Source: Methanosarcina sp. 2.H.T.1A.6 (lineage in GTDB: Archaea > Halobacteriota > Methanosarcinia > Methanosarcinales > Methanosarcinaceae). From it: a stretch of DNA of 64,000 nucleotides. The notes below the pieces were generated by a model. That model was given only the letters and a program-made list of their open reading frames with translations. It did no database searches and was not told where the DNA came from. Position 1 is the stretch's first letter. Every line of letters starts with the position of its first letter. A program made the translations under genes and the position numbers. Where the stretch lies: positions 1 through 64,000 of the forward strand of contig NZ_JJOY01000003.1 in assembly GCF_000979455.1 (NCBI RefSeq), in the 5' to 3' direction. Below, piece after piece: positions 1 to 64,000 of the stretch.

Positions 1-45
1 ACACAGAGTAGATCGTCGGCAGCGTCAGATGTGTATAAGAGACAG
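1..45 (+). other. Illumina Nextera adapter contamination at contig end
   Basis: Bases 13-45 are the 33-base Nextera Read 1 transposase adapter, ending in the 19-base mosaic end AGATGTGTATAAGAGACAG. The eight bases before it, AGAGTAGA at 5-12, match the i5 index known as N504/S504, and ACAC at 1-4 is the tail of the P5 oligo. The order P5-index-adapter is exactly that of an untrimmed library molecule, so these bases are artificial and genomic sequence starts at 46. Confidence 0.97.
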
Positions 46-690
46 TTTCTGCCATTCTTTTAAATTGTTTTCCTTTCCATAAGTCAAAATCTTGTCATAC
101 AGTGACCATACTCCAGGCTTGGTTTCCGTTGCAGGTTTATCTTCAACCTCTTCAAGGGTATATGCATCTACAAATATTCGGTGTTCAACTCCAGTGGCCT
201 TGTCTTTCACCACAGTCATCGCCCCTATACTTGGATAGCTGTATACAACCAAATTGGTTGATTTGATTTTCCCATCCGAATATTCACTTTTGGCTATTTC
301 GATTGATTTTTTCATGGCTTCAGCTGTTTTATAAGGTTCAGGATCAAATACAATGTCGTAGACTGAAGGTCCCAACGTTTTATCGGCACAAATGTCAATT
401 GTACCTATTAATTTATTTTCATTATATACTGAGAACCGATAAAATAATTTTTTACCGTTTGGATCGTAAAGCTCCAATGGTTTGGGGTCAATAGATGCCC
501 CTGTCCAGTTTTCAAAGCCTGGTGCATTGCCTGCCATAAAACTTATCATGTTTGCATTAGCATGTTTAAACGCTTCCTCAGCAGTTACAGAATATTTATC
601 CTCTTCCTGTGCACTTGCAGCTGGTATCAGTGCCATACCAACCAGCATTACCAAAAGAAGTATGCTTATCGTAAGTTTGTTTCTACTCAT
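46..690 (-). CDS. secreted protein of unknown function, 3' end missing
   Basis: 215 genuine residues are visible. The start at 690 is chosen because AGGAG lies about 10 bases upstream of that ATG and the protein then opens with a classic signal peptide: SRNK, a hydrophobic core rich in L/V/M, then PAASAQ. The mature part has no enzyme motif that I can identify; a stretch near residues 150-185 ending in FVDAYTLEEV recalls PepSY-like or peptidase-associated prodomains, but this is weak. The reading frame runs on into the adapter, giving an artificial tail SLIHI, so the true C terminus is off the contig. Likely exported to the cell surface. Confidence 0.75.
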
Positions 691-720
691 TCGTCTAACT
701 CCTAAAGTTGTTCTTCCCAA

Positions 721-1342
721 GAGGCAGCAGAATCAGGCAAGCTTAAATACACGCAAAGCTAACATTAATCATGCCTCTTAGGGCGTATTTTATGGAGTTC
801 GGGTTATTGGGAAAGTACTTTTGAACTCCATAAACTCCTCATAGTCGACTCCTTATAACTTTTCTGACCATTCCATCGAACTATCCGTTTTTCATACTTG
901 TTTTGAATCTGAAATTATTTCTTGACCTTTGATTGTTTGATAGTATGGAGAGAAGATGCATATATGAGGACATTACCCCAACTCATATTCAAGCGTTTGT
1001 ATCAAAGAGAAATTATCACAACTTAGAGCAATATAAATCGATGCGTTGTTGAACCTTATTAATCTTGGACTGGCGTGCGATTATAGGCTTTTCTAGTTAC
1101 GTACAGCCTCATGACAAAGAGATCTTGCCTACCCTCCTATGGTTCGCCATCCTCTCCGGGGCTGTAAATCACTCCACATTGTAAAGTTGACAGGCTCCGC
1201 ACAAAAACAGCCTATGAACTTCATCACATTATTACATTTAGCCCCTTCTTTACTTCGTTACCCCTAGAAGGCTTGTAATTCCTTCCTTTCTTTCTTTAAT
1301 GCCGTAATTTACTGTTATCCCCACTAAATTTGCCGAAAGGCA
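721..1342. other. gene-poor region with one long inverted repeat
   Basis: No credible coding region is seen. Bases 790-800 and 823-833 form a perfect 11-bp inverted repeat (TTATGGAGTTC and its complement) with a 22-base loop, upstream of the secreted-protein gene. It could be a terminator-like structure or the end of a lost mobile element. The rest looks like decayed non-coding sequence. Confidence 0.4.
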
Positions 1343-1498
1343 TTATACCCGTGCCTCCCTGCGCATAAATTTGATTCCATTTGGTTCATCAGAGATGAAA
1401 AACTCATCGCCCTTTACCCAACCCTTAGCCTTTAAGCTCGATTTCGGAATGATGAACCAAAAAGCTCCTGTGTTGTTGTTTTGTTGGAGTTTTGCCAT
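1343..1498 (-). CDS. AbrB/MazE/SpoVT-like small DNA-binding protein
   Basis: A complete 51-residue frame from ATG at 1498 to TAA at 1345-1343. It starts MAKLQQNNN, continues with FWFIIPKSSLKAKGW, then VKGDEFFI. The pattern of a beta strand, IPKS, a short helix and GDE is the core of the swapped-hairpin AbrB fold, which forms dimeric DNA-binding domains in transition regulators and toxin-antitoxin antitoxins. No partner toxin is recognisable beside it. No strong ribosome binding site is seen. The call rests on motif pattern only; it could be an orphan antitoxin or regulator left from a plasmid or virus. Confidence 0.6.
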   Translation of the reverse strand: MAKLQQNNNTGAFWFIIPKSSLKAKGWVKGDEFFISDEPNGIKFMRREARV

Positions 1499-1991
1499 AA
1501 TTCTGGCGAATCCTTTCAAGCATATATAGCTGAGTGGCTAGTCTGTCAATAATAGGAGATAAACTAAAAAAATCTCTTAATACGAGCATCTGCGCATTAT
1601 GTACGCATACCTATTGGGTACCTTGGGATGTTTACAGGCTCATGGATTGAAAACTATACTATATACCAACACAATACCAACACAACCCACAGAACAGCCT
1701 AAAATCACCAAAAAACTTGCAAATAAGTTCAAAGAAAGCCATATACCTCTTGTGCTTCTTAAAGAAGCGTCTCTATTACAAAATCGCAACACTAATAATC
1801 TCCTAATATCATAGAGTAAGCCAGGCAATATCACCCTGTATATTTATTTATCCGGCGGAAAAGTTTTGTACTGATTAGTAGTTCAAAGTAGCATAAAAAG
1901 TATAACAATAATTGTATAAATATGCAGGAAAGCCGGCTTGAAACCTGAATACTATACTACATAATATAGACTGATAAAAGGGGCAAAAATA
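1499..1991. other. AT-rich upstream region without a supported gene
   Basis: About 490 bases before the helical-repeat protein. A 71-codon frame at 1599-1814 on the + strand has no recognisable domain, an odd Thr/Asn/Gln-rich composition and no conserved look, so it is not called. A TATA-like stretch around 1900-1925 may belong to the promoter of the downstream gene. Confidence 0.4.
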
Positions 1992-2879
1992 ATGATAACA
2001 TTAAACGAGGCAGAGGCAGTCGACATAGGTTTATCTTCAGTTGAGGAAAAAAATGAGAGCAAAGTTTTCCAGGCCCTGGATTCCCTTACAGGGATTGCAG
2101 AAGATTTCCTCTCTGAAAATGAAGAGGCAGATGCCGGGAGGGTTATCCTCTCAATTTCGGATATCGCACAGGCAGCTGCACAGGAAGGAATGGAACTTGT
2201 TACGATCAACTCAGTCCTTGCCCTCGGGAAACTGGCAAAAATAGCAGCAAAAAAAGGATGCTGGCTCGTTCTGAACAGGACGATGGTAGAAACAGGAAAG
2301 CTGGGGAGAACAGCAGCTTCAAGTTCGCTTGAAGCCGGTTCAAAGGTAGCTGCTACTACCATGATGGAAATCTGGAACCTTTCCTCTCCTGAGAAGAAAG
2401 ATCAGGAAGAAATTGTTGCCTTTTCCCTGCTCTTAAGAGATATCGGGTCTGCTGCTGCAGTGCGGGGTATGGAAGACGCTTTGCTTAACGCAATAACCTG
2501 TCTTGGAGAGGTCGGAAAAAAGGTAGCCTCAGAAAGCCGTGAGGCTGAAACTATCAGCGCCCTTCTGCTGCTTGAGGAAATAGGTAAGCTTGCTGCAGAA
2601 AAATACTTTGATAAAGCACTGAGTTCAGTGGCCCTTTCGATTGAAGATACAGGAAAGCTTTCTTTGAAGAACAAGCTTCATGAGGCTGTACTCCAGAGCC
2701 AGTGGGCGCTTGAAACCTTAAAAGTACAGGCTGAAGAAAAAGCCCTGACCAATTCTCCTATTGTTACGGAAATGGCTCTTGAAAGCTTTAAATTCCCAGG
2801 AGTCACGGAAACTGGTGAAAAAACCGGGAAACTTCAGGAGATAAAGGAGCTGCAGAAAAAGGTTTATTCAAACCTATAA
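1992..2879 (+). CDS. Ala/Leu-rich alpha-helical repeat protein, unknown function
   Basis: 295 residues, no signal peptide and no membrane segment. ATG is preceded by AAAAGGGGC at a suitable distance. The sequence is built of several amphipathic helical units of about 40 residues, each with a phrase of the type L..IG..AA..G (for example SISDIAQAAAQEG, VLALGKLAKIAAKKG, LLRDIGSAAAVRG, LLEEIGKLAAEKY). This suggests a HEAT/TPR-like solenoid scaffold in the cytoplasm. I do not recognise a named family; it resembles conserved hypothetical proteins of Methanosarcina. It stands alone, with divergent or distant neighbours. Confidence 0.8.
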   Translation: MITLNEAEAVDIGLSSVEEKNESKVFQALDSLTGIAEDFLSENEEADAGRVILSISDIAQAAAQEGMELVTINSVLALGKLAKIAAKKGCWLVLNRTMVETGKLGRTAASSSLEAGSKVAATTMMEIWNLSSPEKKDQEEIVAFSLLLRDIGSAAAVRGMEDALLNAITCLGEVGKKVASESREAETISALLLLEEIGKLAAEKYFDKALSSVALSIEDTGKLSLKNKLHEAVLQSQWALETLKVQAEEKALTNSPIVTEMALESFKFPGVTETGEKTGKLQEIKELQKKVYSNL

Positions 2880-3135
2880 CCTATATTCGGCAGGTCAACA
2901 TGAGATTTTGAGTATTTTTGCTGATGGTGTTTTTCAAACATTAGGCAAATATGAAGTGGGTTTGAAACTGGTTAACATATGACCCAAATCTCACGACATA
3001 TATAAACAATGAGCCGTTTTTGCAATAATGTTTAGTATCAAGGATAATGTGTTTTCCAGCAAAAACGCTATCAGTAAAAATATTGCGAAAAAAACAAGTT
3101 ACCTGCCGAAAGCAGGTTATACTAAAAAGATAAGC

Positions 3136-3693
3136 ATGCATATTAACTATCCTGAGATTGGAGTCTGTGGTCTTTCTTGTAGACTTTGCCCCATGCATAA
3201 TTCCGAAGCAAAGAGCAGATGCTCAGGATGTAAGAGTCCAACCAGAATGGCTGTTGGTTGCCCATTTATCACATGTGCTGTAAAGAAAAAAGGAATTGAA
3301 TTTTGTTGGAAGTGCAAAGAAAGCAATAATTGTGAAAAATGGAAGAAACACATAGAAGCAGGTAATAGACATGATTCTTTTAAATGTTATCAAACACTTG
3401 AGAAAGATATTTTGTTTATAAATAAGAATGGCATTAATGAATTTGAAAATATACAGAAGCAAAGAGAGCGTTTACTCAAAGAGATGTTAAATGGCTTTAA
3501 CGAAGGTCGTTCAAAAAGCTATTATTGTATTGCTGCAACCGTTTTAGAATTTGAAGAACTTAAGGAAGCATTGACCCAATCAAAAAAAGAATCCGATGGA
3601 ATTGATGATATTAAAGAAAAATCAAAGATTCTTCATTCGATTTTAGATAACATCTCTTTGAAGAAAAAATATTACTTAAAATTGAGGAAATGA
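3136..3693 (+). CDS. DUF3795-type cysteine-rich protein
   Basis: 185 residues from the internal ATG at 3136. A longer frame reaches back to 3028, but the first 36 residues are low-complexity and the conserved part begins at MHINYPEIGVCGLSC. The N-terminal half holds a dense set of cysteines: CGLSCRLC, CSGC, GCPFITC, CWKCKE, CEKW, typical of DUF3795 proteins, which are thought to bind zinc or an Fe-S cluster. The C-terminal half is charged and helical, with the phrase GRSKSYYCIAATVLE. Function unknown; cytoplasmic. Confidence 0.75.
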   Translation: MHINYPEIGVCGLSCRLCPMHNSEAKSRCSGCKSPTRMAVGCPFITCAVKKKGIEFCWKCKESNNCEKWKKHIEAGNRHDSFKCYQTLEKDILFINKNGINEFENIQKQRERLLKEMLNGFNEGRSKSYYCIAATVLEFEELKEALTQSKKESDGIDDIKEKSKILHSILDNISLKKKYYLKLRK

Positions 3694-3702
3694 ACAGGCT
3701 AG

Positions 3703-3763
3703 TGTCGCATCAATCCTCCAGAATTTAAGGATTATGAATAGCTGTGATCGGCTATATGCGACA
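3703..3763. repeat. inverted repeat 3' of the DUF3795 gene
   Basis: TGTCGCAT at 3703-3710 is matched by ATGCGACA at 3756-3763, with a smaller palindrome AATCCT/AGGATT inside. It begins ten bases after the stop codon of the upstream gene. It may be a terminator or a fragment of a small mobile element. Confidence 0.4.
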
Positions 3764-3847
3764 TTTTACCGCTGACGCGATACCAGGTTATACGGGCCGT
3801 ATTGAGAAAAGAAATAATTAATAAATGCCGGATAGCTTTCCAATTAA

Positions 3848-4087
3848 TCAATGTCTGTTTATTACGGCTTTAGATTCAATTGTATCGGCCACTAGAGCAA
3901 CAAATCCTACTAATTCGTTTTTCCAAAAGCATAACCCGGTTCTACTGATCATATTATCCTGATCACCTAAAGCGTCATTTATCAAAAAGTCATTCAATTC
4001 CGAACTTGCACATTTGAAAGAAAAAAGATTATAATTTTTGTCAAGGGGTACCATGGAAAGTTCAGAATCTGAAATAATAGAAGGCAA
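3848..4087 (-). pseudogene. truncated GNAT acetyltransferase (TacT-like toxin fragment)
   Basis: The frame encodes about 68-79 residues depending on the start: TTG at 4087, or ATG at 4054. It carries the N-terminal part of a TA-type GNAT enzyme: FKCASSELNDFL, ISRTGLCFWKNELVGFV and LVADTIESKAV. Full-length relatives are about 160-170 residues, and the acetyl-CoA binding motif (R/Q-x2-G-x-G/A) and the C-terminal half are missing. No continuation is found in any frame down to 3694, so the rest appears deleted rather than frameshifted. The TTG start sits two bases after the stop of the small upstream gene, the arrangement of a two-gene toxin-antitoxin operon. Confidence 0.7.
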
Positions 4088-4089
4088 AA

Positions 4090-4236
4090 TTAAAACCTGT
4101 TTTTCTCGTATATTCTCTTTCCACGTTTAAATAATCCTACTAATTCCCTTGATACAACCGGATTTTTCTCGTTCCTGAAGAACTCTTTTGCGTCTTCTCC
4201 TTCAAGAACCAATCCGAGTTCAATAGGTTTTGCCAT
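4090..4236 (-). CDS. putative antitoxin of the GNAT toxin pair
   Basis: A 48-residue frame from ATG at 4236 to TAA at 4092-4090. It begins MAKPIELGLVLEGEDAKEFF and ends in a lysine/arginine-rich helix (FKRGKRIYEKNRF). The size, the charge and the position immediately upstream of a GNAT-toxin reading frame fit a type II antitoxin. The family is not known to me by name. Since the toxin is truncated the antitoxin may now be an orphan. The assignment is inference from context. Confidence 0.6.
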   Translation of the reverse strand: MAKPIELGLVLEGEDAKEFFRNEKNPVVSRELVGLFKRGKRIYEKNRF

Positions 4237-4373
4237 TGTGTACCACCATCTTTTCTGTGATTTAGTAATCTATTATAGAGTTATATTTTTTTATTGCTGG
4301 CTTTTAAACTGTTAATGTAAAAGGAATCTTAAAAAACTAGATAAAAGCATAGAATTTATCAAAAAAAGTTTAG

Positions 4374-4458
4374 TGCGAGAGGTGCGATTCGAACGCACGA
4401 ACTCCTACAAGACTGGACTCTGAATCCAGCGCCTTTGACCTGGCTGGGCAACTCTCGC
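4374..4458 (-). tRNA. tRNA-Leu (anticodon CAG)
   Basis: 85 bases. The acceptor stem GCGAGAG pairs with CTCTCGC, the anticodon stem CTGGA/TCCAG encloses the loop TTCAGAG giving anticodon CAG, and there is a long class II variable arm followed by the T loop TTCGAAT. Discriminator A at 4374; no encoded CCA is seen. Confidence 0.95.
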
Positions 4459-4557
4459 ATGATGTACTTTGTGTTGTTCAGCAGCACATAGTAGTATTCT
4501 TTGTTCTTAAACTTTTTCCTTGGATGCATTCTCGGAGAGTGAAAAATCCCTCTAACC

Positions 4558-4650
4558 GGGAAAATATATTTATTTTTCTGGTATTCCCTCAACAATAATA
4601 GGGAAAATATATTTATTTTTCTGGTATTCCCTCAACAATAATAGGGAAAA
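4558..4650. repeat. 43-bp tandem repeat downstream of argF
   Basis: Two perfect copies of a 43-bp unit (4558-4600 and 4601-4643) followed by the first seven bases of a third. The unit is AT-rich, begins GGGAAAATATATTTATTTTT and carries T-runs. It lies 12 bases from the argF stop codon and could act in transcription termination. Confidence 0.9.
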
Positions 4651-4661
4651 TTGATGAAATA

Positions 4662-5570
4662 TTATCTCATCAATTTCAGGATAAGGGCTTTCTGGGCATG
4701 CAGGCGGTTTTCTGCCTCTTCAAAGATTACAGAGTTCGGGCCGTCCATGACCTCATCCGTAATTTCAAGGCCTCTACGGGCGGGCAGGCAGTGCATCACT
4801 ATTACATCCGGCTTTGCAGCCCCAAGAAGTTCGGTGTTGACCTGGAAAGAAGCAAAGTCCCTCAGGCGTTTCTCCTGTTCGGCCTCATCACCCATAGAGA
4901 CCCAGACATCCGTATAGATGACGTCAGCATCTTTTGCAGCAGCTTTCGGGTCGTCTGTAATTGTGAACTTGCCTCCCAGGGCTTTTGCCTGTTCAATGAA
5001 CTCGGCTTTGGGCTCATAGCCTTTCGGGCAGGCAACTACAAACTCCATTCCCATGATGGCCGAGCCGAGCAGGGCAGAGTTGCAGACATTGTTTCCGTCC
5101 CCTACCCAGGCGAATTTCAGGCCTTCTAGCCTGTGCTTGTGCTCCATAATGGTCATGAAGTCGCCCAGGATCTGGCAGGGGTGTTCCCTGTCTGAAAGCG
5201 CATTGATTACAGGTATGGTTGAATATTCGGCAAGCTTCTTCACCGTTTCATGGCTCATAACCCTTGCCATGATCCCGTGCAAGTAACCGGAAAGGGTCCT
5301 TGCTGTGTCCTCGATGGTCTCGCCTCTTCCCACCTGGATGTCCCTGGAGTTCAGGTAGAGAGAATGTCCCCCAAAATCGGTCATTGCAACCTCAAAGGAA
5401 ACCCTGGTCCTTGTGGAAGATTTCTCAAAAATCATCCCAAGGCTTTTGTTCTTAAGGTACTCTGTGTTTTCTCCTGCCTTACGCTTTGCTTTCAGGTCCA
5501 CGGCCGATTCAAGGAGCTCGTAGATCTCCTCCCGGGACAGGTCCGTTATAGAAAGTACATCTTTCTTCAT
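4662..5570 (-). CDS. argF: ornithine carbamoyltransferase
   Basis: 302 residues, the normal length. It transfers the carbamoyl group of carbamoyl phosphate to ornithine to make citrulline in arginine biosynthesis; cytoplasmic trimer. Seen in the sequence: the carbamoyl-phosphate site SSTRTR (residues 51-56), HPCQ (130-133), the ornithine loop SMG (225-227) and HCLPA (260-264), the signature that separates ornithine from aspartate carbamoyltransferases. GGGGTTTGAG precedes the ATG. It stands as a single gene with a tandem repeat at its 3' end and a mobile-element remnant at its 5' side. Confidence 0.95.
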
Positions 5571-5619
5571 AGTCTCAAACCCCGAATTATTTCTGGCTGA
5601 ATTTAAAATTTATAAGAAG

Positions 5620-5957
5620 AAGCGTTAAACCCCCCGGTTTAGCCTGGGGGATATAAGCGTCAACTTCCACAAGATTCGTTTCGTTATCCTTTGACTTGAT
5701 ATGCATCGAAACCAATATAATATTAAGCAATGGTTACGAGAACCAAGTGGCCAATGCAATATATGTTCACCTTCAGACTCACGAGTCATGGAAAATACAC
5801 CGCCTCTAGCTTGAAACCATTTAAAGCCGAAACAAGCGACGGGGCGGGACATAGTAGGGCAGGGACTGCCCGAATTAATGCCTTTGGAGATTCCGGAAGG
5901 TAGTCTATGAATTAGGAAGCCCGTTAAATCTTTAGATTTAGCGAGCAGTTCACATTA
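5620..5957 (+). mobile_element. internally deleted IS605/IS1341 (TnpB-type) remnant
   Basis: The right end at 5905-5957 shows GAAGCCCG, a hairpin (GTTAAATC-TTTA-GATTTAGC) and then AGTTCAC, the layout of TnpB-element right ends in Methanosarcina. Just upstream a broken frame reads like a TnpB C terminus (TARINAFGDSGR, stop, SMN, stop, EAR). The left part starts with a CCCCCGG/CCTGGGGG hairpin followed by GATATAAGCGTC, like IS605-group left ends. The transposase body is absent, so only the ends and the 3' tip of tnpB remain, about 340 bases. Boundaries are approximate. Confidence 0.55.
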
Positions 5958-6007
5958 TTGCATAGTACTTATTTACACGCGCTACTCCTGCATAGTGTTT
6001 TAAACAG

Positions 6008-7309
6008 TTAGCCTCTAATTTCTTTCATATGGTCAATTCTTCTCTGGATAAGACCGACAGTGCCTATATCTTTCCGGAAGAAAAGTTTGCCCCGAATATT
6101 TTCAAGAGCGTTCTGGGCGATTTTTTCTGCAGCCTCTATTGTTTCGGCACACCCGACGACAGCAACGGCACGGGAACCGGTAGTGTAAATTCTCCCCTCT
6201 TTTTCATACACGCTTGCATAGTAGACTGAAGCCTCTCCTATATCTCCTACAACTACTTCGCTGTCTTTTTCAGGGTTATCCGGGTAACCTGCGGGAACTG
6301 CGTACTTGCAGACTGTCGCTTTCCTGCTGAACTTTACAGGCAGGCTTTCGAGGGTTCCTTTTACCACAGCAGACATGATTTCTACAAAATCAGTCTCGAT
6401 AAGAGGAATAACATTCATGGCTTCAGGGTCTCCGAACCGTGCATTGAACTCCACGACTTTGGGGCCGCTGGCCGTCAGGATAAACTGACCGTAAAGAATG
6501 CCCTGGTACCCTGTCCCTGTTTCCTCATACAACGCTGTTACGGTATGCTGCATAATCTTTTTTGCTTTCTCAAGGTCTTCGGAAAGCATGAAAGGAAGGA
6601 TTTCTCCTGCATCGGTGTATGAGCCCATGCCGCCTGTATTCGGTCCGAGGTCTCCTTCATAGGCCCTCTTATGGTCCTGCACTGCAGGGAAAAAAGCAAG
6701 GTTTTTTCCGTCCACAAAAGCCTGGAGGGTAAATTCCTCCCCTATGAAACGTTCCTCAATAACCACAGACCCTTTTTCCAGAAGCTCGCTTGTATATTCC
6801 CTGGCAGCTTTGAGGTCAGGGAGCTGGTCACCCATCACCTTTACGCCTTTACCGCCTGTAAGCCCGGAGGGCTTGACTGCAACATCGCCCAGCTTTTCGA
6901 TGAAAGCATGTGCAGGAACCTCATCCGTGAAAACTTCATAGGCAGGGCAGCCTTCGATTCCATATTTCTTCATGAAGTTTCTTGCCCATGCCTTATCAAA
7001 CTCAATAACTGCACAGGCTTTTCTAGGACCTACAACAGGGATCCCGGCTTCCCAGAGGGCATCTGCAACTCCTGCTGCAAGCGGAGCTTCAGGACCCACA
7101 AAAGCCATCTCAATGTTCCTGGCTTTTGCATATTCAACAATTTTTACAACCTCGGTTTCCTTTTCAAGCAGGAAATCCTCACAAAGTGCGGCAATTCCGG
7201 GGTTTTTCTTTGCCATTAACGCATAAAGGCTGGGGTTATGCTTGCTTTTCTTAATTCCTTCGGCAATTGCGTGTTCCCTTCCGCCGCCGCCGATAAGCAA
7301 AATCTTCAT
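6008..7309 (-). CDS. purD: phosphoribosylamine-glycine ligase
   Basis: 433 residues. It joins glycine to 5-phosphoribosylamine with ATP to make GAR, the second step of purine synthesis. The ATP-grasp architecture is clear: N-terminal [24 protein letters not shown], the ATP-binding [22 protein letters not shown] and [17 protein letters not shown] lies too close to the first ATG at 7315 but is well spaced for the second at 7309, so the latter is chosen. It is transcribed alone towards the IS605-type remnant. No sign of decay. Confidence 0.95.
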
Positions 7310-7544
7310 TTTCATTCTCCTTGTTCAAAAAAAATTATTTTTTAATCTGAAATTTGTTCTTGATACCTGATGAGGAAATACAGTGAAGAAAAGGTGATGG
7401 ATTATTAGGCTCGCAATACCTTTCTTTCTATTTCAAAAGCATTTTTATCTTTATAATCGATATTTTTAATCAACAATACAATAAAGGATTCCCTAATTCT
7501 CTATTTCTTCTGATAAATATCTTCTCATTGTTAAGCTTCAAATC
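7310..7544. other. AT-rich promoter region of purD
   Basis: Divided between the purD leader and AT-rich sequence. No small gene or conserved RNA motif is seen. Nothing further is identified before the dispersed repeat that follows. Confidence 0.4.
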
Positions 7545-7675
7545 CCGAGTTTCGCCGCTCGAATTGCGCCTCGCCCGAATTGCGCTGGGGGATCACAGTA
7601 AATCGAAAATTTTCAGAGAGTTGCACTGCAAGTGCAACAGTACGCGGTCCTTTTCGCTGCGCTCAAGAGGACTAA
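7545..7675. repeat. dispersed repeat, copy 1
   Basis: About 130 bases closely matching 22705-22825. Shared parts in order: CCCGAGTTTCG, GGGGATCACAG-AAATCG, TTTTC-G-GAGTTGCACTG-AAGTGCAAC (a hairpin), then GGTCCTTTTCGCTGCGCTCA and AGAGGACT. It is a non-coding genomic repeat family with two stem-loops, possibly a small non-autonomous element or a degraded IS end. Confidence 0.75.
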
Positions 7676-7678
7676 GAG

Positions 7679-7803
7679 CCTATCCGAAAAGTCAGTAATG
7701 AATGTTGAGAAGTCACAATAGGTCTATAATATCAGAGCATCCGTTCAGGTTTTGTATATTACCTAATGTAAAAGTTACAGCAGGTAACCACTTTTCGGAT
7801 AGG
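7679..7803. mobile_element. MITE with 14-bp terminal inverted repeats
   Basis: 125 bases bounded by CCTATCCGAAAAGT at 7679-7692 and its exact complement at 7790-7803. There is no coding capacity. It is a miniature inverted-repeat element mobilised, if at all, by a transposase elsewhere. It lies directly after the dispersed repeat. A target duplication is not clear. Confidence 0.8.
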
Positions 7804-8059
7804 TTTTAAGTTACAAATATTGGTGAAGTTTGTTATCATTTTGGGGGGTGAGGGGAGTCAAGAATACTCCTTCCTTTACAGGCTACCCTACAATTCTCCT
7901 TCATAATATTTTAAATCCTTCTTTTTATATTTAAAAGCTTTAAATTCCTTATTTTAAACACGTTTTGCTCAAAATATAATCCTGAGTAGTCATACTTTAA
8001 TTGCATTTAGCCAAAAACAAGAGTAGACTTTCAAACGAAGATATTTCAAAAAAGATTGA

Positions 8060-8190
8060 ACCGAGATCTTTCTTTTTTTGAAGGGACGCCAGACAAGCTG
8101 GCGAGAGCACTTTATAATTTTTGGATTGAAAAACAGTTTCCGGATAAAGGGAAGTATCTCTCGTGCAAAGCAGGGCATTTCTCTATAGCA
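8060..8190. repeat. dispersed hairpin repeat, copy 1
   Basis: Contains the stem-loop CGCCAG-ACAAG-CTGGCG at 8087-8103 followed by diverged sequence (GATTGAAAAACAGTTTCCGG) that aligns with the same part of a second copy near 18563. A third copy lies on the opposite strand at 30884-30902. No protein is supported here; a frame at 7990-8259 on the - strand is an accident of this repeat. Confidence 0.65.
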
Positions 8191-8290
8191 GTCAGTTTCT
8201 CTTAATGGTATTATTATAAGGTAGGCAGTTATTTTTTCTAGCGGACGGGCCGAATGCAACTGAATGAGTTTCAGGAAAGTGATCCAGCAC

Positions 8291-8450
8291 TTCCCTTACT
8301 TTAACAGGTAATTCCTTACTTTAACAGATCATTACTTACTTTAACAGGTTATTACTTACTTTAACAGGCCATTACTTACTTTAACAGATCATTACTTACT
8401 TTAACAGATCATTACTTACTTTAACAGGTCATTCCTTACTTTAACAGGTC
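8291..8450. repeat. 20-bp tandem repeat derived from the pyrE 3' end
   Basis: Eight head-to-tail copies of a 20-bp unit of the form ATTACTTACTTTAACAGGTC with small variations. The last unit (8431-8450) includes the pyrE stop codon and its last codons GAC CTG TTA AAG. The array therefore looks like an expansion of the end of the gene itself into the downstream spacer. Confidence 0.95.
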
Positions 8451-8999
8451 ACTCGCACTTACCAGAGGCACAAGTTCAGCATCTGCTTCTTTCAGCTTTT
8501 CCCTTGCTCCTTCTTCCCTGTCCACTACGGTAATTACGTATTTAACACGGGCTCCGGTCTCCCTGACTACCTCGATCGCGTCCCTGACCGAGCCTCCGCT
8601 GGTTGTTACGTCTTCGAGCATTACAAGCCTGTCTTCCGATTTAAGCTCGCCTACAAACCTGCTTTTTGTGCCGTAGTCCTTGACAGATTTCCTTACAATC
8701 AGCAGTGGAAGCTCAGTTTCGAGGGAAACCGCGGTTGCCAGAGGGACGCCTCCAAGCTCCACACCTGCAACTGTGTCCACATCCATTTCCTTTACCCTGA
8801 GGGCTGCCTGCCTGGCAATAATTTTCAGGGTTTTGGGATCGGTGCTGGCTTTCTTAATATCAATGTAATACTTGCTTTTCTTTCCCGAGGCGAGCGTGAA
8901 GTCCCCGTAGCGGACAGCTCCGCAGGCTTTCAGGGCTGCGATCAGTTCCTGTTTTTGTGTTTCGAATTCATTTCCTGTTTCTGGTTTTGATTGACTCAT
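8436..8999 (-). CDS. pyrE: orotate phosphoribosyltransferase
   Basis: 187 residues, typical length. It converts orotate and PRPP to OMP in pyrimidine synthesis. Seen: FTLASGKKSKYYIDIKKAS, GVELGGVPLATA, KSVKDYGTKS and the PRPP loop VMLEDVTTSGGSV near residues 130-142. GGTGAGATA precedes the ATG. The last four codons are part of a 20-bp unit that has been multiplied downstream. carS lies 149 bases upstream on the same strand and may be cotranscribed. Confidence 0.95.
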   Translation of the reverse strand: MSQSKPETGNEFETQKQELIAALKACGAVRYGDFTLASGKKSKYYIDIKKASTDPKTLKIIARQAALRVKEMDVDTVAGVELGGVPLATAVSLETELPLLIVRKSVKDYGTKSRFVGELKSEDRLVMLEDVTTSGGSVRDAIEVVRETGARVKYVITVVDREEGAREKLKEADAELVPLVSASDLLK

Positions 9000-9148
9000 T
9001 ATCTCACCGGTGTTTGCAGCCTTATTAGCGCGATAAATATTTTTTAAGTTTTTTCCTGTGGTTTATTCTCAGTCGTTATACGGGGTTTTTCTCATCTTTT
9101 TATGCAATATTTTCCTTACAGGACCTTCATAAATTTTCCAAGGATATT

Positions 9149-9676
9149 TCACCAGGGTTCTTTTTTCACACCTATAATGTATCCGATTATGTTTGTCGTA
9201 AGATGGAGCAGAGGCGTCATTATGAGGACAGTAAGCATGATTCCTGTGGTGAAATTGTTCACGAACCATTCAGGGGCTGCAAGGTATGTAAAAACCCAGG
9301 CCCCCACAACAAAGTCCAGCTGGTCTACAAGAGGCAGGGACGCTCCCCTTTTCAGGCCCATCCTGCGCTTGAAAAAGCTCTTGAACATATCTCCGAACAG
9401 GGCACCGGAGGCAAGGGCGAGAACAACTTTCAACGCGCTTGCATAGTCCGAACCAAAGCCGGGCATTTCAATTCCCATAATCTCAAAGCCATTCATACTC
9501 AGCCAGATCTCAATGCATCCTGCAAGAAACCCGCAAAATATGCCTGAAAAGAGCCCTCTATAGGTCTTTCCGTCTCCCAGAATCCTTTTCCCGTCCTTAT
9601 ACGTCCTGCCTCCGTCAATAGGCTTTCCGCCCCCAAAGACGGCTGCGAAGGGATTGGGAAGGTATGCAGGAATCAT
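9149..9676 (-). CDS. carS: CDP-archaeol synthase
   Basis: 175 residues from ATG at 9676. It transfers CMP from CTP to unsaturated archaetidic acid to give CDP-archaeol, a key step of archaeal ether-lipid synthesis, in the membrane. Motifs: FGGGKPIDGG, RILGDGKTYRGLFSG, GALFGDMFKSFFKRR and PLVDQLDFVVGAW, with several membrane helices between. Upstream in frame there is hydrophobic sequence (ELIIKAFWL) that would complete a first helix as in relatives, but it has no ATG, GTG or TTG before a TAG stop, so the start is uncertain. Confidence 0.9.
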   Translation of the reverse strand: MIPAYLPNPFAAVFGGGKPIDGGRTYKDGKRILGDGKTYRGLFSGIFCGFLAGCIEIWLSMNGFEIMGIEMPGFGSDYASALKVVLALASGALFGDMFKSFFKRRMGLKRGASLPLVDQLDFVVGAWVFTYLAAPEWFVNNFTTGIMLTVLIMTPLLHLTTNIIGYIIGVKKEPW

Positions 9677-9716
9677 CAGCCAGAATGCCTTGATTATCAG
9701 CTCTATCGTAGTATCA

Positions 9717-9749
9717 ACTCTCTAATAACTCTCTAATAACTCTCTAATT
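9717..9749. repeat. 11-bp tandem repeat upstream of carS
   Basis: Three perfect copies of AACTCTCTAAT. They lie about 40 bases upstream of the carS start, in its leader or promoter, and supply the in-frame stop codon that ends any N-terminal extension of carS. Confidence 0.9.
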
Positions 9750-9987
9750 TCCGGTTCATTCTTTCCTAAGGCAGAAGTTAACTTCCTTCCATATCCTTAT
9801 CCTTTTTATTTATTTGTATGACTTGTTTACAAAGTAAGCCAGATAATTATTTTCCGCTTTCCTCTCCCCGTATTCTTCAACTTTTTTTAGGTACTTTTAA
9901 ATAATGTGCTTAAGTAAATATTAATTCCTATTTAATGGTATTTATTTTATAAAGTAATATTTTATATCACATTTTTCAAGGTTTTTT

Positions 9988-11007
9988 ATGAAGCCACTCA
10001 ACAATATTCTCACAGTTCGCAGCACCATGCTTGCCACGGTCTTTGTCCTGGTGCTGCTCGCAGCTCTGATAACAATGGGGCTTTTAACCCCTTTTATCTT
10101 GAGGGTCAGTACAGGAGAAGAGATCCTTCTCGATGCTGCATATTTTAACCTGCGTGCAGCCCTGCCCACCCTTGCTCTGGTCATGCTGCTGACCCTGTGT
10201 CTTCTGCTAAGAAGCGCAGGGAGAAAGGAGGCTCTTCTTGTCCTCGGGCTTGGAACTGTCGGTTCTGTGCTCTCGGTTATTTATTCCCCCTTCTCAAGCC
10301 TGCCCCTTGACCTCGCATTTCCACTCCTTGCAGCAGCCTTTTTTGCGGTTGTGTACAGGCTGCTTTCTTTGCGGGAAAAGACCCTGAAAGGGACTCTACG
10401 GGGAGCTGGCTCCCATATTATCCACCTCGGGGCAGTCCTGCTTCTGGTTGGCATCCTCTTCAGCACGAACATGAATCTTGAAGATTCTGCTGTTGTCCCC
10501 CAGGGAGGAGTGGGCACTTTTAAGTCTATGGGTTACAGCGTTCATGTTACCAACATCACATCGGGAATTGAAGGGACTCCCTACGGGGGCTATCCCGGTT
10601 CGGCTTACGTGAGTACCGTATATTTTGATGTGTACAGGTGGGGCCAGCCTTTTGACCGCGGACAGGTCAGATATATAAGTGATTTCAAGTGGGAACAGTC
10701 CTACACCGAGACCTATATTCACAGAGGGCTTCTGGAAGAACTTTTTATCGCTCCAAAATCCGTGGATACAAAAGCCCGGACCGTGGAACTTTATGTCCGG
10801 AAGGTGCCTTTCATGACCGCTCTCTGGGGTGGGTTTTATCTGATGGTACTGGGCGTCCTGATACTCTTCCTCTCGGATTCCCTCCTGAGAGAAAAAGGTG
10901 CCTCAGGAGATGATCTTCCTGGTAACCGTTCTTCTGAAAGAAGCTCTCAGGGAAATGAAACTAAAAATGATAATCGAAAGAAGCGAGTTAGTAAAAAAAA
11001 TGTATGA
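9988..11007 (+). CDS. CcmF-like cytochrome c maturation protein, C-terminal half
   Basis: 339 residues. It matches the C-terminal portion of CcmF, the heme lyase subunit that attaches heme to c-type cytochromes outside the membrane: several helices, GAGSHIIHLGAVLLLVG near residues 138-154 with the expected membrane histidines, an external domain (SVHVTNITS to FKWEQSYTETYI) and a last membrane helix, then a charged Ser/Asn/Lys tail. CAAGGT precedes the ATG. The following gene carries the N-terminal half with the WWD domain, so the order of the halves is reversed relative to the single-chain protein. ccmA, B, C and E are not in this window. Confidence 0.8.
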   Translation: MKPLNNILTVRSTMLATVFVLVLLAALITMGLLTPFILRVSTGEEILLDAAYFNLRAALPTLALVMLLTLCLLLRSAGRKEALLVLGLGTVGSVLSVIYSPFSSLPLDLAFPLLAAAFFAVVYRLLSLREKTLKGTLRGAGSHIIHLGAVLLLVGILFSTNMNLEDSAVVPQGGVGTFKSMGYSVHVTNITSGIEGTPYGGYPGSAYVSTVYFDVYRWGQPFDRGQVRYISDFKWEQSYTETYIHRGLLEELFIAPKSVDTKARTVELYVRKVPFMTALWGGFYLMVLGVLILFLSDSLLREKGASGDDLPGNRSSERSSQGNETKNDNRKKRVSKKNV

Positions 11008-11031
11008 GACGGGTGTGCAGATGGTGATCTT

Positions 11032-12093
11032 ATGAATACTGGAATGGGGCTCATCTGGATAGCGGGAGCTTCCGGACTGCTTGCTTTTTTAACTTCCCTG
11101 TTTTCCTTCTTCAGGCAGGACCGGAAATTTATGGTCCTTTCCGAAAAGCTGGAACTTGCAGGAGGGGCGGGAATAGTGATCGCGATATTCCTGCTTGTCT
11201 ACCACCTGCTTGGTGTGGACACGGAATACAGTTATGTCTTTCAGCACTCCAGCACTGACCTTGCCTGGCACTACAGGTTTTCGGCGCTCTGGGCAGGACA
11301 GGAAGGGTCATTTTTAATCTGGACAGGTTTTATCTTCATAATGCTTGCAATAACGCGTTTTACAGGCACTGGGAAAATTCTCAGGGAGACAAATCTCTTT
11401 GCCCTTATGAGATCGGTTTCACTTTTTGTAGCCTCTGTATTCCTGCTACTTCTGGCGTTGAAAAACCCTTTCTCAATGTATTATATAACAGATGCAGGAA
11501 TGCCTGAAGTTACAAACTGGAACCTCTTTGCGGAGCCTTTCATTGTTTCTTACGGACAGGGCATGAACCCTCTGCTCAGGAACCTATGGATGGCTATCCA
11601 CCCCCCTCTTCTGTTCCTCGGTTATGCAGCCTTCACCCTCCCGTTCTCTGCTGCAATTGCAGGCCTTGCCCTCAAGGACAACAGGTGGTCCGAACTTGCG
11701 ACAGGCTGGATGCGCGTTTCCTGGCTCTTCCTTACCCTTGGGATCGGATTCGGAGCATTCTGGGCATATGAAGTGCTTGGCTGGGGTGCCTGGTACTGGA
11801 CCTGGGACCCCGTAGAAACCTCTTCCCTGATTCCCTGGCTTACGGCAACAGCTTATCTGCATGCAAAGCTCAGGAGCCGGCAGGGAGAGTATGGTTTTAT
11901 GCTCCCGATGCTTGCACTTGTCTCTTTTATCCTGGTCATTTTCTCAACCTTTGTCACAAGAAGCGGGCTGTGGGTATCGGTGCATTCCTGGCAGGACTTC
12001 ACAACAGAAGGGATGATAATTGCTTTCTTCCTGCTTGTCCTTACAGGTTCGAGCACAGTTCTTCTTGCCAGGAAGTATTTTAGCGAGGAATAA
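11032..12093 (+). CDS. CcmF-like cytochrome c maturation protein, N-terminal half with WWD domain
   Basis: 353 residues, about nine membrane helices. Diagnostic parts: FSALWAGQEGSFLIWTG, GMNPLLRNLWMAIHPPLLFLGY, and the tryptophan-rich heme-handling motif WGAWYWTWDPVETSSLIPWL, followed by STFVTRSGLWVSVHSW. These belong to the CcmF/CcmC heme-handling family. GGTGATC precedes the ATG, 25 bases after the upstream half. Together the two genes would rebuild a CcmF that serves multiheme c-type cytochromes such as those of Methanosarcina. The split and order are seen; the joint function is inferred. Confidence 0.9.
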   Translation: MNTGMGLIWIAGASGLLAFLTSLFSFFRQDRKFMVLSEKLELAGGAGIVIAIFLLVYHLLGVDTEYSYVFQHSSTDLAWHYRFSALWAGQEGSFLIWTGFIFIMLAITRFTGTGKILRETNLFALMRSVSLFVASVFLLLLALKNPFSMYYITDAGMPEVTNWNLFAEPFIVSYGQGMNPLLRNLWMAIHPPLLFLGYAAFTLPFSAAIAGLALKDNRWSELATGWMRVSWLFLTLGIGFGAFWAYEVLGWGAWYWTWDPVETSSLIPWLTATAYLHAKLRSRQGEYGFMLPMLALVSFILVIFSTFVTRSGLWVSVHSWQDFTTEGMIIAFFLLVLTGSSTVLLARKYFSEE

Positions 12094-12972
12094 TTTTAGT
12101 GAACAAAAAACCTCTGAAGAAGTAAACCTGGAAAATAAAAAAGCCTGGAAAATAAAGCTACATGAAATTTCAGCTTTTTCCAGCCTTTCCAAGTTTTTCA
12201 CCATCTTTTAGTTTTTTTCCCCAGTTTTTCCATTTAGTTCCATGTTTGCCCCGATTGAACACTTTCAAGAGAGATATCTCAGAAGTCGGAACGAATGCTG
12301 TAGATTTATCTGGTTCCTCAGATAATTGTTTGATCTGCGCTGAAATGAGAATATAAACATTTCTAAATTATCCTTGACGTTTTATTGTCAGGATATTTCC
12401 CTTTAATTTCTTGGATCAGTACAATTATAATATTTTTGTTGTGATACCCTCAGGTTTTTATCCGTATCATGGGATTATTATGCCTCTTATGTTTGATTTT
12501 TTTTCAATACCTGCTAATGTCAGGTGTGATTGAAAGTTTTTCAATTCCTTTTTAATATATACAACTTTAAATAGTATGAGTACATTATTAATTGTTGGAG
12601 ATGAATAACCTTCTAATTATATACGTATATAGGTTTAATTGCTGAACCAATACGTCTCTTCCCATCAATTTCACAAAACGGTTCTCTGGCAATCGGTTAT
12701 GGAAATATATTACGTTTGTTTTTGATAACTTATTGTTGGACTTAAAACGTAAACAATCCGCTAGATTGTGAAAAAACGATTTTTATTGAATTTAATATTT
12801 TAAAACGGGATAGGTTACCATATAAATATACATATGGTGTAATACTTTGAAAGTTGTTGTCAGCGTTAACAGGTAGTTATGAAAGCTACCTTTCAAGGTC
12901 TGAATAATAATTACCGTGATATTCTTTAGCTGACACATAAAATTATAAAAATTGGAATATGAAGGGGTTATC
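12094..12972. other. long AT-rich regulatory spacer before the TrmB-type gene
   Basis: About 880 bases with no supported gene. It has several TATA-like stretches, a direct repeat of CTGGAAAATAAA near 12128-12155, and a small inverted repeat AGGTAG/CTACCT around 12870-12892. Such a long leader fits a regulated gene but no operator is recognised. Confidence 0.4.
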
Positions 12973-13371
12973 ATGAAAGACTATGAAGTAAAAGTGCTGG
13001 ACGAAAATGACCACATTTTTATTGAAACGTTAAGGAACCTCGGGATGTCAAGAAATGTTGCCACAACTATGGCATATCTTATGAATGTTGATGAAGCTTC
13101 ATCCCGCGAAATTGAAATTAGTACCGGACTACGGCAGCCCGAAGTCAGTCTTGCGATGAGGCTGATGAAAAATCAGTCATGGGTCAACGTGCGTTCGGAA
13201 AAGAAACCCGGTAAAGGGCGCCCGATAAAGATCTATTCTCTTGCAGCTCCGGTTGATGAGATTATAAGCTATTATGAGGATAAGATCTACAAGGAATCTC
13301 AGGCAACGATCTCAGCAATTAAAAAACTGAAGGTTATGAGCAAAAAGGTGCCTCTTACTCCTTCGAAGTAA
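12973..13371 (+). CDS. mreA: TrmB-family HTH regulator, probable methanogenesis regulator MreA
   Basis: 132 residues. The start at 12973 is chosen because AAGGGG lies 7 bases upstream; a longer frame begins at 12952. The protein is essentially one winged helix-turn-helix: NVATTMAYLMNVDEASSREI, STGLRQPEVSLAMRLMKN (recognition helix) and a wing KPGKGRPIKIY, followed by a short helical tail. It lacks the sugar-binding domain of full-size TrmB proteins. MreA of M. acetivorans, a global regulator of methanogenic pathways, is such a short protein and, from memory, lies five genes from cysteate synthase, as here. The symbol rests on this synteny. Confidence 0.7.
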   Translation: MKDYEVKVLDENDHIFIETLRNLGMSRNVATTMAYLMNVDEASSREIEISTGLRQPEVSLAMRLMKNQSWVNVRSEKKPGKGRPIKIYSLAAPVDEIISYYEDKIYKESQATISAIKKLKVMSKKVPLTPSK

Positions 13372-13545
13372 AGGATCTAAAAAAGGTTAGCTCCATAATG
13401 GCTGACAGTCCTTCCTGGAAATCACCATTATGGAAATAAAATCCTTCCCTTATTAATTCATTTAATTTTATCTCTTCCAGGTTCTGTTCCTCTTTTTGTT
13501 CGTCTTCGTTTTTCCCCTTCATTTCCCGGGGTTTCTTTTCCAATC

Positions 13546-13682
13546 CCCTCCCTTTCTGTCCCCTTCCTGTCCCCTTCCTCTGCCCCCTTCCTTTCTGATC
13601 CCCTTATTTTCTGATCCCCTTATTTTCTGATCCCCTTATTTTCTGATCCCCTTATTTTCTGGTTCCCTTATTTTCGGGTCTC
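13546..13682. repeat. 16-bp tandem repeats and C/T-rich low complexity
   Basis: From 13600 there are about five units of CCCCTTATTTTCTGAT or close variants, preceded by looser CCCCTTCCT-type repeats. It lies downstream of the TrmB-type gene. No gene is seen from 13372 to 13966; a 62-codon frame at 13355-13543 on the - strand is not convincing. Confidence 0.85.
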
Positions 13683-13966
13683 CATCCTATCAGGCCATCT
13701 CTTCAATGTTTTTCAGAATTTTCCGGCATACTCTGGCATTTGGTGCATGATTCACCTTCAGCCTTTTTGCTGATTTTTCCCCATTTTACTCCTTTGCTCT
13801 GTCTTTTGTTCAAACCTTCCGGTCGTTTAAAATGTATATGAACAAGAAAATCTGAATGAGAAAAGCCCTGGATATAGAAGTGTCCTGGTTATTGAAGAAT
13901 TCTATAGAAAAGTAACCTTTAAAATCTCTCTAAAAAGGAGAAAAATAAGTTAAAATAAAGAAGGAA

Positions 13967-13986
13967 ACCTGCCTTAAAGAGCAGGT
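13967..13986 (-). terminator. terminator hairpin of the SAMP operon
   Basis: ACCTGC and GCAGGT form a 6-bp stem with an 8-base loop, read on the - strand from the SAMP stop codon and followed by a T-rich run. The stem begins at the last base of the stop codon. Confidence 0.6.
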
Positions 13987-14198
13987 CAGCCACCTGTTAC
14001 TACTTTAAGGATTGTTAGTCTATCGGAACTTATCGCCCCATCAAGGGGAACCGCATTCCCTCCATTTAATACAAGAACCGTTTCCTGATTTATGTCCAGC
14101 GTATCAAGCAGGTCTTCGTAGGTAGCGCTTTCAGCTACTTCTACGGTCTGTTCGGAAATATCTCCAGCTTGAATTGTTATGTGTACCTTTTTGCTCAC
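13986..14198 (-). CDS. small archaeal modifier protein (ubiquitin-like, MoaD/ThiS fold)
   Basis: 70 residues starting at GTG and ending in the exposed C-terminal GG (KVVTGG). The beta-grasp pattern is clear: a strand (KVHITIQ), a strand with EVAESATYEDLLDTLDI, VLVLNGGNAVPLDGAI, then DRLTILKVVTGG. Such SAMPs are adenylated by an E1-like enzyme and serve as protein tags (sampylation) or as sulfur carriers for tRNA thiolation or molybdopterin. No E1 is in the window. The GTG start overlaps the TGA of the upstream micro-gene (GTGA), so translation is coupled. Confidence 0.85.
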   Translation of the reverse strand: MSKKVHITIQAGDISEQTVEVAESATYEDLLDTLDINQETVLVLNGGNAVPLDGAISSDRLTILKVVTGG

Positions 14199-14323
14199 TC
14201 TATAGATCCACCGCCGCTTACCTGAATTTCGTCTACGACTTTCTTTATTAACTTCTGCTCCAGTTCATATTCTTTTCTGACACCTTTCCGTTCTGCATTT
14301 CTTTTCTGGAACTTTCCGGTCAT
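14195..14323 (-). CDS. 42-residue basic microprotein coupled to SAMP
   Basis: A complete frame from ATG at 14323 to TGA at 14197-14195. An excellent ribosome binding site, AAGGAGAT, lies seven bases before the ATG. The protein starts MTGKFQKRNAERKGVRKEY, is lysine/arginine-rich and helical in the first 30 residues, and ends VSGGGSIE. Its stop codon overlaps the SAMP start by four bases. I do not recognise a family. The strong leader and the overlap show that it is translated; a role as partner or substrate of the SAMP is a guess from context. Confidence 0.75.
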   Translation of the reverse strand: MTGKFQKRNAERKGVRKEYELEQKLIKKVVDEIQVSGGGSIE

Positions 14324-14830
14324 GTTCAAATCTCCTTACGATATTTCAGGTTTGCAACATAGTGGGTATAATCTCTCCAAGTAGACTCTGTTGTCTTTTC
14401 GAGATGTATATCCAATAATTATAATGATTTTCTGTTTTAATTAACTTTTTGGTTAACGATCCTTTTTTGATTAATTGCCCATATTTGGTTAACAAATTTT
14501 TGGTTAACATATAGTAATTTTCGAGTGTTAGGGCCGCAGTTTATCCTTGTTAGTGTAAAAAAGGGAGTGTTGACATAAAAAATAATCTCGTTCGAAATGT
14601 TGGCATAATAAGCTCCATGAATCAATTATAAAAGGAAACTTGAGAATATGTGGTCACGCGCTGAAGATATTATAGCATAATATCCGTATTTATATGGAGA
14701 TTTCCAAATGATTTATACTGATAAATCCAAATGATGTAAGCTCTTTATTAATAATTAGAGGTTTGAAGAGATACGCCTGATAAAGAGCACATAAATCTAT
14801 AAAAAAAGTTATATAATATGAAAATGGGCC
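14324..14830. other. AT-rich spacer between the SAMP operon and the tRNA cluster
   Basis: About 500 bases that must hold the promoter of the microprotein-SAMP operon. Short repeats of TTTTTGGTTAAC type occur around 14444-14512. A 62-codon frame at 14437-14625 on the - strand is made of these repeats and is not supported. Confidence 0.4.
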
Positions 14831-14902
14831 AAGAAACCAATTAAAATCAAGAAACCAATTAAAATCAAAAAAACAATTAAAATCAAAAAAACAATTAAAA
14901 TC
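14831..14902. repeat. 18-bp tandem repeat downstream of the tRNA cluster
   Basis: Four copies of AAGAAACCAATTAAAATC or its variant AAAAAAACAATTAAAATC. Read on the - strand they begin six bases after the end of the last tRNA-Gly and give T-rich runs that could terminate transcription. Confidence 0.85.
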
Positions 14903-14907
14903 AGTTA

Positions 14908-14979
14908 TACACCAGTCGGGATTCGAACCCGAGTTCGAGCGTTGGCAACGCCCGGTGATGACCGCTACACTACTGATGT
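14908..14979 (-). tRNA. tRNA-Gly (anticodon GCC), copy 2 of the tandem duplication
   Basis: 72 bases. Acceptor ACATCAG pairs with CTGGTGT; anticodon stem GGGCG/CGCTC with loop TTGCCAA gives GCC; T loop TTCGAAT. It differs from the copy at 15324-15395 by one base (14960 versus 15376). A first base of A rather than G is unusual for tRNA-Gly. Confidence 0.9.
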
Positions 14980-14991
14980 GCTATGTTTTTA

Positions 14992-15066
14992 TGGTGCCCA
15001 GACCCGGATTCGAACCGGGGACAACTGCCTCTTCAGGGCAGCGCTCTCCCACTGAGCTACCTGGGC
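14992..15066 (-). tRNA. tRNA-Phe (anticodon GAA), copy 2
   Basis: Acceptor GCCCAGG pairs with TCTGGGC, anticodon stem CTGCC/GGCAG with loop CTGAAGA gives GAA. The CCA end appears to be encoded (14992-14994), in contrast to the neighbouring Gly and Val genes. Confidence 0.93.
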
Positions 15067-15182
15067 AGGTAGATCTCATTCACTACGGAATCGCTCTTTA
15101 TGAATCAAGCTTTAAAAGAGATGTAGTGTTTTTGAATTTTACCTTCAGGAAAGATCTCCTGAAAATTTTAAGTATCTTTGAG

Positions 15183-15256
15183 TGGGCCCGCTGAGATTCG
15201 AACTCAGGACCTCCGCCATGTCAAGGCGACGTCATAACCGGCTAGACCACGAGCCC
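15183..15256 (-). tRNA. tRNA-Val (anticodon GAC), copy 2
   Basis: 74 bases. Acceptor GGGCTCG pairs with CGGGCCC, anticodon stem TCGCC/GGCGG with loop TTGACAT gives GAC, T loop TTCGAAT. No encoded CCA. Confidence 0.93.
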
Positions 15257-15323
15257 TCTAAGATGCGTGTTGTTTTTACTCCTTATAACAAGTGTACTTG
15301 AAATAAGGATTCTAAAAAAGTTA

Positions 15324-15395
15324 TACACCAGTCGGGATTCGAACCCGAGTTCGAGCGTTGGCAACGCCCGGTGATAACCGCTACACTACTGATGT
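15324..15395 (-). tRNA. tRNA-Gly (anticodon GCC), copy 1
   Basis: Same structure as the gene at 14908-14979 with one base change in the D-arm region. It is the last member of the first Val-Phe-Gly triplet in transcription order. Confidence 0.9.
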
Positions 15396-15407
15396 GCTAT
15401 GATTTTA

Positions 15408-15482
15408 TGGTGCCCAGACCCGGATTCGAACCGGGGACAACTGCCTCTTCAGGGCAGCGCTCTCCCACTGAGCTACCTGGGC
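15408..15482 (-). tRNA. tRNA-Phe (anticodon GAA), copy 1
   Basis: Same sequence as the gene at 14992-15066, again with an encoded CCA at 15408-15410. Confidence 0.93.
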
Positions 15483-15599
15483 AGGTAGATCTCATTCACC
15501 ACTGAATTGCTCTTTAAGAATCAATCTTTAAAAGAGATGTAGTGCTTTTGATTTTTACCTTTCAGAAAAGATCTCCTGAAAGTTTTGAGTATCTTTGAG

Positions 15600-15673
15600 T
15601 GGGCCCGCTGAGATTCGAACTCAGGACCTCCGCCATGTCAAGGCGACGTCATAACCGGCTAGACCACGAGCCC
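15600..15673 (-). tRNA. tRNA-Val (anticodon GAC), copy 1
   Basis: Same sequence as the gene at 15183-15256. It is first in transcription order, so the promoter of the whole cluster should lie to its right, where a TATA-like ATTTATATAA occurs at about 15734-15743. Confidence 0.93.
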
Positions 15674-16126
15674 TCTAAGATGCGTATTGCTTCGGTTTCT
15701 CTTACCGAAGTGCAACACCATAGTACGCATCATCATTTATATAAGTTTTGGGTGGTTCGGGGTTTTTCTACTTGAATCAACCCTCAGAAAAGCAAAAATT
15801 CTGCATTGTTTGTATCCGCTTATCCCTTATGGGTTCTAATGAGGAATATTTTTTAAGAGATTCGGTTTTCCAACCAGCATTGCAAAATTCCTAATTTTTC
15901 CTCTCGATTTATGTAATTATGTAATTATGTAATTCCGCAAATGCCATCTTCAGATCCATTTTCCACATGAAAAATATGACTCATTATATCGGATCAATGA
16001 AAACCATATATTAGATTATGGGATACATAAAAACCAACTAAAGAAAGGCTCAATATTCAAAAAGCAGCTCAATCTGCAGTTCGGATAGATACTATATTTT
16101 TGCCCCTAATCCTCGGAGAATTCGGA
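15674..16126. other. intergenic region between divergent tRNA and MBL-protein genes
   Basis: About 450 AT-rich bases holding the tRNA promoter on one side and the MBL-fold gene promoter on the other. TAATTATG is repeated three times around 15914-15935. No gene is seen. Confidence 0.4.
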
Positions 16127-16882
16127 ATGATTTCCAGCGAAAACAACCGGCTAACTCGTGAGAGGTCGAGAAGTAACAGGCCAGAACGCGATAGGCCTTA
16201 TACTGTAATTAAAGTCCCAATGGGGCACTCAAACTCCTATCTGATAATTTCAGGTGGTCAGGGACTCCTTGTGGATGCAGGATGCCCGGGCAAAATAAAA
16301 AATGTCCAGACTGCCCTTGAACAAAATAATCTCATGTTTACGGATATCGTTCTGGTCATTCTTACCCACACTCATTATGATCATACAGGTTGTCTTGCCG
16401 AAATAAAAAAACGAAGTGGAGCAAAAGTTCTGGTCCATGCATCAGAAAAAGGATACCTGGAAAAGGGCATGACTCCCTTTCCAGGAGGCACCATGTGGTT
16501 CTCAAAAATCATTTCGGGAATAGGAAACGCCCTGATGGTCTCTAAATCAAAATATCAGCCCGTCAATCCCGATATAGTGGTAAGGGGTGACTATGACCTT
16601 GGAAAATACATCCCTGGTGCAAAAGTCATTTCCACCCCTGGCCATACTGCAGGCTCGATAAGCCTTGTGATCGGAGATGAAGCCGCATTCGTCGGAGACA
16701 CTCTTTTCAATATCATGCCTTGGGGCGTCTTTCCCCCTTTTGCAAATGACATCCCCGAACTTCTAAAAAGCTGGAAGAGGTTGATTGCAGCGGGCTGCAG
16801 GACATTTTACCCGGGTCACGGCAAACCCATAACTCTCCAGAAACTGAAGGCTTCATACGAACAAAAAGACAACGAGAAGTGA
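16127..16882 (+). CDS. metallo-beta-lactamase-fold hydrolase
   Basis: 251 residues from ATG at 16127, which has GGAG ten bases upstream; a TTG at 16100 would add nine residues. The zinc site is complete: LTHTHYDHTG (HxHxDH), TPGHTAGS, FVGDTLF and the final PGHG. This is a glyoxalase-II-like cytoplasmic hydrolase; the substrate cannot be read from sequence. It lies between the SAMP/tRNA region and the coenzyme M genes and reads toward the marker-16 gene 175 bases downstream. Confidence 0.85.
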   Translation: MISSENNRLTRERSRSNRPERDRPYTVIKVPMGHSNSYLIISGGQGLLVDAGCPGKIKNVQTALEQNNLMFTDIVLVILTHTHYDHTGCLAEIKKRSGAKVLVHASEKGYLEKGMTPFPGGTMWFSKIISGIGNALMVSKSKYQPVNPDIVVRGDYDLGKYIPGAKVISTPGHTAGSISLVIGDEAAFVGDTLFNIMPWGVFPPFANDIPELLKSWKRLIAAGCRTFYPGHGKPITLQKLKASYEQKDNEK

Positions 16883-16886
16883 AGAT

Positions 16887-16942
16887 GAATTCCAAGTTAA
16901 GAATTCCAAGTTAAGAATTTCGAGTTAAGAATTTCAAGTTTA
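16887..16942. repeat. 14-bp tandem repeat after the MBL-fold gene
   Basis: Four copies of GAATTCCAAGTTAA or close variants, beginning five bases after the stop codon of the upstream gene. Confidence 0.9.
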
Positions 16943-17056
16943 TCCTTCCCTTCGAAATCGCTAATTCCAGGGTTATTCTTTCCGCAAAAGGATCTAATTC
17001 TCAGGTAATCCTTCTCCCTAAAATAGGATGAATACAATATTTCCGCTGAGGGTAAC

Positions 17057-18373
17057 ATGAACGGAGCACCGGACAATACAGATAAATGTCGGACAATCCC
17101 CGAGATCCAGGCAAAAATAGACACTGGAGAGGCTGTGGTCCTTACGGCTGAGGAAATCAGCGCAAGGGTCAAGGCAGGGGAGGAAATCAGGCTGGAAGAT
17201 ATTGATGTCGTAACTACCGCAACCCGAGGTATTATGAGTGGAACATATGCAGTTCTCTCTTTCAAAGTTTCCGAACCCGATTCTTTTGTACGAGCCTCCA
17301 AAGTCCTGCTGAACGGAGTGCCGGCAGTCGTTGGTCCCTGCCCGAACGAAAGGCTTGGAGTCCTGGACCTCATCGTACTCGGGACCGCCCACAGCGAGAC
17401 AGATTCACGCTACGGAGGCGGGCACCTCTTACGAGAACTGGTGGAAGGACAATCCATTCCAGTGGATGTAACTACCAGTGGAGGGGACCGCTTTTCCGTT
17501 GAAACGGGACTTTCCGAGATGCCTTTTGCACGGCTTTATGCAACCAGGCATGCTTTTAAGAATTACCGGGCTTTCGTAAATCCGGGAAAAGAGCCCATTA
17601 AAACCATTTTCCATGCCCTGCCCTTTGACGGCGAGTTCAGGGAAATGACCTTCTGCGGCTGCGGCGAGTTAAACCCCATTCAAAATGACCCCAAACTAGA
17701 GACCATAGGCATAGGGACAAGAGTACTTATCAATGGAGCCGAAGGGTTCGTTACGGGTCAGGGCACCCGCAGTACCCCTGATAACCCCAATCTTGCCGGT
17801 TTTGCAGACCTGCACGACATGACCCCTGAATATATGGGAGGCTTTGCAACTTCCGCCGGCCCCGAAATCATTAACACATGGGCTGTCCCCATCCCGGTCC
17901 TTTCCCAGGGGATGCTGGAAAATATCCTTAAGCTGGACAGCCAGATCCCGCTCAAGCTGGTAGATCTTGCAGGCAGGATCCCCCTCTGCGAGATCACTTA
18001 TGGGGATGTCTGGGATAACACAGACCTGAATGTAAAATACGAACCCGAAAAATGCATTGACTGCAAGGTGTGCTGTGTGGCTGAGGCATGTCCTATGGGT
18101 GCGGTAAGCAAAGGAGAAAATGGAGTTGTACACGACCCTGAACTTTGCTTTAACTGCGGGCTCTGCATCTCAAGGTGCAGAGGAGAAGCCTTCAGCGCAA
18201 ACCTTGGCACTGTCAGCTGTACAACCGGAGGCTGCCTCAGAGATATCAAAGTAACCCTGCGCCAGTCGGACCGCGCCAGGGCAGTAAAAGCCGCGCAGGA
18301 ACTTAAAGAACAGGTCCTTTCGGGAAAATTCAGGATCAAGGAACCTGTGGAGAAAATAAGCTGGAGAGAATAA
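17057..18373 (+). CDS. DUF39 / methanogenesis marker 16-type Fe-S protein
   Basis: 438 residues; GAGGGTAAC precedes the ATG. The N-terminal 330 residues are a DUF39 domain (COG1900), the family of the L-aspartate semialdehyde sulfurtransferase of homocysteine synthesis: GPCPNERLG, FCGCGELNP, INGAEGFVTGQGTRSTPDNPN and GFATSAGPE. The C terminus has a two-cluster ferredoxin domain (CIDCKVCCVAEACP and CFNCGLCISRC). A DUF39 protein with a fused ferredoxin in a methanogen fits the marker 16 clade. It lies next to comDE, so a sulfur-transfer role near coenzyme M or homocysteine synthesis is likely but unproven. Confidence 0.85.
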   Translation: MNGAPDNTDKCRTIPEIQAKIDTGEAVVLTAEEISARVKAGEEIRLEDIDVVTTATRGIMSGTYAVLSFKVSEPDSFVRASKVLLNGVPAVVGPCPNERLGVLDLIVLGTAHSETDSRYGGGHLLRELVEGQSIPVDVTTSGGDRFSVETGLSEMPFARLYATRHAFKNYRAFVNPGKEPIKTIFHALPFDGEFREMTFCGCGELNPIQNDPKLETIGIGTRVLINGAEGFVTGQGTRSTPDNPNLAGFADLHDMTPEYMGGFATSAGPEIINTWAVPIPVLSQGMLENILKLDSQIPLKLVDLAGRIPLCEITYGDVWDNTDLNVKYEPEKCIDCKVCCVAEACPMGAVSKGENGVVHDPELCFNCGLCISRCRGEAFSANLGTVSCTTGGCLRDIKVTLRQSDRARAVKAAQELKEQVLSGKFRIKEPVEKISWRE

Positions 18374-18846
18374 GGCTTAAGAAAATTAAGCAGAATTAAA
18401 GCTTAAAAGCGGCGATTAGTAGTAAAGCGGCGAACTGAGGCGGTTAAAAAAATATCGGGATTTCCGCCTTTTTGCCCGCCTTTTTTGTCCCGCTCGACAC
18501 AGAATAGTTGTCTTTCTTCCTCTCTTCTCTTTCAAATCTGTTTTTCTTCTTTTTTTGCAGGGCCGCCAGACAAGCTGGCGGAAGCGCGTGTATTACCCGT
18601 GAATTAAAAACCAGCCTCCGGGGTAAAGAAAAATATTCCCTCAGCCCGTGGACATTTTTTCAGCTTATTGTCCCTCTCTAATGAGATGTCGTTTTGTTGG
18701 TCGCTTTTTATCTGGCTGACGGTAGGCCCAGACCCAGTGCGGCGCAGGGAGAGAAAACTGAGAGATTCTTTTCCCCGGGGCTCTGGAATAGATTAACCAG
18801 TTAGTCAGACCCCACCAAAACTTTTCTTTTCAAGAAAACTTTCCTT
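18374..18846. repeat. dispersed hairpin repeat, copy 2, in a gene-free spacer
   Basis: The stem-loop CCGCCAG-ACAAG-CTGGCGG at 18563-18581 and the diverged flanks (poly-pyrimidine before, AAAAACCAGCCTCCGGGGTAAAG after) match the copy near 8087. The genes on both sides end here (convergent), so it separates their 3' ends. No gene is seen. Confidence 0.65.
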
Positions 18847-20001
18847 TTAAAGCTTTTCTGATTCCAGCGCTTCTTTGAAGCGTCTTGTGGTTTCTTCCGG
18901 GCTCAGGGGAATGTTGGGAGCTGCCGTGTTTCCGGGCTTAAGGATCACATGGATAAAGGATGTTTGCCTGGCATTAAGAGAATCTTTGTACACGTATACG
19001 AGCTCCTCTTCCGTGTTGACCTTATGCGTGTTCTGAATTCCGCAGGCGTTTGCCAGGATTTCCAGATCAATGTAGCGGAGGGCGCAGGTTTCCTGGGAGC
19101 CTGTAGAACCGTAGGCACCGTTGTCCAGGGCTACGATGACCAGGTTTTTCGGGGCTTCCTTCCCGATTTCCAGGAGAGCGTTAGGGTTCATGAGGAGGCT
19201 TCCGTCCCCATCGAAGACCACAACCTTCCGGTCCGTGCGCAGGGCAAGGCCGAGCCCGATGGAGGAGACAAGCCCCATGGACCCGAACATGTAAAAGTTA
19301 AGGCCCCGGTCTCTGGCAGCGTAGAGTTCCTTGCAGGGGACTCCGAGGTTTGTTACGGTGATTTCTCCGTCCAGTTCGGCTGCCACGGCAGAGATTGCAT
19401 CGTTCCGGATCATGCGGGGTTCAAGGACTTTCTGGGTCAGGCGGAATTTGCAGATCCTTTCTTTCTTCGGCAGCTCCGGGGAATTCCGGGCTTCCCAGGC
19501 ACAGCAGTCCGAAGCTTCCCACACTTTAGGAGAAACCAGAGCTATGTGGGGCCTGGAGTTTTCAAAGGCATCTTTGATCACATTTTCAAGGAGAGGGAGC
19601 TTTTCAGCTTCGTCAATTATCGTGTATTTCAGCCCTGCCCCTTCCAGAATACCGGGCAAGTGGGTTCCCAGGGGGACCTGCGCTTCTATGGCTTCTTTGT
19701 AAACGCCGCGCCAGCTTGTCAGGATAGGCAGGGGTATTTTACATGTTACGTTCAGGGACTCAAGGACATTGATCATATTCCCGAGCCCTGTGCTCTGGAT
19801 AAGCATCATGGGCTTTCCCCCTGCAAGGTAGGCCCCGGCACAGATCCCAACCCCGCTTTCTTCTCTGGTCAATTTGATCTCGGGAAAGTTTTCCGAAACC
19901 AGGGGAAGCAAATTTTTGATCCTGTCACAGGGAAGCGTTGCAGCAAGGTCAATACCTGTTTTTTTCATGATTGCTATTACTTCTTCTTCCGGGTTTACCA
20001 C
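18847..20001 (-). CDS. comDE: sulfopyruvate decarboxylase, fused alpha and beta subunits
   Basis: 384 residues from GTG with AGAGGT upstream. It decarboxylates sulfopyruvate to sulfoacetaldehyde in coenzyme M synthesis, with thiamine diphosphate. The N-terminal 170 residues are the ComD part (TREESGVGICAGAYLAGGKP, MLIQSTGLGNMINVL); the C-terminal half is ComE with the ThDP motif GDGSLLMNPNALLEIG and NGAYGSTGSQ. In many methanogens these are separate genes; in Methanosarcina they are fused. It follows cysteate synthase by about 100 bases on the same strand, and the two make successive parts of one pathway. Confidence 0.95.
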   Translation of the reverse strand: MVNPEEEVIAIMKKTGIDLAATLPCDRIKNLLPLVSENFPEIKLTREESGVGICAGAYLAGGKPMMLIQSTGLGNMINVLESLNVTCKIPLPILTSWRGVYKEAIEAQVPLGTHLPGILEGAGLKYTIIDEAEKLPLLENVIKDAFENSRPHIALVSPKVWEASDCCAWEARNSPELPKKERICKFRLTQKVLEPRMIRNDAISAVAAELDGEITVTNLGVPCKELYAARDRGLNFYMFGSMGLVSSIGLGLALRTDRKVVVFDGDGSLLMNPNALLEIGKEAPKNLVIVALDNGAYGSTGSQETCALRYIDLEILANACGIQNTHKVNTEEELVYVYKDSLNARQTSFIHVILKPGNTAAPNIPLSPEETTRRFKEALESEKL

Positions 20002-20098
20002 GTAAATACCTCTTAAGCTTATTTTCTCTTTTTCTTACAGGTTTTCAGAACTCAGATCAAAACCAGGACCGGAACTCAGATTAAAACCCAGCAGGAAC

Positions 20099-21349
20099 TC
20101 AGATATTCAGCTCCTCAAGCGGAACGTCAGAGTCCCGGACAGTAACTTCAGGTTCCACCTGGAAAAGTGTGAAGTCTTCCTTCAGCCGCTTGAAACCTCC
20201 GCCTGCAATATTCAGGAGAATGGTGTCATCTTTTCCGACATTTCCGGCTTCTACGGCTTTTAACAGGGAGGCAGCCGCAACCGCAGATGGGGGCAGGATA
20301 TCTATACCTTCAAGGGCCTCAAAAAGCGCTTTTGCTTCAAGGGCCTCCTCTTTAGTAACTGCATACATTATCCCGTCCGTCTCGACAAGTGCATCATAGA
20401 GCCCACCTGTTACGGAATATGGAGGTGCACGGTTGGTAAGCACAGTGGCATAGGTCTCTTCGATCTGTTTCTTTGCATCTTTCATGTCAATTTCGGGAAT
20501 TATCTCTCTTCTTCCTGCCTGCCATGCACTGTACATGGGGACGAAAGGAAGGTTCTGGGCAAGCTGGAGCTTTGGAAGTACGGAGCCAAACCGCCCGTCG
20601 GCTCTTAGGCGCAGCGCAGCTTCCCAGGCTGAGATCCCTCCTGTGCCGCTTCCGACAGCCTGGAAGTAGTGGTCAGGCATCCTTCCTATGGTTACGGCTG
20701 CATCCAGCATTACAGTGCCCATTCCTTCTCTTCGGGCAACATTCCTGGCTCCCCCTTCAGGGACCATGCCGGGAAGTTTTGCAATTCTTCCTGCAAGGTT
20801 GATAGCATCGGTATAATCGTTCCCCGGGGTCATACTGATAAGGTGAATGGAATCGGTTGGTTCTTCAGGCAGCCAGAGTTTCGGAATGCCTGAATCAGGA
20901 ACCACTATATAAACATCCGTTCCTGTAAGAGCAGAAGCGTGTGCAAATGCCCTTCCCGTATTCCCTGCAGAAGCAAGGACAATGGCTTTTCCCCCGGATT
21001 CCTTGAGAAGCTGCATCGTAGGATGGGCTTCGAGTTCTTTGAAACTGCAGGTTTTGATAAAAGCCCCTTTCTCGGGCCAGTATCCACTGAACCCTATGTA
21101 AAGGTTCGAAAGCCCCAGTTCCCGCGCAAGAGCTTCGCTTTTATACGTGACGGGCCCGGCTTCGGTAGTAAGCTCGTCCTGAACAGGAAGCCAGGAATGA
21201 AATTTACCTATCCCGGGCTGGTCTCTGAGCTCAAGCCTTTTTTCAAAGTATTCCGCCCGCAAAAGGGAGTCGTCATCCTCACAGGTTAGCCTGTATTCCT
21301 GGCCGTATTCTCTTCCGCATTTCAGACATTTTAATATGAATCGTCCCAT
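20099..21349 (-). CDS. cysteate synthase (threonine-synthase paralogue)
   Basis: 416 residues from ATG at 21349. A PLP enzyme that makes L-cysteate from phosphoserine and sulfite for coenzyme M synthesis in Methanosarcinales. Seen: N-terminal zinc-like pair CLKCG, the PLP lysine region PEKGAFIKTCSFKELEA, ASAGNTGRAFAHASALTG, and GSGTGGISAWEA binding phosphate. It is close in sequence to threonine synthase; the assignment to cysteate synthase rests on these features and on the adjacent comDE. No clear ribosome binding site, so the mRNA may be leaderless. Confidence 0.93.
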   Translation of the reverse strand: MGRFILKCLKCGREYGQEYRLTCEDDDSLLRAEYFEKRLELRDQPGIGKFHSWLPVQDELTTEAGPVTYKSEALARELGLSNLYIGFSGYWPEKGAFIKTCSFKELEAHPTMQLLKESGGKAIVLASAGNTGRAFAHASALTGTDVYIVVPDSGIPKLWLPEEPTDSIHLISMTPGNDYTDAINLAGRIAKLPGMVPEGGARNVARREGMGTVMLDAAVTIGRMPDHYFQAVGSGTGGISAWEAALRLRADGRFGSVLPKLQLAQNLPFVPMYSAWQAGRREIIPEIDMKDAKKQIEETYATVLTNRAPPYSVTGGLYDALVETDGIMYAVTKEEALEAKALFEALEGIDILPPSAVAAASLLKAVEAGNVGKDDTILLNIAGGGFKRLKEDFTLFQVEPEVTVRDSDVPLEELNI

Positions 21350-21660
21350 TGCTATCAAAGAAAATTGGGTTTCTTTTGCTAAATATATGTTCCTGAAACC
21401 AGGATATAATATCCTGTATGTGTCACTGCACGTGAGAAATTATCTCATAAGGAGAATGGGTTCTCAGGAATGGAAGAATACCCCTGGAAATAAATTAAAA
21501 GAAATAAATGAGGTGGCGAGATGAGATGGCTAGAATGGATGATCGATCAGGGGCAAGAATGATCGCAAAAATAAATTTTGGAAAGGGATTAAGGAGAAGG
21601 TGTAGAAGAATTCACAGGTAAAAAGTTAAGAAAAAAGATAAGAGTTTGTGGTTAAACACG
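21350..21660. other. spacer without gene
   Basis: Holds the cysteate synthase promoter region on the left. The rest is A/G-rich sequence with no feature I can name. Confidence 0.4.
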
Positions 21661-22119
21661 TTATTTGTAAAAAAGATCAGGAGTGGCTGTGGCATGTTCG
21701 ATATTTTGCCTTGCCGTGGTAGGATAAACAAGGGTAAGTACGTCCGGCTGCATCCCTAACTTTCTGGAATCGTGCAGGTAAAATTCATCATTTTGTCTCG
21801 AGATGTTCTCGATATGGATCAAGGCACTGTTTCTTCCTATCCTCTCGACCTCCACATCCTCAAAATCAAAAAAGATCTCCTCTATTTTAGGCTCAAGATG
21901 CCTGCTCCCGAACAGGAACATATAAGCCTGGGCGAAGGGACTGAGGCTATATTTTACCTGGACGTCAGCATCCGTCTTATCAAATTCTATCACCATACTG
22001 TCAATATGGATATATTTCCCTTCCCTGAACTGCTCCATATTAACTCCGGGCGATACTTTTGAAGCCATTAAAGCAGCCGAGATTATCAGGGCGATTGTAA
22101 TTATAGCTTTTATTTTCAT
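21661..22119 (-). CDS. small membrane-anchored protein, unknown function
   Basis: 152 residues: an N-terminal hydrophobic segment (KAIITIALIISAALMASKV) that is a signal anchor or signal peptide, then a soluble mixed alpha/beta domain with FREGKYIHIDSMVIEFDKTDADV and FGSRHLEPKIEEIFFDFEDVEVERIG. No family recognised. An AT-rich TATA-like box about 30 bases upstream of the ATG suggests a very short leader. Likely faces the outside of the cell. Confidence 0.7.
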   Translation of the reverse strand: MKIKAIITIALIISAALMASKVSPGVNMEQFREGKYIHIDSMVIEFDKTDADVQVKYSLSPFAQAYMFLFGSRHLEPKIEEIFFDFEDVEVERIGRNSALIHIENISRQNDEFYLHDSRKLGMQPDVLTLVYPTTARQNIEHATATPDLFYK

Positions 22120-22469
22120 GTGTCTAACGCTTTATAGGTATTCTTTTCTAATATATTTATTTCCTGCAAAGATTTGCTCCCTTAAGGAAAAGTCCGGTTG
22201 ATCTTCCGTATGTCCAGACAAACGTTATGTCCAGACAAACTTTTTATCTGAAGATATAATAATCATCCCTTTCATTCTTGCATCTTCTTTGTTTTTCCCG
22301 GATATGGCCTTATCAGAAAATATCAGAAAATCCTTTTATATATATCTCTCCGGCACAACCCATAGTTTTTTTCTTTTCGATCCCGATTTTTGCAATAATA
22401 TTAAATAGTGCAAGAATAAAGCTATTCCATCCTTCAGACTACCTGAAAAAACAGAGTGAGGCTAAAAAA

Positions 22470-22679
22470 ATGAGCAAAAATGTTAATTTCATCTGCCCCA
22501 AATGCGGGAACACCTCCTACGAAACCGGCGAAATCCGTTCCACAGGCGGTTTCATCAGCAAAGTCCTCGATATCCAGAACAAGAAATTCACCCACGTCAC
22601 CTGCAAGCGCTGCAAGTACACCGAATTCTACCAGGCTGACAGCAGCATGCTCGGAAACATCTTTGACCTGTTCACGTAA
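22470..22679 (+). CDS. Zn-ribbon nucleic-acid-binding protein (DUF2082/COG3478 type)
   Basis: 69 residues from the internal ATG at 22470; the frame reaches back to 22278 but that part is unlike a protein and GTGAGG lies before 22470. Two CxxC pairs form the zinc ribbon: CPKCGNTSYETGEIR and CKRCKYTEFYQ, then SSMLGNIFDLF. This is the pattern of small predicted nucleic-acid-binding Zn-ribbon proteins. Partner and role unknown. Confidence 0.85.
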   Translation: MSKNVNFICPKCGNTSYETGEIRSTGGFISKVLDIQNKKFTHVTCKRCKYTEFYQADSSMLGNIFDLFT

Positions 22680-22704
22680 AATAAGCGAATCGGGGAGTTT
22701 TCAG

Positions 22705-22825
22705 CGCCCGAGTTCCGTCCCGCCCGAGTTTCGCTTCGGGATCACAGGAAATCGGAGATTTTCTGGGAGTTGCACTGTAAGTGCAACAGCACGAGGTCCT
22801 TTTCGCTGCGCTCAAGAGGACTGAA
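22705..22825. repeat. dispersed repeat, copy 2
   Basis: Matches 7545-7675 with the same two stem-loops, GTTGCACT-GTAA-GTGCAAC and GTCCTTTT...AAGAGGAC. It starts 26 bases after the Zn-ribbon gene. From 22826 to 23066 no further gene is seen. Confidence 0.75.
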
Positions 22826-23066
22826 TTACTTATAATCTGACCCATACAACCATATTCGTCACATCATACCGTTCTTTATCCGCTTTCTTCTCAGAAAAGA
22901 GGCTTTAATCTGTTTGCGCGTCGTGGAAGGTTGGGATTATCGAACCTCACGCGGGCGAAATATAAAAAAACAGTTATTTATCTATTTTCGCACAGGAAAA
23001 AGCCGCATCGCAGGCGTGCGGACAAATTAGGGCACAGACAGCTATTCAGACTGCGAGATTTTAGAT

Positions 23067-23846
23067 TTAAATCGCTTCGAGCCTTTTCCGCGTGAGGCTG
23101 ATTTCCTCCTTGAGCTTTTTGTTTCCAGGGTCTTTTTTGCTCAGGGTTTTCAGGATCTCAAGCGCTTTTTCGAAGTTTTCTTTTGCCTCTGCTTTTTGCC
23201 CTTTTTCTGAAAAGAGAGTCCCGAGGTTGTTGAGGGTCATTGCTGTGTCTGAGAGGTATTCCGGGTTTTCCGGGAAGTTTTTGAGGAGGAGTGCGTAGTT
23301 TTTGAGGGCGTTTTCATATTTGTCTTTTGCTTCTTCTGCCTGTCCCATTGTGAAAAGCAGTTCCCCGAGGTTGTTCTGGGTGTTTCCGGCGTACATCCGG
23401 TAGAATTCATTTTCGGGATGAAAATCGAGTTGTTTCTGGGAGATTTCGATGCCAGTTTCATAGCACTGCTGGGAGGAGGGAAAGTCGCCTGCCCTCTGGA
23501 AGATGTTTCCGAGGTTTCCAAGGTTGTTGAGGTTCATGTGGAGGGTATCAATGTAGAATTTGTTTTCCGGGTCGTCTGAGAGTAGTTTTACGCTGGTTGT
23601 TAAGGAGAAAGTGTAGGTCTCCATGGCTTCTTCAAGCCTACCCATGGACTGCAGCAGCTGCCCTCTTACTTTTAAGGTGTGAAACAGGATAGCTCCGTCT
23701 TTTGCTTCATGTGCGGCTTTTTCGGCTTTCCGGAGAGACTCAAGGGCTTCTTCGGACTTTCCTTTCTGCATCAGGTCCAGGGTTTCGTTGAAGCTTTTTA
23801 CTGCTTCCTCTCTCAATTTCTTGGGCTTCTCGGGTGTTTCGGGCAT
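23067..23846 (-). CDS. TPR-repeat protein
   Basis: 259 residues, about five tetratricopeptide repeats. Typical phrases: SEEALESLRKAEKAAHEAKD, GDFPSSQQCYETGIEISQKQL, YRMYAGNTQNNLGELLFTMG, YLSDTAMTLNNLGTLFSEKG and AKENFEKALEILKTL. No membrane segment; a cytoplasmic protein-protein interaction scaffold. CTATAAAA about 27 bases before the ATG and no ribosome binding site suggest a leaderless mRNA. It is a clear paralogue of the gene at 24567-25331, and the two flank a membrane protein related to LonB. Confidence 0.9.
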   Translation of the reverse strand: MPETPEKPKKLREEAVKSFNETLDLMQKGKSEEALESLRKAEKAAHEAKDGAILFHTLKVRGQLLQSMGRLEEAMETYTFSLTTSVKLLSDDPENKFYIDTLHMNLNNLGNLGNIFQRAGDFPSSQQCYETGIEISQKQLDFHPENEFYRMYAGNTQNNLGELLFTMGQAEEAKDKYENALKNYALLLKNFPENPEYLSDTAMTLNNLGTLFSEKGQKAEAKENFEKALEILKTLSKKDPGNKKLKEEISLTRKRLEAI

Positions 23847-24055
23847 ATTAAAAAAAAGGCTTTTAATGTTTTATAGGTTGTGTTATAGCCTGCGTTTTTC
23901 CTCAAGTCCCTGCCTTTTTCCCAACTCCTATATATGTTATTAAAAGCTTAATTATAGATGTCCAAAGTTCCATATCTTTCTTTAACCCATGTTTTCTGGA
24001 TATTTTGCTGCTTATCGACATTAGAAAAGGATATGTGCAGGTAGGGGGGGTCAGC

Positions 24056-24496
24056 ATGGACAGGGAAGCAGAGAAAGACAAAAGGAATATAAGTTCAGGC
24101 AGGGGTAGGAGCAAAGCTGCTGGAAAAAGCAAATATGAAAAACTTTACGTGATACTCGTTGGTATCTTCCTTGCAGCCATCTTTTTCTATACTTTTTACA
24201 TAGGCCAGTTTCTCTGGGGCATAGTCATTGATATCCTGGTCCTGAGGCTTTACTTCCTCATGCAACAGGAACAGCGTTATTTCATAGAGTCTGACCTCAA
24301 TGAAGAGGAAGCCGGGACCCCGCACGACCCACGGATGAAGCGGAAGATCAGGCTTGCAAATATCCTGATCACTTTATTTGTGCTCGGGATCATCGTCTAC
24401 TCATATTTATCTTTGCAGTTTATCTGGGGGATTGTAGTTGGACTAATGATCCTTCTCTATGTTCACATGTTGCTGTTCTCTGAGAAAAACCTGTAA
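24056..24496 (+). CDS. membrane protein made of two LonB-type transmembrane hairpins
   Basis: 146 residues from ATG at 24056, which has GGTAGGGGGG upstream; the frame extends back to 24005. After a charged N terminus come two similar hairpins: YVILVGIFLAAIFFYTFYIG with QFLWGIVIDILVL, and ANILITLFVLGIIVYSYLSL with QFIWGIVVGLMILL. The second is strikingly like the membrane insertion of LonB (LFVLGIIIYSYFVAQLLWGI), encoded 1.5 kb away. There are no catalytic motifs. It could assemble with the LonB membrane domain; that is inference. TPR paralogues lie on either side on the opposite strand. Confidence 0.8.
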   Translation: MDREAEKDKRNISSGRGRSKAAGKSKYEKLYVILVGIFLAAIFFYTFYIGQFLWGIVIDILVLRLYFLMQQEQRYFIESDLNEEEAGTPHDPRMKRKIRLANILITLFVLGIIVYSYLSLQFIWGIVVGLMILLYVHMLLFSEKNL

Positions 24497-24522
24497 GGCA
24501 AAGCTGTAAGATAAATCTGTAA

Positions 24523-24560
24523 CTGCACTATCAAAGACCTTCTGCACTATCAAAGACCTT
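24523..24560. repeat. 19-bp tandem repeat
   Basis: Two perfect copies of CTGCACTATCAAAGACCTT between two convergent genes, ending seven bases before the stop codon of the downstream TPR gene. Confidence 0.9.
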
Positions 24561-24566
24561 CGAGCC

Positions 24567-25331
24567 TTAAATTCCTTCCAGCCTTTCCCTTGTCAGGGTG
24601 ATGGCTTCTTTGATTTTTTCGTTTTCAGGCTGCTGGGCTAGCAGATTTTCCTGCATTTTGAGGGCTCTTTTAAGGTTAGTTTTTGCAATTTCGGCTTTTT
24701 CAGGTTCCTGCTGTTTGAGGCAACTTCCTAACTGGCTGAGCGCGACTGAAAGTTCTGCCTGATAACCAAGGTTTTCGGGCTTCTCATTAAATAGTTTTTC
24801 GTAGGTTTCGACTGCTTCATTAAGGATTTCACAGGCGGTATCCAGGTAACCGGACTCTGTGAGGAGAGAACCGTAGTTATTCAGGTTTTCTCCGGCATAA
24901 GAATGGAAAACAGCATTTTCAGGGTTCTTTGTGATAAGGTCCGAATAGATTTTGCGGGCGCAGGAATAGGATTCGGCAGCCCTGTCAATTTCTCCATTCT
25001 TTCTAAGGAGGTTTCCTGTATTGCTAAGGGTTGTACCCATATAATGCTGGTAATCGGCATTTTCCGGGTCGGTTTTCAGGAGTTCGGAACCTACTTCAAG
25101 GGCTCTTTCATAGGTTTCAAGGGCCTGGTCATACTCTTTTGCCGAGTAGAGGATACCTCCGCGAGTAAAGAGAATATAGTAAAGAGCATCTGTGGATTTC
25201 GCCTGCCTTGCAGACTTTTCAGCTTTATCCAGGGTTTCGAGGGCTTTATCCAGTTTGCCTTTCTTGATCTGGGTTACAGCACTGTGAATCTGTTTCAGGA
25301 GGAGAAGATTTTTTACCTTGCTTCTGGACAT
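24567..25331 (-). CDS. TPR-repeat protein, paralogue of 23067-23846
   Basis: 254 residues with about five TPRs: KLDKALETLDKAEKSARQAK, EYDQALETYERALEVGSELL, YQHYMGTTLSNTGNLLRKNG, FHSYAGENLNNYGSLLTESG and the end LTRERLEGI, which echoes LTRKRLEAI of its paralogue. GGGGAT precedes the ATG. Cytoplasmic scaffold with unknown partner. It is divergently transcribed from lonB, sharing a 458-bp promoter region. Confidence 0.9.
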   Translation of the reverse strand: MSRSKVKNLLLLKQIHSAVTQIKKGKLDKALETLDKAEKSARQAKSTDALYYILFTRGGILYSAKEYDQALETYERALEVGSELLKTDPENADYQHYMGTTLSNTGNLLRKNGEIDRAAESYSCARKIYSDLITKNPENAVFHSYAGENLNNYGSLLTESGYLDTACEILNEAVETYEKLFNEKPENLGYQAELSVALSQLGSCLKQQEPEKAEIAKTNLKRALKMQENLLAQQPENEKIKEAITLTRERLEGI

Positions 25332-25789
25332 AAGATAAAAATCCCCTTTGTTTTTTTAAATAGCTGTCGATATCGGTTTGCAGGTACTGGATGAACCCCT
25401 CAACGCAAAGTTCCTTTGAAGCTGATGTTTAATTATATATAGAGGATGTAGCATACGTATGTAAAAAATATCTTAAAACCCTCTTGTATATCAATTTGGG
25501 AATTGATTTTCTGATCAAGTTTTCGACTCAAATGTCCAGCTAGCAAATGGTATATAACAAAAGGTTTCTATATACTGTATATACAATGGCAGGTTAATTA
25601 TATATACCGTAAGTTTATATAATTAGCCGAAGTACGGTTGGGGTTACAGTAACTTCAGGAGTATGTTATTGTAGCAGCCGTTTTTGACCATTATTCTACC
25701 ATCAAGTTTGTTGTTTTTTCAAAAGCGTCAAGTATATAATCTCGATCAGATAACGTCTATCCAATAACGTTCTAATATGTGAGCTAACC
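25332..25789. promoter_or_regulatory. divergent promoter region of lonB and the TPR gene
   Basis: 458 bases, very AT-rich, with several TATA-like elements (TTATATATAG near 25434, CTATATACTGTATATAC near 25569, TTATATATACC near 25600). The TATAC-TG-TATATA part is nearly palindromic and could bind a dimeric regulator. No gene is seen. Confidence 0.5.
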
Positions 25790-27898
25790 ATGGTGTATAA
25801 TAATAATCAGAACATAGACGGGTCTTCGGAGAATATGGACAGGAAATCCCCTGAAGTGGACGAGACTGTTCCAAATATGGACAGGAAATCCCCTGAAGTG
25901 GATGAAGCTGACCCAAAAGTAGACACGTCTGCGGCCGACCAGACGAAGGATGCGCCTACTCAGGTCATGGCCGAGTCTGAGTTAAGTGATGAAATAGACG
26001 AAGATGACATAGGCTTCCAGTTTGAAGACACTTCAAACATAGAGGTCCCAAAACTTCTTATTGACCAGGTGTTGGGACAGGAACATGCAGTGGAAGTCGT
26101 AAGGAAGGCTGCCAGCCAGAGACGGCACATCATGATGATAGGGACTCCGGGAACAGGAAAGTCCCTGCTTGCAAAAGCAATGGCAGAGCTTCTCCCAAAA
26201 GAAGAGCTCAAGGATATCCTTGTATATCCTAACCTGGAAGACCTTAACAATCCCAAGATCAGAGAGGTTCCTGCAGGGAAGGGCAGAGAAATTGTCATGG
26301 CTCACAAGATGGAGGCAAGAAAGAAAGCCCAGGCCCGGAACATGCTTATGATGCTCTTTGTTTTGGGTATTATCATCTATTCTTACTTCGTCGCCCAGCT
26401 GCTCTGGGGTATCATTGCAGGCATTATGATTCTCATGTTAACCCGCCAGTTCCTTCCCAAAGAGGAAATGATGATTCCGAAAATGGCGGTTTCAAATTAT
26501 GACAAGGAGCACGCACCCTACATCGATGCAACCGGAGCCCACGCAGGAGCTCTGCTTGGGGATGTCAGGCACGACCCCTTCCAGTCTGGAGGGCTTGAGA
26601 CCCCTGCACACGACAGGGTAGAAGCCGGAGACATCCACAAAGCCCACAAAGGGGTGCTTTTCATTGACGAAATCAATACTCTCAGGCTTGAGTCCCAGCA
26701 GAGCCTCCTGACTGCACTTCAGGAAAGGGAATACCCGATTACCGGGCAGTCCGAGAGAAGCTCGGGAGCTCTTGTTAAGACCGAGCCTGTACCCTGCGAC
26801 TTCATTATGGTCTCTGCAGGGAACCTGGATGCAGTACAGAAAATGCACCCTGCACTCAGGTCAAGGATAAAAGGCTACGGGTACGAGGTCTACATGAGAG
26901 ATTCCATGGAAGACAGTCCCGAAAACCGGAAGAAACTTGTCCGCTTCGTTGCCCAGGAAGTCGTCAGGGACGGGCACATCCCTCACTTTGACGAAGGTGC
27001 AGTAGAAGATATAATCAGGGAAGCCAGAAGGCGTGCAGGCAGGAAAGGCCACCTTACTCTGAAGCTCCGTGACCTTGGCGGGCTTGTGCGTGTTGCAGGA
27101 GACATTGCCCACTCCGAAGGGGCTCCAATTACAACTTCCGAGCATGTGCTTGCGGCAAAGAGGATCGCAAGGTCCATCGAACAGCAGCTTGCAGACAGCT
27201 ACCTCGAACAGCGCAGGGACTACGAGTCCTTCATGAGGAAAGGTTCTGCTGTGGGTAGAGTCAACGGGCTTGCAGTTATGGGCGGAGATTCAGGAATCGT
27301 GCTTCCCATAGTATCCGAAGTCACTCCTGCTCTTTCCGGAGCCGAAGGGCGAATTATTGCAACGGGCAAGCTCAAGACCATTGCAAAAGAAGCGGTGCAG
27401 AATGTATCTGCCGTGATCAAGAACATGACCGGCACGGACATTTCCCGCCACGATGTCCACATCCAGTTCGTAGGGACATATGAAGGCGTGGAAGGGGACA
27501 GTGCATCGATTTCCATAGCAACTGCCGTAATCTCTGCGATCGAAAAGATCCCTGTGGACCAGACTGTCGCAATGACGGGTTCTCTTTCTGTCAGGGGAGA
27601 TGTCCTGCCTGTTGGCGGGGTCACCTACAAGATCGAAGCTGCAGCCCGGGCCGGCATGAAGAAAGTCATTATCCCAAAAGCCAATGAGGCAGATGTTCTT
27701 GTTGAAAAGGCATACAGGGATAAGATCCAGATCATTCCTGTTTCCTCTATTGCGGAAGTAATGGAACACAGCCTTGTGGGCCCAAAAAAGAACACAATTA
27801 TCGAAAAACTCAAAAATATTACAAAACTAAGTTTCGATATTCCGGAAGTATCACCCGCTTCCGTACAGTCCATGAACCTCTTCGGGTGCAGGAACTAA
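25790..27898 (+). CDS. lonB: membrane-bound ATP-dependent Lon protease, archaeal LonB
   Basis: 702 residues. It degrades unfolded and regulatory proteins at the inner face of the membrane. Seen: an acidic N-terminal tail with two 14-residue repeats (NMDRKSPEVDE), Walker A GTPGTGKS at 118-125, a two-helix membrane insertion at about 184-218, Walker B GVLFIDEI at 288-295, and the protease domain with catalytic Ser571 in EGDSAS and Lys614 in TYKIEAA. The membrane insertion between Walker A and B is diagnostic for LonB. tldD follows after two bases, so lonB, tldD and tldE form an operon. Confidence 0.97.
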   Translation: MVYNNNQNIDGSSENMDRKSPEVDETVPNMDRKSPEVDEADPKVDTSAADQTKDAPTQVMAESELSDEIDEDDIGFQFEDTSNIEVPKLLIDQVLGQEHAVEVVRKAASQRRHIMMIGTPGTGKSLLAKAMAELLPKEELKDILVYPNLEDLNNPKIREVPAGKGREIVMAHKMEARKKAQARNMLMMLFVLGIIIYSYFVAQLLWGIIAGIMILMLTRQFLPKEEMMIPKMAVSNYDKEHAPYIDATGAHAGALLGDVRHDPFQSGGLETPAHDRVEAGDIHKAHKGVLFIDEINTLRLESQQSLLTALQEREYPITGQSERSSGALVKTEPVPCDFIMVSAGNLDAVQKMHPALRSRIKGYGYEVYMRDSMEDSPENRKKLVRFVAQEVVRDGHIPHFDEGAVEDIIREARRRAGRKGHLTLKLRDLGGLVRVAGDIAHSEGAPITTSEHVLAAKRIARSIEQQLADSYLEQRRDYESFMRKGSAVGRVNGLAVMGGDSGIVLPIVSEVTPALSGAEGRIIATGKLKTIAKEAVQNVSAVIKNMTGTDISRHDVHIQFVGTYEGVEGDSASISIATAVISAIEKIPVDQTVAMTGSLSVRGDVLPVGGVTYKIEAAARAGMKKVIIPKANEADVLVEKAYRDKIQIIPVSSIAEVMEHSLVGPKKNTIIEKLKNITKLSFDIPEVSPASVQSMNLFGCRN

Positions 27899-27900
27899 TT

Positions 27901-29241
27901 ATGAAAGGCATTATGCAGGACATAAAGTTTTATGACTGCAGGGTGATAGAAGGCAGTTCCACTTCTGTCATCCTGGATAACGGAAAGATCGAAGAAATAT
28001 CCAGAAACTTCACAAGGGGGGCCGGAGTAAGGGCCCTCTGCGGAGGTTCCTGGGGTTATACGGCTGTTGAAGGGGATATCGACCTCAAGCGAGGGGTTGA
28101 TGCTGCCTCAAAACTTGCTTTTTCTATGAATGCGAGCACCCCTAAAGAAGAAGTCGAACTCGCAGCCGTAAGTTCTCCTGATGTAAAGGACCTTCCTGAA
28201 GTCAGGATCGACCCGAGAGACATTGCAATTGAAGAAAAAGTAGACCTTTTGAAGAGTATTGAAGAGCATGCAAGGATTGCAGGCGTTCACAGTACAAAGG
28301 TAATGTATCTCGAATCCGAATTTAAAGTCCAGTACCGAAGTTCCGAAGGTCTGGAATGTGAATATGAACTTTTGAATGTCGGTTTTGCAGTTTCTGCCGT
28401 TGCTTCGGAAAACGGCGTCTACCAGGCAGGTAGAGAAAGCCGTTTCGGGTATGGTTATGAGCTTTTTGAGAAAGAAAACGTCCTCGAACTTGCCGGAAAT
28501 GCAGGAAAGACCGCAATTGAGCTCTTGAAGGCTAAAACCCCTAAAGGTGGAGAAATGCCTGTAGTGCTTGATCAGGAACTTGCAGGAGTATTTGCCCACG
28601 AAGCTGTAGGACATGCTTCGGAAGCCGACCTTGTGCTTGAAGGGGATTCCATTCTTGAAAACAGAATCGGAGAACAGATTGCGTCCCCGCTGATAACGAT
28701 GATAGATGACCCTACTCTGCATGAATTCGGGTATTATCCCTTTGATGCCGAAGGTTCCGAATCAAAAAGGACCGAAATAATCAGGGACGGGGTTTTCAAT
28801 TCCTATCTTCACTCCAGGGAAACCGCAGCCAAACTCGGGGGAACTCCCGGAAACTGCAGGGCTCAGGGCTATTCCATGCCTGTTGTCAGGATGAGCAATA
28901 CCTTCATTGACAACGGTGATTCTAAATTTGAAGAGATGCTGGAGGACGTCAGAGACGGCATGTACCTTGTAGGGTCAAGAGGCGGACAGGTAAACACCGG
29001 AGAAGGCATATTCCAGTTCAACGCCGAAAAAGGGTACCTTATAAAGAACGGGGAGCTTTCCGGGCTCTTAAGGGATGTCTCCCTCTCAGGGAATACTCTT
29101 GAGATCCTGAACCATGTAACACATGTGGGAAATGACCTGAAAATGACTGCAGGAAGATGTGGAAAATCCGGACAGCTTGTGCCTGTGTCTGATGGTTCTC
29201 CTCATATTGCAATCTCAAAAGCCCTTATAGGAGGCGCCTGA
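27901..29241 (+). CDS. tldD: TldD-type metalloprotease subunit
   Basis: 446 residues from ATG at 27901, three bases after the lonB stop codon. It carries the zinc-protease motif HEAVGHASEAD, as in TldD, and FGYYPFDAEGSESKRTEIIRDG and GGQVNTGEGIFQFNAEKGYLIKNGE, typical of the family. TldD and TldE form a heterodimer that cleaves unfolded or leader peptides into the cytoplasm. The partner gene follows after two bases. Placement after lonB links two cytoplasmic proteolysis systems in one operon. Confidence 0.93.
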   Translation: MKGIMQDIKFYDCRVIEGSSTSVILDNGKIEEISRNFTRGAGVRALCGGSWGYTAVEGDIDLKRGVDAASKLAFSMNASTPKEEVELAAVSSPDVKDLPEVRIDPRDIAIEEKVDLLKSIEEHARIAGVHSTKVMYLESEFKVQYRSSEGLECEYELLNVGFAVSAVASENGVYQAGRESRFGYGYELFEKENVLELAGNAGKTAIELLKAKTPKGGEMPVVLDQELAGVFAHEAVGHASEADLVLEGDSILENRIGEQIASPLITMIDDPTLHEFGYYPFDAEGSESKRTEIIRDGVFNSYLHSRETAAKLGGTPGNCRAQGYSMPVVRMSNTFIDNGDSKFEEMLEDVRDGMYLVGSRGGQVNTGEGIFQFNAEKGYLIKNGELSGLLRDVSLSGNTLEILNHVTHVGNDLKMTAGRCGKSGQLVPVSDGSPHIAISKALIGGA

Positions 29242-29243
29242 AA

Positions 29244-30554
29244 GTGTACGAGCTTGCAAGAAAAGCCCTGAAACTGGCAGAAGAAGCAGGGGCTGAAGAA
29301 GCTGAAATTTATTACGCCGCAAACCATTCAACAGGCGTCAATTTCAAAAAGGATTCACTTGAAAACGCTAAAGACCGTTTCTCGGAAGGCCTGGGAATCC
29401 GTGCCATTGTAAACGGTGCAGTGGGCTTTGCCAGCACCAACTTTGCAGGAGACCTCGAGAACGCCGTAAAGATTGCGGTTGCAGAAGCCAGGGTCCGGGA
29501 AAATGATCCTGACTGGGTAGCCCTTCCTTCTAACGGAAAATACCCTCAGGTCTCGGGCATCTTCGATAAAAAGATTGAAGCTCTTGAACTTGAAGAATGC
29601 ATTGGCTATGCCGTAGAACTTGTTGAAGGAACAAAAGAGATGCCAGGTACGCTCCCTACTTCAGGCGGCTTTACCCGTTCAAAGAGCAGGCAGCTTATCC
29701 TGAACACAAACGGGATCGAAATTGAAGAAGAATCCACAGCAGTTTCCGGTTTTGTTGATGTGATAACCGTAAACGGGGACACCTCTACAGCCTATGACTT
29801 TGCGGTTTCCCGTTCCCTTGACATTGACTTTTTTGCGCTCGGGAAAAATGCTTCCGATCTTGCCCTGAAATCCAGGGGCGGAATAAAAATAGAGCCGCAG
29901 AAAACCGATGTTATCTTTCATCCTTTTGCTTTCTCGGACATCCTTGAAGAAGCCCTTGCCCCTTCGATTGACGCAGACAACGTGCAAAAAGGAAGGTCAG
30001 GCCTTATAGGGAAGCTCGGGGAAGAAATCGCTGTCCCGGAACTGAGCATTTACGATGACGGGCTGGTTGAAGCAGGCATAGATACCTCGGCCTCGGATGA
30101 TGAAGGTGTTCCTTCACAGCATACCACAGTTATTGAAAACGGTGTGCTTGAAACCTACCTATATGACAGCTATACCGCAGGAAAAGCCGGTGTGAAAAGC
30201 ACAGGAAACGGCTCAAGGTCCTCCTATACAAGCCCTCCCTCAGTAGGGCTCAGGAACTTTGTTATCGACTACCCGCAGGAAGATATTATTGCAAATACTA
30301 CCTCCGGAGTTTTCGTAAACACGATTATCGGCGCCCATACTGCAAACTCAATTTCCGGGGATTTTTCCGTAGAAGCCAGAAATGCCTTCACAATCAAGGA
30401 CGGAGCCCTGGATAAGCCTATAAAATCCCTCATGATCTCAGGCAACGCCTTCGAACTCCTGAAGAACATCACAGGTGCAGGCTTTGACGTAAGGAAGGTC
30501 GGAGGCATAATCACGCCTTCAATCCGGGTTTCCGGCATGAGTGTAATAGGATAA
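29244..30554 (+). CDS. tldE: TldE/PmbA-type metalloprotease partner subunit
   Basis: 436 residues from GTG at 29244. It is homologous to TldD but lacks the HExxxH zinc motif, as expected for TldE/PmbA. Family phrases: YYAANHSTGVNFKKDSLENA, LGIRAIVNGAVGFASTNF, DDEGVPSQHTTVIENGVLETYLYDSYTA, GAHTANSISGDFSVEARNAF. Works with TldD in peptide degradation. A strong inverted-repeat terminator follows. Confidence 0.93.
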   Translation: MYELARKALKLAEEAGAEEAEIYYAANHSTGVNFKKDSLENAKDRFSEGLGIRAIVNGAVGFASTNFAGDLENAVKIAVAEARVRENDPDWVALPSNGKYPQVSGIFDKKIEALELEECIGYAVELVEGTKEMPGTLPTSGGFTRSKSRQLILNTNGIEIEEESTAVSGFVDVITVNGDTSTAYDFAVSRSLDIDFFALGKNASDLALKSRGGIKIEPQKTDVIFHPFAFSDILEEALAPSIDADNVQKGRSGLIGKLGEEIAVPELSIYDDGLVEAGIDTSASDDEGVPSQHTTVIENGVLETYLYDSYTAGKAGVKSTGNGSRSSYTSPPSVGLRNFVIDYPQEDIIANTTSGVFVNTIIGAHTANSISGDFSVEARNAFTIKDGALDKPIKSLMISGNAFELLKNITGAGFDVRKVGGIITPSIRVSGMSVIG

Positions 30555-30588
30555 GAGTTAATATCTTAAATTACTGCAGCTAAGTTTT

Positions 30589-30675
30589 TTGACCTCAAAG
30601 GCTCTGTTGTTAAGAACTTAACCTCGTGTTGTTAAGAACTTAATATTGGAGTAAGCTCCTGAGGTCAACTTTTTT
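30589..30675 (+). terminator. terminator of the lonB-tldD-tldE operon with nested palindromes
   Basis: TTGACCTCA at 30589-30597 pairs with TGAGGTCAA at 30660-30668, followed by a run of seven T. Inside lie two copies of TGTTGTTAAGAACTTAA (30605-30621 and 30627-30643), each with the palindrome TTAAGAACTTAA. The stem plus T-run fits termination; the doubled palindrome may have another role. Confidence 0.6.
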
Positions 30676-30883
30676 TCAGAAAATTTGATCCGGTTTCTAC
30701 GTATCCTGGTAATTTCGGGTTAATTTCAGGTCAATTTCAGGTAAATTTCAGGTCAATTTTATTATATTTCTTTTAACTACTCGGGTTCTATAGAGAAATT
30801 CTAGAAAACGCCTTCACATAACTCGATAAATATTTAGCCTGATCTCAAAAGTCTGTTTTGAATCCAAAATAAATATGGTACCT

Positions 30884-30902
30884 CCACCAGCTTGTCTGGC
30901 GG
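30884..30902 (-). repeat. dispersed hairpin repeat, copy 3 (inverted)
   Basis: CCGCCAG-ACAAG-CTGGTGG read on the - strand, the same hairpin as near 8087 and 18563. It lies in the spacer before the first Usp gene. Confidence 0.65.
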
Positions 30903-30992
30903 CTCGTCGAAAAAAGAGAACGAAATAAAAAAGAGAACGAAATAAAAAATTTGAAAAATAATGAAAAGAGCATTTTTCATGTAGACTTTACT

Positions 30993-31442
30993 TTATTTCG
31001 GGAATTCGCCTCTTACCACGAGTACAGGTGTCTTTGAATGCCTCACCACGTTTTCAGCTACACTCCCGAGCAGGAACCTGTCGAGTCCGGTTTTCCCTAG
31101 TGTTCCTATCACAATCATTTCGATGCCGTTCTGTTCCGCAAATTCTACTATTTTATCTGCGGGGTGTCCTTCCAGAAGTACAGATTCCACTTCTACTCCT
31201 GTAGATTTTGCGGTATCTTCCACAAAACGCGTAGCTGCTTTTCCTTCATTCCTGAAGTGCTCCATGGCAGCCTTTTCCCAGCCAAAGTCCCTGGCAGAAT
31301 GGGTCGTCGGAACTACCACATATACAGCGTAAAGTTTAGCTCCACTGAGCCTGGAAATTTCAATCGCCGTATCAACCGCTTTTTTGACGAGTTCCGAACC
31401 ATCGGTTGCAACCATTATTTTTGTATAAGTTCCCTCTCTCAT
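30993..31442 (-). CDS. universal stress protein (UspA family)
   Basis: 149 residues, one Usp domain. The ATP-binding pattern is present: KIMVATDGSELVKKAV at the N terminus and IGTLGKTGLDRFLLGSVAENVVRHSKTPVLVV at the C terminus (G-2x-G-9x-G-S/T). Such proteins are cytoplasmic dimers linked to stress; the exact role is unknown. GAGGA precedes the ATG. It is a close paralogue of the gene at 33424-33882. Confidence 0.93.
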   Translation of the reverse strand: MREGTYTKIMVATDGSELVKKAVDTAIEISRLSGAKLYAVYVVVPTTHSARDFGWEKAAMEHFRNEGKAATRFVEDTAKSTGVEVESVLLEGHPADKIVEFAEQNGIEMIVIGTLGKTGLDRFLLGSVAENVVRHSKTPVLVVRGEFPK

Positions 31443-32265
31443 ACCAAATTCCTCTTTTTTATTCTCCGGTCTTATTTTTCTGTTAGCCTGTGATCAGCTC
31501 CGGCTTTCTGAAGTATTATCCGGCACAGACCCCCATCTGATCGGCGCATATGTGCGTGTCAGTTATACCTGCATCACATTATATGCGATCCAAATTTATA
31601 CTATTCTAATTATTATACGTCGCTTTTCCATATAATCTTAAGTGATTTATACCGTCCTTTGGTATTAGAACTGAAATACATTTTACGAAATATCTTTGGC
31701 AGAGATTCTTTACTCCTTTTGTTTCTACCTTAGACCGTTTTATTTTTTTAAAGGTACCCGGATTCCTTTATTTATGCGCTAATAATTCTTTTAATATACC
31801 ATTTCAGGATAAAAACTCTCGAAACTTAGTGATTTTCTATTTATTATGGCACAAAAAGGCATTATCCTAATTATGTGCCAAAACGCTTATATATGGCTTA
31901 ATCCTCTGAAGTATTTGGTGAACGGGTAAAGCTCAAAATCAGATATTGTTGCTCATATTCAAATCCAACATATTTTAACCTCCTCCAAAAACCCCCGTTC
32001 ACTGATTTGCTCATTATATTTTTAGTAAGTTTATGCAAGTAAACTTGAATTCGATTTTGTATATTTTTCTTTCCTTTGAATAGCTCTTCTCATATTTTTT
32101 TAAACATTGCCCTATGAATAAGTCTTTCTCAGGAAACACTTCCCTGCTAAGGGTAACCTTCACTGTCCTGGAAAATTCTATTTGCCCGGGATACCCGGTA
32201 CTATTCTCAATCTGCTCTTCTCGGTTCTTATACTGTTTTAGAGAACTTATGCAATTCCTGGTGCT
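31443..32265. other. 820-bp spacer without a supported gene
   Basis: Between the Usp promoter and the 3' end of the gate-domain gene. Noted: a palindrome CGCATATGTGCG at about 31547-31558 and an inverted repeat GGCACA/TGTGCC around 31848-31880. AT-rich promoter-like stretches occur, but a frame at 32114-32527 on the + strand overlaps the real gene in an implausible way and is not called. Confidence 0.4.
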
Positions 32266-33204
32266 TCAGGAAGCCATACTCAGCAGTAATAACAAAATTA
32301 CAAGCCTTACAAATATGCTTATTGCCGTAGAATACGCAACAATCTGGACTCCAAGGCGTGTCCCGAAAATAGCTACTTTTTTTGGGAGCTGGCTGCGGAT
32401 GGCAAAAATCGGGAGCATGAACATACTGCCAAGCATAAGCACAATCATTGCCTGCACATTTGTTATCTCTCCTGAATGGATCATGGGACCGAGAAGTGAA
32501 ATTCCGAGTATAGGGCTTGCAACGTAACTTGTCAGAGGGACAATTGTCTCCGGGGGTATTTTAAAAAGCTCGGCAAGGGGAAGCACACTGAAAATCTCAA
32601 AAGCTCCCTGCTCCTGAAGGACAAAGATGATGGTGGTTGCTATAAGGTAAACTCCCGCAATCTTCAGAAAAACCCTTAACTCTTTTTTGAACGCACGTTT
32701 AAACGCGGTCTTCAAAGACACTTTTTCCGTACTCCGAGTTTCAGGGGCTCTGCAGGAATTGCCTTTAAGAAAAAGCTTGCTTGCAACCGCAATTACCAGG
32801 ATCTTAAACACTGCAGTGACCACAAATACAAAAGAGTAAAATCCCCCTACTACGAGACCGAGCGCAGGTAGCACGATAGGAATCTGATAGGTGAAGAGTT
32901 CACGAAAATAGGCAGGGGTTGCATTCATCATTGAACAGAGCACGGTCTCCCTGTCGTTAAGGCAGTTTTCCTTTTTGGCCTGAAAAAGCATACTGTTTGC
33001 AGCAACAGCAGATCCTATTGCCACAACGAAAGCTGAAGCACAGGTTTCTGGCAGGTTCGTATAGGCAAAAATAGGGCTTACAAATTTTGAGACCTTCTGC
33101 ATCAGGCCGAGTTCCACAAGCACGCTGGTACCCATAAGCCCCACAAAAATCATAAACAGTATCGGAAGCGCAAAGTCAAGTACGTTGAGAAAAAGTCCTA
33201 TCAT
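32266..33204 (-). CDS. nucleoside-recognition (gate) domain membrane protein
   Basis: 312 residues with about eight membrane helices and two gate-type halves: VLDFALPILFMIFVGLMGT with VGSAVAANSMLF-like sequence, and FLKIAGVYLIATTIIF with LTSYVASPILGISLLGP and LGSMFMLPIFAIRSQLP. This is the pattern of the Gate/nucleoside-recognition family, related to spore maturation SpmA/B and FeoB gates. Substrate unknown. It sits between two Usp genes on the same strand, which suggests a shared stress or transport context. Confidence 0.8.
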   Translation of the reverse strand: MIGLFLNVLDFALPILFMIFVGLMGTSVLVELGLMQKVSKFVSPIFAYTNLPETCASAFVVAIGSAVAANSMLFQAKKENCLNDRETVLCSMMNATPAYFRELFTYQIPIVLPALGLVVGGFYSFVFVVTAVFKILVIAVASKLFLKGNSCRAPETRSTEKVSLKTAFKRAFKKELRVFLKIAGVYLIATTIIFVLQEQGAFEIFSVLPLAELFKIPPETIVPLTSYVASPILGISLLGPMIHSGEITNVQAMIVLMLGSMFMLPIFAIRSQLPKKVAIFGTRLGVQIVAYSTAISIFVRLVILLLLLSMAS

Positions 33205-33331
33205 TGAAAGTTATTTGGGCCGGGCAGGTAAATCAATCTATCCCGAAAAAATCCAGGGCTCCTGCCCTGAAAAATCCTAGCTTTTATATTTAGTTTTTTA
33301 ACGTTTAGCATTTTACACTTAGCGTTTTACA

Positions 33332-33409
33332 CTTAGCGTTTTACATTTAGTTTTACATTTATTTCCGGTATTTAGCGTTTTACATTTAGTTTTACATTTA
33401 TTTCCGGTA
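33332..33409. repeat. 39-bp tandem repeat after the second Usp gene
   Basis: Two copies of a 39-bp unit (33332-33370 and 33371-33409), itself made of TTTTACATTTAG-like words, followed by a partial copy that reaches the Usp stop codon at 33424. Confidence 0.85.
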
Positions 33410-33423
33410 CTTTGCATTTAGTT

Positions 33424-33882
33424 TTACTTTGCTTCCATTTCCTTTACAACCAGTACGGCTTTCCGGGAATGCCTCACCACATTCTGAGCCACGCTTCCCA
33501 GCAAAAACTTCTGGATTCCTGTCCTGCCGAGTGTTCCCATTACGATAAGGTCCATGTTATTTTTTTCTGCAAAATCGATAATCTCATGCGCAGGACTTCC
33601 TTCAAGGATAACGGATTCAACTTCAACATCCGCAGCTTTTCCTGCGGTTTCGACATAAGCTGTTGCTTCCTTTCCTTCGGTAGTGAGATGCTCTTTCATT
33701 GCTTTTTCCCACCCCAAATCTCTAGGATGAGCCATCGACCCACCTCCCGAAGAGACAACATATACGGCATAGAGTTTTGCCTCGCTTAGTTTTGCGACTT
33801 CAACAGCAGTATCAACCGCTTTTTTGATGAGTTCCGAACCATCGGTTGCAACCATTATCTTCCTGTAAATATTACTGTTCAT
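33424..33882 (-). CDS. universal stress protein (UspA family)
   Basis: 152 residues, a paralogue of the gene at 30993-31442: KIMVATDGSELIKKAV at the N terminus and MGTLGRTGIQKFLLGSVAQNVVRHSRKAVLVV at the C terminus, with the nucleotide-binding pattern intact. An extra GGGS stretch follows the second strand. GGGGAG lies six bases before the ATG. Its last bases border a tandem repeat. Confidence 0.93.
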   Translation of the reverse strand: MNSNIYRKIMVATDGSELIKKAVDTAVEVAKLSEAKLYAVYVVSSGGGSMAHPRDLGWEKAMKEHLTTEGKEATAYVETAGKAADVEVESVILEGSPAHEIIDFAEKNNMDLIVMGTLGRTGIQKFLLGSVAQNVVRHSRKAVLVVKEMEAK

Positions 33883-34203
33883 ACCTGACTCCCCTTTTTC
33901 TTTTCCGGTTCTTTATGTCAATATTGCAATAATCATTTATATATATCATCCTGGAACTCAATGAGCTAAAGGCAGCAAGTTTCCTGTTAGAAAACAGGGA
34001 CAAACATGGCAAAAGATGGAACGTACCTGATATTTTACCTCGACATTATACTCCATATCAGGTTATGATCTCCTTTTGCAGAATTAAAGCGTGGCGTGAA
34101 CAAAACCCCGTTACCTTCAACGAAGTCTGCCGGCGTAGGGGTCTGACAGCGTAGTTTTGATTCACCCTGGAGATTTCAGGGAAGCCTCAGTGCATTTTGT
34201 TCC
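33883..34203. other. spacer with inverted repeats
   Basis: CCTGATAT at about 34027 is matched by ATATCAGG about 20 bases on. A CCCC...GGGG-bounded stretch (34105-34142) next to a GTGAACA word recalls IS605-group element ends but is too short to call. No gene. Confidence 0.35.
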
Positions 34204-34719
34204 TTAACGCCTTTCTACCTCCGAAAACACAAGGGCATGTGTGGGACAGGCCTCCACGCAGGCAGGCAACTCCCTGCCCTCGCAGAGGTCACATTTTATC
34301 ACGGTCCCCTCTTCAGTCCGCCTGCCGATCACTCCATAATTGCAGGCCATGGAAGAGGTCCAGCACCCTGCAGCAAGAATTAACTGGTACAGAGAAGAAA
34401 AACGGGTGCAGACCGTAGAACAGGTCCAGCAGTCCACGCAGCGTTCCGGGTTGTGGCTTACAGTGCTTGTAATTGTGTCTCTGGAAAGAGCTTTTGTGGG
34501 GCAAACCGAAACACAGGGAGCATCCTCGCAATGGCGGCAGGTGATCGGCACGGAGGCTTCAAGGGCAGAGATGTATTCAACAGAGATGCGTTTTTTTGGG
34601 GCTGGTTCTTCTCCTAAAGCCGAAAAGAGGGTTTTGCTCTTAGAATGTGCAACAGCACAGGCAACTTCGCAGGAGTGGCAGCCCAGGCAGCGTTCAGGCC
34701 GGATTATCACGTCTTTCAT
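34204..34719 (-). CDS. CooF-like polyferredoxin with a 22-residue insertion in one cluster motif
   Basis: 171 residues; GGGAGG lies eight bases before the ATG. It carries electrons from CO dehydrogenase in family members. Motifs: CLGCHSCEVAC, CRHCEDAPCVSVCP, CVDCWTCSTVC and CDLCEGRELPACVEACP. After the third motif an extra 66 bases duplicate the segment as GCWTSSMAC, where one cysteine is Ser. Relatives read CVDCWTCSMAC directly followed by YGVIG. The insertion is in frame and bounded by a 10-bp direct repeat, so cluster binding may be altered. It follows the broken cooS gene by 14 bases. Confidence 0.8.
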   Translation of the reverse strand: MKDVIIRPERCLGCHSCEVACAVAHSKSKTLFSALGEEPAPKKRISVEYISALEASVPITCRHCEDAPCVSVCPTKALSRDTITSTVSHNPERCVDCWTCSTVCTRFSSLYQLILAAGCWTSSMACNYGVIGRRTEEGTVIKCDLCEGRELPACVEACPTHALVFSEVERR

Positions 34720-34733
34720 TGTGAATGCCTCCC

Positions 34734-35627
34734 TTACTTCAAGCCCAATGCCTTTCTTTTTCCTTCAATATGCTCAAGCATCAGGTTTGCAGCTTTGAAG
34801 GGGTCAGGCTCAACTGCAAAACTTGCTCCAACAACACTGTCCAGGCCTTTTGTCAGCAGAGCCGTAACTGCCTGGCTGCCAAGGACAGGGGGGATCGTGC
34901 CGAGAACGGTAAACACTCCGGAAGAAACAACGTAAGCCCCTATACTCACTGCTTTTTCGCTCATCCATTCAGGGGCTGCACCGGCAGCGGGGAGGTCACT
35001 TATATCCACACCCAGGCGGTTTGCAATTGCCGAGGCAAGCACCAGGATGCGGCTGATATCAACACAGGAACCCATGTGCAGGACAGGAGGAATGCCAAGG
35101 GCTTCGCAGATGCCTTTGAGTCCGTCTCCTGCCAGAACAGCAGCTTCCGGCACAAGAAGCCCGGCTTCGGCACAGGCAATCGCATTGCATCTGGTGGTCA
35201 CTGCCATGACATTATTCTTGATCAGCTCCTTTACAAGGTTCACATGCCCGTAATTGTGCTGGACCTTTACATTATTGCATCCAACAACCGCTCCGATTCC
35301 TTTCACCGGACCTCCGGCAATCGCCTCGATGAGAGGGTCAGGGCTTCCTCCAAGGGCATTGAGGATTGCTTCGACACTGAAACCGACCATGCACTCCTGC
35401 TTTTCTTCCGGGATACTTACCTTTTCGCGGTTCCGGTTCGGGAAATTTTCCACGGCTGCCCTTACAATTTCTTTTGCAGTTTCATAAGCCTCATCTTCAT
35501 GGTATTCCATTCTCACAGTTCCCGGGAAATCGGCTTTTGGAGATGTGGATATAAATTTTGTACGGTAGCAGCCGGTAAGTCCTCCAAGAGACGGCATAAT
35601 GCACTGTACATCCACTACCGCGTGATC
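34734..35627 (-). pseudogene. cooS: C-terminal fragment of Ni-CO dehydrogenase CooS
   Basis: About 293-297 residues that match the C-terminal half of the roughly 630-residue CooS: VVDVQCIMPSLGGLTGC, KFISTSPKADFPGT, CNNVKVQHNYGHV, TRCNAIACAEAGLL, HMGSCVDISRILVLA and FAVEPDPFKAANLM. The conserved cysteines of the C-cluster region in this half are present. The N-terminal half, with the B and D clusters, is absent; homology begins at DHAVVDVQ directly after an in-frame TAG (35630-35628), and nothing like CooS is seen upstream. A GTG at 35615 could start a short protein, but it cannot be an active enzyme. Confidence 0.85.
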
Positions 35628-35636
35628 CTAAAATAA

Positions 35637-36335
35637 GTTGAGCTAAACCTGATCTTGTTCCTGAAGCTCAATTTGTTAAGTTGATAAAATTATTTAGGAC
35701 TACCAAATGTTTAGGACTACCAAATGTTATTATTTTATATACTTTTTTAAAAAACGCAATGTGTGAATATATATTTGAAGTTATTCCTTCAGGCAGATGT
35801 ACTAAAAACTCAACTAATAAATAGCCTGAAAAATGATAGATTACCTGATACTTAGATCACATTAAAATAGGAAGATGAATTGAAGGAAGATTACTGAATA
35901 AAATAAGTATCCTGCATAACATGGATCAAAGGATACGGATAAGAGAAGTCAATGGAATATATAAATAAGTCAAAAGAGAAGTCAATGGAATATATAAATA
36001 AGTCAAAAGAGAAGTCAATGGAATATATAAATAAGTCAATGAATAGGAATCGTCAGGAATAAATCGATGCCTGAAGATAAAGGCATCAGAAAACCAAATA
36101 GCAAGGATCAGGAACACGAGATCTGCGAAAGAATGCCAGGTCCACAAAAGATATAAGTAAATAACCCTGGCGAATATATAAGAATTAAATGTAAATAGCA
36201 GGATAAGGTTCTCATGTCTGAGAATGAAGGATAAATAAGAATCAGGATCATTTGAGTACAGGACCTTAAAATATCCCCGCTAAATGTAAAATTCTGTTTC
36301 CCCTATCGCAAAAGTGGCTTTGATGGTGAATTTTT
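35637..36335. repeat. spacer with two tandem repeats
   Basis: TTTAGGACTACCAAATG occurs twice in tandem at 35692-35725. At 35941-36039 there are three copies of a 33-bp unit containing GGAATATATAAATAAGTC, each with a TATA-like core. A 73-codon frame on the - strand over these repeats is an artefact. No gene is supported in this 700-bp spacer between the broken cooS gene and the Trm112-like gene. Confidence 0.8.
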
Positions 36336-36518
36336 GTGAAAAAAGATCTTATGGATATTCTGGCCTGCCCTATATGTAAGGGCGATCTGATTTTGAACGT
36401 TGTTGAAGAAAACGAAGAAGAGGTCATATCCGGAACCCTCTACTGCCCTGTCTGTAAAGAGCATTATCCCATAGATGAGGGGATTCCGAATTTGCTTCCT
36501 CCGGACCTCAGGAAATGA
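36336..36518 (+). CDS. Trm112-like Zn-ribbon protein
   Basis: 60 residues from GTG. It has MDILACPICKGDL and CPVCKEHYPIDEGIPNLLPPD, the complete Trm112/UPF0434 pattern with two CxxC pairs. In archaea and eukaryotes Trm112 binds and activates several methyltransferases acting on tRNA, rRNA and translation factors. GGTGAA is upstream. The next gene starts nine bases after its stop, so the two form an operon. Confidence 0.88.
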   Translation: MKKDLMDILACPICKGDLILNVVEENEEEVISGTLYCPVCKEHYPIDEGIPNLLPPDLRK

Positions 36519-36526
36519 TGTGAGGG

Positions 36527-37303
36527 TTGAACTTGGAGCAAATATTCCAGAATGTTATCATTAACCGGCAGGAAATAAACTCTATTGAGTTTGAAAACGA
36601 AAGCATTGAGATTCCTCTTTATCCAGGCGGAGAGCAGACTTTCGAAATCCTGGTTACAAACTACGGGTCTCCAACTCATATCCACCTTTCAGTGAGTGAA
36701 GAACTAAAAGGCCAGATCACTTTTTTGCGGGACAACCCCTATGTGCTCCAGAAAGAATACGTTTCTGCAGTTGCAAGAATCCCACAGGAAGGCAGGGTAC
36801 TTACAAAAGGTCATATTTATATCACTGCAGGTTACGGCTCGAAAAAGAAAGGTTTTCCAGTCCATCTCGGAAAGGCAGGGACTGAGGCAAAGCCGCAGGA
36901 GCCCTCAAAGGATGAGGCTACAAAAAGGGAAGAAGACACGGAAGAGTTAAAGCCCTCAAGGCCTTCCGTAGTGGAACCTGTAATAAAAATATCTCGTCCA
37001 AGGACAGGGGGCGGAAGCAGAAGCGGATTTAGCGGGATTTCATCTCCCTTCCGGAGGAATTTTAAGGGAGGGTTTTCACCCACTTCAGGAAAAAAGACTC
37101 GAAAAGGTATGGGACAGAACGAAAGGCTTCCTCTAGCCCTGGCTTTTGGAGGCTTTTTACTGCTTGTATTCTTATTCTTCCTTTACTTCATTCTGCCAGC
37201 TGGACTCCAGTTCAGTGTCAGTTTTGCTCAGGCCCTCTTATTCTCAATCCTGTTTGTGACCTGTACAACCTACATCCTGCTAAAAATTATGGAAGACGGT
37301 TGA
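36527..37303 (+). CDS. membrane protein with N-terminal soluble domain, unknown function
   Basis: 258 residues. An N-terminal beta-rich domain of about 115 residues (FEILVTNYGSPTHIHLSVSEEL, GRVLTKGHIYITAGYG) resembles Ig-like or DUF-type domains; then comes a charged, Gly/Ser/Arg-rich linker and two C-terminal membrane helices (LALAFGGFLLLVFLFFLYFI and ALLFSILFVTCTTYILL). It has no signal peptide, so the soluble part is probably cytoplasmic. Start is uncertain: TTG at 36527 or at 36533, with TGAGGG upstream. Role unknown. Confidence 0.75.
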   Translation: MNLEQIFQNVIINRQEINSIEFENESIEIPLYPGGEQTFEILVTNYGSPTHIHLSVSEELKGQITFLRDNPYVLQKEYVSAVARIPQEGRVLTKGHIYITAGYGSKKKGFPVHLGKAGTEAKPQEPSKDEATKREEDTEELKPSRPSVVEPVIKISRPRTGGGSRSGFSGISSPFRRNFKGGFSPTSGKKTRKGMGQNERLPLALAFGGFLLLVFLFFLYFILPAGLQFSVSFAQALLFSILFVTCTTYILLKIMEDG

Positions 37304-39366
<2,063 letters not shown>

Positions 39367-39624
39367 CCCCATCAGAGTGATTGGAGGGAATTATTTTTCT
39401 CTTTAATCCTCTTTTCGGGCTCATTTTTACCCTTATTGGGATCTATAAAGCCAGTTTCTAACCCATTAACTCACGCCCAGATCAAAGAGTTTCCCTTTCG
39501 CGGGAAAATGATAAATACTTCTAAAACTGAGAATAATAGATTACGATGGTATCTGTTTCGGCACTGTACTTCAGTAGCATGTACAGGTATTGCGATTTCA
39601 CCAAATATTATGAAGGTATATACA

Positions 39625-39756
39625 ATGGCAATGTCTAAAAAAGATATGGATAAGAAGAAGAGCGCTAAGAAAGAAAAGATGGGAGAGCTGGAAAAACTAG
39701 CTGCCGCAGGTAGCAAGGACGCAAAGAAGAAACTTGCAAAGCAAAAGAAAAAATAA
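39625..39756 (+). CDS. lysine-rich 43-residue microprotein, paralogue of 41176-41313
   Basis: The protein opens MAMSKKDMDKKKSAKKEKMG and ends AKQKKK; between lies an acidic-basic helix with ELEKLAAAGSKDAKKKL. A longer frame back to 39436 exists but only the part from 39625 is like the second copy, MAMAKKDMEK with a similar end. GAAGGT lies 9-14 bases before the ATG. Highly basic and helical; it could bind nucleic acid or ribosomes. The family is not known to me. A hairpin terminator follows. Confidence 0.75.
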   Translation: MAMSKKDMDKKKSAKKEKMGELEKLAAAGSKDAKKKLAKQKKK

Positions 39757-39797
39757 TCCTTTGATACTTTTTTCCTTTTTGTCTTACATTTGTGAGA

Positions 39798-39826
39798 GGG
39801 GCCGGGAATTTCAAAAACCCGGTCCC
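39798..39826 (+). terminator. strong hairpin after the microprotein gene
   Basis: GGGGCCGGG pairs with CCCGGTCCC (one G-T pair) around an 11-base loop, 41 bases after the stop codon. It is GC-rich in an AT-rich surrounding and fits a transcript 3' end, though no T-run follows. Confidence 0.5.
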
Positions 39827-39906
39827 GAAAATATCTTCTCAATTACTGTGTAATTTATCTGTTTTTAATCTCCCTATCTACTATGCTCGTTGAGAAAGAT
39901 TTTTTT

Positions 39907-40062
39907 TCAACCGGAAACATTAGAATTAGACTCAAACTTTTCTATCATAAGTTCTCTTGACCCTTCGCATTTCCTGCAGAAACTTCTTGCGTGCTTTCTT
40001 TTTCGCCACTCTTCAGCTTTATAAATCAGACCGTAGCGTTTACGCAGACGCACAGCTCTCAT
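39907..40062 (-). CDS. possible 51-residue basic protein with a CxxC pair
   Basis: An uninterrupted frame from ATG at 40062 to TGA. It is highly basic (MRAVRLRKRYGLIYKAEEWR) with FCRKCEGSRELMIEK, a CxxC that could bind metal. There is no visible ribosome binding site and no neighbour that supports it. It is listed as a candidate only; it may be a chance frame. Confidence 0.3.
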   Translation of the reverse strand: MRAVRLRKRYGLIYKAEEWRKRKHARSFCRKCEGSRELMIEKFESNSNVSG

Positions 40063-40395
40063 TTCGTGTGGATTCTCTGTTCAGATTATCTTTTCAGGCA
40101 GGGAGTTATCAATTCCAATTTTCTTTTCTATATTCATTTTCCTGAAAAAATGTTCTCCTGGTAGGTGAGCCAATTTTAGATTCCTTCTATTTTTTGTTCA
40201 GTTTTACTGCTTTCAAATAACTATCTGGAAAAGAAAAAAATATCCGAATAAGGTACTTATAGAACTTCTTTTGTTTGTAGTGATACTTAGATTACTCACA
40301 ATACTTGCTTACATTATCAAATATTCTAAAATTTTCGAGCTACTGAATCCTTTATAAGATAGTTTACTCTTTATTTGCCGGAGTTGGTCATCCAG

Positions 40396-40917
40396 ATGAG
40401 TTACATAGATACATGGAAAGAGGTCGTTTTCAGTCCTGACCGATTTTTCCGAGAGATGCCAAAAAAAGGAGGTTATGCAGATCCTGTTGTTTTTACAGCC
40501 ATGAATACGTTGGTTGCAGGTTTGCTCACATCCACAGTCGGCAGGATCTTTGATCCTCACCTGGATGTAATATGGGAAGCAGGCAACGTTTCTTTTTTGT
40601 CCGGCCTTCTCTTGCTAGTAATTGGTGTTATTTTATTGAACTTTATCTATGGAGCAATACTCCATATATTATTCAGACTTGTTGGAGGCACTGGCAGCTA
40701 TCAGGGGACTTACCGACTTGTTGCCTATGCCGAGGCTCCGGGAATATTTGATTCCGTACCTATTTTTCATTCCATCATTTACACACCCTATCTGCAAACC
40801 ATTGGGGGAAAGCATGTCCATAACATTAGCACAAAAAGGGCTGCAGTAGCTGTGCTCCTTCCGATTCTGTTGTTCTTAATAGGGATATTTATGCTTATAG
40901 GGCTTGAAAATCCCTGA
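40396..40917 (+). CDS. Yip1-family membrane protein
   Basis: 173 residues from ATG at 40396; an earlier TTG would add seven residues. It opens with the family signature YIDTWKEVVFSPDRFFREMPKKGGYADPVVF and has about five membrane helices, with a central GGTGSYQGTYRLVAYAEAPGIFDSVP and a final VHNISTKRAAVAVLLPILL. Yip1-like proteins are widespread archaeal membrane proteins of unknown function. Slightly shorter than usual in the last loop. Confidence 0.85.
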   Translation: MSYIDTWKEVVFSPDRFFREMPKKGGYADPVVFTAMNTLVAGLLTSTVGRIFDPHLDVIWEAGNVSFLSGLLLLVIGVILLNFIYGAILHILFRLVGGTGSYQGTYRLVAYAEAPGIFDSVPIFHSIIYTPYLQTIGGKHVHNISTKRAAVAVLLPILLFLIGIFMLIGLENP

Positions 40918-41175
40918 TTCTATGACCCAATGCAGTTAATCCGTAAATGTATATTCCAAAACCCTTCTTTTTAAGTCTGGTCCTGGATATTCTCATTATC
41001 CAGTTTCTTCATTTTTCTTATTTTAATCTGCCTTATTTGAGTTTTTCCTTCCGGACAGAAACTATTAAATATTTTCAACACTTATGCGCCATATTTGCAG
41101 CAATATATAAAAGAGTTGAAGCTGCATAAACATTACGAAGAGGTTGCATAAGCAGTCTCGCTGAAGGTTTGTTAT

Positions 41176-41313
41176 ATGGCAATGGCTAAGAAAGATATGG
41201 AAAAGATCTCTAACTCCAGAGCTCGCAAAGAAATGGAAAATCTGCAGAAAAAAGCTTCTTCCGGCGATAAGGAAGCAAAGAAAATGCTCGAAAAAGATAA
41301 AAAGAAAAAATAA
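41176..41313 (+). CDS. lysine-rich 45-residue microprotein, paralogue of 39625-39756
   Basis: A complete small frame, ATG to TAA, opening MAMAKKDMEKISNSRARKEM and ending LEKDKKKK. It aligns with the first microprotein at both ends and in the middle (LQKKASSGDKEAKKML versus LEKLAAAGSKDAKKKL). GAAGGT again precedes the ATG. Two such paralogues separated only by a Yip1 gene support both being real. Basic, helical, cytoplasmic; function unknown. Confidence 0.75.
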   Translation: MAMAKKDMEKISNSRARKEMENLQKKASSGDKEAKKMLEKDKKKK

Positions 41314-41433
41314 CCGGGGCAAGTTTTTCATCTCAACAAATTTATGCAAAGATCCGGAGGGGTTAGAAAAAACCCATATCTGAAAGCTTTCCATTTCAAA
41401 AATCAAATTCAGACTGTTTACAAGCATACATTA

Positions 41434-41563
41434 AGCTAATCCCAAAACTCAAAATGACGTCTCCAAGTCCCTTATTTCAAACATTTAATCGAGTTTTTGC
41501 TCATAGAAAAACAGTCCTAAAAACGTTAATGATTTGGGAACAAAGCTGGTTTTGGGATTAGCT
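41434..41563. mobile_element. MITE with 15-bp terminal inverted repeats
   Basis: 130 bases bounded by AGCTAATCCCAAAAC at 41434-41448 and its exact complement at 41549-41563. No coding capacity. It is unrelated in sequence to the MITE at 7679-7803, so at least two such families are present. Confidence 0.8.
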
Positions 41564-41748
41564 CAGTTACGAACAGGCTTTTACAGTAAGTATCTCCATT
41601 TTTCTTGATTTTCGTTTACTTATATCTTGATTTTCGTTTGCTTATACTTCCTGATTGTTACTTCTCGGCTTTACTTTTTAAGGGACGGTGTCTTTGTAAA
41701 TTAATTTATGTGATAGTATATATTACTCTAGCGTTATTTTTACAAAGT

Positions 41749-41779
41749 TTTATATACTTACAAAATAGGACTATATCTG
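41749..41779 (+). promoter_or_regulatory. TATA box placed for leaderless transcription
   Basis: TTTATATACTT at about 41748-41758 lies some 25 bases before the GTG start at 41780. At the usual archaeal distance, transcription would begin at or within a few bases of the start codon. A BRE-like purine stretch precedes it. Confidence 0.5.
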
Positions 41780-42364
41780 GTGATTATTATAGAAACCATA
41801 AGTTTTTCTGAAGCTGTTAAATATCCGTTCAAAGTGCCGCAAAGGCTTCTTTACATACTCTTGTTATTTATTCCCATAATAGGGTGGCTTGCACTTTTCG
41901 GCTACGTTGTAAGGCTCGTTAATGAATTTATTGAGGGCAGGTATGAGGGGCTTATTAAACTCGATTTTATGGAAGACCTGAAACTCGGGTTTATGGTTTT
42001 CCTGAAGTCTCTTCCTTTCTACATTGCATATACAGTTGTACTGCTTGCTACAATGTATGTTAATGAAACCCTGGGGAACATTGTCAACCTGCTGTTAGGG
42101 TTCTTTGTGATCCCTATGCTTGCCGTTAATTTCTTCAGGAAACAGACCGTTGAGTCTTTCTTTGAGTTTGACATCCTGAACGTCGTCAGGGACAACCTTG
42201 GGGAATATATCATTACCGTACTGAAACAGTATGCTCTTTTTATTATATTTGCAGTCCTTTCAATTGTACTTGTGGGCATACCTGCAATGTTCTTCACAAA
42301 TTCGATATTTGTTGCAAACCTGTATGGAAGGTTAGTGGAAAGGAAAGCAGGCTATGGCCTGTAA
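41780..42364 (+). CDS. DUF4013 membrane protein
   Basis: 194 residues from GTG. It has about five membrane helices and the DUF4013 pattern: SFSEAVKYPFKVPQRLLYIL, IPIIGWLALFGYVVRLVNEFI with a GRYEGLIKLDF segment, later LGEYIITVLKQYALFII. The family is common in archaea and of unknown function. The spacing of the TATA box suggests little or no leader, which explains the lack of a clear ribosome binding site. Confidence 0.85.
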   Translation: MIIIETISFSEAVKYPFKVPQRLLYILLLFIPIIGWLALFGYVVRLVNEFIEGRYEGLIKLDFMEDLKLGFMVFLKSLPFYIAYTVVLLATMYVNETLGNIVNLLLGFFVIPMLAVNFFRKQTVESFFEFDILNVVRDNLGEYIITVLKQYALFIIFAVLSIVLVGIPAMFFTNSIFVANLYGRLVERKAGYGL

Positions 42365-42526
42365 AAACGTTAGAATGATGTTATATCCGTTTACGACCGG
42401 ATTTTTCTGGCCTGAATATTTTTTTATTTTCTGGATTCACGGAATAGTATCTCCGGGTAAACTGTTAAGGTTCGGTCGGACTCCGGAAACTTCCCTTTTC
42501 GCGAAATGGTCAGCATTTCTATAAAA

Positions 42527-44059
42527 TCAATTCGCCGGAATTTGGGGAGCTAATAAAAAATCCCTTATCCTGCCAATTATTGTCATTACCCTGGAAGCAA
42601 AAGGAGTATCCGGGGTTGTTTTGCCATTGAAATGGTTATCGTAAATGCTGTTTTCCGAACCATTTGCCACGATGGCTTCACTATTACCATTCAGGTAATT
42701 CCCGCTTACCGTATTGTTGTTGCTGGAGTCCTCGAGGAACCTGCAGTACTTGAAATCCTCGGTCACTATCCTTGTGTTCACTGTTTTATTATTCGAGGGG
42801 TCAAGGTAGATGCCGTAAAGGCTGTTTGAGCTTACGGTGTTGTTATTGAGCGTGTTGAAGGTGGAAGACTTGAGATAGATCCCGTGCCCGTTGTTCGAGT
42901 TTGCAGTGTTTGCTTCCAGGGTGTTGCCGGAGGTTTCGTTCAGGTAGATCCCGTTTTTGCTGTTAAGGTTTGCAGTGTTTCCTGTCAGGGAATTGTTTTC
43001 GCTGTAATAATACAGCATGATCCCGTTCTCGTTCCTTGAAGCGGTATTGTTTTTAAGCTCGTTGTTCCAGGAAAAATGGTTGAGATGGATGCCGTATTTC
43101 CTGTTCAGGTCTGCCCTGTTGCTTTCCAGGCTGTTATTTGAGGAGGAGTCCAGGCAGATCCCGGTTTCATTGTTCGAGCTTGCATTGTTGTTTATCAGTG
43201 TGATATTTTCGGCGCCCCGGATATAGAAGCCGTTTTCATTGTCCAGGGCGGTGTTGTTGATAAAAATATTATTACTGCTGTAATATTCCAGCAGAAAACC
43301 GGTCCCGCTCTTCGAAATCCTGTTCTCGCTAAATGCGTTGTTTGCGCCTCCGAACATAAAGACTCCGCCCTTATTGTCCGACGCGGAGTTGCCCTTCAGT
43401 TCATTGCTGTCAGATGCAGCCAGAAAGATAGCGATATAGTTATTCGACGCGGTATTATTGCTCAGGGTGTTGTTGTCGGCATCTTCCAGGAAAATGCCCA
43501 GGATGTTGTTGGATATTTTATTGTTGGAGAGGGTGCAGGCATAAACTCCGCTATCTGCTTCTCCGTCCATTCCCCCGTTCACTCCTCCATTTACTTCTCC
43601 ATCAACTCCTTCATTTACCCCATCATCCACATTTTCCTCCGGGGCCCTGAATAATTCGGATCTTCCATCAAGGTATATCCCACAAGGCTCGCGGCTTTTC
43701 CCGGCACTGTTTGCTCCTGTAACGTTAAAGCCGCTAATTGTAACATTACTTGCCGTCATATGGAACACATGATCGCTCGGGTCGGCTGCCTGGACAATCG
43801 TATCCTCCGGGTTTCCGGACTTTGAGATTATGGTTAATTCCCTGTTCACGTCCACATTTTCCGTATATATCCCGCTGAAAACGAGAATGGTGTCCCCGGA
43901 TTTAGAATGGTTTACAGCTTCCTGTATGGAGGTATAGTCTGCTCCTCCGTTTTCATCCACAGTGATGCCCGTAGCTGCTGCAGCGGTACCTGCGGGTATT
44001 ATCATTAAAAAGAATATCAGTAAAACGAATTCCAGTGAAAAGCAGTTTTTTATTTTCAG
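42527..44059 (-). CDS. secreted parallel beta-helix (NosD/CASH-type) surface protein
   Basis: 510 residues if read from CTG at 44059. Its body is a parallel beta-helix of many 22-24-residue turns such as NNTLSNNTASNNYIAIFL and NGIYLNETSGNTLEANTANS, after an N-terminal DYTSIQEAVNHSKSGDTILVFSGIY. A Gly/Val/Asp/Glu-rich loop at about residue 145-175 of the chain looks inserted. The first ATG (44005) would cut the signal peptide in half; the upstream frame adds KIKNCFSLEFVLLIFFLM, and GGGG lies before the CTG. Probably a cell-surface protein; no anchor is seen at the C terminus. Confidence 0.8.
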   Translation of the reverse strand: MKIKNCFSLEFVLLIFFLMIIPAGTAAAATGITVDENGGADYTSIQEAVNHSKSGDTILVFSGIYTENVDVNRELTIISKSGNPEDTIVQAADPSDHVFHMTASNVTISGFNVTGANSAGKSREPCGIYLDGRSELFRAPEENVDDGVNEGVDGEVNGGVNGGMDGEADSGVYACTLSNNKISNNILGIFLEDADNNTLSNNTASNNYIAIFLAASDSNELKGNSASDNKGGVFMFGGANNAFSENRISKSGTGFLLEYYSSNNIFINNTALDNENGFYIRGAENITLINNNASSNNETGICLDSSSNNSLESNRADLNRKYGIHLNHFSWNNELKNNTASRNENGIMLYYYSENNSLTGNTANLNSKNGIYLNETSGNTLEANTANSNNGHGIYLKSSTFNTLNNNTVSSNSLYGIYLDPSNNKTVNTRIVTEDFKYCRFLEDSSNNNTVSGNYLNGNSEAIVANGSENSIYDNHFNGKTTPDTPFASRVMTIIGRIRDFLLAPQIPAN

Positions 44060-44118
44060 TTACCCAAACCCCTTTTTCACATTTAGCTTTTATTTATATA
44101 CAATATCTAACCGTTTGT

Positions 44119-44349
44119 TTAATTTCCTTTAATATGCCTGAAAACGAGTTTGAAGGCTGATATGCTTAGAGCGCCTACGGCCACTATCAGCAGGACAAAA
44201 AACACTCCGCCCACGAATTGGCTAAAGAGCATAAAAGAAGAAACTTGCCCCGGAAAAAAGAACTCTTTTATGTAATACAAAATTGTAACAAGTATCAACA
44301 TTACTAAAGAGACCATTGCTAAAGCCCGGGTGGATATTTTTTGTAACAT
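44119..44349 (-). CDS. small two-helix membrane protein
   Basis: 76 residues from the ATG at 44349, which has AAGGAG about ten bases upstream; other ATGs at 44358 and 44382 lie too close to it or before it. Two membrane helices: LAMVSLVMLILVTILYYI and VGGVFFVLLIVAVGALSISAF, with a basic C terminus FRHIKGN. Family unknown. It lies between the beta-helix protein and a secreted acidic protein on the same strand. Confidence 0.65.
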   Translation of the reverse strand: MLQKISTRALAMVSLVMLILVTILYYIKEFFFPGQVSSFMLFSQFVGGVFFVLLIVAVGALSISAFKLVFRHIKGN

Positions 44350-44461
44350 TTTTGCCATTCTCCTTCGTGGAATCAGGATCAAGCCGGGTCAAAATTGTCT
44401 TCATCCCTTAAGGAAAGCTAAGCTGTTCTCTTTATTCCTCTGTAGCTGCCTGCGCACGATC

Positions 44462-44938
44462 TCAATTTGTTGTTGACTCGTTAGCATCATTTGTTGTTGG
44501 TTCGTTTACTTCACCAGCTGGTGGTTCCGGGAAATCATCGGAACTGTTGTTTTGCTGTTCCGAGAGGTTTTGCCTCGAAAGATAATCTTCGATCATCTGT
44601 CTTTTTAATTCTTCAGGATAGTTTTCCGGAAGGTGCTCGATATCCTCAAGACTTTCGATCCGGACTGGCTTAAGCTTCTGGTCCTCTTCGAGCATTTTCC
44701 TTACAGTCTCGTTCTTTTCGGCAAGGGCACGAAGTTCATCAGTGCTGAGCCGGTTTAATTCATCACCTTCAGCAAACCAGGGGTCGCCTTCATTAAACCA
44801 GGGCGCATACGCAGGTTTTTCTTCTGTATCTTCTTCCTCTTCCCCCTTATCTGCAGCTTTTTGTGTGCCCTCAGTCGGTGCAAAGAAAACGGCTGCAAGC
44901 AATACTGCCATAACCAGTGCAGATATTCTAAATTTCAT
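44462..44938 (-). CDS. secreted acidic protein, unknown function
   Basis: 158 residues with a signal peptide (MKFRISALVMAVLLAAVFF, then a likely cleavage after APTEG). The mature chain is strongly acidic: EEEEDTEEKP, WFNEGDPWFAEGDELNRL, helices, and an Asn/Ser/Thr-rich tail with repeated NEPTTND/NESTTN. Such tails are often glycosylated in archaeal surface proteins. No domain is recognised. Exported. Confidence 0.7.
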   Translation of the reverse strand: MKFRISALVMAVLLAAVFFAPTEGTQKAADKGEEEEDTEEKPAYAPWFNEGDPWFAEGDELNRLSTDELRALAEKNETVRKMLEEDQKLKPVRIESLEDIEHLPENYPEELKRQMIEDYLSRQNLSEQQNNSSDDFPEPPAGEVNEPTTNDANESTTN

Positions 44939-45215
44939 ATTTGTTTCCCTATTCCTTTCTGTAATTCATCTCCTGTTTTTCGATTTCTCGTTTGAATACT
45001 ATAGTTCAACTCCCTTTATTTTTAAATATAGGAATTATTTGTCTTTTGCTCTCCACTCCATCAAACAAAGAGTGGAAATTGAATTTGATCTTACTTAATT
45101 ATATTAGAATATAACAATATTTGATTTTTCACAGAAATATTATATGATATAATATTTCTTTATAATTTTGTAATGTAATTGATTTTATTCTATATTGATC
45201 CGTGGAGAGTCTTTC

Positions 45216-45695
45216 ATGAATAAAATATGGGTAGCAGTAATCGTATTTTTTTTGTGTGTCATCGGAATTTTCGGGATATTTTACGAAAGACAGGTTGAAG
45301 CAGCCGCTGATGTAGTTCTTTCCGGCAATATTAGCTATACGGATGAGGAACTGCAAGAGATGTACGAAGAATACAATATTACGGAAAATGACCTCAAATT
45401 TGCGAGGGGAGAACTTCCAAATTATCTGGAAGGCACTATTCTTTACAGTGATCTTAGAGTCATAGCCAGTGAGACAGGAGAACCGCCGGAGGGTGCGATA
45501 GAAGGCGAACATTATGATGTGGTAATAAGCGAGCAGGAGATGTCAAAAATAATAGAGGAAGCAAGGGAAGATTACATTGAAAAATATGGGGTAGACCCTG
45601 CAAATCCCAAACTTGACGAGGTCGACGGCTACCTTATTCCTGTACAGGAAGCAAAGAGACTCGTGTTCCTCGATATGGTAAGGGAACTGGAATAA
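45216..45695 (+). CDS. membrane-anchored protein, unknown function
   Basis: 159 residues from ATG at 45216 with GGAGAG upstream; the longer frame starts at a TTG. One N-terminal membrane helix (IWVAVIVFFLCVIGIFGIFY) followed by an acidic helical domain with SYTDEELQEMYEEYNITENDLK and a conserved-looking end DGYLIPVQEAKRLVFLDMVRELE. No family recognised. The next gene starts 17 bases after its stop, so the two are probably one operon. Confidence 0.75.
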   Translation: MNKIWVAVIVFFLCVIGIFGIFYERQVEAAADVVLSGNISYTDEELQEMYEEYNITENDLKFARGELPNYLEGTILYSDLRVIASETGEPPEGAIEGEHYDVVISEQEMSKIIEEAREDYIEKYGVDPANPKLDEVDGYLIPVQEAKRLVFLDMVRELE

Positions 45696-45712
45696 ATCTG
45701 AGAGGTCCTGTG

Positions 45713-47536
45713 ATGAAAAATTTGTTATGTGTCACTCTATTATTATTTGCTTCTTTATTTATTTTCATATCAGATGCTTCAGCAACTGAAATAATTCTCG
45801 ACACCGAACACCACCACCTTGGTGATGATTTTAAAGAAGAATTAACACCGGCTGAACCGGAAAGTCTTGTTTACACAGGAACTTTTATCCTTAACTCTTC
45901 AGCGAATATCGAAAACGCAGAACTTATAGTGTCGGTCAAAAGTGTTGTTCCGGCATCAACAGACGAATTTTTAGATAAAGTGTACCTTAACGAGGTATAT
46001 GCAGGTGCCCTTAACGATTATATCCCGGCAGAAACTCCGGATTCCTCCGAAGTGGAAATCAAAATTCCTATACATCCAACTCTTTTTAATCCCGGGAATA
46101 ATACCCTGAAAATCATCTCCGGAAGTAATGCAGCCGGCAGTAATTATGACGATTTTGAGTTTCACGGGCTTTTGCTTCAAATAGAAGAAATCGAACCTGT
46201 AACCATAGAACCGCCTTTGAAAGTTGCCTGGACTTATGAATTGCCCTGGGAGCTCGGGTATGAGACACCTCCTGGGGTAACACTTGCTGCGGACGGCGTC
46301 CTCTATATTGCTAGAGAGGATTTTGGAGATGCTATTATTATAGCCGTGGATGCGGAAACAGGCGCCGTACTCTGGAGTAAAGAATGGGATGATAAACTAA
46401 GCGTTGACCTGGAGTATAAAGACGGAGTTTTGTTCGCCGTACACTCTTCAAATATTGATGCACTGGACGCAAAAACCGGGGAAATAGTGTGGAGTAAAGA
46501 ATATCCAAATACCCGCCGGGGCATACCCGTTGTATTTGGAAATACCCTGTTTATCAGTACGCCTTACGACAGGTATGTGTCTGCTATTGATGCGGAAAAC
46601 GGAGCTTTGAAGTGGGAGTATGGACTCAACATAAGCGATGCTGGAGCTAAAGGCTATGGTTATGAACTGTCAAGAGTTGTGACTAATGGAAATCTTGTGG
46701 TATTCGGATACCAGGAAAGACCTGATGATGAGGGCATAATTGCGCTCAATGCGCATACAGGAGATGTGGAATGGGAATTTGTCTATTTAGGCAAGGATTT
46801 ACGTCTCGAACCCTTCCTTTACAAAGACCTGATTTATGCTTCGAGACCGAGGAGTATTATTGCATTGTCTGTTGAATCCGGAGAAGAAGCCTGGAAAACA
46901 AACAACCGGGGGTTTGAGAATGTTGTTGAAGTAACAAATGGCAAATTATTTGTTGGTTATTCAAATCGTAGTGTCTTAAATGCTGAATCAGGTGAAATTC
47001 TGAATGAGTACTCCGATTCAAATGTGAGTTTTTTCAAAGCTGTGATTAGCGATAAATTCATATACTGTACGGATTCGAGCAGTATACAATTTTTTGATTC
47101 CAGCACCGGGGAACTCGTATGGAGCAGTAGCAGAATAAAAGGATACGATGTCTCGAAGCCCTTACTTTACAAAGACAAATTATACCTCGTTTCAACTGAG
47201 GGAACACTGTATGCTTTTGAACATGGAGAAGAAGGTATGTTCTTTACAAAGGGCCTCGAGAGTTCTGCATCCATTTATTTCCCCAAGATCGCCATTGCTG
47301 CAATGCTAATCCTGTTGTTAATACTTCTGATAAAAATAAAAGACAGGGCCCTTGTCTTTGGCTCCTGGCTAATAGCTCTTACGGGAGTTATTTTTCTATC
47401 TATTAAAGCCTTAGAACCTTATAGTGCCGGACTTGGATTCGGATTCTTTGTTGCTTTTGCCTATCTGTCTATGTTTGTAATCCTTATTGCCGGAATTGCG
47501 TTTCTTGCTTATGGGCTCCGGAAGAGAAAAAAGTGA
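45713..47536 (+). CDS. secreted and membrane-anchored PQQ-like beta-propeller protein
   Basis: 607 residues from ATG at 45713. Signal peptide (CVTLLLFASLFIFISDASA), a beta-sandwich-like domain to about residue 160, then a beta-propeller of BamB/PQQ type with blades such as DAETGAVLWSKEW, DAKTGEIVWSKEYP, DAENGALKWEYGL, NAHTGDVEWEFVYL and DSSTGELVWSSSR. The C terminus has three membrane helices and a basic end GLRKRKK. Probably displayed on the outer face and involved in protein interaction or assembly; substrate unknown. Confidence 0.85.
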   Translation: MKNLLCVTLLLFASLFIFISDASATEIILDTEHHHLGDDFKEELTPAEPESLVYTGTFILNSSANIENAELIVSVKSVVPASTDEFLDKVYLNEVYAGALNDYIPAETPDSSEVEIKIPIHPTLFNPGNNTLKIISGSNAAGSNYDDFEFHGLLLQIEEIEPVTIEPPLKVAWTYELPWELGYETPPGVTLAADGVLYIAREDFGDAIIIAVDAETGAVLWSKEWDDKLSVDLEYKDGVLFAVHSSNIDALDAKTGEIVWSKEYPNTRRGIPVVFGNTLFISTPYDRYVSAIDAENGALKWEYGLNISDAGAKGYGYELSRVVTNGNLVVFGYQERPDDEGIIALNAHTGDVEWEFVYLGKDLRLEPFLYKDLIYASRPRSIIALSVESGEEAWKTNNRGFENVVEVTNGKLFVGYSNRSVLNAESGEILNEYSDSNVSFFKAVISDKFIYCTDSSSIQFFDSSTGELVWSSSRIKGYDVSKPLLYKDKLYLVSTEGTLYAFEHGEEGMFFTKGLESSASIYFPKIAIAAMLILLLILLIKIKDRALVFGSWLIALTGVIFLSIKALEPYSAGLGFGFFVAFAYLSMFVILIAGIAFLAYGLRKRKK

Positions 47537-47910
47537 AAAGAGAAATGGAAAAAATATAGAATCAGAATACAAAACGGAAGTTGCTATTGATCGTGAATGA
47601 TGTTAAAGCATTTCTCGTACATGGCATTTTATAGTAATATATTTATAATCAGAGTATAAAATGTCCACAATTATTTTTGTTTTCGTTTTTGTTGGCATAA
47701 GCGAAAGCATGTTACTTCAGATTGGAATTCAGTCGTGAATCTAACCTCAATATGGGATTGGTACTGTATTTTTGCGAGAATATAGATAGGGGTCAGGATA
47801 TTCAGGTAAGATCCCTTCAAATAAACTATGGGAATAATAATAAAGTGATAAGGATGTTTGGAAAACCTGATAGTTCAATTTATCTTATTCAGGGGAACGG
47901 GGAATAAACA
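47537..47910. other. spacer before the ABC operon
   Basis: About 370 AT-rich bases with a TATA-like AGTAATATATTTATAAT at about 47632-47648. A 61-codon frame with TTG start at 47722-47907 has no recognisable domain, though it ends next to the ABC gene; it is not called. Confidence 0.4.
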
Positions 47911-48777
47911 ATGGAAATTGAAATTAAAAACCTGTCAAAAGCATACGGACCGGAAAAATCCGTGCTTTCAGGAATCAATCTCGAGCTTCGGCCTCCTTCC
48001 ATGGTGGGATTAATAGGGCCAAACGGGGCAGGAAAGACCACCCTTATGAAAATCCTTGTCAGGCAGCTCCTTGCATCGGCCGGGTCAATAAAAATAGACG
48101 GAATGGACATAGGCAAAAGCGAGAATTACCTTAAGAACCGGCTTGGATATCTGCCCCAGGAGTTCGGCCTTTATGAGGAACTAACCGTATACCAGTTCCT
48201 GGATTATATGGCGCTTTTAAAAGGTCTCGGCCCCGAAAAAAAAGAGCGGATTGAAAGCTGCATAGAAAAAACCGGGCTTTCCGAGAAGCAAAATACCAGA
48301 ATAAAGACTCTCTCAGGGGGGCAGAAGCAGAGGGTTGGAATTGCACAGGCGCTTTTAAACGATCCCGAACTTCTGATCGTCGACGAGCCTACTGTGGGCC
48401 TTGACCCGGCTGAGAGGGTCAGATTCCGAAATCTCCTGGCCGAAAACGCTAACCACAGGCTTGTACTCCTCTCAACTCACATTATTGAAGACGTAGAATC
48501 GATCTGCAACCGGCTGATTGTCCTGAACAGGGGTGAAATCCTCTTTGACGGAAACCCGGTGGAACTGATTAAAAAGGCTGCAGGGCATGTGGGCATACTT
48601 GAATCTGGTTGTGAAGCTGGTCAGGATATCGAAAAGGATTGCATAGTGACTTCAAGGCTTATAACAGAAACCGGAGCCCAGTACAGAGTTGTCGGAGATA
48701 AGCTTCCTTCAGGCATAAAGCCCATGACCCCTTCTCTTGAAGATGCTTATATGTATCTGATTACACAGAACGGATGA
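47911..48777 (+). CDS. ABC transporter ATP-binding protein
   Basis: 288 residues. Walker A GPNGAGKTT near residue 37, Q-loop YLPQEFGLYEELTV, signature TLSGGQKQRVGIAQAL and Walker B LLIVDEPTVGLDP are all intact. The type (ABC-2, CcmA/NatA-like with YEELTVYQFLDYMA) couples to exporters. GGGGAA precedes the ATG. Its stop overlaps the next gene, whose product is a membrane protein fused to a peptidase; the three genes make one exporter. Confidence 0.93.
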   Translation: MEIEIKNLSKAYGPEKSVLSGINLELRPPSMVGLIGPNGAGKTTLMKILVRQLLASAGSIKIDGMDIGKSENYLKNRLGYLPQEFGLYEELTVYQFLDYMALLKGLGPEKKERIESCIEKTGLSEKQNTRIKTLSGGQKQRVGIAQALLNDPELLIVDEPTVGLDPAERVRFRNLLAENANHRLVLLSTHIIEDVESICNRLIVLNRGEILFDGNPVELIKKAAGHVGILESGCEAGQDIEKDCIVTSRLITETGAQYRVVGDKLPSGIKPMTPSLEDAYMYLITQNG

Positions 48778-48788
48778 AGGAGCGTAAA

Positions 48789-51065
48789 ATGGCAGACAAA
48801 ACTCCTTTTTTAGCAGGATTTTCCTTTCTGTTCAATGAAATCAGGCTGATTTCCAGATCAAAGCTGACACTGATATCCATATTCTTGACGGTTCTGGCTA
48901 CAGTGCTGGGGCTGAATGATATCGATTATACGAATGAACGCAGTTTGGTAGGGCTGGCAAAAACTTCTTTTACCGTAACCCTCGGTCCTGCACAATACGC
49001 AGCTATAACCGGTTCCCTTCTCTTTGCAGTGCTCACACTTATACTGCTCAGCAAGGACCACCGGCATAACAGCAAGGACATTTTGAATACATCCTGTAAT
49101 TATTCTCAGCTGCTGGTGTTCCGTACAGCAGCAATTCTCTTTTACGGAATTTTTACAGTAGTGCTGGGGTCAATTGCCTTATATGCAGTCCAGGTTTTTG
49201 TCCTCAAAATTGCCTTTGATCCTGTAGTTTCTCTCTCCGGTCTACTGGTAATTACGCTTGCAGGAATCTTTTTTACAGTTCTGATTTGCAGTGGACTCTA
49301 CCTGATCACGGAAGATCTGGATATTTCTTTTCTCATATACTGTATTCTTTTTTTCATGAGTATAGGCAGTTCAAATTACCTTTTAATGTGGGTCCGGGCT
49401 CCGGTAGTCATGTATTCGGACTTCGGCGGAATCCTCCCGGTTTTTAAGCTTGTTCTCTACAACAGGCTTTTCTGGATTTTTGTTTCCACCGGAATTTTTA
49501 CCTTCGGGCTGCTGTGCAGAAGACGATATGAATCAAATTTGAGCTTGTCTTTGAAGCTCAATGCAAAGCAGTTCTGGATTCCTGTTCTGGTCCTGCTGCT
49601 TCTGGGCGCTTCTCTTTTTGTCTATATCAACGAACCCTATATTAACCGAAATGACAGTGTATTCAAAACCGAACTTAAGGCAAATGAAAATGTAAAATTA
49701 ACTAATGTTTACTCGAATGTTCAGTTCTTTCCTGTAAACCAGAGCCTTTCGGCCAGGGTACTCTATGAATTTGAAAAAGAATCGGGTACTGAATACATTG
49801 ATTTTATCACAAATTCAGGGCTTCATATAAAAAAACTTACTGTAAATGGAGTTGAGGCTCCCAATTCCTTAAAGAGTATAAAGGGAACGGATAAGGTACG
49901 TTTGGAAGTCCCTGCCGAATCAAGGAACGTTACCATAGATATTAGCTACGCAGGCAAGCTCAAATATCCTTCTTCAATCGGCTTTCCCGGTTATATCTCA
50001 AAGGAGAGTATATACCTGCTGGAAAACTCACACTGGATTTTCGAACCCCTGACCGGTTCAAAAGATATGATAGAGATAAAGGGTTCTGTCACGGCTCCGA
50101 AGAACCTGGTAATGGTCGTTCCCGGGGAATTAACAGGAGTTCTGGAAGAGCACGGCCGAAAAACCTGGGAATACAGTGCCCTTTCCAATGATTTTTCACC
50201 CGGAGTCTTTGCAGGGAACTACGAAGTAAAAAAGATGCTGGCTGGCAGTACTGAGATCGAGTTCTATTACAGTCCAAAACACAGGGCGTATATAGAAGCC
50301 CTTGGGATTGAAAACTATTTAATAAATATTGTTTCCTATTATGAAAAAAACATAGGCGTCTATCCGTATCAGGAATACCCTTTAAAAATAGTAGAAAGTT
50401 CTATCTACAAAACCGGCGGGCATTCCACCCTGAATATCGTAACGGTTTCAGAATATGTGTTTAACAGAGAACTGGACAGGGAAATTGGAGGAGATTCAGA
50501 TGGCTTTTCCCCTGATCTCACATCTCTTAAAGACATCACCTTTGTTGGAGATATGGACCTGTTAGCCCATGAAATCGCTCATCAGTGGTGGGGAACAGGA
50601 GTTTTCGTGGAGGAAAATCCCCCCTGGTCGTCGGAAGGGCTTGCAGATTACCTGGCCTACAAATACGTAACAGAAGAGTTTGGTTCCTATGCATCGGGAT
50701 ATATCCTGGCAATGTGGAAAGGCGGGGTAGATTCCATGGAAAACAGTTATTACTATGCGAATCCGAAAATGCTGGAAAACCTGCCTGAAAAACAGAGACA
50801 AAAGTATGAAATGGAAACTCGAAAAATAGAACTCTATTCCCAGATGCCTATGCTCTTGCTGAGAGCCGAAGAGCTGCTCGGGGAAGAGTCATTTTTTATA
50901 AAGTTATCGGATATTTATGCGGAGTACAGGTTTAAATCCCTCTCTTATGAAGAATTCCTGTCTTCAACAGGTCTGAGTGAAGTCGATCTTGATGAGGACC
51001 CGGTAAAGGGGAAAGAAACGGGGACAAAAGAAACAGCAGAAAGGGAGGCGGTTTTCGATGAATAA
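48789..51065 (+). CDS. ABC-2 permease fused to an M1-type (gluzincin) peptidase domain
   Basis: 758 residues. The start at 48789 is preferred because AAGGAG lies six bases upstream; ATG at 48774 would overlap the ATPase gene by four bases. The N-terminal 260 residues hold about six membrane helices. The rest is an external domain like aminopeptidase N: GGHSTLNIV, then HEIAHQWWG with the third zinc ligand Glu in SSEGLADY, exactly 18 residues after the second His, as in gluzincins. Such fusions are known in bacterial ABC exporters, where the role is unclear. It could trim exported peptides. Confidence 0.88.
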   Translation: MADKTPFLAGFSFLFNEIRLISRSKLTLISIFLTVLATVLGLNDIDYTNERSLVGLAKTSFTVTLGPAQYAAITGSLLFAVLTLILLSKDHRHNSKDILNTSCNYSQLLVFRTAAILFYGIFTVVLGSIALYAVQVFVLKIAFDPVVSLSGLLVITLAGIFFTVLICSGLYLITEDLDISFLIYCILFFMSIGSSNYLLMWVRAPVVMYSDFGGILPVFKLVLYNRLFWIFVSTGIFTFGLLCRRRYESNLSLSLKLNAKQFWIPVLVLLLLGASLFVYINEPYINRNDSVFKTELKANENVKLTNVYSNVQFFPVNQSLSARVLYEFEKESGTEYIDFITNSGLHIKKLTVNGVEAPNSLKSIKGTDKVRLEVPAESRNVTIDISYAGKLKYPSSIGFPGYISKESIYLLENSHWIFEPLTGSKDMIEIKGSVTAPKNLVMVVPGELTGVLEEHGRKTWEYSALSNDFSPGVFAGNYEVKKMLAGSTEIEFYYSPKHRAYIEALGIENYLINIVSYYEKNIGVYPYQEYPLKIVESSIYKTGGHSTLNIVTVSEYVFNRELDREIGGDSDGFSPDLTSLKDITFVGDMDLLAHEIAHQWWGTGVFVEENPPWSSEGLADYLAYKYVTEEFGSYASGYILAMWKGGVDSMENSYYYANPKMLENLPEKQRQKYEMETRKIELYSQMPMLLLRAEELLGEESFFIKLSDIYAEYRFKSLSYEEFLSSTGLSEVDLDEDPVKGKETGTKETAEREAVFDE

Positions 51066-51816
51066 GCCCTCAACAAATAATTTCCCTAACCTGTTGAGAG
51101 TCTTGAAATATGAAGTTTTGAGGCTGGCATATAATAAAAAATATTTTTACATGGTACTCATCGAGTTGCTATTTGCCTGTTACATCCTTGTGAGCTTTGT
51201 ATCAGGCGGAACAGACGGGACCGCTCCTTTCTCAAAATGGACGTATTCGGGATTTCTCTCTCTTATAGGGCCACTTTTATCAGTTATCCTTATCCTTCTC
51301 TGCATGTCCGTTTTTTCGGAAAAGGAAGTTGCGGTTCGAAATATAATATTTTCGACCCCGCTTTCCGAGCCAAAATATTATCTGCTAAAAGCTTCGGCAA
51401 TCACGGCTGTTTTCGTATTTGCTGCTTCTTTGCCGATTTTATTGAGCTTTGTGTATTATGCCCATTACTTTAATTTCTACGCTTATGCTGAGTTCACGCT
51501 TCCCTTACTGTTATTTCTGTTGCCTTCCCAGATCTTTGTACTGGGGCTTGCCCTAACGGCCGGGAGAGTCCATTCCAGACTGCTTTACCCTCTTTTGCCT
51601 CTTGTGCTGTTTCTGGGATTTTTTAATCCGAGATTTCCTGCATGGATTGACCTGTTTGGGAATAATTTTCTTTCGTGGCCCCTGAGATGGCATCTGGGGG
51701 TCATGGAGGGTCAAATACCCTATATTCTGCCTGATGATTTCCTCTACAGTAGACTGGCTTTTGTATTTATGGGTATCTTTCTGCTTGTACTTGCCTGTAG
51801 AATATCCAAAACTTGA
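51058..51816 (+). CDS. ABC-2 type permease
   Basis: 252 residues with six membrane helices and no soluble domain. It opens with a cytoplasmic helix (LRVLKYEVLRLAYNKKYF), has SEKEVAVRNIIFSTPLSEPKYYLLKAS after the second helix, and ends in a helix VFMGIFLLVLACRI. This is the normal ABC-2 permease layout. It overlaps the upstream fusion gene by eight bases. It probably pairs with that protein as a heterodimeric channel driven by the ATPase at 47911. Confidence 0.88.
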   Translation: MNKPSTNNFPNLLRVLKYEVLRLAYNKKYFYMVLIELLFACYILVSFVSGGTDGTAPFSKWTYSGFLSLIGPLLSVILILLCMSVFSEKEVAVRNIIFSTPLSEPKYYLLKASAITAVFVFAASLPILLSFVYYAHYFNFYAYAEFTLPLLLFLLPSQIFVLGLALTAGRVHSRLLYPLLPLVLFLGFFNPRFPAWIDLFGNNFLSWPLRWHLGVMEGQIPYILPDDFLYSRLAFVFMGIFLLVLACRISKT

Positions 51817-51933
51817 GTTTCGCCGTCTCTTCCTATAGAGCTTGTCCCGGCAAAGAAAGTGTACGGCCCCAATTTCATGGGTGTGTTTGATAAAGTTAAT
51901 GGGCAGTGCTTGAGCAGCTCTTGAGCAGGGTTA

Positions 51934-52775
51934 TTAATGCGAGCTGCCCAAGATTTTCCTGACTTTCAGGAACCTCATAGTACGGCGCTCTCTTTCAGTC
52001 TCGACAAGCCCGGCTTTTGCCGGTTTGAGCAGGCGGGAATAGAGAAACATATCCCCTGCAAGGTTGTATTCCTCCGAGAGTTTACCAAGCATTTCCCTGA
52101 TAACTCTTGCCGCGCTGACCCAGGTTTCAGGCACACTTTCAAGGATTTTTTTCGTCAAAAAGATCGGGGTTTATGGCATACAGCTGCCCTCTTCAGAGAG
52201 TCCGAAGAGGCCTGTTATCTTTTTTCAGCTCCTCCCGGATGTGCAGGTAATAAGCGAGTTATTCTTCCGTTAAGCGCCTTGCCTTTTTTTCCCGGATAGG
52301 AGCCACTCCGGCCGTAATTCCTCAAGGGAGATCGGGACTACACGCTCGAGTTTCCCATTTTCATGAACAATGTCAAGGCCCTCGGTGAGGTCAACAACAA
52401 GGAGTTCGGAAGGATTTTTTCCCCAGGAAAACAGTTCCAGGAATCCCGTATATTCAATAACGGACCTGCGGGTAAACCAGATGATCATTTCGGCTTCGGT
52501 TTCAGATACCTGCTTCCAGAAATCTTTCACCCGGTTCCAGAACATTTCGGCTTCGGGAGATTGGGTCATGTAGGCTGCTTCGTCTTCCATTTCTGCAAAA
52601 AGGGATTCAAAATATTTTTCCTCTTTTCCAGGTCATATGGGGAGATCGGGCCGAGGCTCAGGTCATCCGGAAGGGCAAGGACATTTTCCCCGGGATTGCC
52701 ACGGAGAACAAATTTCAAGGAGCCCCACGCCGATTCGGTGAAGATTATATGAACTGTTTTGGTTGTCATTTTCAA
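51934..52775 (-). pseudogene. DUF1835/DUF3658-type gene broken by several lesions
   Basis: Read on the - strand, three separate frames together make one protein. The first (52566-52775) has the DUF1835 start VHIIFTESAWGSLK and LPDDLSLGPISPYD. The second (52270-52590) continues with WNRVKDFWKQ, WFTRRSVIEYTGFLEL and ISLEELRPEWLLSGKK. The third (51934-52158) ends with VSAARVIREMLGKLSEEYNLAGDMFLYSRL. Between the last two, RRLTEE, an in-frame TAA, then LAYYLHIREELKKDNRPLRTL leads to another frameshift. At least three frameshifts and one stop are needed, so it is inactive, unless the sequence has errors. Confidence 0.85.
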
Positions 52776-52984
52776 GCACCATGTTTTTGAGAGAATTATT
52801 TAAGTGAGGTGGTGAATAGACAGGATTTTTTAATGGATAATAGGCTTACTTACATAAAAAAATGTAGTAGTGAAAAAATATATTTCACCTCCATTTTTCA
52901 AATATGCTGGCTTAGGAAGGTGTTTATGGGAAGATGAAGCGGATTTTACAATTCTATATTTAGCCGAAGGAAAACCTCAAATAT

Positions 52985-53021
52985 TAGTTAGACGATCTAA
53001 CTAGTTAGTCTGGCTAACTAA
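52985..53021 (+). promoter_or_regulatory. MarR-type operator with overlapping palindromes
   Basis: Three linked palindromes: GTTAGACGATCTAAC (52987-53001), CTAACTAGTTAG (52997-53008) and GTTAGTCTGGCTAAC (53004-53018). A TATA-like TCTATATTTAG at about 52953-52963 would put the start of transcription inside the operator, so a bound dimer would block the promoter of the MarR-MATE operon. Confidence 0.75.
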
Positions 53022-53052
53022 ATCCCACTAATCTCATTAATGGAGAGCAAAA

Positions 53053-53481
53053 ATGGCAATCTCTCAGTTTTTTGAAAAAATTGACCGATATTATCAAAAA
53101 AATTTAAAAGAATATGAATTTTCAGAGGAATACAGTGATATCAGCTTCAATACCTTCCTCTACCTCAGGAAAATAAATTCCCTGGGCAATCCCACAATAT
53201 CCGAACTGGCAAAGGCCATGGAGGTCAGTAAACCTTCTGCAAGTAACATGGTCTCTAAAATGACGGAAAAAGGCCTGGTAGAAACAGGGGCTTCTCCGAA
53301 AGACGGAAGAGTTTGCCTTCTAAGGCTTACCGATAAAGGGAAAAAGGTAGTTGAGATTGAAAACGGGGCTGACATGAAGTTTTTCGAAAAAGTCCGGGAA
53401 ATCTTGGATGATGAAGAACTTGAGGTTCTGGAGAAGATTTTTGAGAAAATCGCCGCCGGTCTGGAAGAGGAAAATGCATGA
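53053..53481 (+). CDS. MarR-family transcriptional regulator
   Basis: 142 residues; GGAGAG lies about six bases before the ATG. A winged-helix MarR fold: NPTISELAKAMEVSKPSASNMVSKMTEKG as the helix-turn-helix, then the wing ASPKDGRVCLLRLTDKGKKV. Probably represses its own operon through the palindromic site just upstream and is released by a small ligand. The MATE exporter gene overlaps its stop by four bases (ATGA). Confidence 0.92.
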   Translation: MAISQFFEKIDRYYQKNLKEYEFSEEYSDISFNTFLYLRKINSLGNPTISELAKAMEVSKPSASNMVSKMTEKGLVETGASPKDGRVCLLRLTDKGKKVVEIENGADMKFFEKVREILDDEELEVLEKIFEKIAAGLEEENA

Positions 53482-54878
53482 CCGATGAGCAGGAAATGAG
53501 GGATGCAAGCATCGGGAAGCTGTTCCTGAAATTCGTATTCCCTACAACCATCGGGTTGATCGTTGTGGGAATCCAGGGAGTTATTGACGGTTTATTTATC
53601 GGAAACGCCGTGGGTGATCAGGGACTGGCAGGGGTGACCCTTGCGTTTCCCGCGCTTATTGCCATAGCCGCAGCAGGTCACATGATAGGAATCGGGGCAT
53701 CAAGCCTTGTAGCCCTGGCCCTTGGCAGGGGAGATCAAAAGCGGGCTCATCGACTTGTGCATAATGCTTTTCCCCTGCTCCTGCTTGCGGGAATAGGGCT
53801 TACCGTCTTCGGGCTAACCTTCTCGGATTCCTACCTCCGGCTGCTGGGAGCTTCCGGCCCGGTCTTTGCCATGGCCGATGACTATCTCAGGATTCTTTTT
53901 GCAGGATCGGTATTCCTGCTCCTGGCAATCGCCCTCGATCCCCTGGTCCGAAACGACGGAAGACCCGGCCTTGCCATGTTATGTATGGTTGTGGGTGTTG
54001 GCGTAAATCTCGGGCTAGATTACCTCTTCATCGTACGCATGGGCATGGGAATTCCGGGAGCTGCCACTGCCACCGTAATCGCGTTTTCCCTTTCCGGAAT
54101 CCTGTTGTCGCTCTACCTTTTCAGCAGGTGGGCCAATCTGAGGCTAAAACCCCGGGCTTTTTGCCTGGAGACGGGAGTTATTCTCGAGATCATAAAGGCA
54201 GGCCTTCCGTCCTTTGCAATTCAGTTTTCAACCTTCTTCCTGCTCTTTGCAAACAATTACATGCTGCTCAGGTACGGATCGGCCCTTGCGGTTTCAGGCT
54301 ACGGTATCATAGGATATGCCTTCTCGATCTTCTCCCTTATCTTTGAAGGAATCGCGGTTGGCACCCAGCCAATAATCGGATTCAATTACGGAGCCCGCTG
54401 TTACTCCCGGGTTGCAGGAACCCTGAAGCTGGCTGCGATTTCCTGCATTGGAACCGGAGCATGCGGATTTCTCTTTCTCTCAGTATATCCGGAACAGGTT
54501 ATCCGTATCTTCAACCACGACAGCCCCGAACTCCTGGCAATTACCCTCAACGGCATGGGGATTTTCATTTTTGCCCTCCTTGCCCAGGGAACGGTCATGC
54601 TGGGTTCGGTATATTTCCAGGCCATAAACAGGGTCAGAACTTCCCTTTTCATCCAGCTAGGAAAAGTATTTCTTTTCCTCCTCCCCTTGCTCTGGATTTT
54701 GCCCTCCTCCCTGGGCATTGATGGGGTCTGGCTCGCAACCCCTGCTGCGGAATTCCTGATGCTTGTGGTTGTACTGGGCTTGCTCTGGAGGGAATTTGAT
54801 TTTCTCAGGAGCAGAAAAACTGTAAGTGAGGAAGGCCACTGCCCTGTTTCTGAGATAGTATTAACTCCCAACGACTAA
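53478..54878 (+). CDS. MATE-family multidrug efflux protein
   Basis: 466 residues with 12 membrane helices. The first half opens IGKLFLKFVFPTTIGLIVVGIQGVIDGLFIGNAVGDQGLAGVTLAFP, followed by GIGASSLVALALGRGDQKRA; the second half has GIAVGTQPIIGFNYGAR, a MATE signature. It exports cationic or toxic compounds with a Na+ or H+ gradient. Cotranscribed with the MarR gene, the usual local regulation. Substrate unknown. Confidence 0.93.
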   Translation: MTDEQEMRDASIGKLFLKFVFPTTIGLIVVGIQGVIDGLFIGNAVGDQGLAGVTLAFPALIAIAAAGHMIGIGASSLVALALGRGDQKRAHRLVHNAFPLLLLAGIGLTVFGLTFSDSYLRLLGASGPVFAMADDYLRILFAGSVFLLLAIALDPLVRNDGRPGLAMLCMVVGVGVNLGLDYLFIVRMGMGIPGAATATVIAFSLSGILLSLYLFSRWANLRLKPRAFCLETGVILEIIKAGLPSFAIQFSTFFLLFANNYMLLRYGSALAVSGYGIIGYAFSIFSLIFEGIAVGTQPIIGFNYGARCYSRVAGTLKLAAISCIGTGACGFLFLSVYPEQVIRIFNHDSPELLAITLNGMGIFIFALLAQGTVMLGSVYFQAINRVRTSLFIQLGKVFLFLLPLLWILPSSLGIDGVWLATPAAEFLMLVVVLGLLWREFDFLRSRKTVSEEGHCPVSEIVLTPND

Positions 54879-55036
54879 AGAAGGCTTCCATGCCCCCTGC
54901 GAACACTGCCTTCAGAACTCCCCGAATGCGGAATTCAAGGACCCAGACGTCAAGGGGGCAAAAACCTCTCGATTGCGTTGAGTGCGGGTGGGCACGTTTT
55001 GGGAAACCGGCGGCTGCCCTGGCTAAAAAGAGTAGA

Positions 55037-55064
55037 GGGCTGCCTTACTTAGCAGCCCTTTTTT
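55037..55064 (+). terminator. terminator of the MarR-MATE operon
   Basis: GGGCTGC pairs with GCAGCCC around an 8-base loop and six T follow at once. It lies about 160 bases after the MATE stop codon and before the 3' end of truD, which faces it. Confidence 0.75.
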
Positions 55065-55106
55065 CCTGACGCCTGATTTTCCTGACGCCCGGCTCGTTTT
55101 GAGTTC

Positions 55107-56423
55107 TCAGCTCATCTGCAGAGGGTCCACTTTCATATATTCCCGCAGCACGGTTGTTGCATAACTTCCCTTGGGCAGCATGAATTCAAGCACTGCCTTT
55201 GATTTTCCGGGGTTCAGCTCGTCTTCCGAGACCTCGAACTTCGGTTCCACCTGCAGGAGGACTTCCCTGCGGGTTCCTTTCGAGCTCATTTCCGGGAACT
55301 CTTCTATATTAAAGCCTTCGAGAGAGACTTCAAGTTCTTTAAGGACCTCGCTTTCGATTTCTCCCGGGATCCCGGATGCAAATGCAGTCTTAAAGCCCGG
55401 AAGTGGGGCTGTAATGAAAGCACGGCCTAGCTTTATCAGGCGGTTCATGGCGTTTACGGTTTCTGAGGTGACTTTTTCAGTCTTTGAGGAATCCGGAAGG
55501 CCGGCTTCGTTCCTGAAGCAAACGAGATCTCCATCCACTGCCTGGTTTAAGGGGAGGCCACGTTCAATCCGACGGCAGAGAATTATGTTATAAATATAGG
55601 ACTGGTAGCCGTGTACAAACATCCTGTAGAGGTTCTGGGGAAGTACGCGGAAAGCTCCGGAATAATCTTCCGGATTTGATATAAGGTGATTCATCATTGC
55701 CCGTTCATGGCCCAGCCGGAGGGGATAGGTTTTCAGGCCCTCTTTATAATCGCGGGTCTCTTTGACAAACTGGCGGGCCTTTTTTGTCTCCTCAGGTTCA
55801 TCCGGGAAGGGATCGGCAATATAGCGGAGGGCTGCTTTTTCAAAGTTTCCTTCAACAATGTCTTTTCCTACCAGATGAGTCACAGGGCGGACAGAGCCGA
55901 AACGCTGGACCCCGAAGAAGTTGGGAACGCCGCCCTGCGCAAGAATTTCGTCAGTTGTCTTTTTGAGCAGAGAACCTGTCTCTTCGGGAGAACTCTCAAT
56001 ATTCCGGATTGTAATTATGAAATCATTTCCCCACAGGTCTCCAAGTTCCACGGACTTCCGGGAGCGGCCCAGCACTTTTAATTCTATGTCTTTTAAGTGG
56101 ATTTTTTCAATTTCGGATGCATCGGTATCAAATATGCTGATCTTCTGGGTGGTGAGTGCCCTTTTGTCCTTTGTGCCTGCAACGCTGATTCTTTTCTGGC
56201 TTACCTGCAGGATTTTTGCGAGGGTCCGGGTCATGTGGTGTGTATCCCAGTCCCGTTTTGTAAGTTCGAGGATGAGGTATTTTCCTTCCTTTCCTTCCTC
56301 CCGGTTTGTGATCTCTTTTACAATGAAATCCTCTATTTCCTGGCGGATCTGCCCTCCAAGACCTTCGGTATCAGTAAAGTAAAGATTCATTCCTATCTGT
56401 TTTTCAATTTCCGGAACTTCCAT
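55107..56423 (-). CDS. truD: tRNA pseudouridine synthase D
   Basis: 438 residues. TruD makes pseudouridine at position 13 of tRNA. The catalytic motif VAGTKDKRALTTQ lies near residues 81-93, with Asp86 as the nucleophile. Other family parts: DFIVKEITN, YLILELTKRDWDTHHM, GVPNFFGVQRFG and LPKGSYATTVLREY. The TRUD insertion domain is between them. GGAG lies 12 bases before the ATG. Single gene. Confidence 0.95.
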   Translation of the reverse strand: MEVPEIEKQIGMNLYFTDTEGLGGQIRQEIEDFIVKEITNREEGKEGKYLILELTKRDWDTHHMTRTLAKILQVSQKRISVAGTKDKRALTTQKISIFDTDASEIEKIHLKDIELKVLGRSRKSVELGDLWGNDFIITIRNIESSPEETGSLLKKTTDEILAQGGVPNFFGVQRFGSVRPVTHLVGKDIVEGNFEKAALRYIADPFPDEPEETKKARQFVKETRDYKEGLKTYPLRLGHERAMMNHLISNPEDYSGAFRVLPQNLYRMFVHGYQSYIYNIILCRRIERGLPLNQAVDGDLVCFRNEAGLPDSSKTEKVTSETVNAMNRLIKLGRAFITAPLPGFKTAFASGIPGEIESEVLKELEVSLEGFNIEEFPEMSSKGTRREVLLQVEPKFEVSEDELNPGKSKAVLEFMLPKGSYATTVLREYMKVDPLQMS

Positions 56424-56490
56424 AAGTTGTAAACACTCCTTTAATAAATTGGGTAATATTTCCTGGTAAAAATTTACGGCTTGATTTACG

Positions 56491-56573
56491 GGATAAAATT
56501 TACTGGATAAAATTTACTGGATAAAATTTACTGGATAAAATTTACTGGATAAAATTTACTGGATAAAATTTAC
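56491..56573. repeat. 14-bp tandem repeat upstream of truD
   Basis: Six copies of GGATAAAATTTACT, the last one incomplete, about 70 bases upstream of the truD start. The spacer holds no gene. Confidence 0.92.
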
Positions 56574-56688
56574 GACTGGATTACTGACTAAGAATTAAAA
56601 GGATAAGATCTGCTGATTAATGGTGCAGATCAAAAGCTTCCAGGGAAGTGTTTTCTTCCCGTGTGCTGCCGAGGTTAATAGATGGAAC

Positions 56689-57930
56689 TTATTTAATTGC
56701 TCTGGTGCTGATGTCAATCACTTTTACTTCGCTTGTGTTTACGAAGGTCCAGCTCCTGTAAGTTTCGTTTTCTCCGACTGCCTGAACCTTTGCCTGAGCT
56801 GTTTTTCCAGGAAGTCCGCCTGCATAAAGGCTTGAAGTCGGGTCGAGCATGAGCCAGGAACCGTATTCATCGGTCAGGTAGTTTACATCAACATTTCCGT
56901 AATAAGCCCTTATTCCTTTAACTACAGCGTCAGTTGAACGGGTTCCGTTACCGATATAGACACCTGCGAAGGCATGGCTGTCTGTTAGATAGACTCGAGT
57001 CGTACCCCCCACAGCTTCGAGCATGGATGAGAGGAGAATTGCCTGATCTTCACAGTCTCCTGCCCCGATCCTCAGAGTAACGTTGGCTGGCTCCCATATG
57101 TCGTTACCCCTCGGGTCACTTACATATTCGACTTCTTCTTTTACCATGTCAAAGAGGGCACAGACCTGATAGATATTATAAGCTCCGGGATATGAGCGGG
57201 CTACTTCGGCTGCTCTGTTCCTTACATCAGGCTCGGCTGGTTCCACCAATTGGTTTATTTTTTTAAAGTAATAAGCAGGATTGTATCTGTATTTTGGAGT
57301 AATTTTTTCGGACATCGGCTTTAGATCCGTAGTAAACCCGTTCATTAAATAAGGCTCATATTCATGCCATTTGCCTTCCGATGTCGAGGCAAGCAGCCAG
57401 AGGACGATGCTGATGCTGGCTTTTTCTTCTTCGGGCACCTGAACTGCGATTATTCCGAGACTCTGCTCTTCTCCCGGGATAAGTAAAGCTCCACAGTCTT
57501 CGGAAAAGATCTGGTTTTCAGAAGCGTTAACAGAAACTCCGTACCTATCAATAAAGATTGGGTTTCGGCCTTCGTTTTTGATACTTATTTTAAAATAACT
57601 TATTCCTCCCTGGAAAAAATCTGAGGTCTGATAACTGCTGCTCAGAGAGAAACCAGGCTGCAGTGGAGTTCTCAGGACAGGAGTAAGTTCTTTTTTCGCA
57701 GTGGAATATGAAGGTATTGCCGGAAAAGTAAAAGAAGCCGTATCAGGTGTGAATACCTTTTCAGAGCTTTCAGGCTCCACACCCAATCCAAGAGAATCTC
57801 TTAATTCATGCGTAATATTGCCAATCGAGTCCGAAAAGAGAAATCCAACCATTGTAACCAGTGCAAGGCATATACATAAGACAGCAATTCTCAAGGCTGC
57901 GTTTTTTCCTGAAACCCCTGGGTTATTCAT
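56689..57930 (-). CDS. membrane-anchored transglutaminase-like protein
   Basis: 413 residues; GGAGGG lies six bases before the ATG. One N-terminal membrane helix (IAVLCICLALVTMVGFLF), then a beta-sandwich-like domain (SYFKISIKNEGRNPIFIDRYG), then a transglutaminase-like core with the triad Cys in RIGAGDCEDQAILLSSMLEA, His in TDSHAFAGVYIG and Asp in WLMLDPTSS. Such proteins act as cysteine proteases or cross-linkers; here it faces the outside. The substrate is unknown. Next gene on the same strand is pth2, upstream of it by 125 bases. Confidence 0.88.
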   Translation of the reverse strand: MNNPGVSGKNAALRIAVLCICLALVTMVGFLFSDSIGNITHELRDSLGLGVEPESSEKVFTPDTASFTFPAIPSYSTAKKELTPVLRTPLQPGFSLSSSYQTSDFFQGGISYFKISIKNEGRNPIFIDRYGVSVNASENQIFSEDCGALLIPGEEQSLGIIAVQVPEEEKASISIVLWLLASTSEGKWHEYEPYLMNGFTTDLKPMSEKITPKYRYNPAYYFKKINQLVEPAEPDVRNRAAEVARSYPGAYNIYQVCALFDMVKEEVEYVSDPRGNDIWEPANVTLRIGAGDCEDQAILLSSMLEAVGGTTRVYLTDSHAFAGVYIGNGTRSTDAVVKGIRAYYGNVDVNYLTDEYGSWLMLDPTSSLYAGGLPGKTAQAKVQAVGENETYRSWTFVNTSEVKVIDISTRAIK

Positions 57931-58055
57931 TAATACCCTCCGGAATAGAATAACAGGCAGAACTTTTTTCAGTCAGTGAAACCATCTCTTCAGGTATCCA
58001 CGGATCATTTTTTTTTAAACGGGTCTCTAATCCCTTTATCCGGACACTCTGGTAA

Positions 58056-58403
58056 TTAAACAAGTTTAAGATCCCGAGTAATCTTATCTATAAGCTCTTC
58101 TTTTGCCGGTCCGATTCCTAGCACTGTGACTGTACCGGAAGGAATTTCCGTAAGTCCCGCGTCCTGTATCAGGGCTGTTGGAAGCCCTTCCCGTCTTGCT
58201 TTTTCCTTAAGTTCATAAAGGTCCTTAAGGGTGGGAACTTTCAGGACAACTTTTTTTTGTCCTCCTTCCTTCCATTTTTCAAGGTCGCTTTTGCTTGCCC
58301 ATTCAGCCGCAGAAAGAGCAGCATGAGCCACCTGTACAGCAAACTTACCTTTGGAAAGTTTCAGGTCATCCCGGGTTACTATACACTGTTTGTATTCACT
58401 CAT
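58056..58403 (-). CDS. pth2: peptidyl-tRNA hydrolase, archaeal/eukaryotic type (Pth2)
   Basis: 115 residues, full length. It releases tRNA from peptidyl-tRNA dropped by ribosomes. Seen: [76 protein letters not shown] and [16 protein letters not shown]. All are Pth2 signatures. GAGG precedes the ATG. Confidence 0.97.
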
Positions 58404-58661
58404 TTTTTGCCTCGGGCTTATTCAAAGGCAGCCTATATCTTAAATGTTTTCTGTGCAGCCTTTCCGGATCGAGTTTGAGATGTTCTCTCAGGCTTTCTCA
58501 CAACCTTCTTCAGACTGCTTCAGTTCTACAGACTGCTTTACTGTTTTCAAATATCTGATAGTACTGTTTTCATAGATCTATAGTTTCCAGGTTTGATAAA
58601 ACCTCTATTAATAATCTTCCTAAAATATATTATATTATCTTCAATACCATTTATAGTTAGT

Positions 58662-59696
58662 TCATATAATATTTTGAAGGTATTCCAAAATATATTCGGC
58701 AGGATTTATCCCCCATGCATCAAAAATACCTTTTCCGGAAGGCGTTCCATTGACCTCAAGTATCCTGGAACCCTGTTTATTTCCATTGCCTCCATCTTCA
58801 ATTTTATTATTTTCATTTTTAGATTCATTTTTAGATTTATTTTTAGATTCATTTTTAGATTTATTTTTATTTTCATTCTGATCTTCAGGGCCTTCTATAA
58901 TATCAATACCTGCAAATGTCGTGCCTACTGCAAGGGCAGCTTTTTCTGCAATTTCTTTTTGTTCATCGGTAAGTACACATCTGTCTGCACTTCCTCCCTG
59001 ACTGAGGTTGTTTACCCAGGAACCTGCTGCGGCTTTTCGGTAAATTGCGCCTATGGCAGTGCCCCCAACAACAAAAGCCCTTATGTCCCTCCCGGGGTTT
59101 TCTATAAACTCCTGGATATACAGCATCCCCCTTTCTTCAAGCAGACTTTCAAGAGCCTCTTCCACAGGTACAGGCCCGGTTTTTCGGTCTGAAAACCTGA
59201 TTTCTCCTTCCTTTACCCTTGCAATATCCTTTCCCTTATAACCAAAAACAGGTTTTATGACAGCATCTCCAAACCCGGATACTACCCTTAAGGCTGCTTC
59301 CACACTCTGGACAGCTACGGTTTCAGGTACCGGAAGGCCGGCTCTTGCCAGAAGATAAGAAGCATGGTACTTGTTTGCCGCATTCCGGATAGCTTCCGGA
59401 GAGTTTATAACCGGAACTCCTTCTGCCTCCAGCTCCCTCAGGACATCAAACCTGAAAGATACTCCTTCAAAAGCCCCAGCCCCTGCATCTCTGACAATGA
59501 GGGCATCAAGGTCTGAGAGCAGGATTTCCCCTGCTTTAAAAAGAGCTGCCGGCTCGTGAGTTTTTGAACTTACACTGACCTCTGCTGTCCTTAGGTCGAG
59601 AACAAAAGGAGAAAAGCCTTTTTCCTTCGCTGCATTGATGAGGGCCCGGGCTGTCCAGTCTTCCGGGTCGGTAATTGCGATCCCTATTTTTTTCAT
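58662..59696 (-). CDS. mptN: ATP-grasp glutamate ligase, probable tetrahydromethanopterin:glutamate ligase
   Basis: 344 residues of RimK-type ATP-grasp fold: [65 protein letters not shown], and the metal site [13 protein letters not shown]. In Methanosarcina, MptN adds glutamate to tetrahydromethanopterin to give tetrahydrosarcinapterin, the C1 carrier. The call rests on fold and organism; a related RimK ligase is possible. Odd: at residues 270-310, just before the metal-binding strand, a Lys/Asn/Ser/Glu-rich insertion of KNESKNKS-type repeats is coded by 12-bp tandem repeats (about 58814-58880). Confidence 0.8.
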
Positions 59697-59762
59697 AGGG
59701 TATGATCTGGTACCCTTATTATCAAGTTTACGATAAAGATATTCGGGAGGCTTACAGGGGTT

Positions 59763-60170
59763 TCAGCGAGGTGATTTATCTGAGGCCTGCTCTGCAAGAG
59801 GCTCAAGTCCCTGCTTTTTACGATATTCATTGATTGCCCTGTGAATGGCTTCCCTGGACACTACCGAGCACTCCAGTTTTCCCGGAGGCAGCCCCTCAAG
59901 CGCTTCAGCCACGGCTTCGTTTGTAAGCCCCCAGGCTTCTTCGAGGGTTTTGCCTTTTATCAGCTCTGTTGCCATACTGCTTGATGCGATTGCTGCTGCA
60001 CAGCCAAATGTCTTGAATTTTACATCCTCGATCCTGTTGTCCCGGATTTTCAGGAAAATTTTCATCTGGTCCCCATGAGGGTTTCCGGCTTCTCCGACGC
60101 CGTCAGCATTCTCTATTTCCCCCACGTTTCTCGGATTCATAAAATGGTCCATCACCTTTTTATTATACAC
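59763..60170 (-). CDS. iscU: IscU/NifU-type Fe-S scaffold lacking the first cysteine ligand
   Basis: 135 residues from GTG at 60170, chosen for GAGGGG upstream and for the normal family start YNKKVMDHFMNPRNVGEI. The scaffold builds clusters from sulfur delivered by IscS. Two of the three ligand cysteines are present (Cys57 in KTFGCAAAIASSS and Cys101 in LECSVVSREA). The first, normally in NPxCGD, is missing: the sequence reads NPHGDQM (His32-Gly-Asp34), one residue shorter. The His usually before the third Cys is Glu100. The iscS gene lies upstream on the same strand. Confidence 0.9.
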   Translation of the reverse strand: MYNKKVMDHFMNPRNVGEIENADGVGEAGNPHGDQMKIFLKIRDNRIEDVKFKTFGCAAAIASSSMATELIKGKTLEEAWGLTNEAVAEALEGLPPGKLECSVVSREAIHRAINEYRKKQGLEPLAEQASDKSPR

Positions 60171-60220
60171 AAAATCCCCTCGCTTTTCCCTCACTTCTTA
60201 GATTGCGATTTTTCTCTCAG

Positions 60221-60270
60221 GCTTATCAGCTTTCATCAGCTTTCATCAGCTTTCATCAACTTTCATCAGC
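60221..60270. repeat. 10-bp tandem repeat between iscS and iscU
   Basis: Five units of TTTCATCAGC or close variants, with TTTATCCACA-like words following up to the iscS stop codon. Confidence 0.85.
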
Positions 60271-60292
60271 CCTTGTCCGCTTTTATCCACAT

Positions 60293-61480
60293 TTATCCAC
60301 ACTCATCCGCAGGTTTGTAGAATGGAGATATAGCCCTCAATTTTCCAACGACCTCAGGCAACAACTCGAGTACATAATCAATATCCTCTTCTGAGTTTGC
60401 ATCCCCAAGGGTCAGGCGCAGAGAACCCGGGGCGATTTTCGGCGGCACTCCTATTGCCCTGAGCACATGTGAAGGTTCGGAAGAACCCGAAGAACAGGCG
60501 CTGCCTGTTGAACAGCAGATCCCCATCTGGTCAAGCATGAGCAGCAGGGATTCCCCTTCTATATACTCAAAACTGAAGTTCAGGTTCCCAGGAAGACGTT
60601 TTTCCGGATGCCCGTTAAGCCTGCAGTGAGGAATTTCAAGGATTCCGGCCATAAGGCTGTCTCTCATTTTCCTGAGCTTTTCATTATGTTCCTCGATGTT
60701 TGCAGTTGCAAGTTCTATCGCCTTTCCCATTCCTGCGATCCCTGCGACATTCTCTGTCCCTGCGCGTTTTCCTCTCTCCTGCGCGCCCCCGTGCATGTAA
60801 TTATCAATTTCTGTCCCTTCTCTTATGTAAAGGGCTCCGACACCCTTTGGCCCATAAAATTTATGCGAGGAAAGGGAGAGCATGTCCACATCCTTATGTT
60901 CCCGCTGCAGATCAAGGGGGACCTTCCCTATTACCTGTACGGCATCGGTATGAAATGGAATCCCGTGTTCTCTTGCAATCTTCCCTATCTCCAGAATAGG
61001 CTCGATTGTCCCGATTTCGTTATTGGCATACATGACAGAAATCAGGATAGTATCTTCTCTTATTGCGGCTTCCACCTCCGCGGGGTCTACAAGCCCATAC
61101 CTGTCTACAGGCAGATAGGTTACATCAAAGCCCTGCGTTTCCAGATACTCACAGGGGTAAAGCACTGCATGGTGTTCGATTGGTGTGGTGATAATGTGCT
61201 TTCCTTTCATTCGCCTGGTAAAAGCCGTACCTTTGACAGCCCAGTTGTCAGACTCGGTCCCGCCTGAAGTAAAGTAAATTTCTTCGGGCCTGGCCCCTAG
61301 CGCCTTTGCAAGCTTTTCCCTGGCGGTTTCCACGGCTTCCCGGCCTTCTCTCCCTATTGAGTACAGGGACGAAGGATTGCCGAAATGTTCTTTCAAAAAA
61401 GGCAGCATAGTTTCAACCACTTCCGGTTTTGTGAAAGTGGTGGCTGCATGGTCCATGTATACTAAGCGCTTCTCTCCCAT
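60293..61480 (-). CDS. iscS: cysteine desulfurase
   Basis: 395 residues from ATG at 61480 with GGGGG upstream; the frame is open to 61681 but that part is not protein-like. A PLP enzyme that takes sulfur from cysteine. Seen: VYMDHAATTFTKPEV at the N terminus, TSGGTESDNWAV, HTDAVQVIGK, the PLP lysine in SLSSHKFYGPKG and the active cysteine in the long loop GSACSSGSSEPSHVL. All key residues are present, so it should be active. It lies 120 bases upstream of the iscU gene, and supplies sulfur for it. Confidence 0.95.
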   Translation of the reverse strand: MGEKRLVYMDHAATTFTKPEVVETMLPFLKEHFGNPSSLYSIGREGREAVETAREKLAKALGARPEEIYFTSGGTESDNWAVKGTAFTRRMKGKHIITTPIEHHAVLYPCEYLETQGFDVTYLPVDRYGLVDPAEVEAAIREDTILISVMYANNEIGTIEPILEIGKIAREHGIPFHTDAVQVIGKVPLDLQREHKDVDMLSLSSHKFYGPKGVGALYIREGTEIDNYMHGGAQERGKRAGTENVAGIAGMGKAIELATANIEEHNEKLRKMRDSLMAGILEIPHCRLNGHPEKRLPGNLNFSFEYIEGESLLLMLDQMGICCSTGSACSSGSSEPSHVLRAIGVPPKIAPGSLRLTLGDANSEEDIDYVLELLPEVVGKLRAISPFYKPADECG

Positions 61481-61749
61481 CAGAACCCCCAGGGAAAATA
61501 GGAGTTTGCTTGATATGAATTTATTGTGCGCCCTTTGAAAACTTTCAGTTTGTATCATGAAGGTGCGAAAGTATCGGAAATGTGAAAGTATCTGAAGGAA
61601 CATACATGGGGGAAAGTATCTGAAAATAAAAAATATCAGGTTGTACCGACGGCCTGGATTACACTGCAAATAATTTTCCAATCACTACGAAGGTATTTAT
61701 AATTCGATTTCTTTAGTCCGGTTCCAGTTAACAGGAGGCAAAAGAGGTT

Positions 61750-62265
61750 TTGCTAAAACAATTTTCTATTATTCTTGGCATATATTTTCTGGGCGAGCTG
61801 CTTCAGAAAGCATTCGTGTTGCCTGTTCCGGGCAATATCCTGGGTATGTTAATCCTTTTCTTCGGCCTGTATACAGGTGTAATTAAACTCGAAATGATAG
61901 ACCGGGTAAGTGATTTTCTGCTTGATAACCTGGCTTTTTTCTTCCTTCCAGCAGGTGTCAGCCTTATAACCTGCTTTGCTGTGCTTGAAGGAAAATTGAC
62001 CGCCGTCATCGGGGTTTCCATTATCTCAACAGTGATAATTCTGGGTGTAACCGGGCTGACAGTAGAGTTTGTCAAAAAGTTCCTCCAGAGAAAGTCGATG
62101 AAGATGGCTTTTTCCGGAAAAGGGAAAGTTACGGTCGGGAAAAATCCTCAAAAAGCACAGGCACACGAAAGAATACAGGCATCTGAAAGAATACAGGCAT
62201 CTGAAAGAATACAGACATCCGAAAGAATACAGGCACGCGAAAGAAAAACGAAAGAGGTGAGCTGA
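61750..62265 (+). CDS. lrgA: LrgA/CidA-family membrane protein
   Basis: 171 residues from TTG at 61750 with GGAGG upstream. Four membrane helices in the LrgA layout: ILGIYFLGELLQKAFVLPVPGNILGMLILF, LLDNLAFFFLPAGVSLITCF, VIGVSIISTVIILGVTG. The C-terminal tail carries about four ERIQAS repeats coded by an 18-bp tandem repeat (62167-62240), a recent expansion. With LrgB it forms a holin/antiholin-like or carboxylate transporter system. The lrgB start follows at once. Confidence 0.9.
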   Translation: MLKQFSIILGIYFLGELLQKAFVLPVPGNILGMLILFFGLYTGVIKLEMIDRVSDFLLDNLAFFFLPAGVSLITCFAVLEGKLTAVIGVSIISTVIILGVTGLTVEFVKKFLQRKSMKMAFSGKGKVTVGKNPQKAQAHERIQASERIQASERIQTSERIQARERKTKEVS

Positions 62266-62266
62266 A

Positions 62267-62983
62267 GTGCAGGTTGATTTTTTGAATGAGTTTCTCAATA
62301 CACCCTTATTTGGAATTCTTATTTCTTTAGTTGCTTTTCAGATAGGTACTCTGCTCTATAAGAAGACCCGTTCTTCGGTCTTCAACCCTCTTCTTGTGGG
62401 CTTTGTGCTCGTGATTCTTTTCCTCCTTTATTTCAGGATCGATTTTGAGACTTATAATATGGGCGGAGACTACATTTCCTTCTTCCTCGGGCCTGCAACC
62501 ATTGTCCTTGCCGTGCCTCTCTACAAAAAAATCCAGCTCCTGAAAAGCGATGCCCTCCCTATAATTACAGGAATTAGTGCAGGCTGCATTGCGGGTATGT
62601 CAAGCATTCTTATTTTCTCCAGCTTTTTCGGGCTTGATAAAGCCATAACCAATTCTCTAATCCCGAAATCCGTGACTACACCCATAGGAATAGAGATTTC
62701 AAAACAGATAGGAGGCCTGCCTGCAATAACAGTGGCTGCAATTATAGTAACAGGAATCCTGGGGGCTGTGCTTGGGCCATTCATCTGCCGCTGCTTCCGT
62801 ATAAAAGACGGAGTTGCAGTCGGTATTGCAATCGGCACAGCTGCTCACGCTCTCGGGACAACAAGGGCAATAGAAATAGGGGAAACCGAAGGAGCAATGA
62901 GCGGGCTTGCAATAGGGATTGCCGGTTTGATTACGGTTTTTCTTGCGCCGGCGCTGCTTTACGTGTTCGGGCTTCTATCCTGA
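62267..62983 (+). CDS. lrgB: LrgB/CidB-family membrane protein
   Basis: 238 residues from GTG at 62267, next to the lrgA stop, with GAGGTGAGC upstream. About seven membrane helices; signatures GGDYISFFLGPATIVLAVPLYK, SLIPKSVTTPIGIEISKQIGG and GTAAHALGTTRAIEIGETEGAMSGLA. Works with LrgA; in bacteria it influences murein hydrolase activity or pyruvate uptake. As this archaeon should lack murein, a metabolite transport role is more likely (inference). Confidence 0.93.
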   Translation: MQVDFLNEFLNTPLFGILISLVAFQIGTLLYKKTRSSVFNPLLVGFVLVILFLLYFRIDFETYNMGGDYISFFLGPATIVLAVPLYKKIQLLKSDALPIITGISAGCIAGMSSILIFSSFFGLDKAITNSLIPKSVTTPIGIEISKQIGGLPAITVAAIIVTGILGAVLGPFICRCFRIKDGVAVGIAIGTAAHALGTTRAIEIGETEGAMSGLAIGIAGLITVFLAPALLYVFGLLS

Positions 62984-63063
62984 GAAGCTTAACTCCCAAA
63001 AAATAATGAAACTAAAAAAGGTGTGAAACAGAATATAAGTGAAAAAGAGTGTTTTTCAGATAG

Positions 63064-63110
63064 TATTTCAGATACTATTTCAGATACTATTTCAGACACT
63101 ATTTCAGATT
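63064..63110. repeat. 12-bp tandem repeat between lrgB and fxsA
   Basis: About four copies of TATTTCAGATAC with small variations, in the spacer between two convergent genes. Confidence 0.85.
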
Positions 63111-63172
63111 ACACTTAATTCTGTTTTGTCTACATCCTTGAAGATTTACTCTGCCGCTTCTGAGCTTGCGGA

Positions 63173-63577
63173 TTACCTGAAATCCGTATACATCCGCATC
63201 TGGAAGTTGCCCTGCTGTATCTTTTTCCTGATGATCCCTTTTGCTACCCCCACATAGATTTCTCGGACCTGAGGAATTAGCATGGAAAATCCTATAGCGT
63301 CGGTCAGAAAACCGGGAGTCAGAAGGGCAAAACCTCCGATCAATACAAAGAGCCCATGCAGGAGTTCATTTCCTGGCATATAGCCCTGTCCTGTTGCTTC
63401 CTGGATCTGGCGGAGCACCCGAAAGCCCTGGCTTTTTGTCAGGTAAGCTCCAAGGGTCGCAGTAATCAAAATAATAAGTATGGTGTTTAGAGTTCCGATT
63501 ATGCCCCCTATCGTGATAAGGAGATAAATCTCAACAAGGGGAATAATTAGAAATAGGGAAAAGAGTTTCAGAAACAT
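63173..63577 (-). CDS. FxsA-family membrane protein
   Basis: 134 residues from ATG at 63577 (TTG at 63592 would add five). Three or four membrane helices: FLKLFSLFLIIPLVEIYLLITIGGIIG, LITATLGAYLTKSQGFRVLRQIQEA, and HGLFVLIGGFALLTPGFLTDAIGFSMLIPQVR. These are FxsA family signatures; E. coli FxsA relieves phage exclusion by interacting with a membrane protein, and its general function is unknown. No ribosome binding site is seen, so the mRNA may be leaderless. Confidence 0.88.
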   Translation of the reverse strand: MFLKLFSLFLIIPLVEIYLLITIGGIIGTLNTILIILITATLGAYLTKSQGFRVLRQIQEATGQGYMPGNELLHGLFVLIGGFALLTPGFLTDAIGFSMLIPQVREIYVGVAKGIIRKKIQQGNFQMRMYTDFR

Positions 63578-63794
63578 GGTGGTCAGTTTCAAAGATTATT
63601 GGCTATTTATAATGCGTTTATTAATTCTCATCAGTACTGAACAATTTATTTTAAATTTTGAGTACTAAGGAGAGTATAGTTCTCATATATTGTTTTTTTG
63701 GAGCTTCATCCATTAGGACTTCCCGGAACCAGGTTCACAATGGAATACTCTTTTTTCAGGAACAGAGCAAAAATTACAGGCTATAAAGACGATC

Positions 63795-64000
63795 TCAAAG
63801 ATCGTACACATTTCCCAGGGCTTCTTTAAAAGTAACATCAACGTCTTCTACGTGAGCAAAAGTCGGCCCTTTCCGAAGCTCGTTTATCAGAAGTTCGAGG
63901 GCTTCTTGCCTGCCTTCAGCGAGAACAAAAACACTACCATCCCTGAGGTTTATAGGGTTACAGTCCACCCCAAAGCGCTCGGCAGCATTTCTTGCAAACC
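63795..64000 (-). CDS. acylphosphatase, 5' end beyond the window
   Basis: The last 67 residues of a gene that starts beyond the window. They read FARNAAERFGVDCNPINLRDGSVFVLAEG and then EALELLINELRKGPTFAHVEDVDVTF, ending in GNVYDL. This is the C-terminal two thirds of acylphosphatase (the alpha/beta fold with xGxVFxxAEG and KGPxxAxVxxV). The N-terminal arginine loop (GxVQGVGFR) would lie outside. It hydrolyses acyl phosphates; cytoplasmic. Confidence 0.85.
   Translation of the reverse strand, partial: FARNAAERFGVDCNPINLRDGSVFVLAEGRQEALELLINELRKGPTFAHVEDVDVTFKEALGNVYDL

Follow-up and report, generated by a model that had tools for sequence, protein, structure and literature searches.

A conserved microprotein gene overlapping a SAMP2-family ubiquitin-like gene in Methanosarcina and related archaea

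In Methanosarcina sp. 2.H.T.1A.6, the gene for a SAMP2-family ubiquitin-like protein is preceded by a gene for a 42-residue microprotein, and the stop of the first and the start of the second share 4 nt (GTGA). The pair lies within the 64,000-nucleotide stretch of DNA analysed here (the window), where both genes and their overlap can be read in the sequence itself. The microprotein belongs to a real and ancient protein family that is apparently undescribed. Since the two genes have travelled together across many methane-metabolising archaea and their relatives, the microprotein is probably a working partner of the ubiquitin-like system, a role suggested by comparison of genes and genomes. The reading favoured here, with a probability of about one half, is that it would act as an accessory factor of the sulfur-relay and sampylation pathway of SAMP2, E1 and NcsA, and be made in step with SAMP2. 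The new point is an operon for a ubiquitin-like protein (Ubl) that carries an undescribed conserved microprotein; sORF tables for M. mazei may already list the frame.

The microprotein gene occupies positions 14195..14323 of the minus strand, with an ATG start at 14323 and a TGA stop at 14197-14195, and its 42-residue translation (MTGKFQKRNAERKGVRKEYELEQKLIKKVVDEIQVSGGGSIE) contains seven lysines and three arginines. Its ribosome-binding site (AAGGAG, 14332..14337, minus strand) is preceded by a conserved TATA-box-like element (GGATATACATCTC, 14401..14413, minus strand) some 80-90 nt 5′ of the start codon, which is a putative promoter by position and sequence. Three GTTAACCAAA-type repeats are found upstream of this element (14455-14510 of the window, minus strand), and are possibly not functional because other Methanosarcina have one, two or none. 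Also upstream of the operon, at 14908-15673, a tRNA-Gly(GCC), tRNA-Phe(GAA), tRNA-Val(GAC) triplet occurs twice in tandem, a doubling shared by the sister genus (L031). The SAMP gene (13986..14198, minus strand) specifies 70 residues between a GTG start at 14198-14196 and a stop at 13988-13986. The earlier note on this DNA, which had claimed a 42-codon frame at 14195-14323 joined to the SAMP gene by a GTGA overlap, was thus accurate on both counts; the microprotein ribosome-binding site that it called near-perfect is present at 14337-14332 and is better rated as good.

The product of the SAMP gene matches SAMP2 (PF21965) with an E-value of 7e-17 and 62 bits against a Pfam cut-off of 27, and scores 57 against the corresponding NCBIfam equivalog, below its stricter cut-off of 70. 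The nearest solved chains are those of SAMP2 (4hrs and 2l32). The protein ends VVTGG and so possesses a C-terminal Gly-Gly, as do 101 of 158 relatives, the rest ending in QG, SG, AG, KG or extended tails. The C-terminus is SQG, SSG or SAG in Methanolobus and Methanotrichaceae and AGA in one genus, and SAMP homologues ending SQG, SSG or AGA behind the microprotein occupy whole genera (L035, L053, L101, L105, L032). The source genome has a single E1 (ThiF) gene and a single NcsA-type gene, and a search of it for a second SAMP2 found none. Convergent with the SAMP operon is a gene for an MreA-family transcriptional regulator (12973..13371, plus strand; NF053756, E 1e-45) that is syntenic from Methanosarcina to Methanotrichaceae and serves as a marker for SAMP loss. 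Tandem repeats of about 18 nt (CCCCTTATTTTCTGAT) lie between the mreA-like gene and the operon, at 13590-13670 of the window.

A protein search recovered the 42-residue frame from 80 of the family's 111 genomes; with a profile, the microprotein was detected in 203 of the 237 class genomes, and in 146 of the 150 good ones. Relatives that carry it include Methanolobus, Methanococcoides, Methanomethylovorans, Methanohalophilus, ANME-2, Argoarchaeum, Methanoperedens and Methanotrichaceae. Beyond the class, it is present in Methanocella-like genomes (f15), an Archaeoglobaceae-like family (f10), both tentatively so named, and a few others. Over 27 Methanosarcina copies that align without stops its dN/dS is 0.16 (bootstrap 0.06-0.34), that of the SAMP gene being 0.15, and the microprotein is under purifying selection. 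Residues K13, G14 and K17 (KGxxK) are the same in all 165 distinct sequences; at position 24, 161 have K and three have R. K13 and K17 are fixed while other basic positions exchange K and R. The predicted model is one helix spanning residues 7-36 (mean pLDDT 80), and the mean net charge of the copies is +4.7 over the first 18 residues and -4.7 over the remainder. The microprotein is thereby modelled as a single dipolar helix, with a basic N-terminal half bearing the invariant KGxxK and an acidic C-terminal half. Neither single sequences nor profiles gave a credible match in Pfam, NCBIfam or the PDB; weak matches were scattered, none better than E 0.0027 and each involving one to three members. 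Among the papers searched, none describes the microprotein or prints its peptide sequence.

The conservation of the pair at SAMP genes, for which the earlier note had proposed a search, is extensive. A SAMP gene lies directly behind the microprotein gene in 158 of 178 distinct copies, is fused to it in one and is missing from 15, the four unjudged copies being at contig ends; one locus scored as lacking SAMP (L032) has it by a separate search. An NTGA overlap joins 105 of the 158 adjacent pairs, with other junctions in the rest, and in Methanosarcinaceae the 4-nt overlap is the usual arrangement. The pair as such is kept across several classes of the phylum. The natural fusion, in which microprotein and SAMP form one frame in a single-contig genome of 1.07 Mb, has no match in the sole genus-mate (76% complete); having been seen only once, it may reflect a sequencing frameshift. 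A model of the fused protein, folded from an alignment of SAMP rows only because MAFFT misplaced fragments in a mixed alignment, did not place the helix confidently relative to SAMP (pTM 0.57, helix pLDDT ~70). Of the idea of a dedicated partner, then, the evolutionary tie to SAMP stands, and the accompanying claim that no partner or substrate of a SAMP had been described does not: NcsA of Haloferax binds UbaA and SAMP2 and is isopeptide-linked to SAMP2 at Lys204 in a UbaA-dependent manner (PMC4048286), and in Thermococcus three Ubls are conjugated specifically, Ubls there also carrying sulfur for tRNA and the tungsten cofactor (PMC11323500).

An accessory role is favoured because of this literature on SAMP2, NcsA and Ubls, the E1 and NcsA-type genes of the source genome, and the neighbours of the SAMP gene that point to sulfur relay. 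In Haloferax, tRNA thiolation needs NcsA (PMC4048286). A cysteine desulfurase gene adjoins SAMP in Methanocella-like loci, as MoaA does in Methanoperedens, and both are consistent with sulfur relay. The two genes would form one small operon and be read from one mRNA, microprotein first, and ribosomes ending the microprotein would re-start on the overlapping GTG or TTG of SAMP, whose ribosome-binding site sits in the last microprotein codons. Pairing with the 5′ UTR is predicted to keep this site closed in Methanosarcina and the sister genus as long as the microprotein has not been translated, and SAMP would then be made only in step with the microprotein. The finished microprotein might, for example, dock SAMP2, or a replacement Ubl, to an enzyme or tRNA partner.

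Three lineages have the microprotein with SAMP2 gone, two of them at the same syntenic locus. No SAMP2 lies behind six distinct copies in Methanohalophilus and five loci in Methanotrichaceae, part of each group, and the convergent mreA-family gene is still present in the eight micro-only loci examined in these two groups, which argues that SAMP was lost from between the microprotein and mreA. The earlier note had named an absent or decayed frame in syntenic loci as the outcome that would speak against it; in the broken syntenic pairs, SAMP was lost and the microprotein kept. In family f22, where a search of three genomes turned up no SAMP2, the microprotein lies beside tRNA-Ser(CGA), a placement shared with several deep lineages that have retained the pair. 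SAMP2 in turn is found without the microprotein in families f11, f18, f33 and f36, and since each gene occurs without the other, neither strictly needs its partner. In deep lineages, the microprotein and/or SAMP gene sits beside tRNA-Ser(CGA), on the opposite strand (L126, L127, L128, L130, L132, L133, L134, L136, L138, L144 and L147), an old syntenic association.

These broken pairs imply that the microprotein is more than a leader and more than a substrate of SAMP2. They also bear on the main rival to an accessory role, in which the microprotein would be a small protein that binds nucleic acid or the ribosome, has a house-keeping role of its own and is placed in an operon with SAMP2 for expression only. 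Such a protein could be expected to persist, as it does, next to mreA in SAMP-less Methanohalophilus and Methanotrichaceae and beside tRNA-Ser(CGA) in f22, and its N-terminal half is basic; it would not account for a pair kept across several classes and fused once. Moreover, the Methanohalophilus and Methanotrichaceae genomes searched have another, ThiS-like Ubl, encoded beside a second NcsA-type gene in Methanohalophilus and beside E1 in two Methanothrix-type genomes. Because most SAMP2-less lineages with the microprotein keep a ThiS-like Ubl beside E1 or a second NcsA-type gene, the link to the pathway survives, and an independent role is a possible reading that falls well short of an even chance. 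The microprotein could serve the Ubl that a given lineage happens to have, or it could have another target. The most elaborate form of the partner idea, in which an ancient family of dedicated trans-acting SAMP2 partners (adaptor, E2/E3-like helper or tRNA-docking subunit) is coupled to SAMP2 by an RNA switch and serves replacement Ubls after SAMP2 loss, appears doubtful.

The idea that the microprotein is instead a substrate, with SAMP2 attached to one of its lysines, draws on the fixation of K13 and K17 in all 165 distinct sequences amid K/R exchange elsewhere, and sampylation of proteins encoded beside Ubl genes was proposed in an earlier gene-context survey (PMC2948915). This reading is weakened by the micro-only lineages, in which the microprotein persists without SAMP2, and by SAMP tails of SQG, SSG, SAG or AGA instead of GG that are accompanied by unchanged microprotein lysines; a substrate role seems unlikely.

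The ribosome-binding site of SAMP (GGCGGTGGA, 14207..14215, minus strand) lies within the GGG codons of the microprotein and is invariant in the genus. The codons GGC GGT GGA show no base change in 27 Methanosarcina while the following codons vary, most simply because they are the Shine-Dalgarno sequence of SAMP. Other genera have GGTGGTGA or GGCGGTGA at this site, or GAGGAG, which gives an acidic tail, and several Methanohalophilus without SAMP have changed it to GGTGATGAA. The GGG tail, frozen in the genus and altered where SAMP is lost, therefore records a DNA signal and is not modifier-like. The ending GGGSIE, to which the earlier note had drawn attention, is correct as sequence; the Gly-Gly tail as a functional protein motif was rejected on the DNA-level freezing and the GGTGATGAA of SAMP-less Methanohalophilus.

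Synonymous change is also lower in the microprotein gene (pS 0.20) than in the SAMP gene (0.35; bootstrap difference 0.02-0.26), and its frozen synonymous stretches include the arms of a predicted RNA stem. A 5′ UTR element (CCCACTATGTTGCAAACCTGAAATATCGT, 14338..14366, minus strand) is predicted to pair with a 3′ arm inside the microprotein gene (14208..14232, minus strand), hiding the SAMP ribosome-binding site. The stem folds with a z-score of -1.97 (7 of 200 shuffles were as good), and the predicted unpaired probability of the SAMP site is 0.01-0.03 for most of the eight Methanosarcina tested, with 0.13 in one, and ~0.2 when microprotein codons are synonymously recoded. Over 31 sequences, 99.2% of cells are paired, and one pair shows a compensatory G-C to A-U change in three sequences; covariation is thin because most pairs hardly vary. 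The duplex of UTR and Shine-Dalgarno has an energy of -23 to -29 kcal/mol, compared with about -14 to -16 after UTR swapping, a control that is clear only in Methanosarcina and the sister genus g5, equivocal in g4 and mostly negative in other groups. With swap controls positive in two genera only, an RNA switch as a family-wide feature was rejected; a search of Rfam returned tRNAs only. Burial of the SAMP site would force translational coupling in Methanosarcina and its nearest sister genus. The translational coupling asserted in the earlier note is upheld as far as the conserved overlap and the SAMP site inside the microprotein gene are concerned, and its forced form is predicted for two genera.

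The predicted stem, with frozen synonymous sites in its arms, and the lower pS of the microprotein gene would also suit a cis-acting leader peptide, of which translation alone would count by opening the SAMP ribosome-binding site. A leader of this kind is quite improbable, given an amino-acid sequence kept across several classes where the RNA element is confined to two genera, retention of the microprotein where no SAMP follows, and its fusion to SAMP in one genome. Apart from its small size, nothing favours a chance open frame, which is refuted by the dN/dS of 0.16, presence in 203 of 237 genomes of the class and invariant residues and has practically no probability left.

Archaeal SAMPs connect the modification of proteins with the delivery of sulfur to tRNA and molybdopterin, and with the question of how ubiquitin arose. 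No E2/E3-like helper and no small protein dedicated to SAMP2 is, to our knowledge, established in archaea, and a 40-60-residue companion of SAMP2 in several archaeal classes is a concrete candidate that is genetically tractable in Methanosarcina. The pair also provides a case in which enforced translational coupling in archaea can be put to the test, and illustrates that gene-context surveys can miss very small genes. A Ribo-seq study of M. mazei discusses, among annotated small proteins, a 70-aa 'MoaD' that is probably, from its length, the orthologue of SAMP, in passages that mention no 42-aa partner, although the supplementary sORF lists may contain the frame (PMC11456600).

Three known systems invite comparison with the accessory factor proposed here. 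Pup is short and helical, with Gly-Gly near its C-terminus, and the microprotein resembles it in each of these respects. In contrast to the GGQ or GGE that ends Pup, the microprotein ends GGGSIE here and GGESTD, GGEDFEE or LPEEE in other copies, so that its GG is not terminal, differs from lineage to lineage and is accounted for by the ribosome-binding site of SAMP; a Pup-like modifier was rejected because the GG is not terminal. The Ubl neighbourhoods described in the main text and table of the 2010 survey include a TRAM protein in Pyrococci and ribosomal S17 with a small protein, arCOG07188, in Sulfolobales, and are similar in that a small protein gene, sometimes for an RNA-binding protein, stands beside a Ubl gene (PMC2948915). 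They differ in that this text and table give no dedicated micro-gene partner for the ThiS/SAMP genes of methanogens (PMC2948915). The Haloferax volcanii system of SAMP2 (HVO_0202), UbaA and NcsA differs in that the microprotein was not detected in phylum families with weak SAMP-profile matches, which are taken to include haloarchaea; what the two have in common is a SAMP2-family gene with a C-terminal GG in a genome with one E1 and one NcsA-type gene.

Follow-up and report, generated by a model that had tools for sequence, protein, structure and literature searches.

SpoVM and HflK/C are membrane modulators of bacterial FtsH. Lambda CIII is described as a small protein that acts on bacterial FtsH (PMC1838920). 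LonB, the membrane AAA+ protease of archaea, carries within its AAA+ module the membrane segment that anchors it; it is essential in Haloferax volcanii, and little is known of its control and of its targets, few of which have been named (PMC9263693). Mass spectrometry has shown that the LonB of Methanosarcina mazei (MM0128) is expressed (PMC4350412). The literature searched, consisting mostly of papers available without subscription, contained no LonB-anchor protein and no archaeal LonB adaptor, and searching by locus tag for the M. mazei neighbours MM0125–MM0127 returned unrelated papers only.

We analysed a 64,000-nucleotide stretch of the genome of Methanosarcina sp. 2.H.T.1A.6 (the window), in which a gene near lonB encodes a small membrane protein made of two tandem hairpins, the second of which resembles the membrane anchor of LonB. 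The elements of this locus are as follows.

23067..23846, minus strand: outer TPR paralogue, not always beside DH
24056..24496, plus strand: DH (the name used here), ORF for a 146-residue double-hairpin membrane protein; 29 intact genomes; dN/dS 0.05–0.35
24146..24265, plus strand: DH hairpin 1 (residues ~31–70), assigned to a broader hairpin class; invariant G50, Q51, W54 and G55
24266..24358, plus strand: DH charged linker (residues ~71–101), predicted to be cytosolic; conserved E..YF...LNEEEAGTPHDP.MKRK.RLA
24335..24475, plus strand: DH hairpin 2 with its basic lead-in (residues 94–140), LonB-type
24567..25331, minus strand: inner TPR protein gene, between DH and lonB
25790..27898, plus strand: lonB, membrane-bound Lon protease (TIGR00764, 943.7 bits against a cut-off of 516.6)
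26303..26473, plus strand: LonB membrane hairpin inserted in the AAA+ module, counterpart of DH hairpin 2

The DH start codon in the window ORF is an ATG preceded by a GGTAGGGGGG stretch. The protein has a basic N-terminus and four predicted membrane helices, and its hydropathy profile resolves two pairs of hydrophobic stretches at residues ~31–70 and 102–142. On the same strand, lonB starts ~1.3 kb past the end of DH, the distance given in the initial annotation. The inner and outer TPR proteins of the window are paralogues sharing 35% identity. Searches of DH against Pfam and NCBIfam returned no family above cut-off; weak matches to Coa3_cc, DUF1673 and others fell below it, and membership of DUF1673 (PF07895) was rejected at 15.4 bits against a gathering cut-off of 30.4 (13.6 bits in the genome search). 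A profile search of the PDB with DH gave no match, and AlphaFold2 models of DH are too poor to interpret (mean pLDDT of 65 with 13 sequences and 59 with 18 sequences; pTM of 0.34 and 0.28, respectively).

The surroundings of the locus hold further genes. Directly 3′ of lonB lie tldD- and pmbA/tldE-type genes (27886–30554), in an order that recurs in the other Methanosarcinales loci examined. A 152-residue protein, probably secreted and matching no Pfam or NCBIfam family, is encoded at 21661–22119 (minus strand) and occurs in 106 of the 111 genomes of the family; its gene is an older neighbour of lonB than DH and the divergent, direct neighbour in several other genera. A small Zn-ribbon protein (PF09855; 22470–22679, plus strand) is encoded between this gene and that of the outer TPR protein.

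Hairpin 2 is identical to the window's own LonB at 24 of 55 positions (44%; BLASTP, 56.6 bits, E = 2e-14) and hairpin 1 at 20 of 70 (40 bits, E = 1e-8). The core common to hairpin 2 and LonB reads LFVLGII..YSY...Q..WGI..G.MIL, and the likeness extends into the lead-in, where the invariant N102 of DH corresponds to the Asn of the LonB RNM motif, invariant in both families. When the 57-residue LonB hairpin was searched against the whole of its own genome, LonB itself (E = 2e-32) was followed by hairpin 2 (2e-11) and hairpin 1 (5e-5), with the next match only at E = 0.13. In a shuffle test against LonB that preserved composition inside the flank, helix and turn blocks, the z values were 10.3 for hairpin 2 and 5.8 for hairpin 1, and 0 of 3000 shuffles reached either. 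Profile–profile comparison of DH with LonB (hhalign) aligned residues 94–140 with a probability of 98.2 and E = 5e-14. Hairpin 2 therefore qualifies by both hhalign and BLASTP as a LonB-type membrane hairpin of the TIGR00764 protease. DH as a whole lacks the AAA+ module with Walker A/B motifs and the S16 Ser–Lys protease domain (TIGR00764, 10.1 bits against 516.6).

These results bear out the initial annotation in its claim that the second hairpin matches the LonB insertion specifically, with no shuffle coming close. Generic hydrophobic composition, the explanation that it had weighed against this claim, does not account for the likeness: the resemblance of hairpin 2 to LonB is more than compositional. 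Its description of the match as almost word for word fits the core motif but not the full 55-residue stretch, and its view of DH as two LonB-type hairpins applies to hairpin 2 and only loosely to hairpin 1. Hairpin 1 scores 88 against DUF1673/PLDc_N-type hairpins, 69 against hairpin 2 and at most 68 against LonB, and groups in the tree with DUF1673/PLDc_N and other non-LonB hairpins; judged from these comparisons, it is less LonB-like and a member of a broader hairpin class. In summary, hairpin 2 shares with the LonB hairpin (TIGR00764; MM0128 in M. mazei) the core motif and the basic lead-in with its invariant Asn, and the predicted topology of DH, entering from and returning to the cytosol, is compatible with that of LonB, whereas DH differs from LonB in having two tandem hairpins and neither an AAA+ nor a protease domain.

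DH is intact in 24 of the 31 Methanosarcina (g1) genomes, frameshifted in G015, truncated in G019 (L155) and missing from five (G011, G016, G017, G024 and G028); the genomes in which it is absent or broken are partly drafts, with short lonB contigs in G011, G016 and G024, and a copy of DH was not found elsewhere in these three. In the sister genera, DH is carried by all four genomes of g5 and by one of the two of g4 (G034, whose copy is 48% identical). Pairwise dN/dS values of ~0.05–0.35 indicate purifying selection, and DH is a real gene. It is nevertheless dispensable, because it has been lost or broken in seven of the 31 Methanosarcina genomes with lonB retained. The idea that losing DH goes with an altered LonB hairpin was rejected, as G011, G016, G017, G019 and G024 lack an intact DH and have an ordinary LonB turn. 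In G028 (L077, L149), where DH is lost, the LonB hairpin turn AQLLWG is replaced by YELIWG, which is not so in the other genomes that lost DH.

In every g1, g4 and g5 genome holding DH, the gene lies on the lonB strand with lonB downstream, and 1.6–4.4 kb separate it from the codons of the LonB hairpin. The inner TPR gene is found between the two in all 28 intact-DH genomes tested (it is split in G039), none of which has DH without it; this gene is confined to the three genera of DH and persists in four genomes that lack DH. The outer TPR gene is not beside DH in G004 and G034. Both of the TPR paralogues initially noted as flanking DH on the other strand are present in the window, but the conserved neighbour is the inner one only. 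The other genera examined have lonB, with no full-length DH match and no inner-TPR-type gene, and DH is present in 3 of the 14 genera of the family. Co-occurrence with lonB, which had been envisaged across Methanosarcinales, does not extend that far; a stable DH–lonB pair with a TPR gene between them is instead kept in Methanosarcina and two sister genera, which also disposes of the concern that the pair might lack conservation in related genomes.

The extent of the N-terminus varies within Methanosarcina. In M. mazei-like species, the DH frame begins with an ATG codon (MDRE...). The M. barkeri-like group (L015–L027) has stops or lacks a usable in-frame start upstream, near TM1, and its codon for residue 36 is GTG in all members but one, where it is ATG; the majority of M. 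mazei-like species carry GTT, GTA or ATT/ATC at this position. The start of DH probably moved to residue 36 in the M. barkeri-like group, so that the conserved core would consist of the two hairpins.

Gene order provides a view of how the locus arose. In g9, g11, g12 and g13, the gene for the 152-residue secreted protein adjoins lonB directly and is divergently transcribed, whereas in G034 the order is secreted-protein gene, DH, TPR and lonB. The DH and TPR genes were therefore probably inserted as a pair at this site, entering beside lonB in an ancestor of the three genera. The pairwise scores of hairpin 2 amount to 116 against Methanosarcina LonB, at most 96 against LonB of other genera and at most 97 against non-LonB hairpins. 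In a 48-column tree, hairpin 2 forms one clade placed with the LonB of Methanosarcina and of G034, and the LonB sequences of other genera lie beyond a branch supported at 95/94. Hairpin 2, in our view, likely originated as a copy of the LonB membrane anchor that arose beside lonB in the common ancestor of the three genera, and we infer that the copying ran from lonB to DH. Such copying in place is the probable, simplest account of hairpin 2, and we put it no more firmly because the hairpin tree is short, with several long-branched rows and limited internal support. No relatives of DH were found in viral contigs or plasmids.

We favour, as a tentative reading that falls somewhat short of probable when contact with LonB is included, the view that DH is a copy of the LonB anchor encoded next to lonB and acts as a LonB partner. 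Homology and the charge pattern suggest that DH spans the membrane with its two termini and its linker on the cytosolic side. This would match LonB, in which the two ends of the membrane hairpin join the AAA+ core. Having kept the LonB packing residues and lost the AAA+ part, hairpin 2 could pack next to the ring of helices in the LonB hexamer or inside it, and DH positioned at this ring may influence the assembly state of the protease or the entry of membrane substrates. The part facing a substrate or the neighbouring TPR protein, itself possibly a cytosolic scaffold, might then be made up of hairpin 1 and the conserved linker. Entry of DH into the LonB ring and its action as a decoy or an adaptor, as proposed in the initial annotation, are putative, and the proposal finds partial support. 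A fuller version, in which a copy of the LonB anchor in a separate gene gained a second hairpin by fusion and, with a TPR partner that entered at the same site, serves today as a lineage-specific LonB-regulating subunit, strikes us as rather doubtful.

Several observations favour this reading, taken together with the origin of hairpin 2: among the matches of the LonB hairpin in the genome other than LonB itself, hairpin 2 ranks first, with a likeness that takes in the lead-in; it groups with the LonB of Methanosarcina and G034; DH stays beside lonB with the inner TPR gene between them; the two genes were probably inserted at this site; DH is under purifying selection; and LonB is expressed in M. 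mazei. Against this reading stand the occurrence of similar hairpins in other small proteins of the family that are unlinked to lonB, the loss of DH in several species, the poor AlphaFold2 models, and the intervening opposite-strand TPR gene, because of which DH and lonB do not form one operon. It is a real possibility, nearly on a par with the partner reading although one we would not call probable, that hairpin 2 was copied from lonB and DH then became independent, working in the membrane alone or with the TPR protein, for example in sensing or scaffolding, without contacting LonB, so that the linkage is a relic. The separate transcription of DH and lonB is consistent with such independence, as are the identical range of genera of DH and the TPR gene, the derivation of hairpin 1 from another class, the conserved linker of DH, which has no counterpart in LonB, and the dispensability of DH in several species. 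Against independence stands the place of DH beside lonB, maintained in every genome with DH, including G034 at 48% identity, despite changing surroundings.

The hairpin class to which hairpin 1 is assigned is widespread. Its turn, YSxYxGQLLWGI, is found in small Methanosarcinaceae membrane proteins without link to lonB, and in fusion proteins the hairpin precedes a Yip1 domain or a soluble tail; it is a reused membrane module in Methanosarcinales. Examples include hairpins joined to a Yip1 domain, DUF1673/PLDc_N proteins and an unnamed soluble tail (L135, L064, L068, L118 and L120). The small DUF1673 (PF07895)/PLDc_N-type proteins of Methanosarcinaceae have the turn YxFYIGQLLWGI in common with hairpin 1, whereas DH has no PLDc_N part. 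Proteins of G137 (L117) and G422 (L116 and L134) resemble DH in possessing two tandem hairpins, a length of 137–175 residues and WGI turns, and differ from it in that their hairpins are not LonB-nested and that the genes of G137 and L134 are not beside lonB, the L116 copy lying downstream of lonB on the opposite strand. The L117 protein (2039–2470, a 144-residue frame), from a distant genome of the phylum, is 26% identical to DH over 91 residues. Of the two proteins of G422, a genome of the same order, the one at L116 (9419–9931, minus strand) is encoded ~4 kb downstream of lonB, the other being that of L134; both have a TLIWGI or TLLWGI turn, as does the LonB of that lineage.

This breadth raises the alternative that DH and LonB draw on a common hairpin class without any copying from lonB, the Y-S-x-Y-x-G-Q-L-L-W-G-I likeness reflecting a common packing motif, old descent or convergence. 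The presence of the hairpin in Yip1, DUF1673/PLDc_N and other small proteins and the unlinked double-hairpin proteins of G137 and G422 agree with it, and hairpins of the wider class also beat shuffles, although they were picked as search matches and their scores are inflated by this selection. We nonetheless find this alternative unlikely: Methanosarcina LonB is closer to hairpin 2 than are all non-LonB hairpins and the LonB of other genera, the likeness runs on into the lead-in, and no other protein of this genome comes close to the LonB hairpin. Inhibition of the kind exerted by CIII or SpoVM on FtsH, in which DH would replace a LonB hairpin contact or be degraded and thereby lower LonB activity, would suit the resemblance to the target's own membrane part, the small size of DH and its existence as a cellular copy only, with no viral or plasmid homologues found, but is very improbable for a protein that is fixed in most species and not accessory.

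For DH as a LonB partner, the parallel that we propose with CIII, SpoVM and HflK/C lies in the action of a small membrane protein on an AAA+ protease of the membrane. Unlike CIII and SpoVM, DH resembles the anchor of the protease itself; the likeness to these modulators is functional, by analogy, and we claim no sequence relation. A conserved gene beside lonB that encodes a copy of the LonB anchor is a specific candidate partner for this protease, and it occurs in a group open to genetic work. Should DH make no contact with LonB, the locus would still be a clear example of the insertion of new genes for membrane proteins next to a conserved protease gene, and of the reuse of one membrane hairpin in proteins that are not related.
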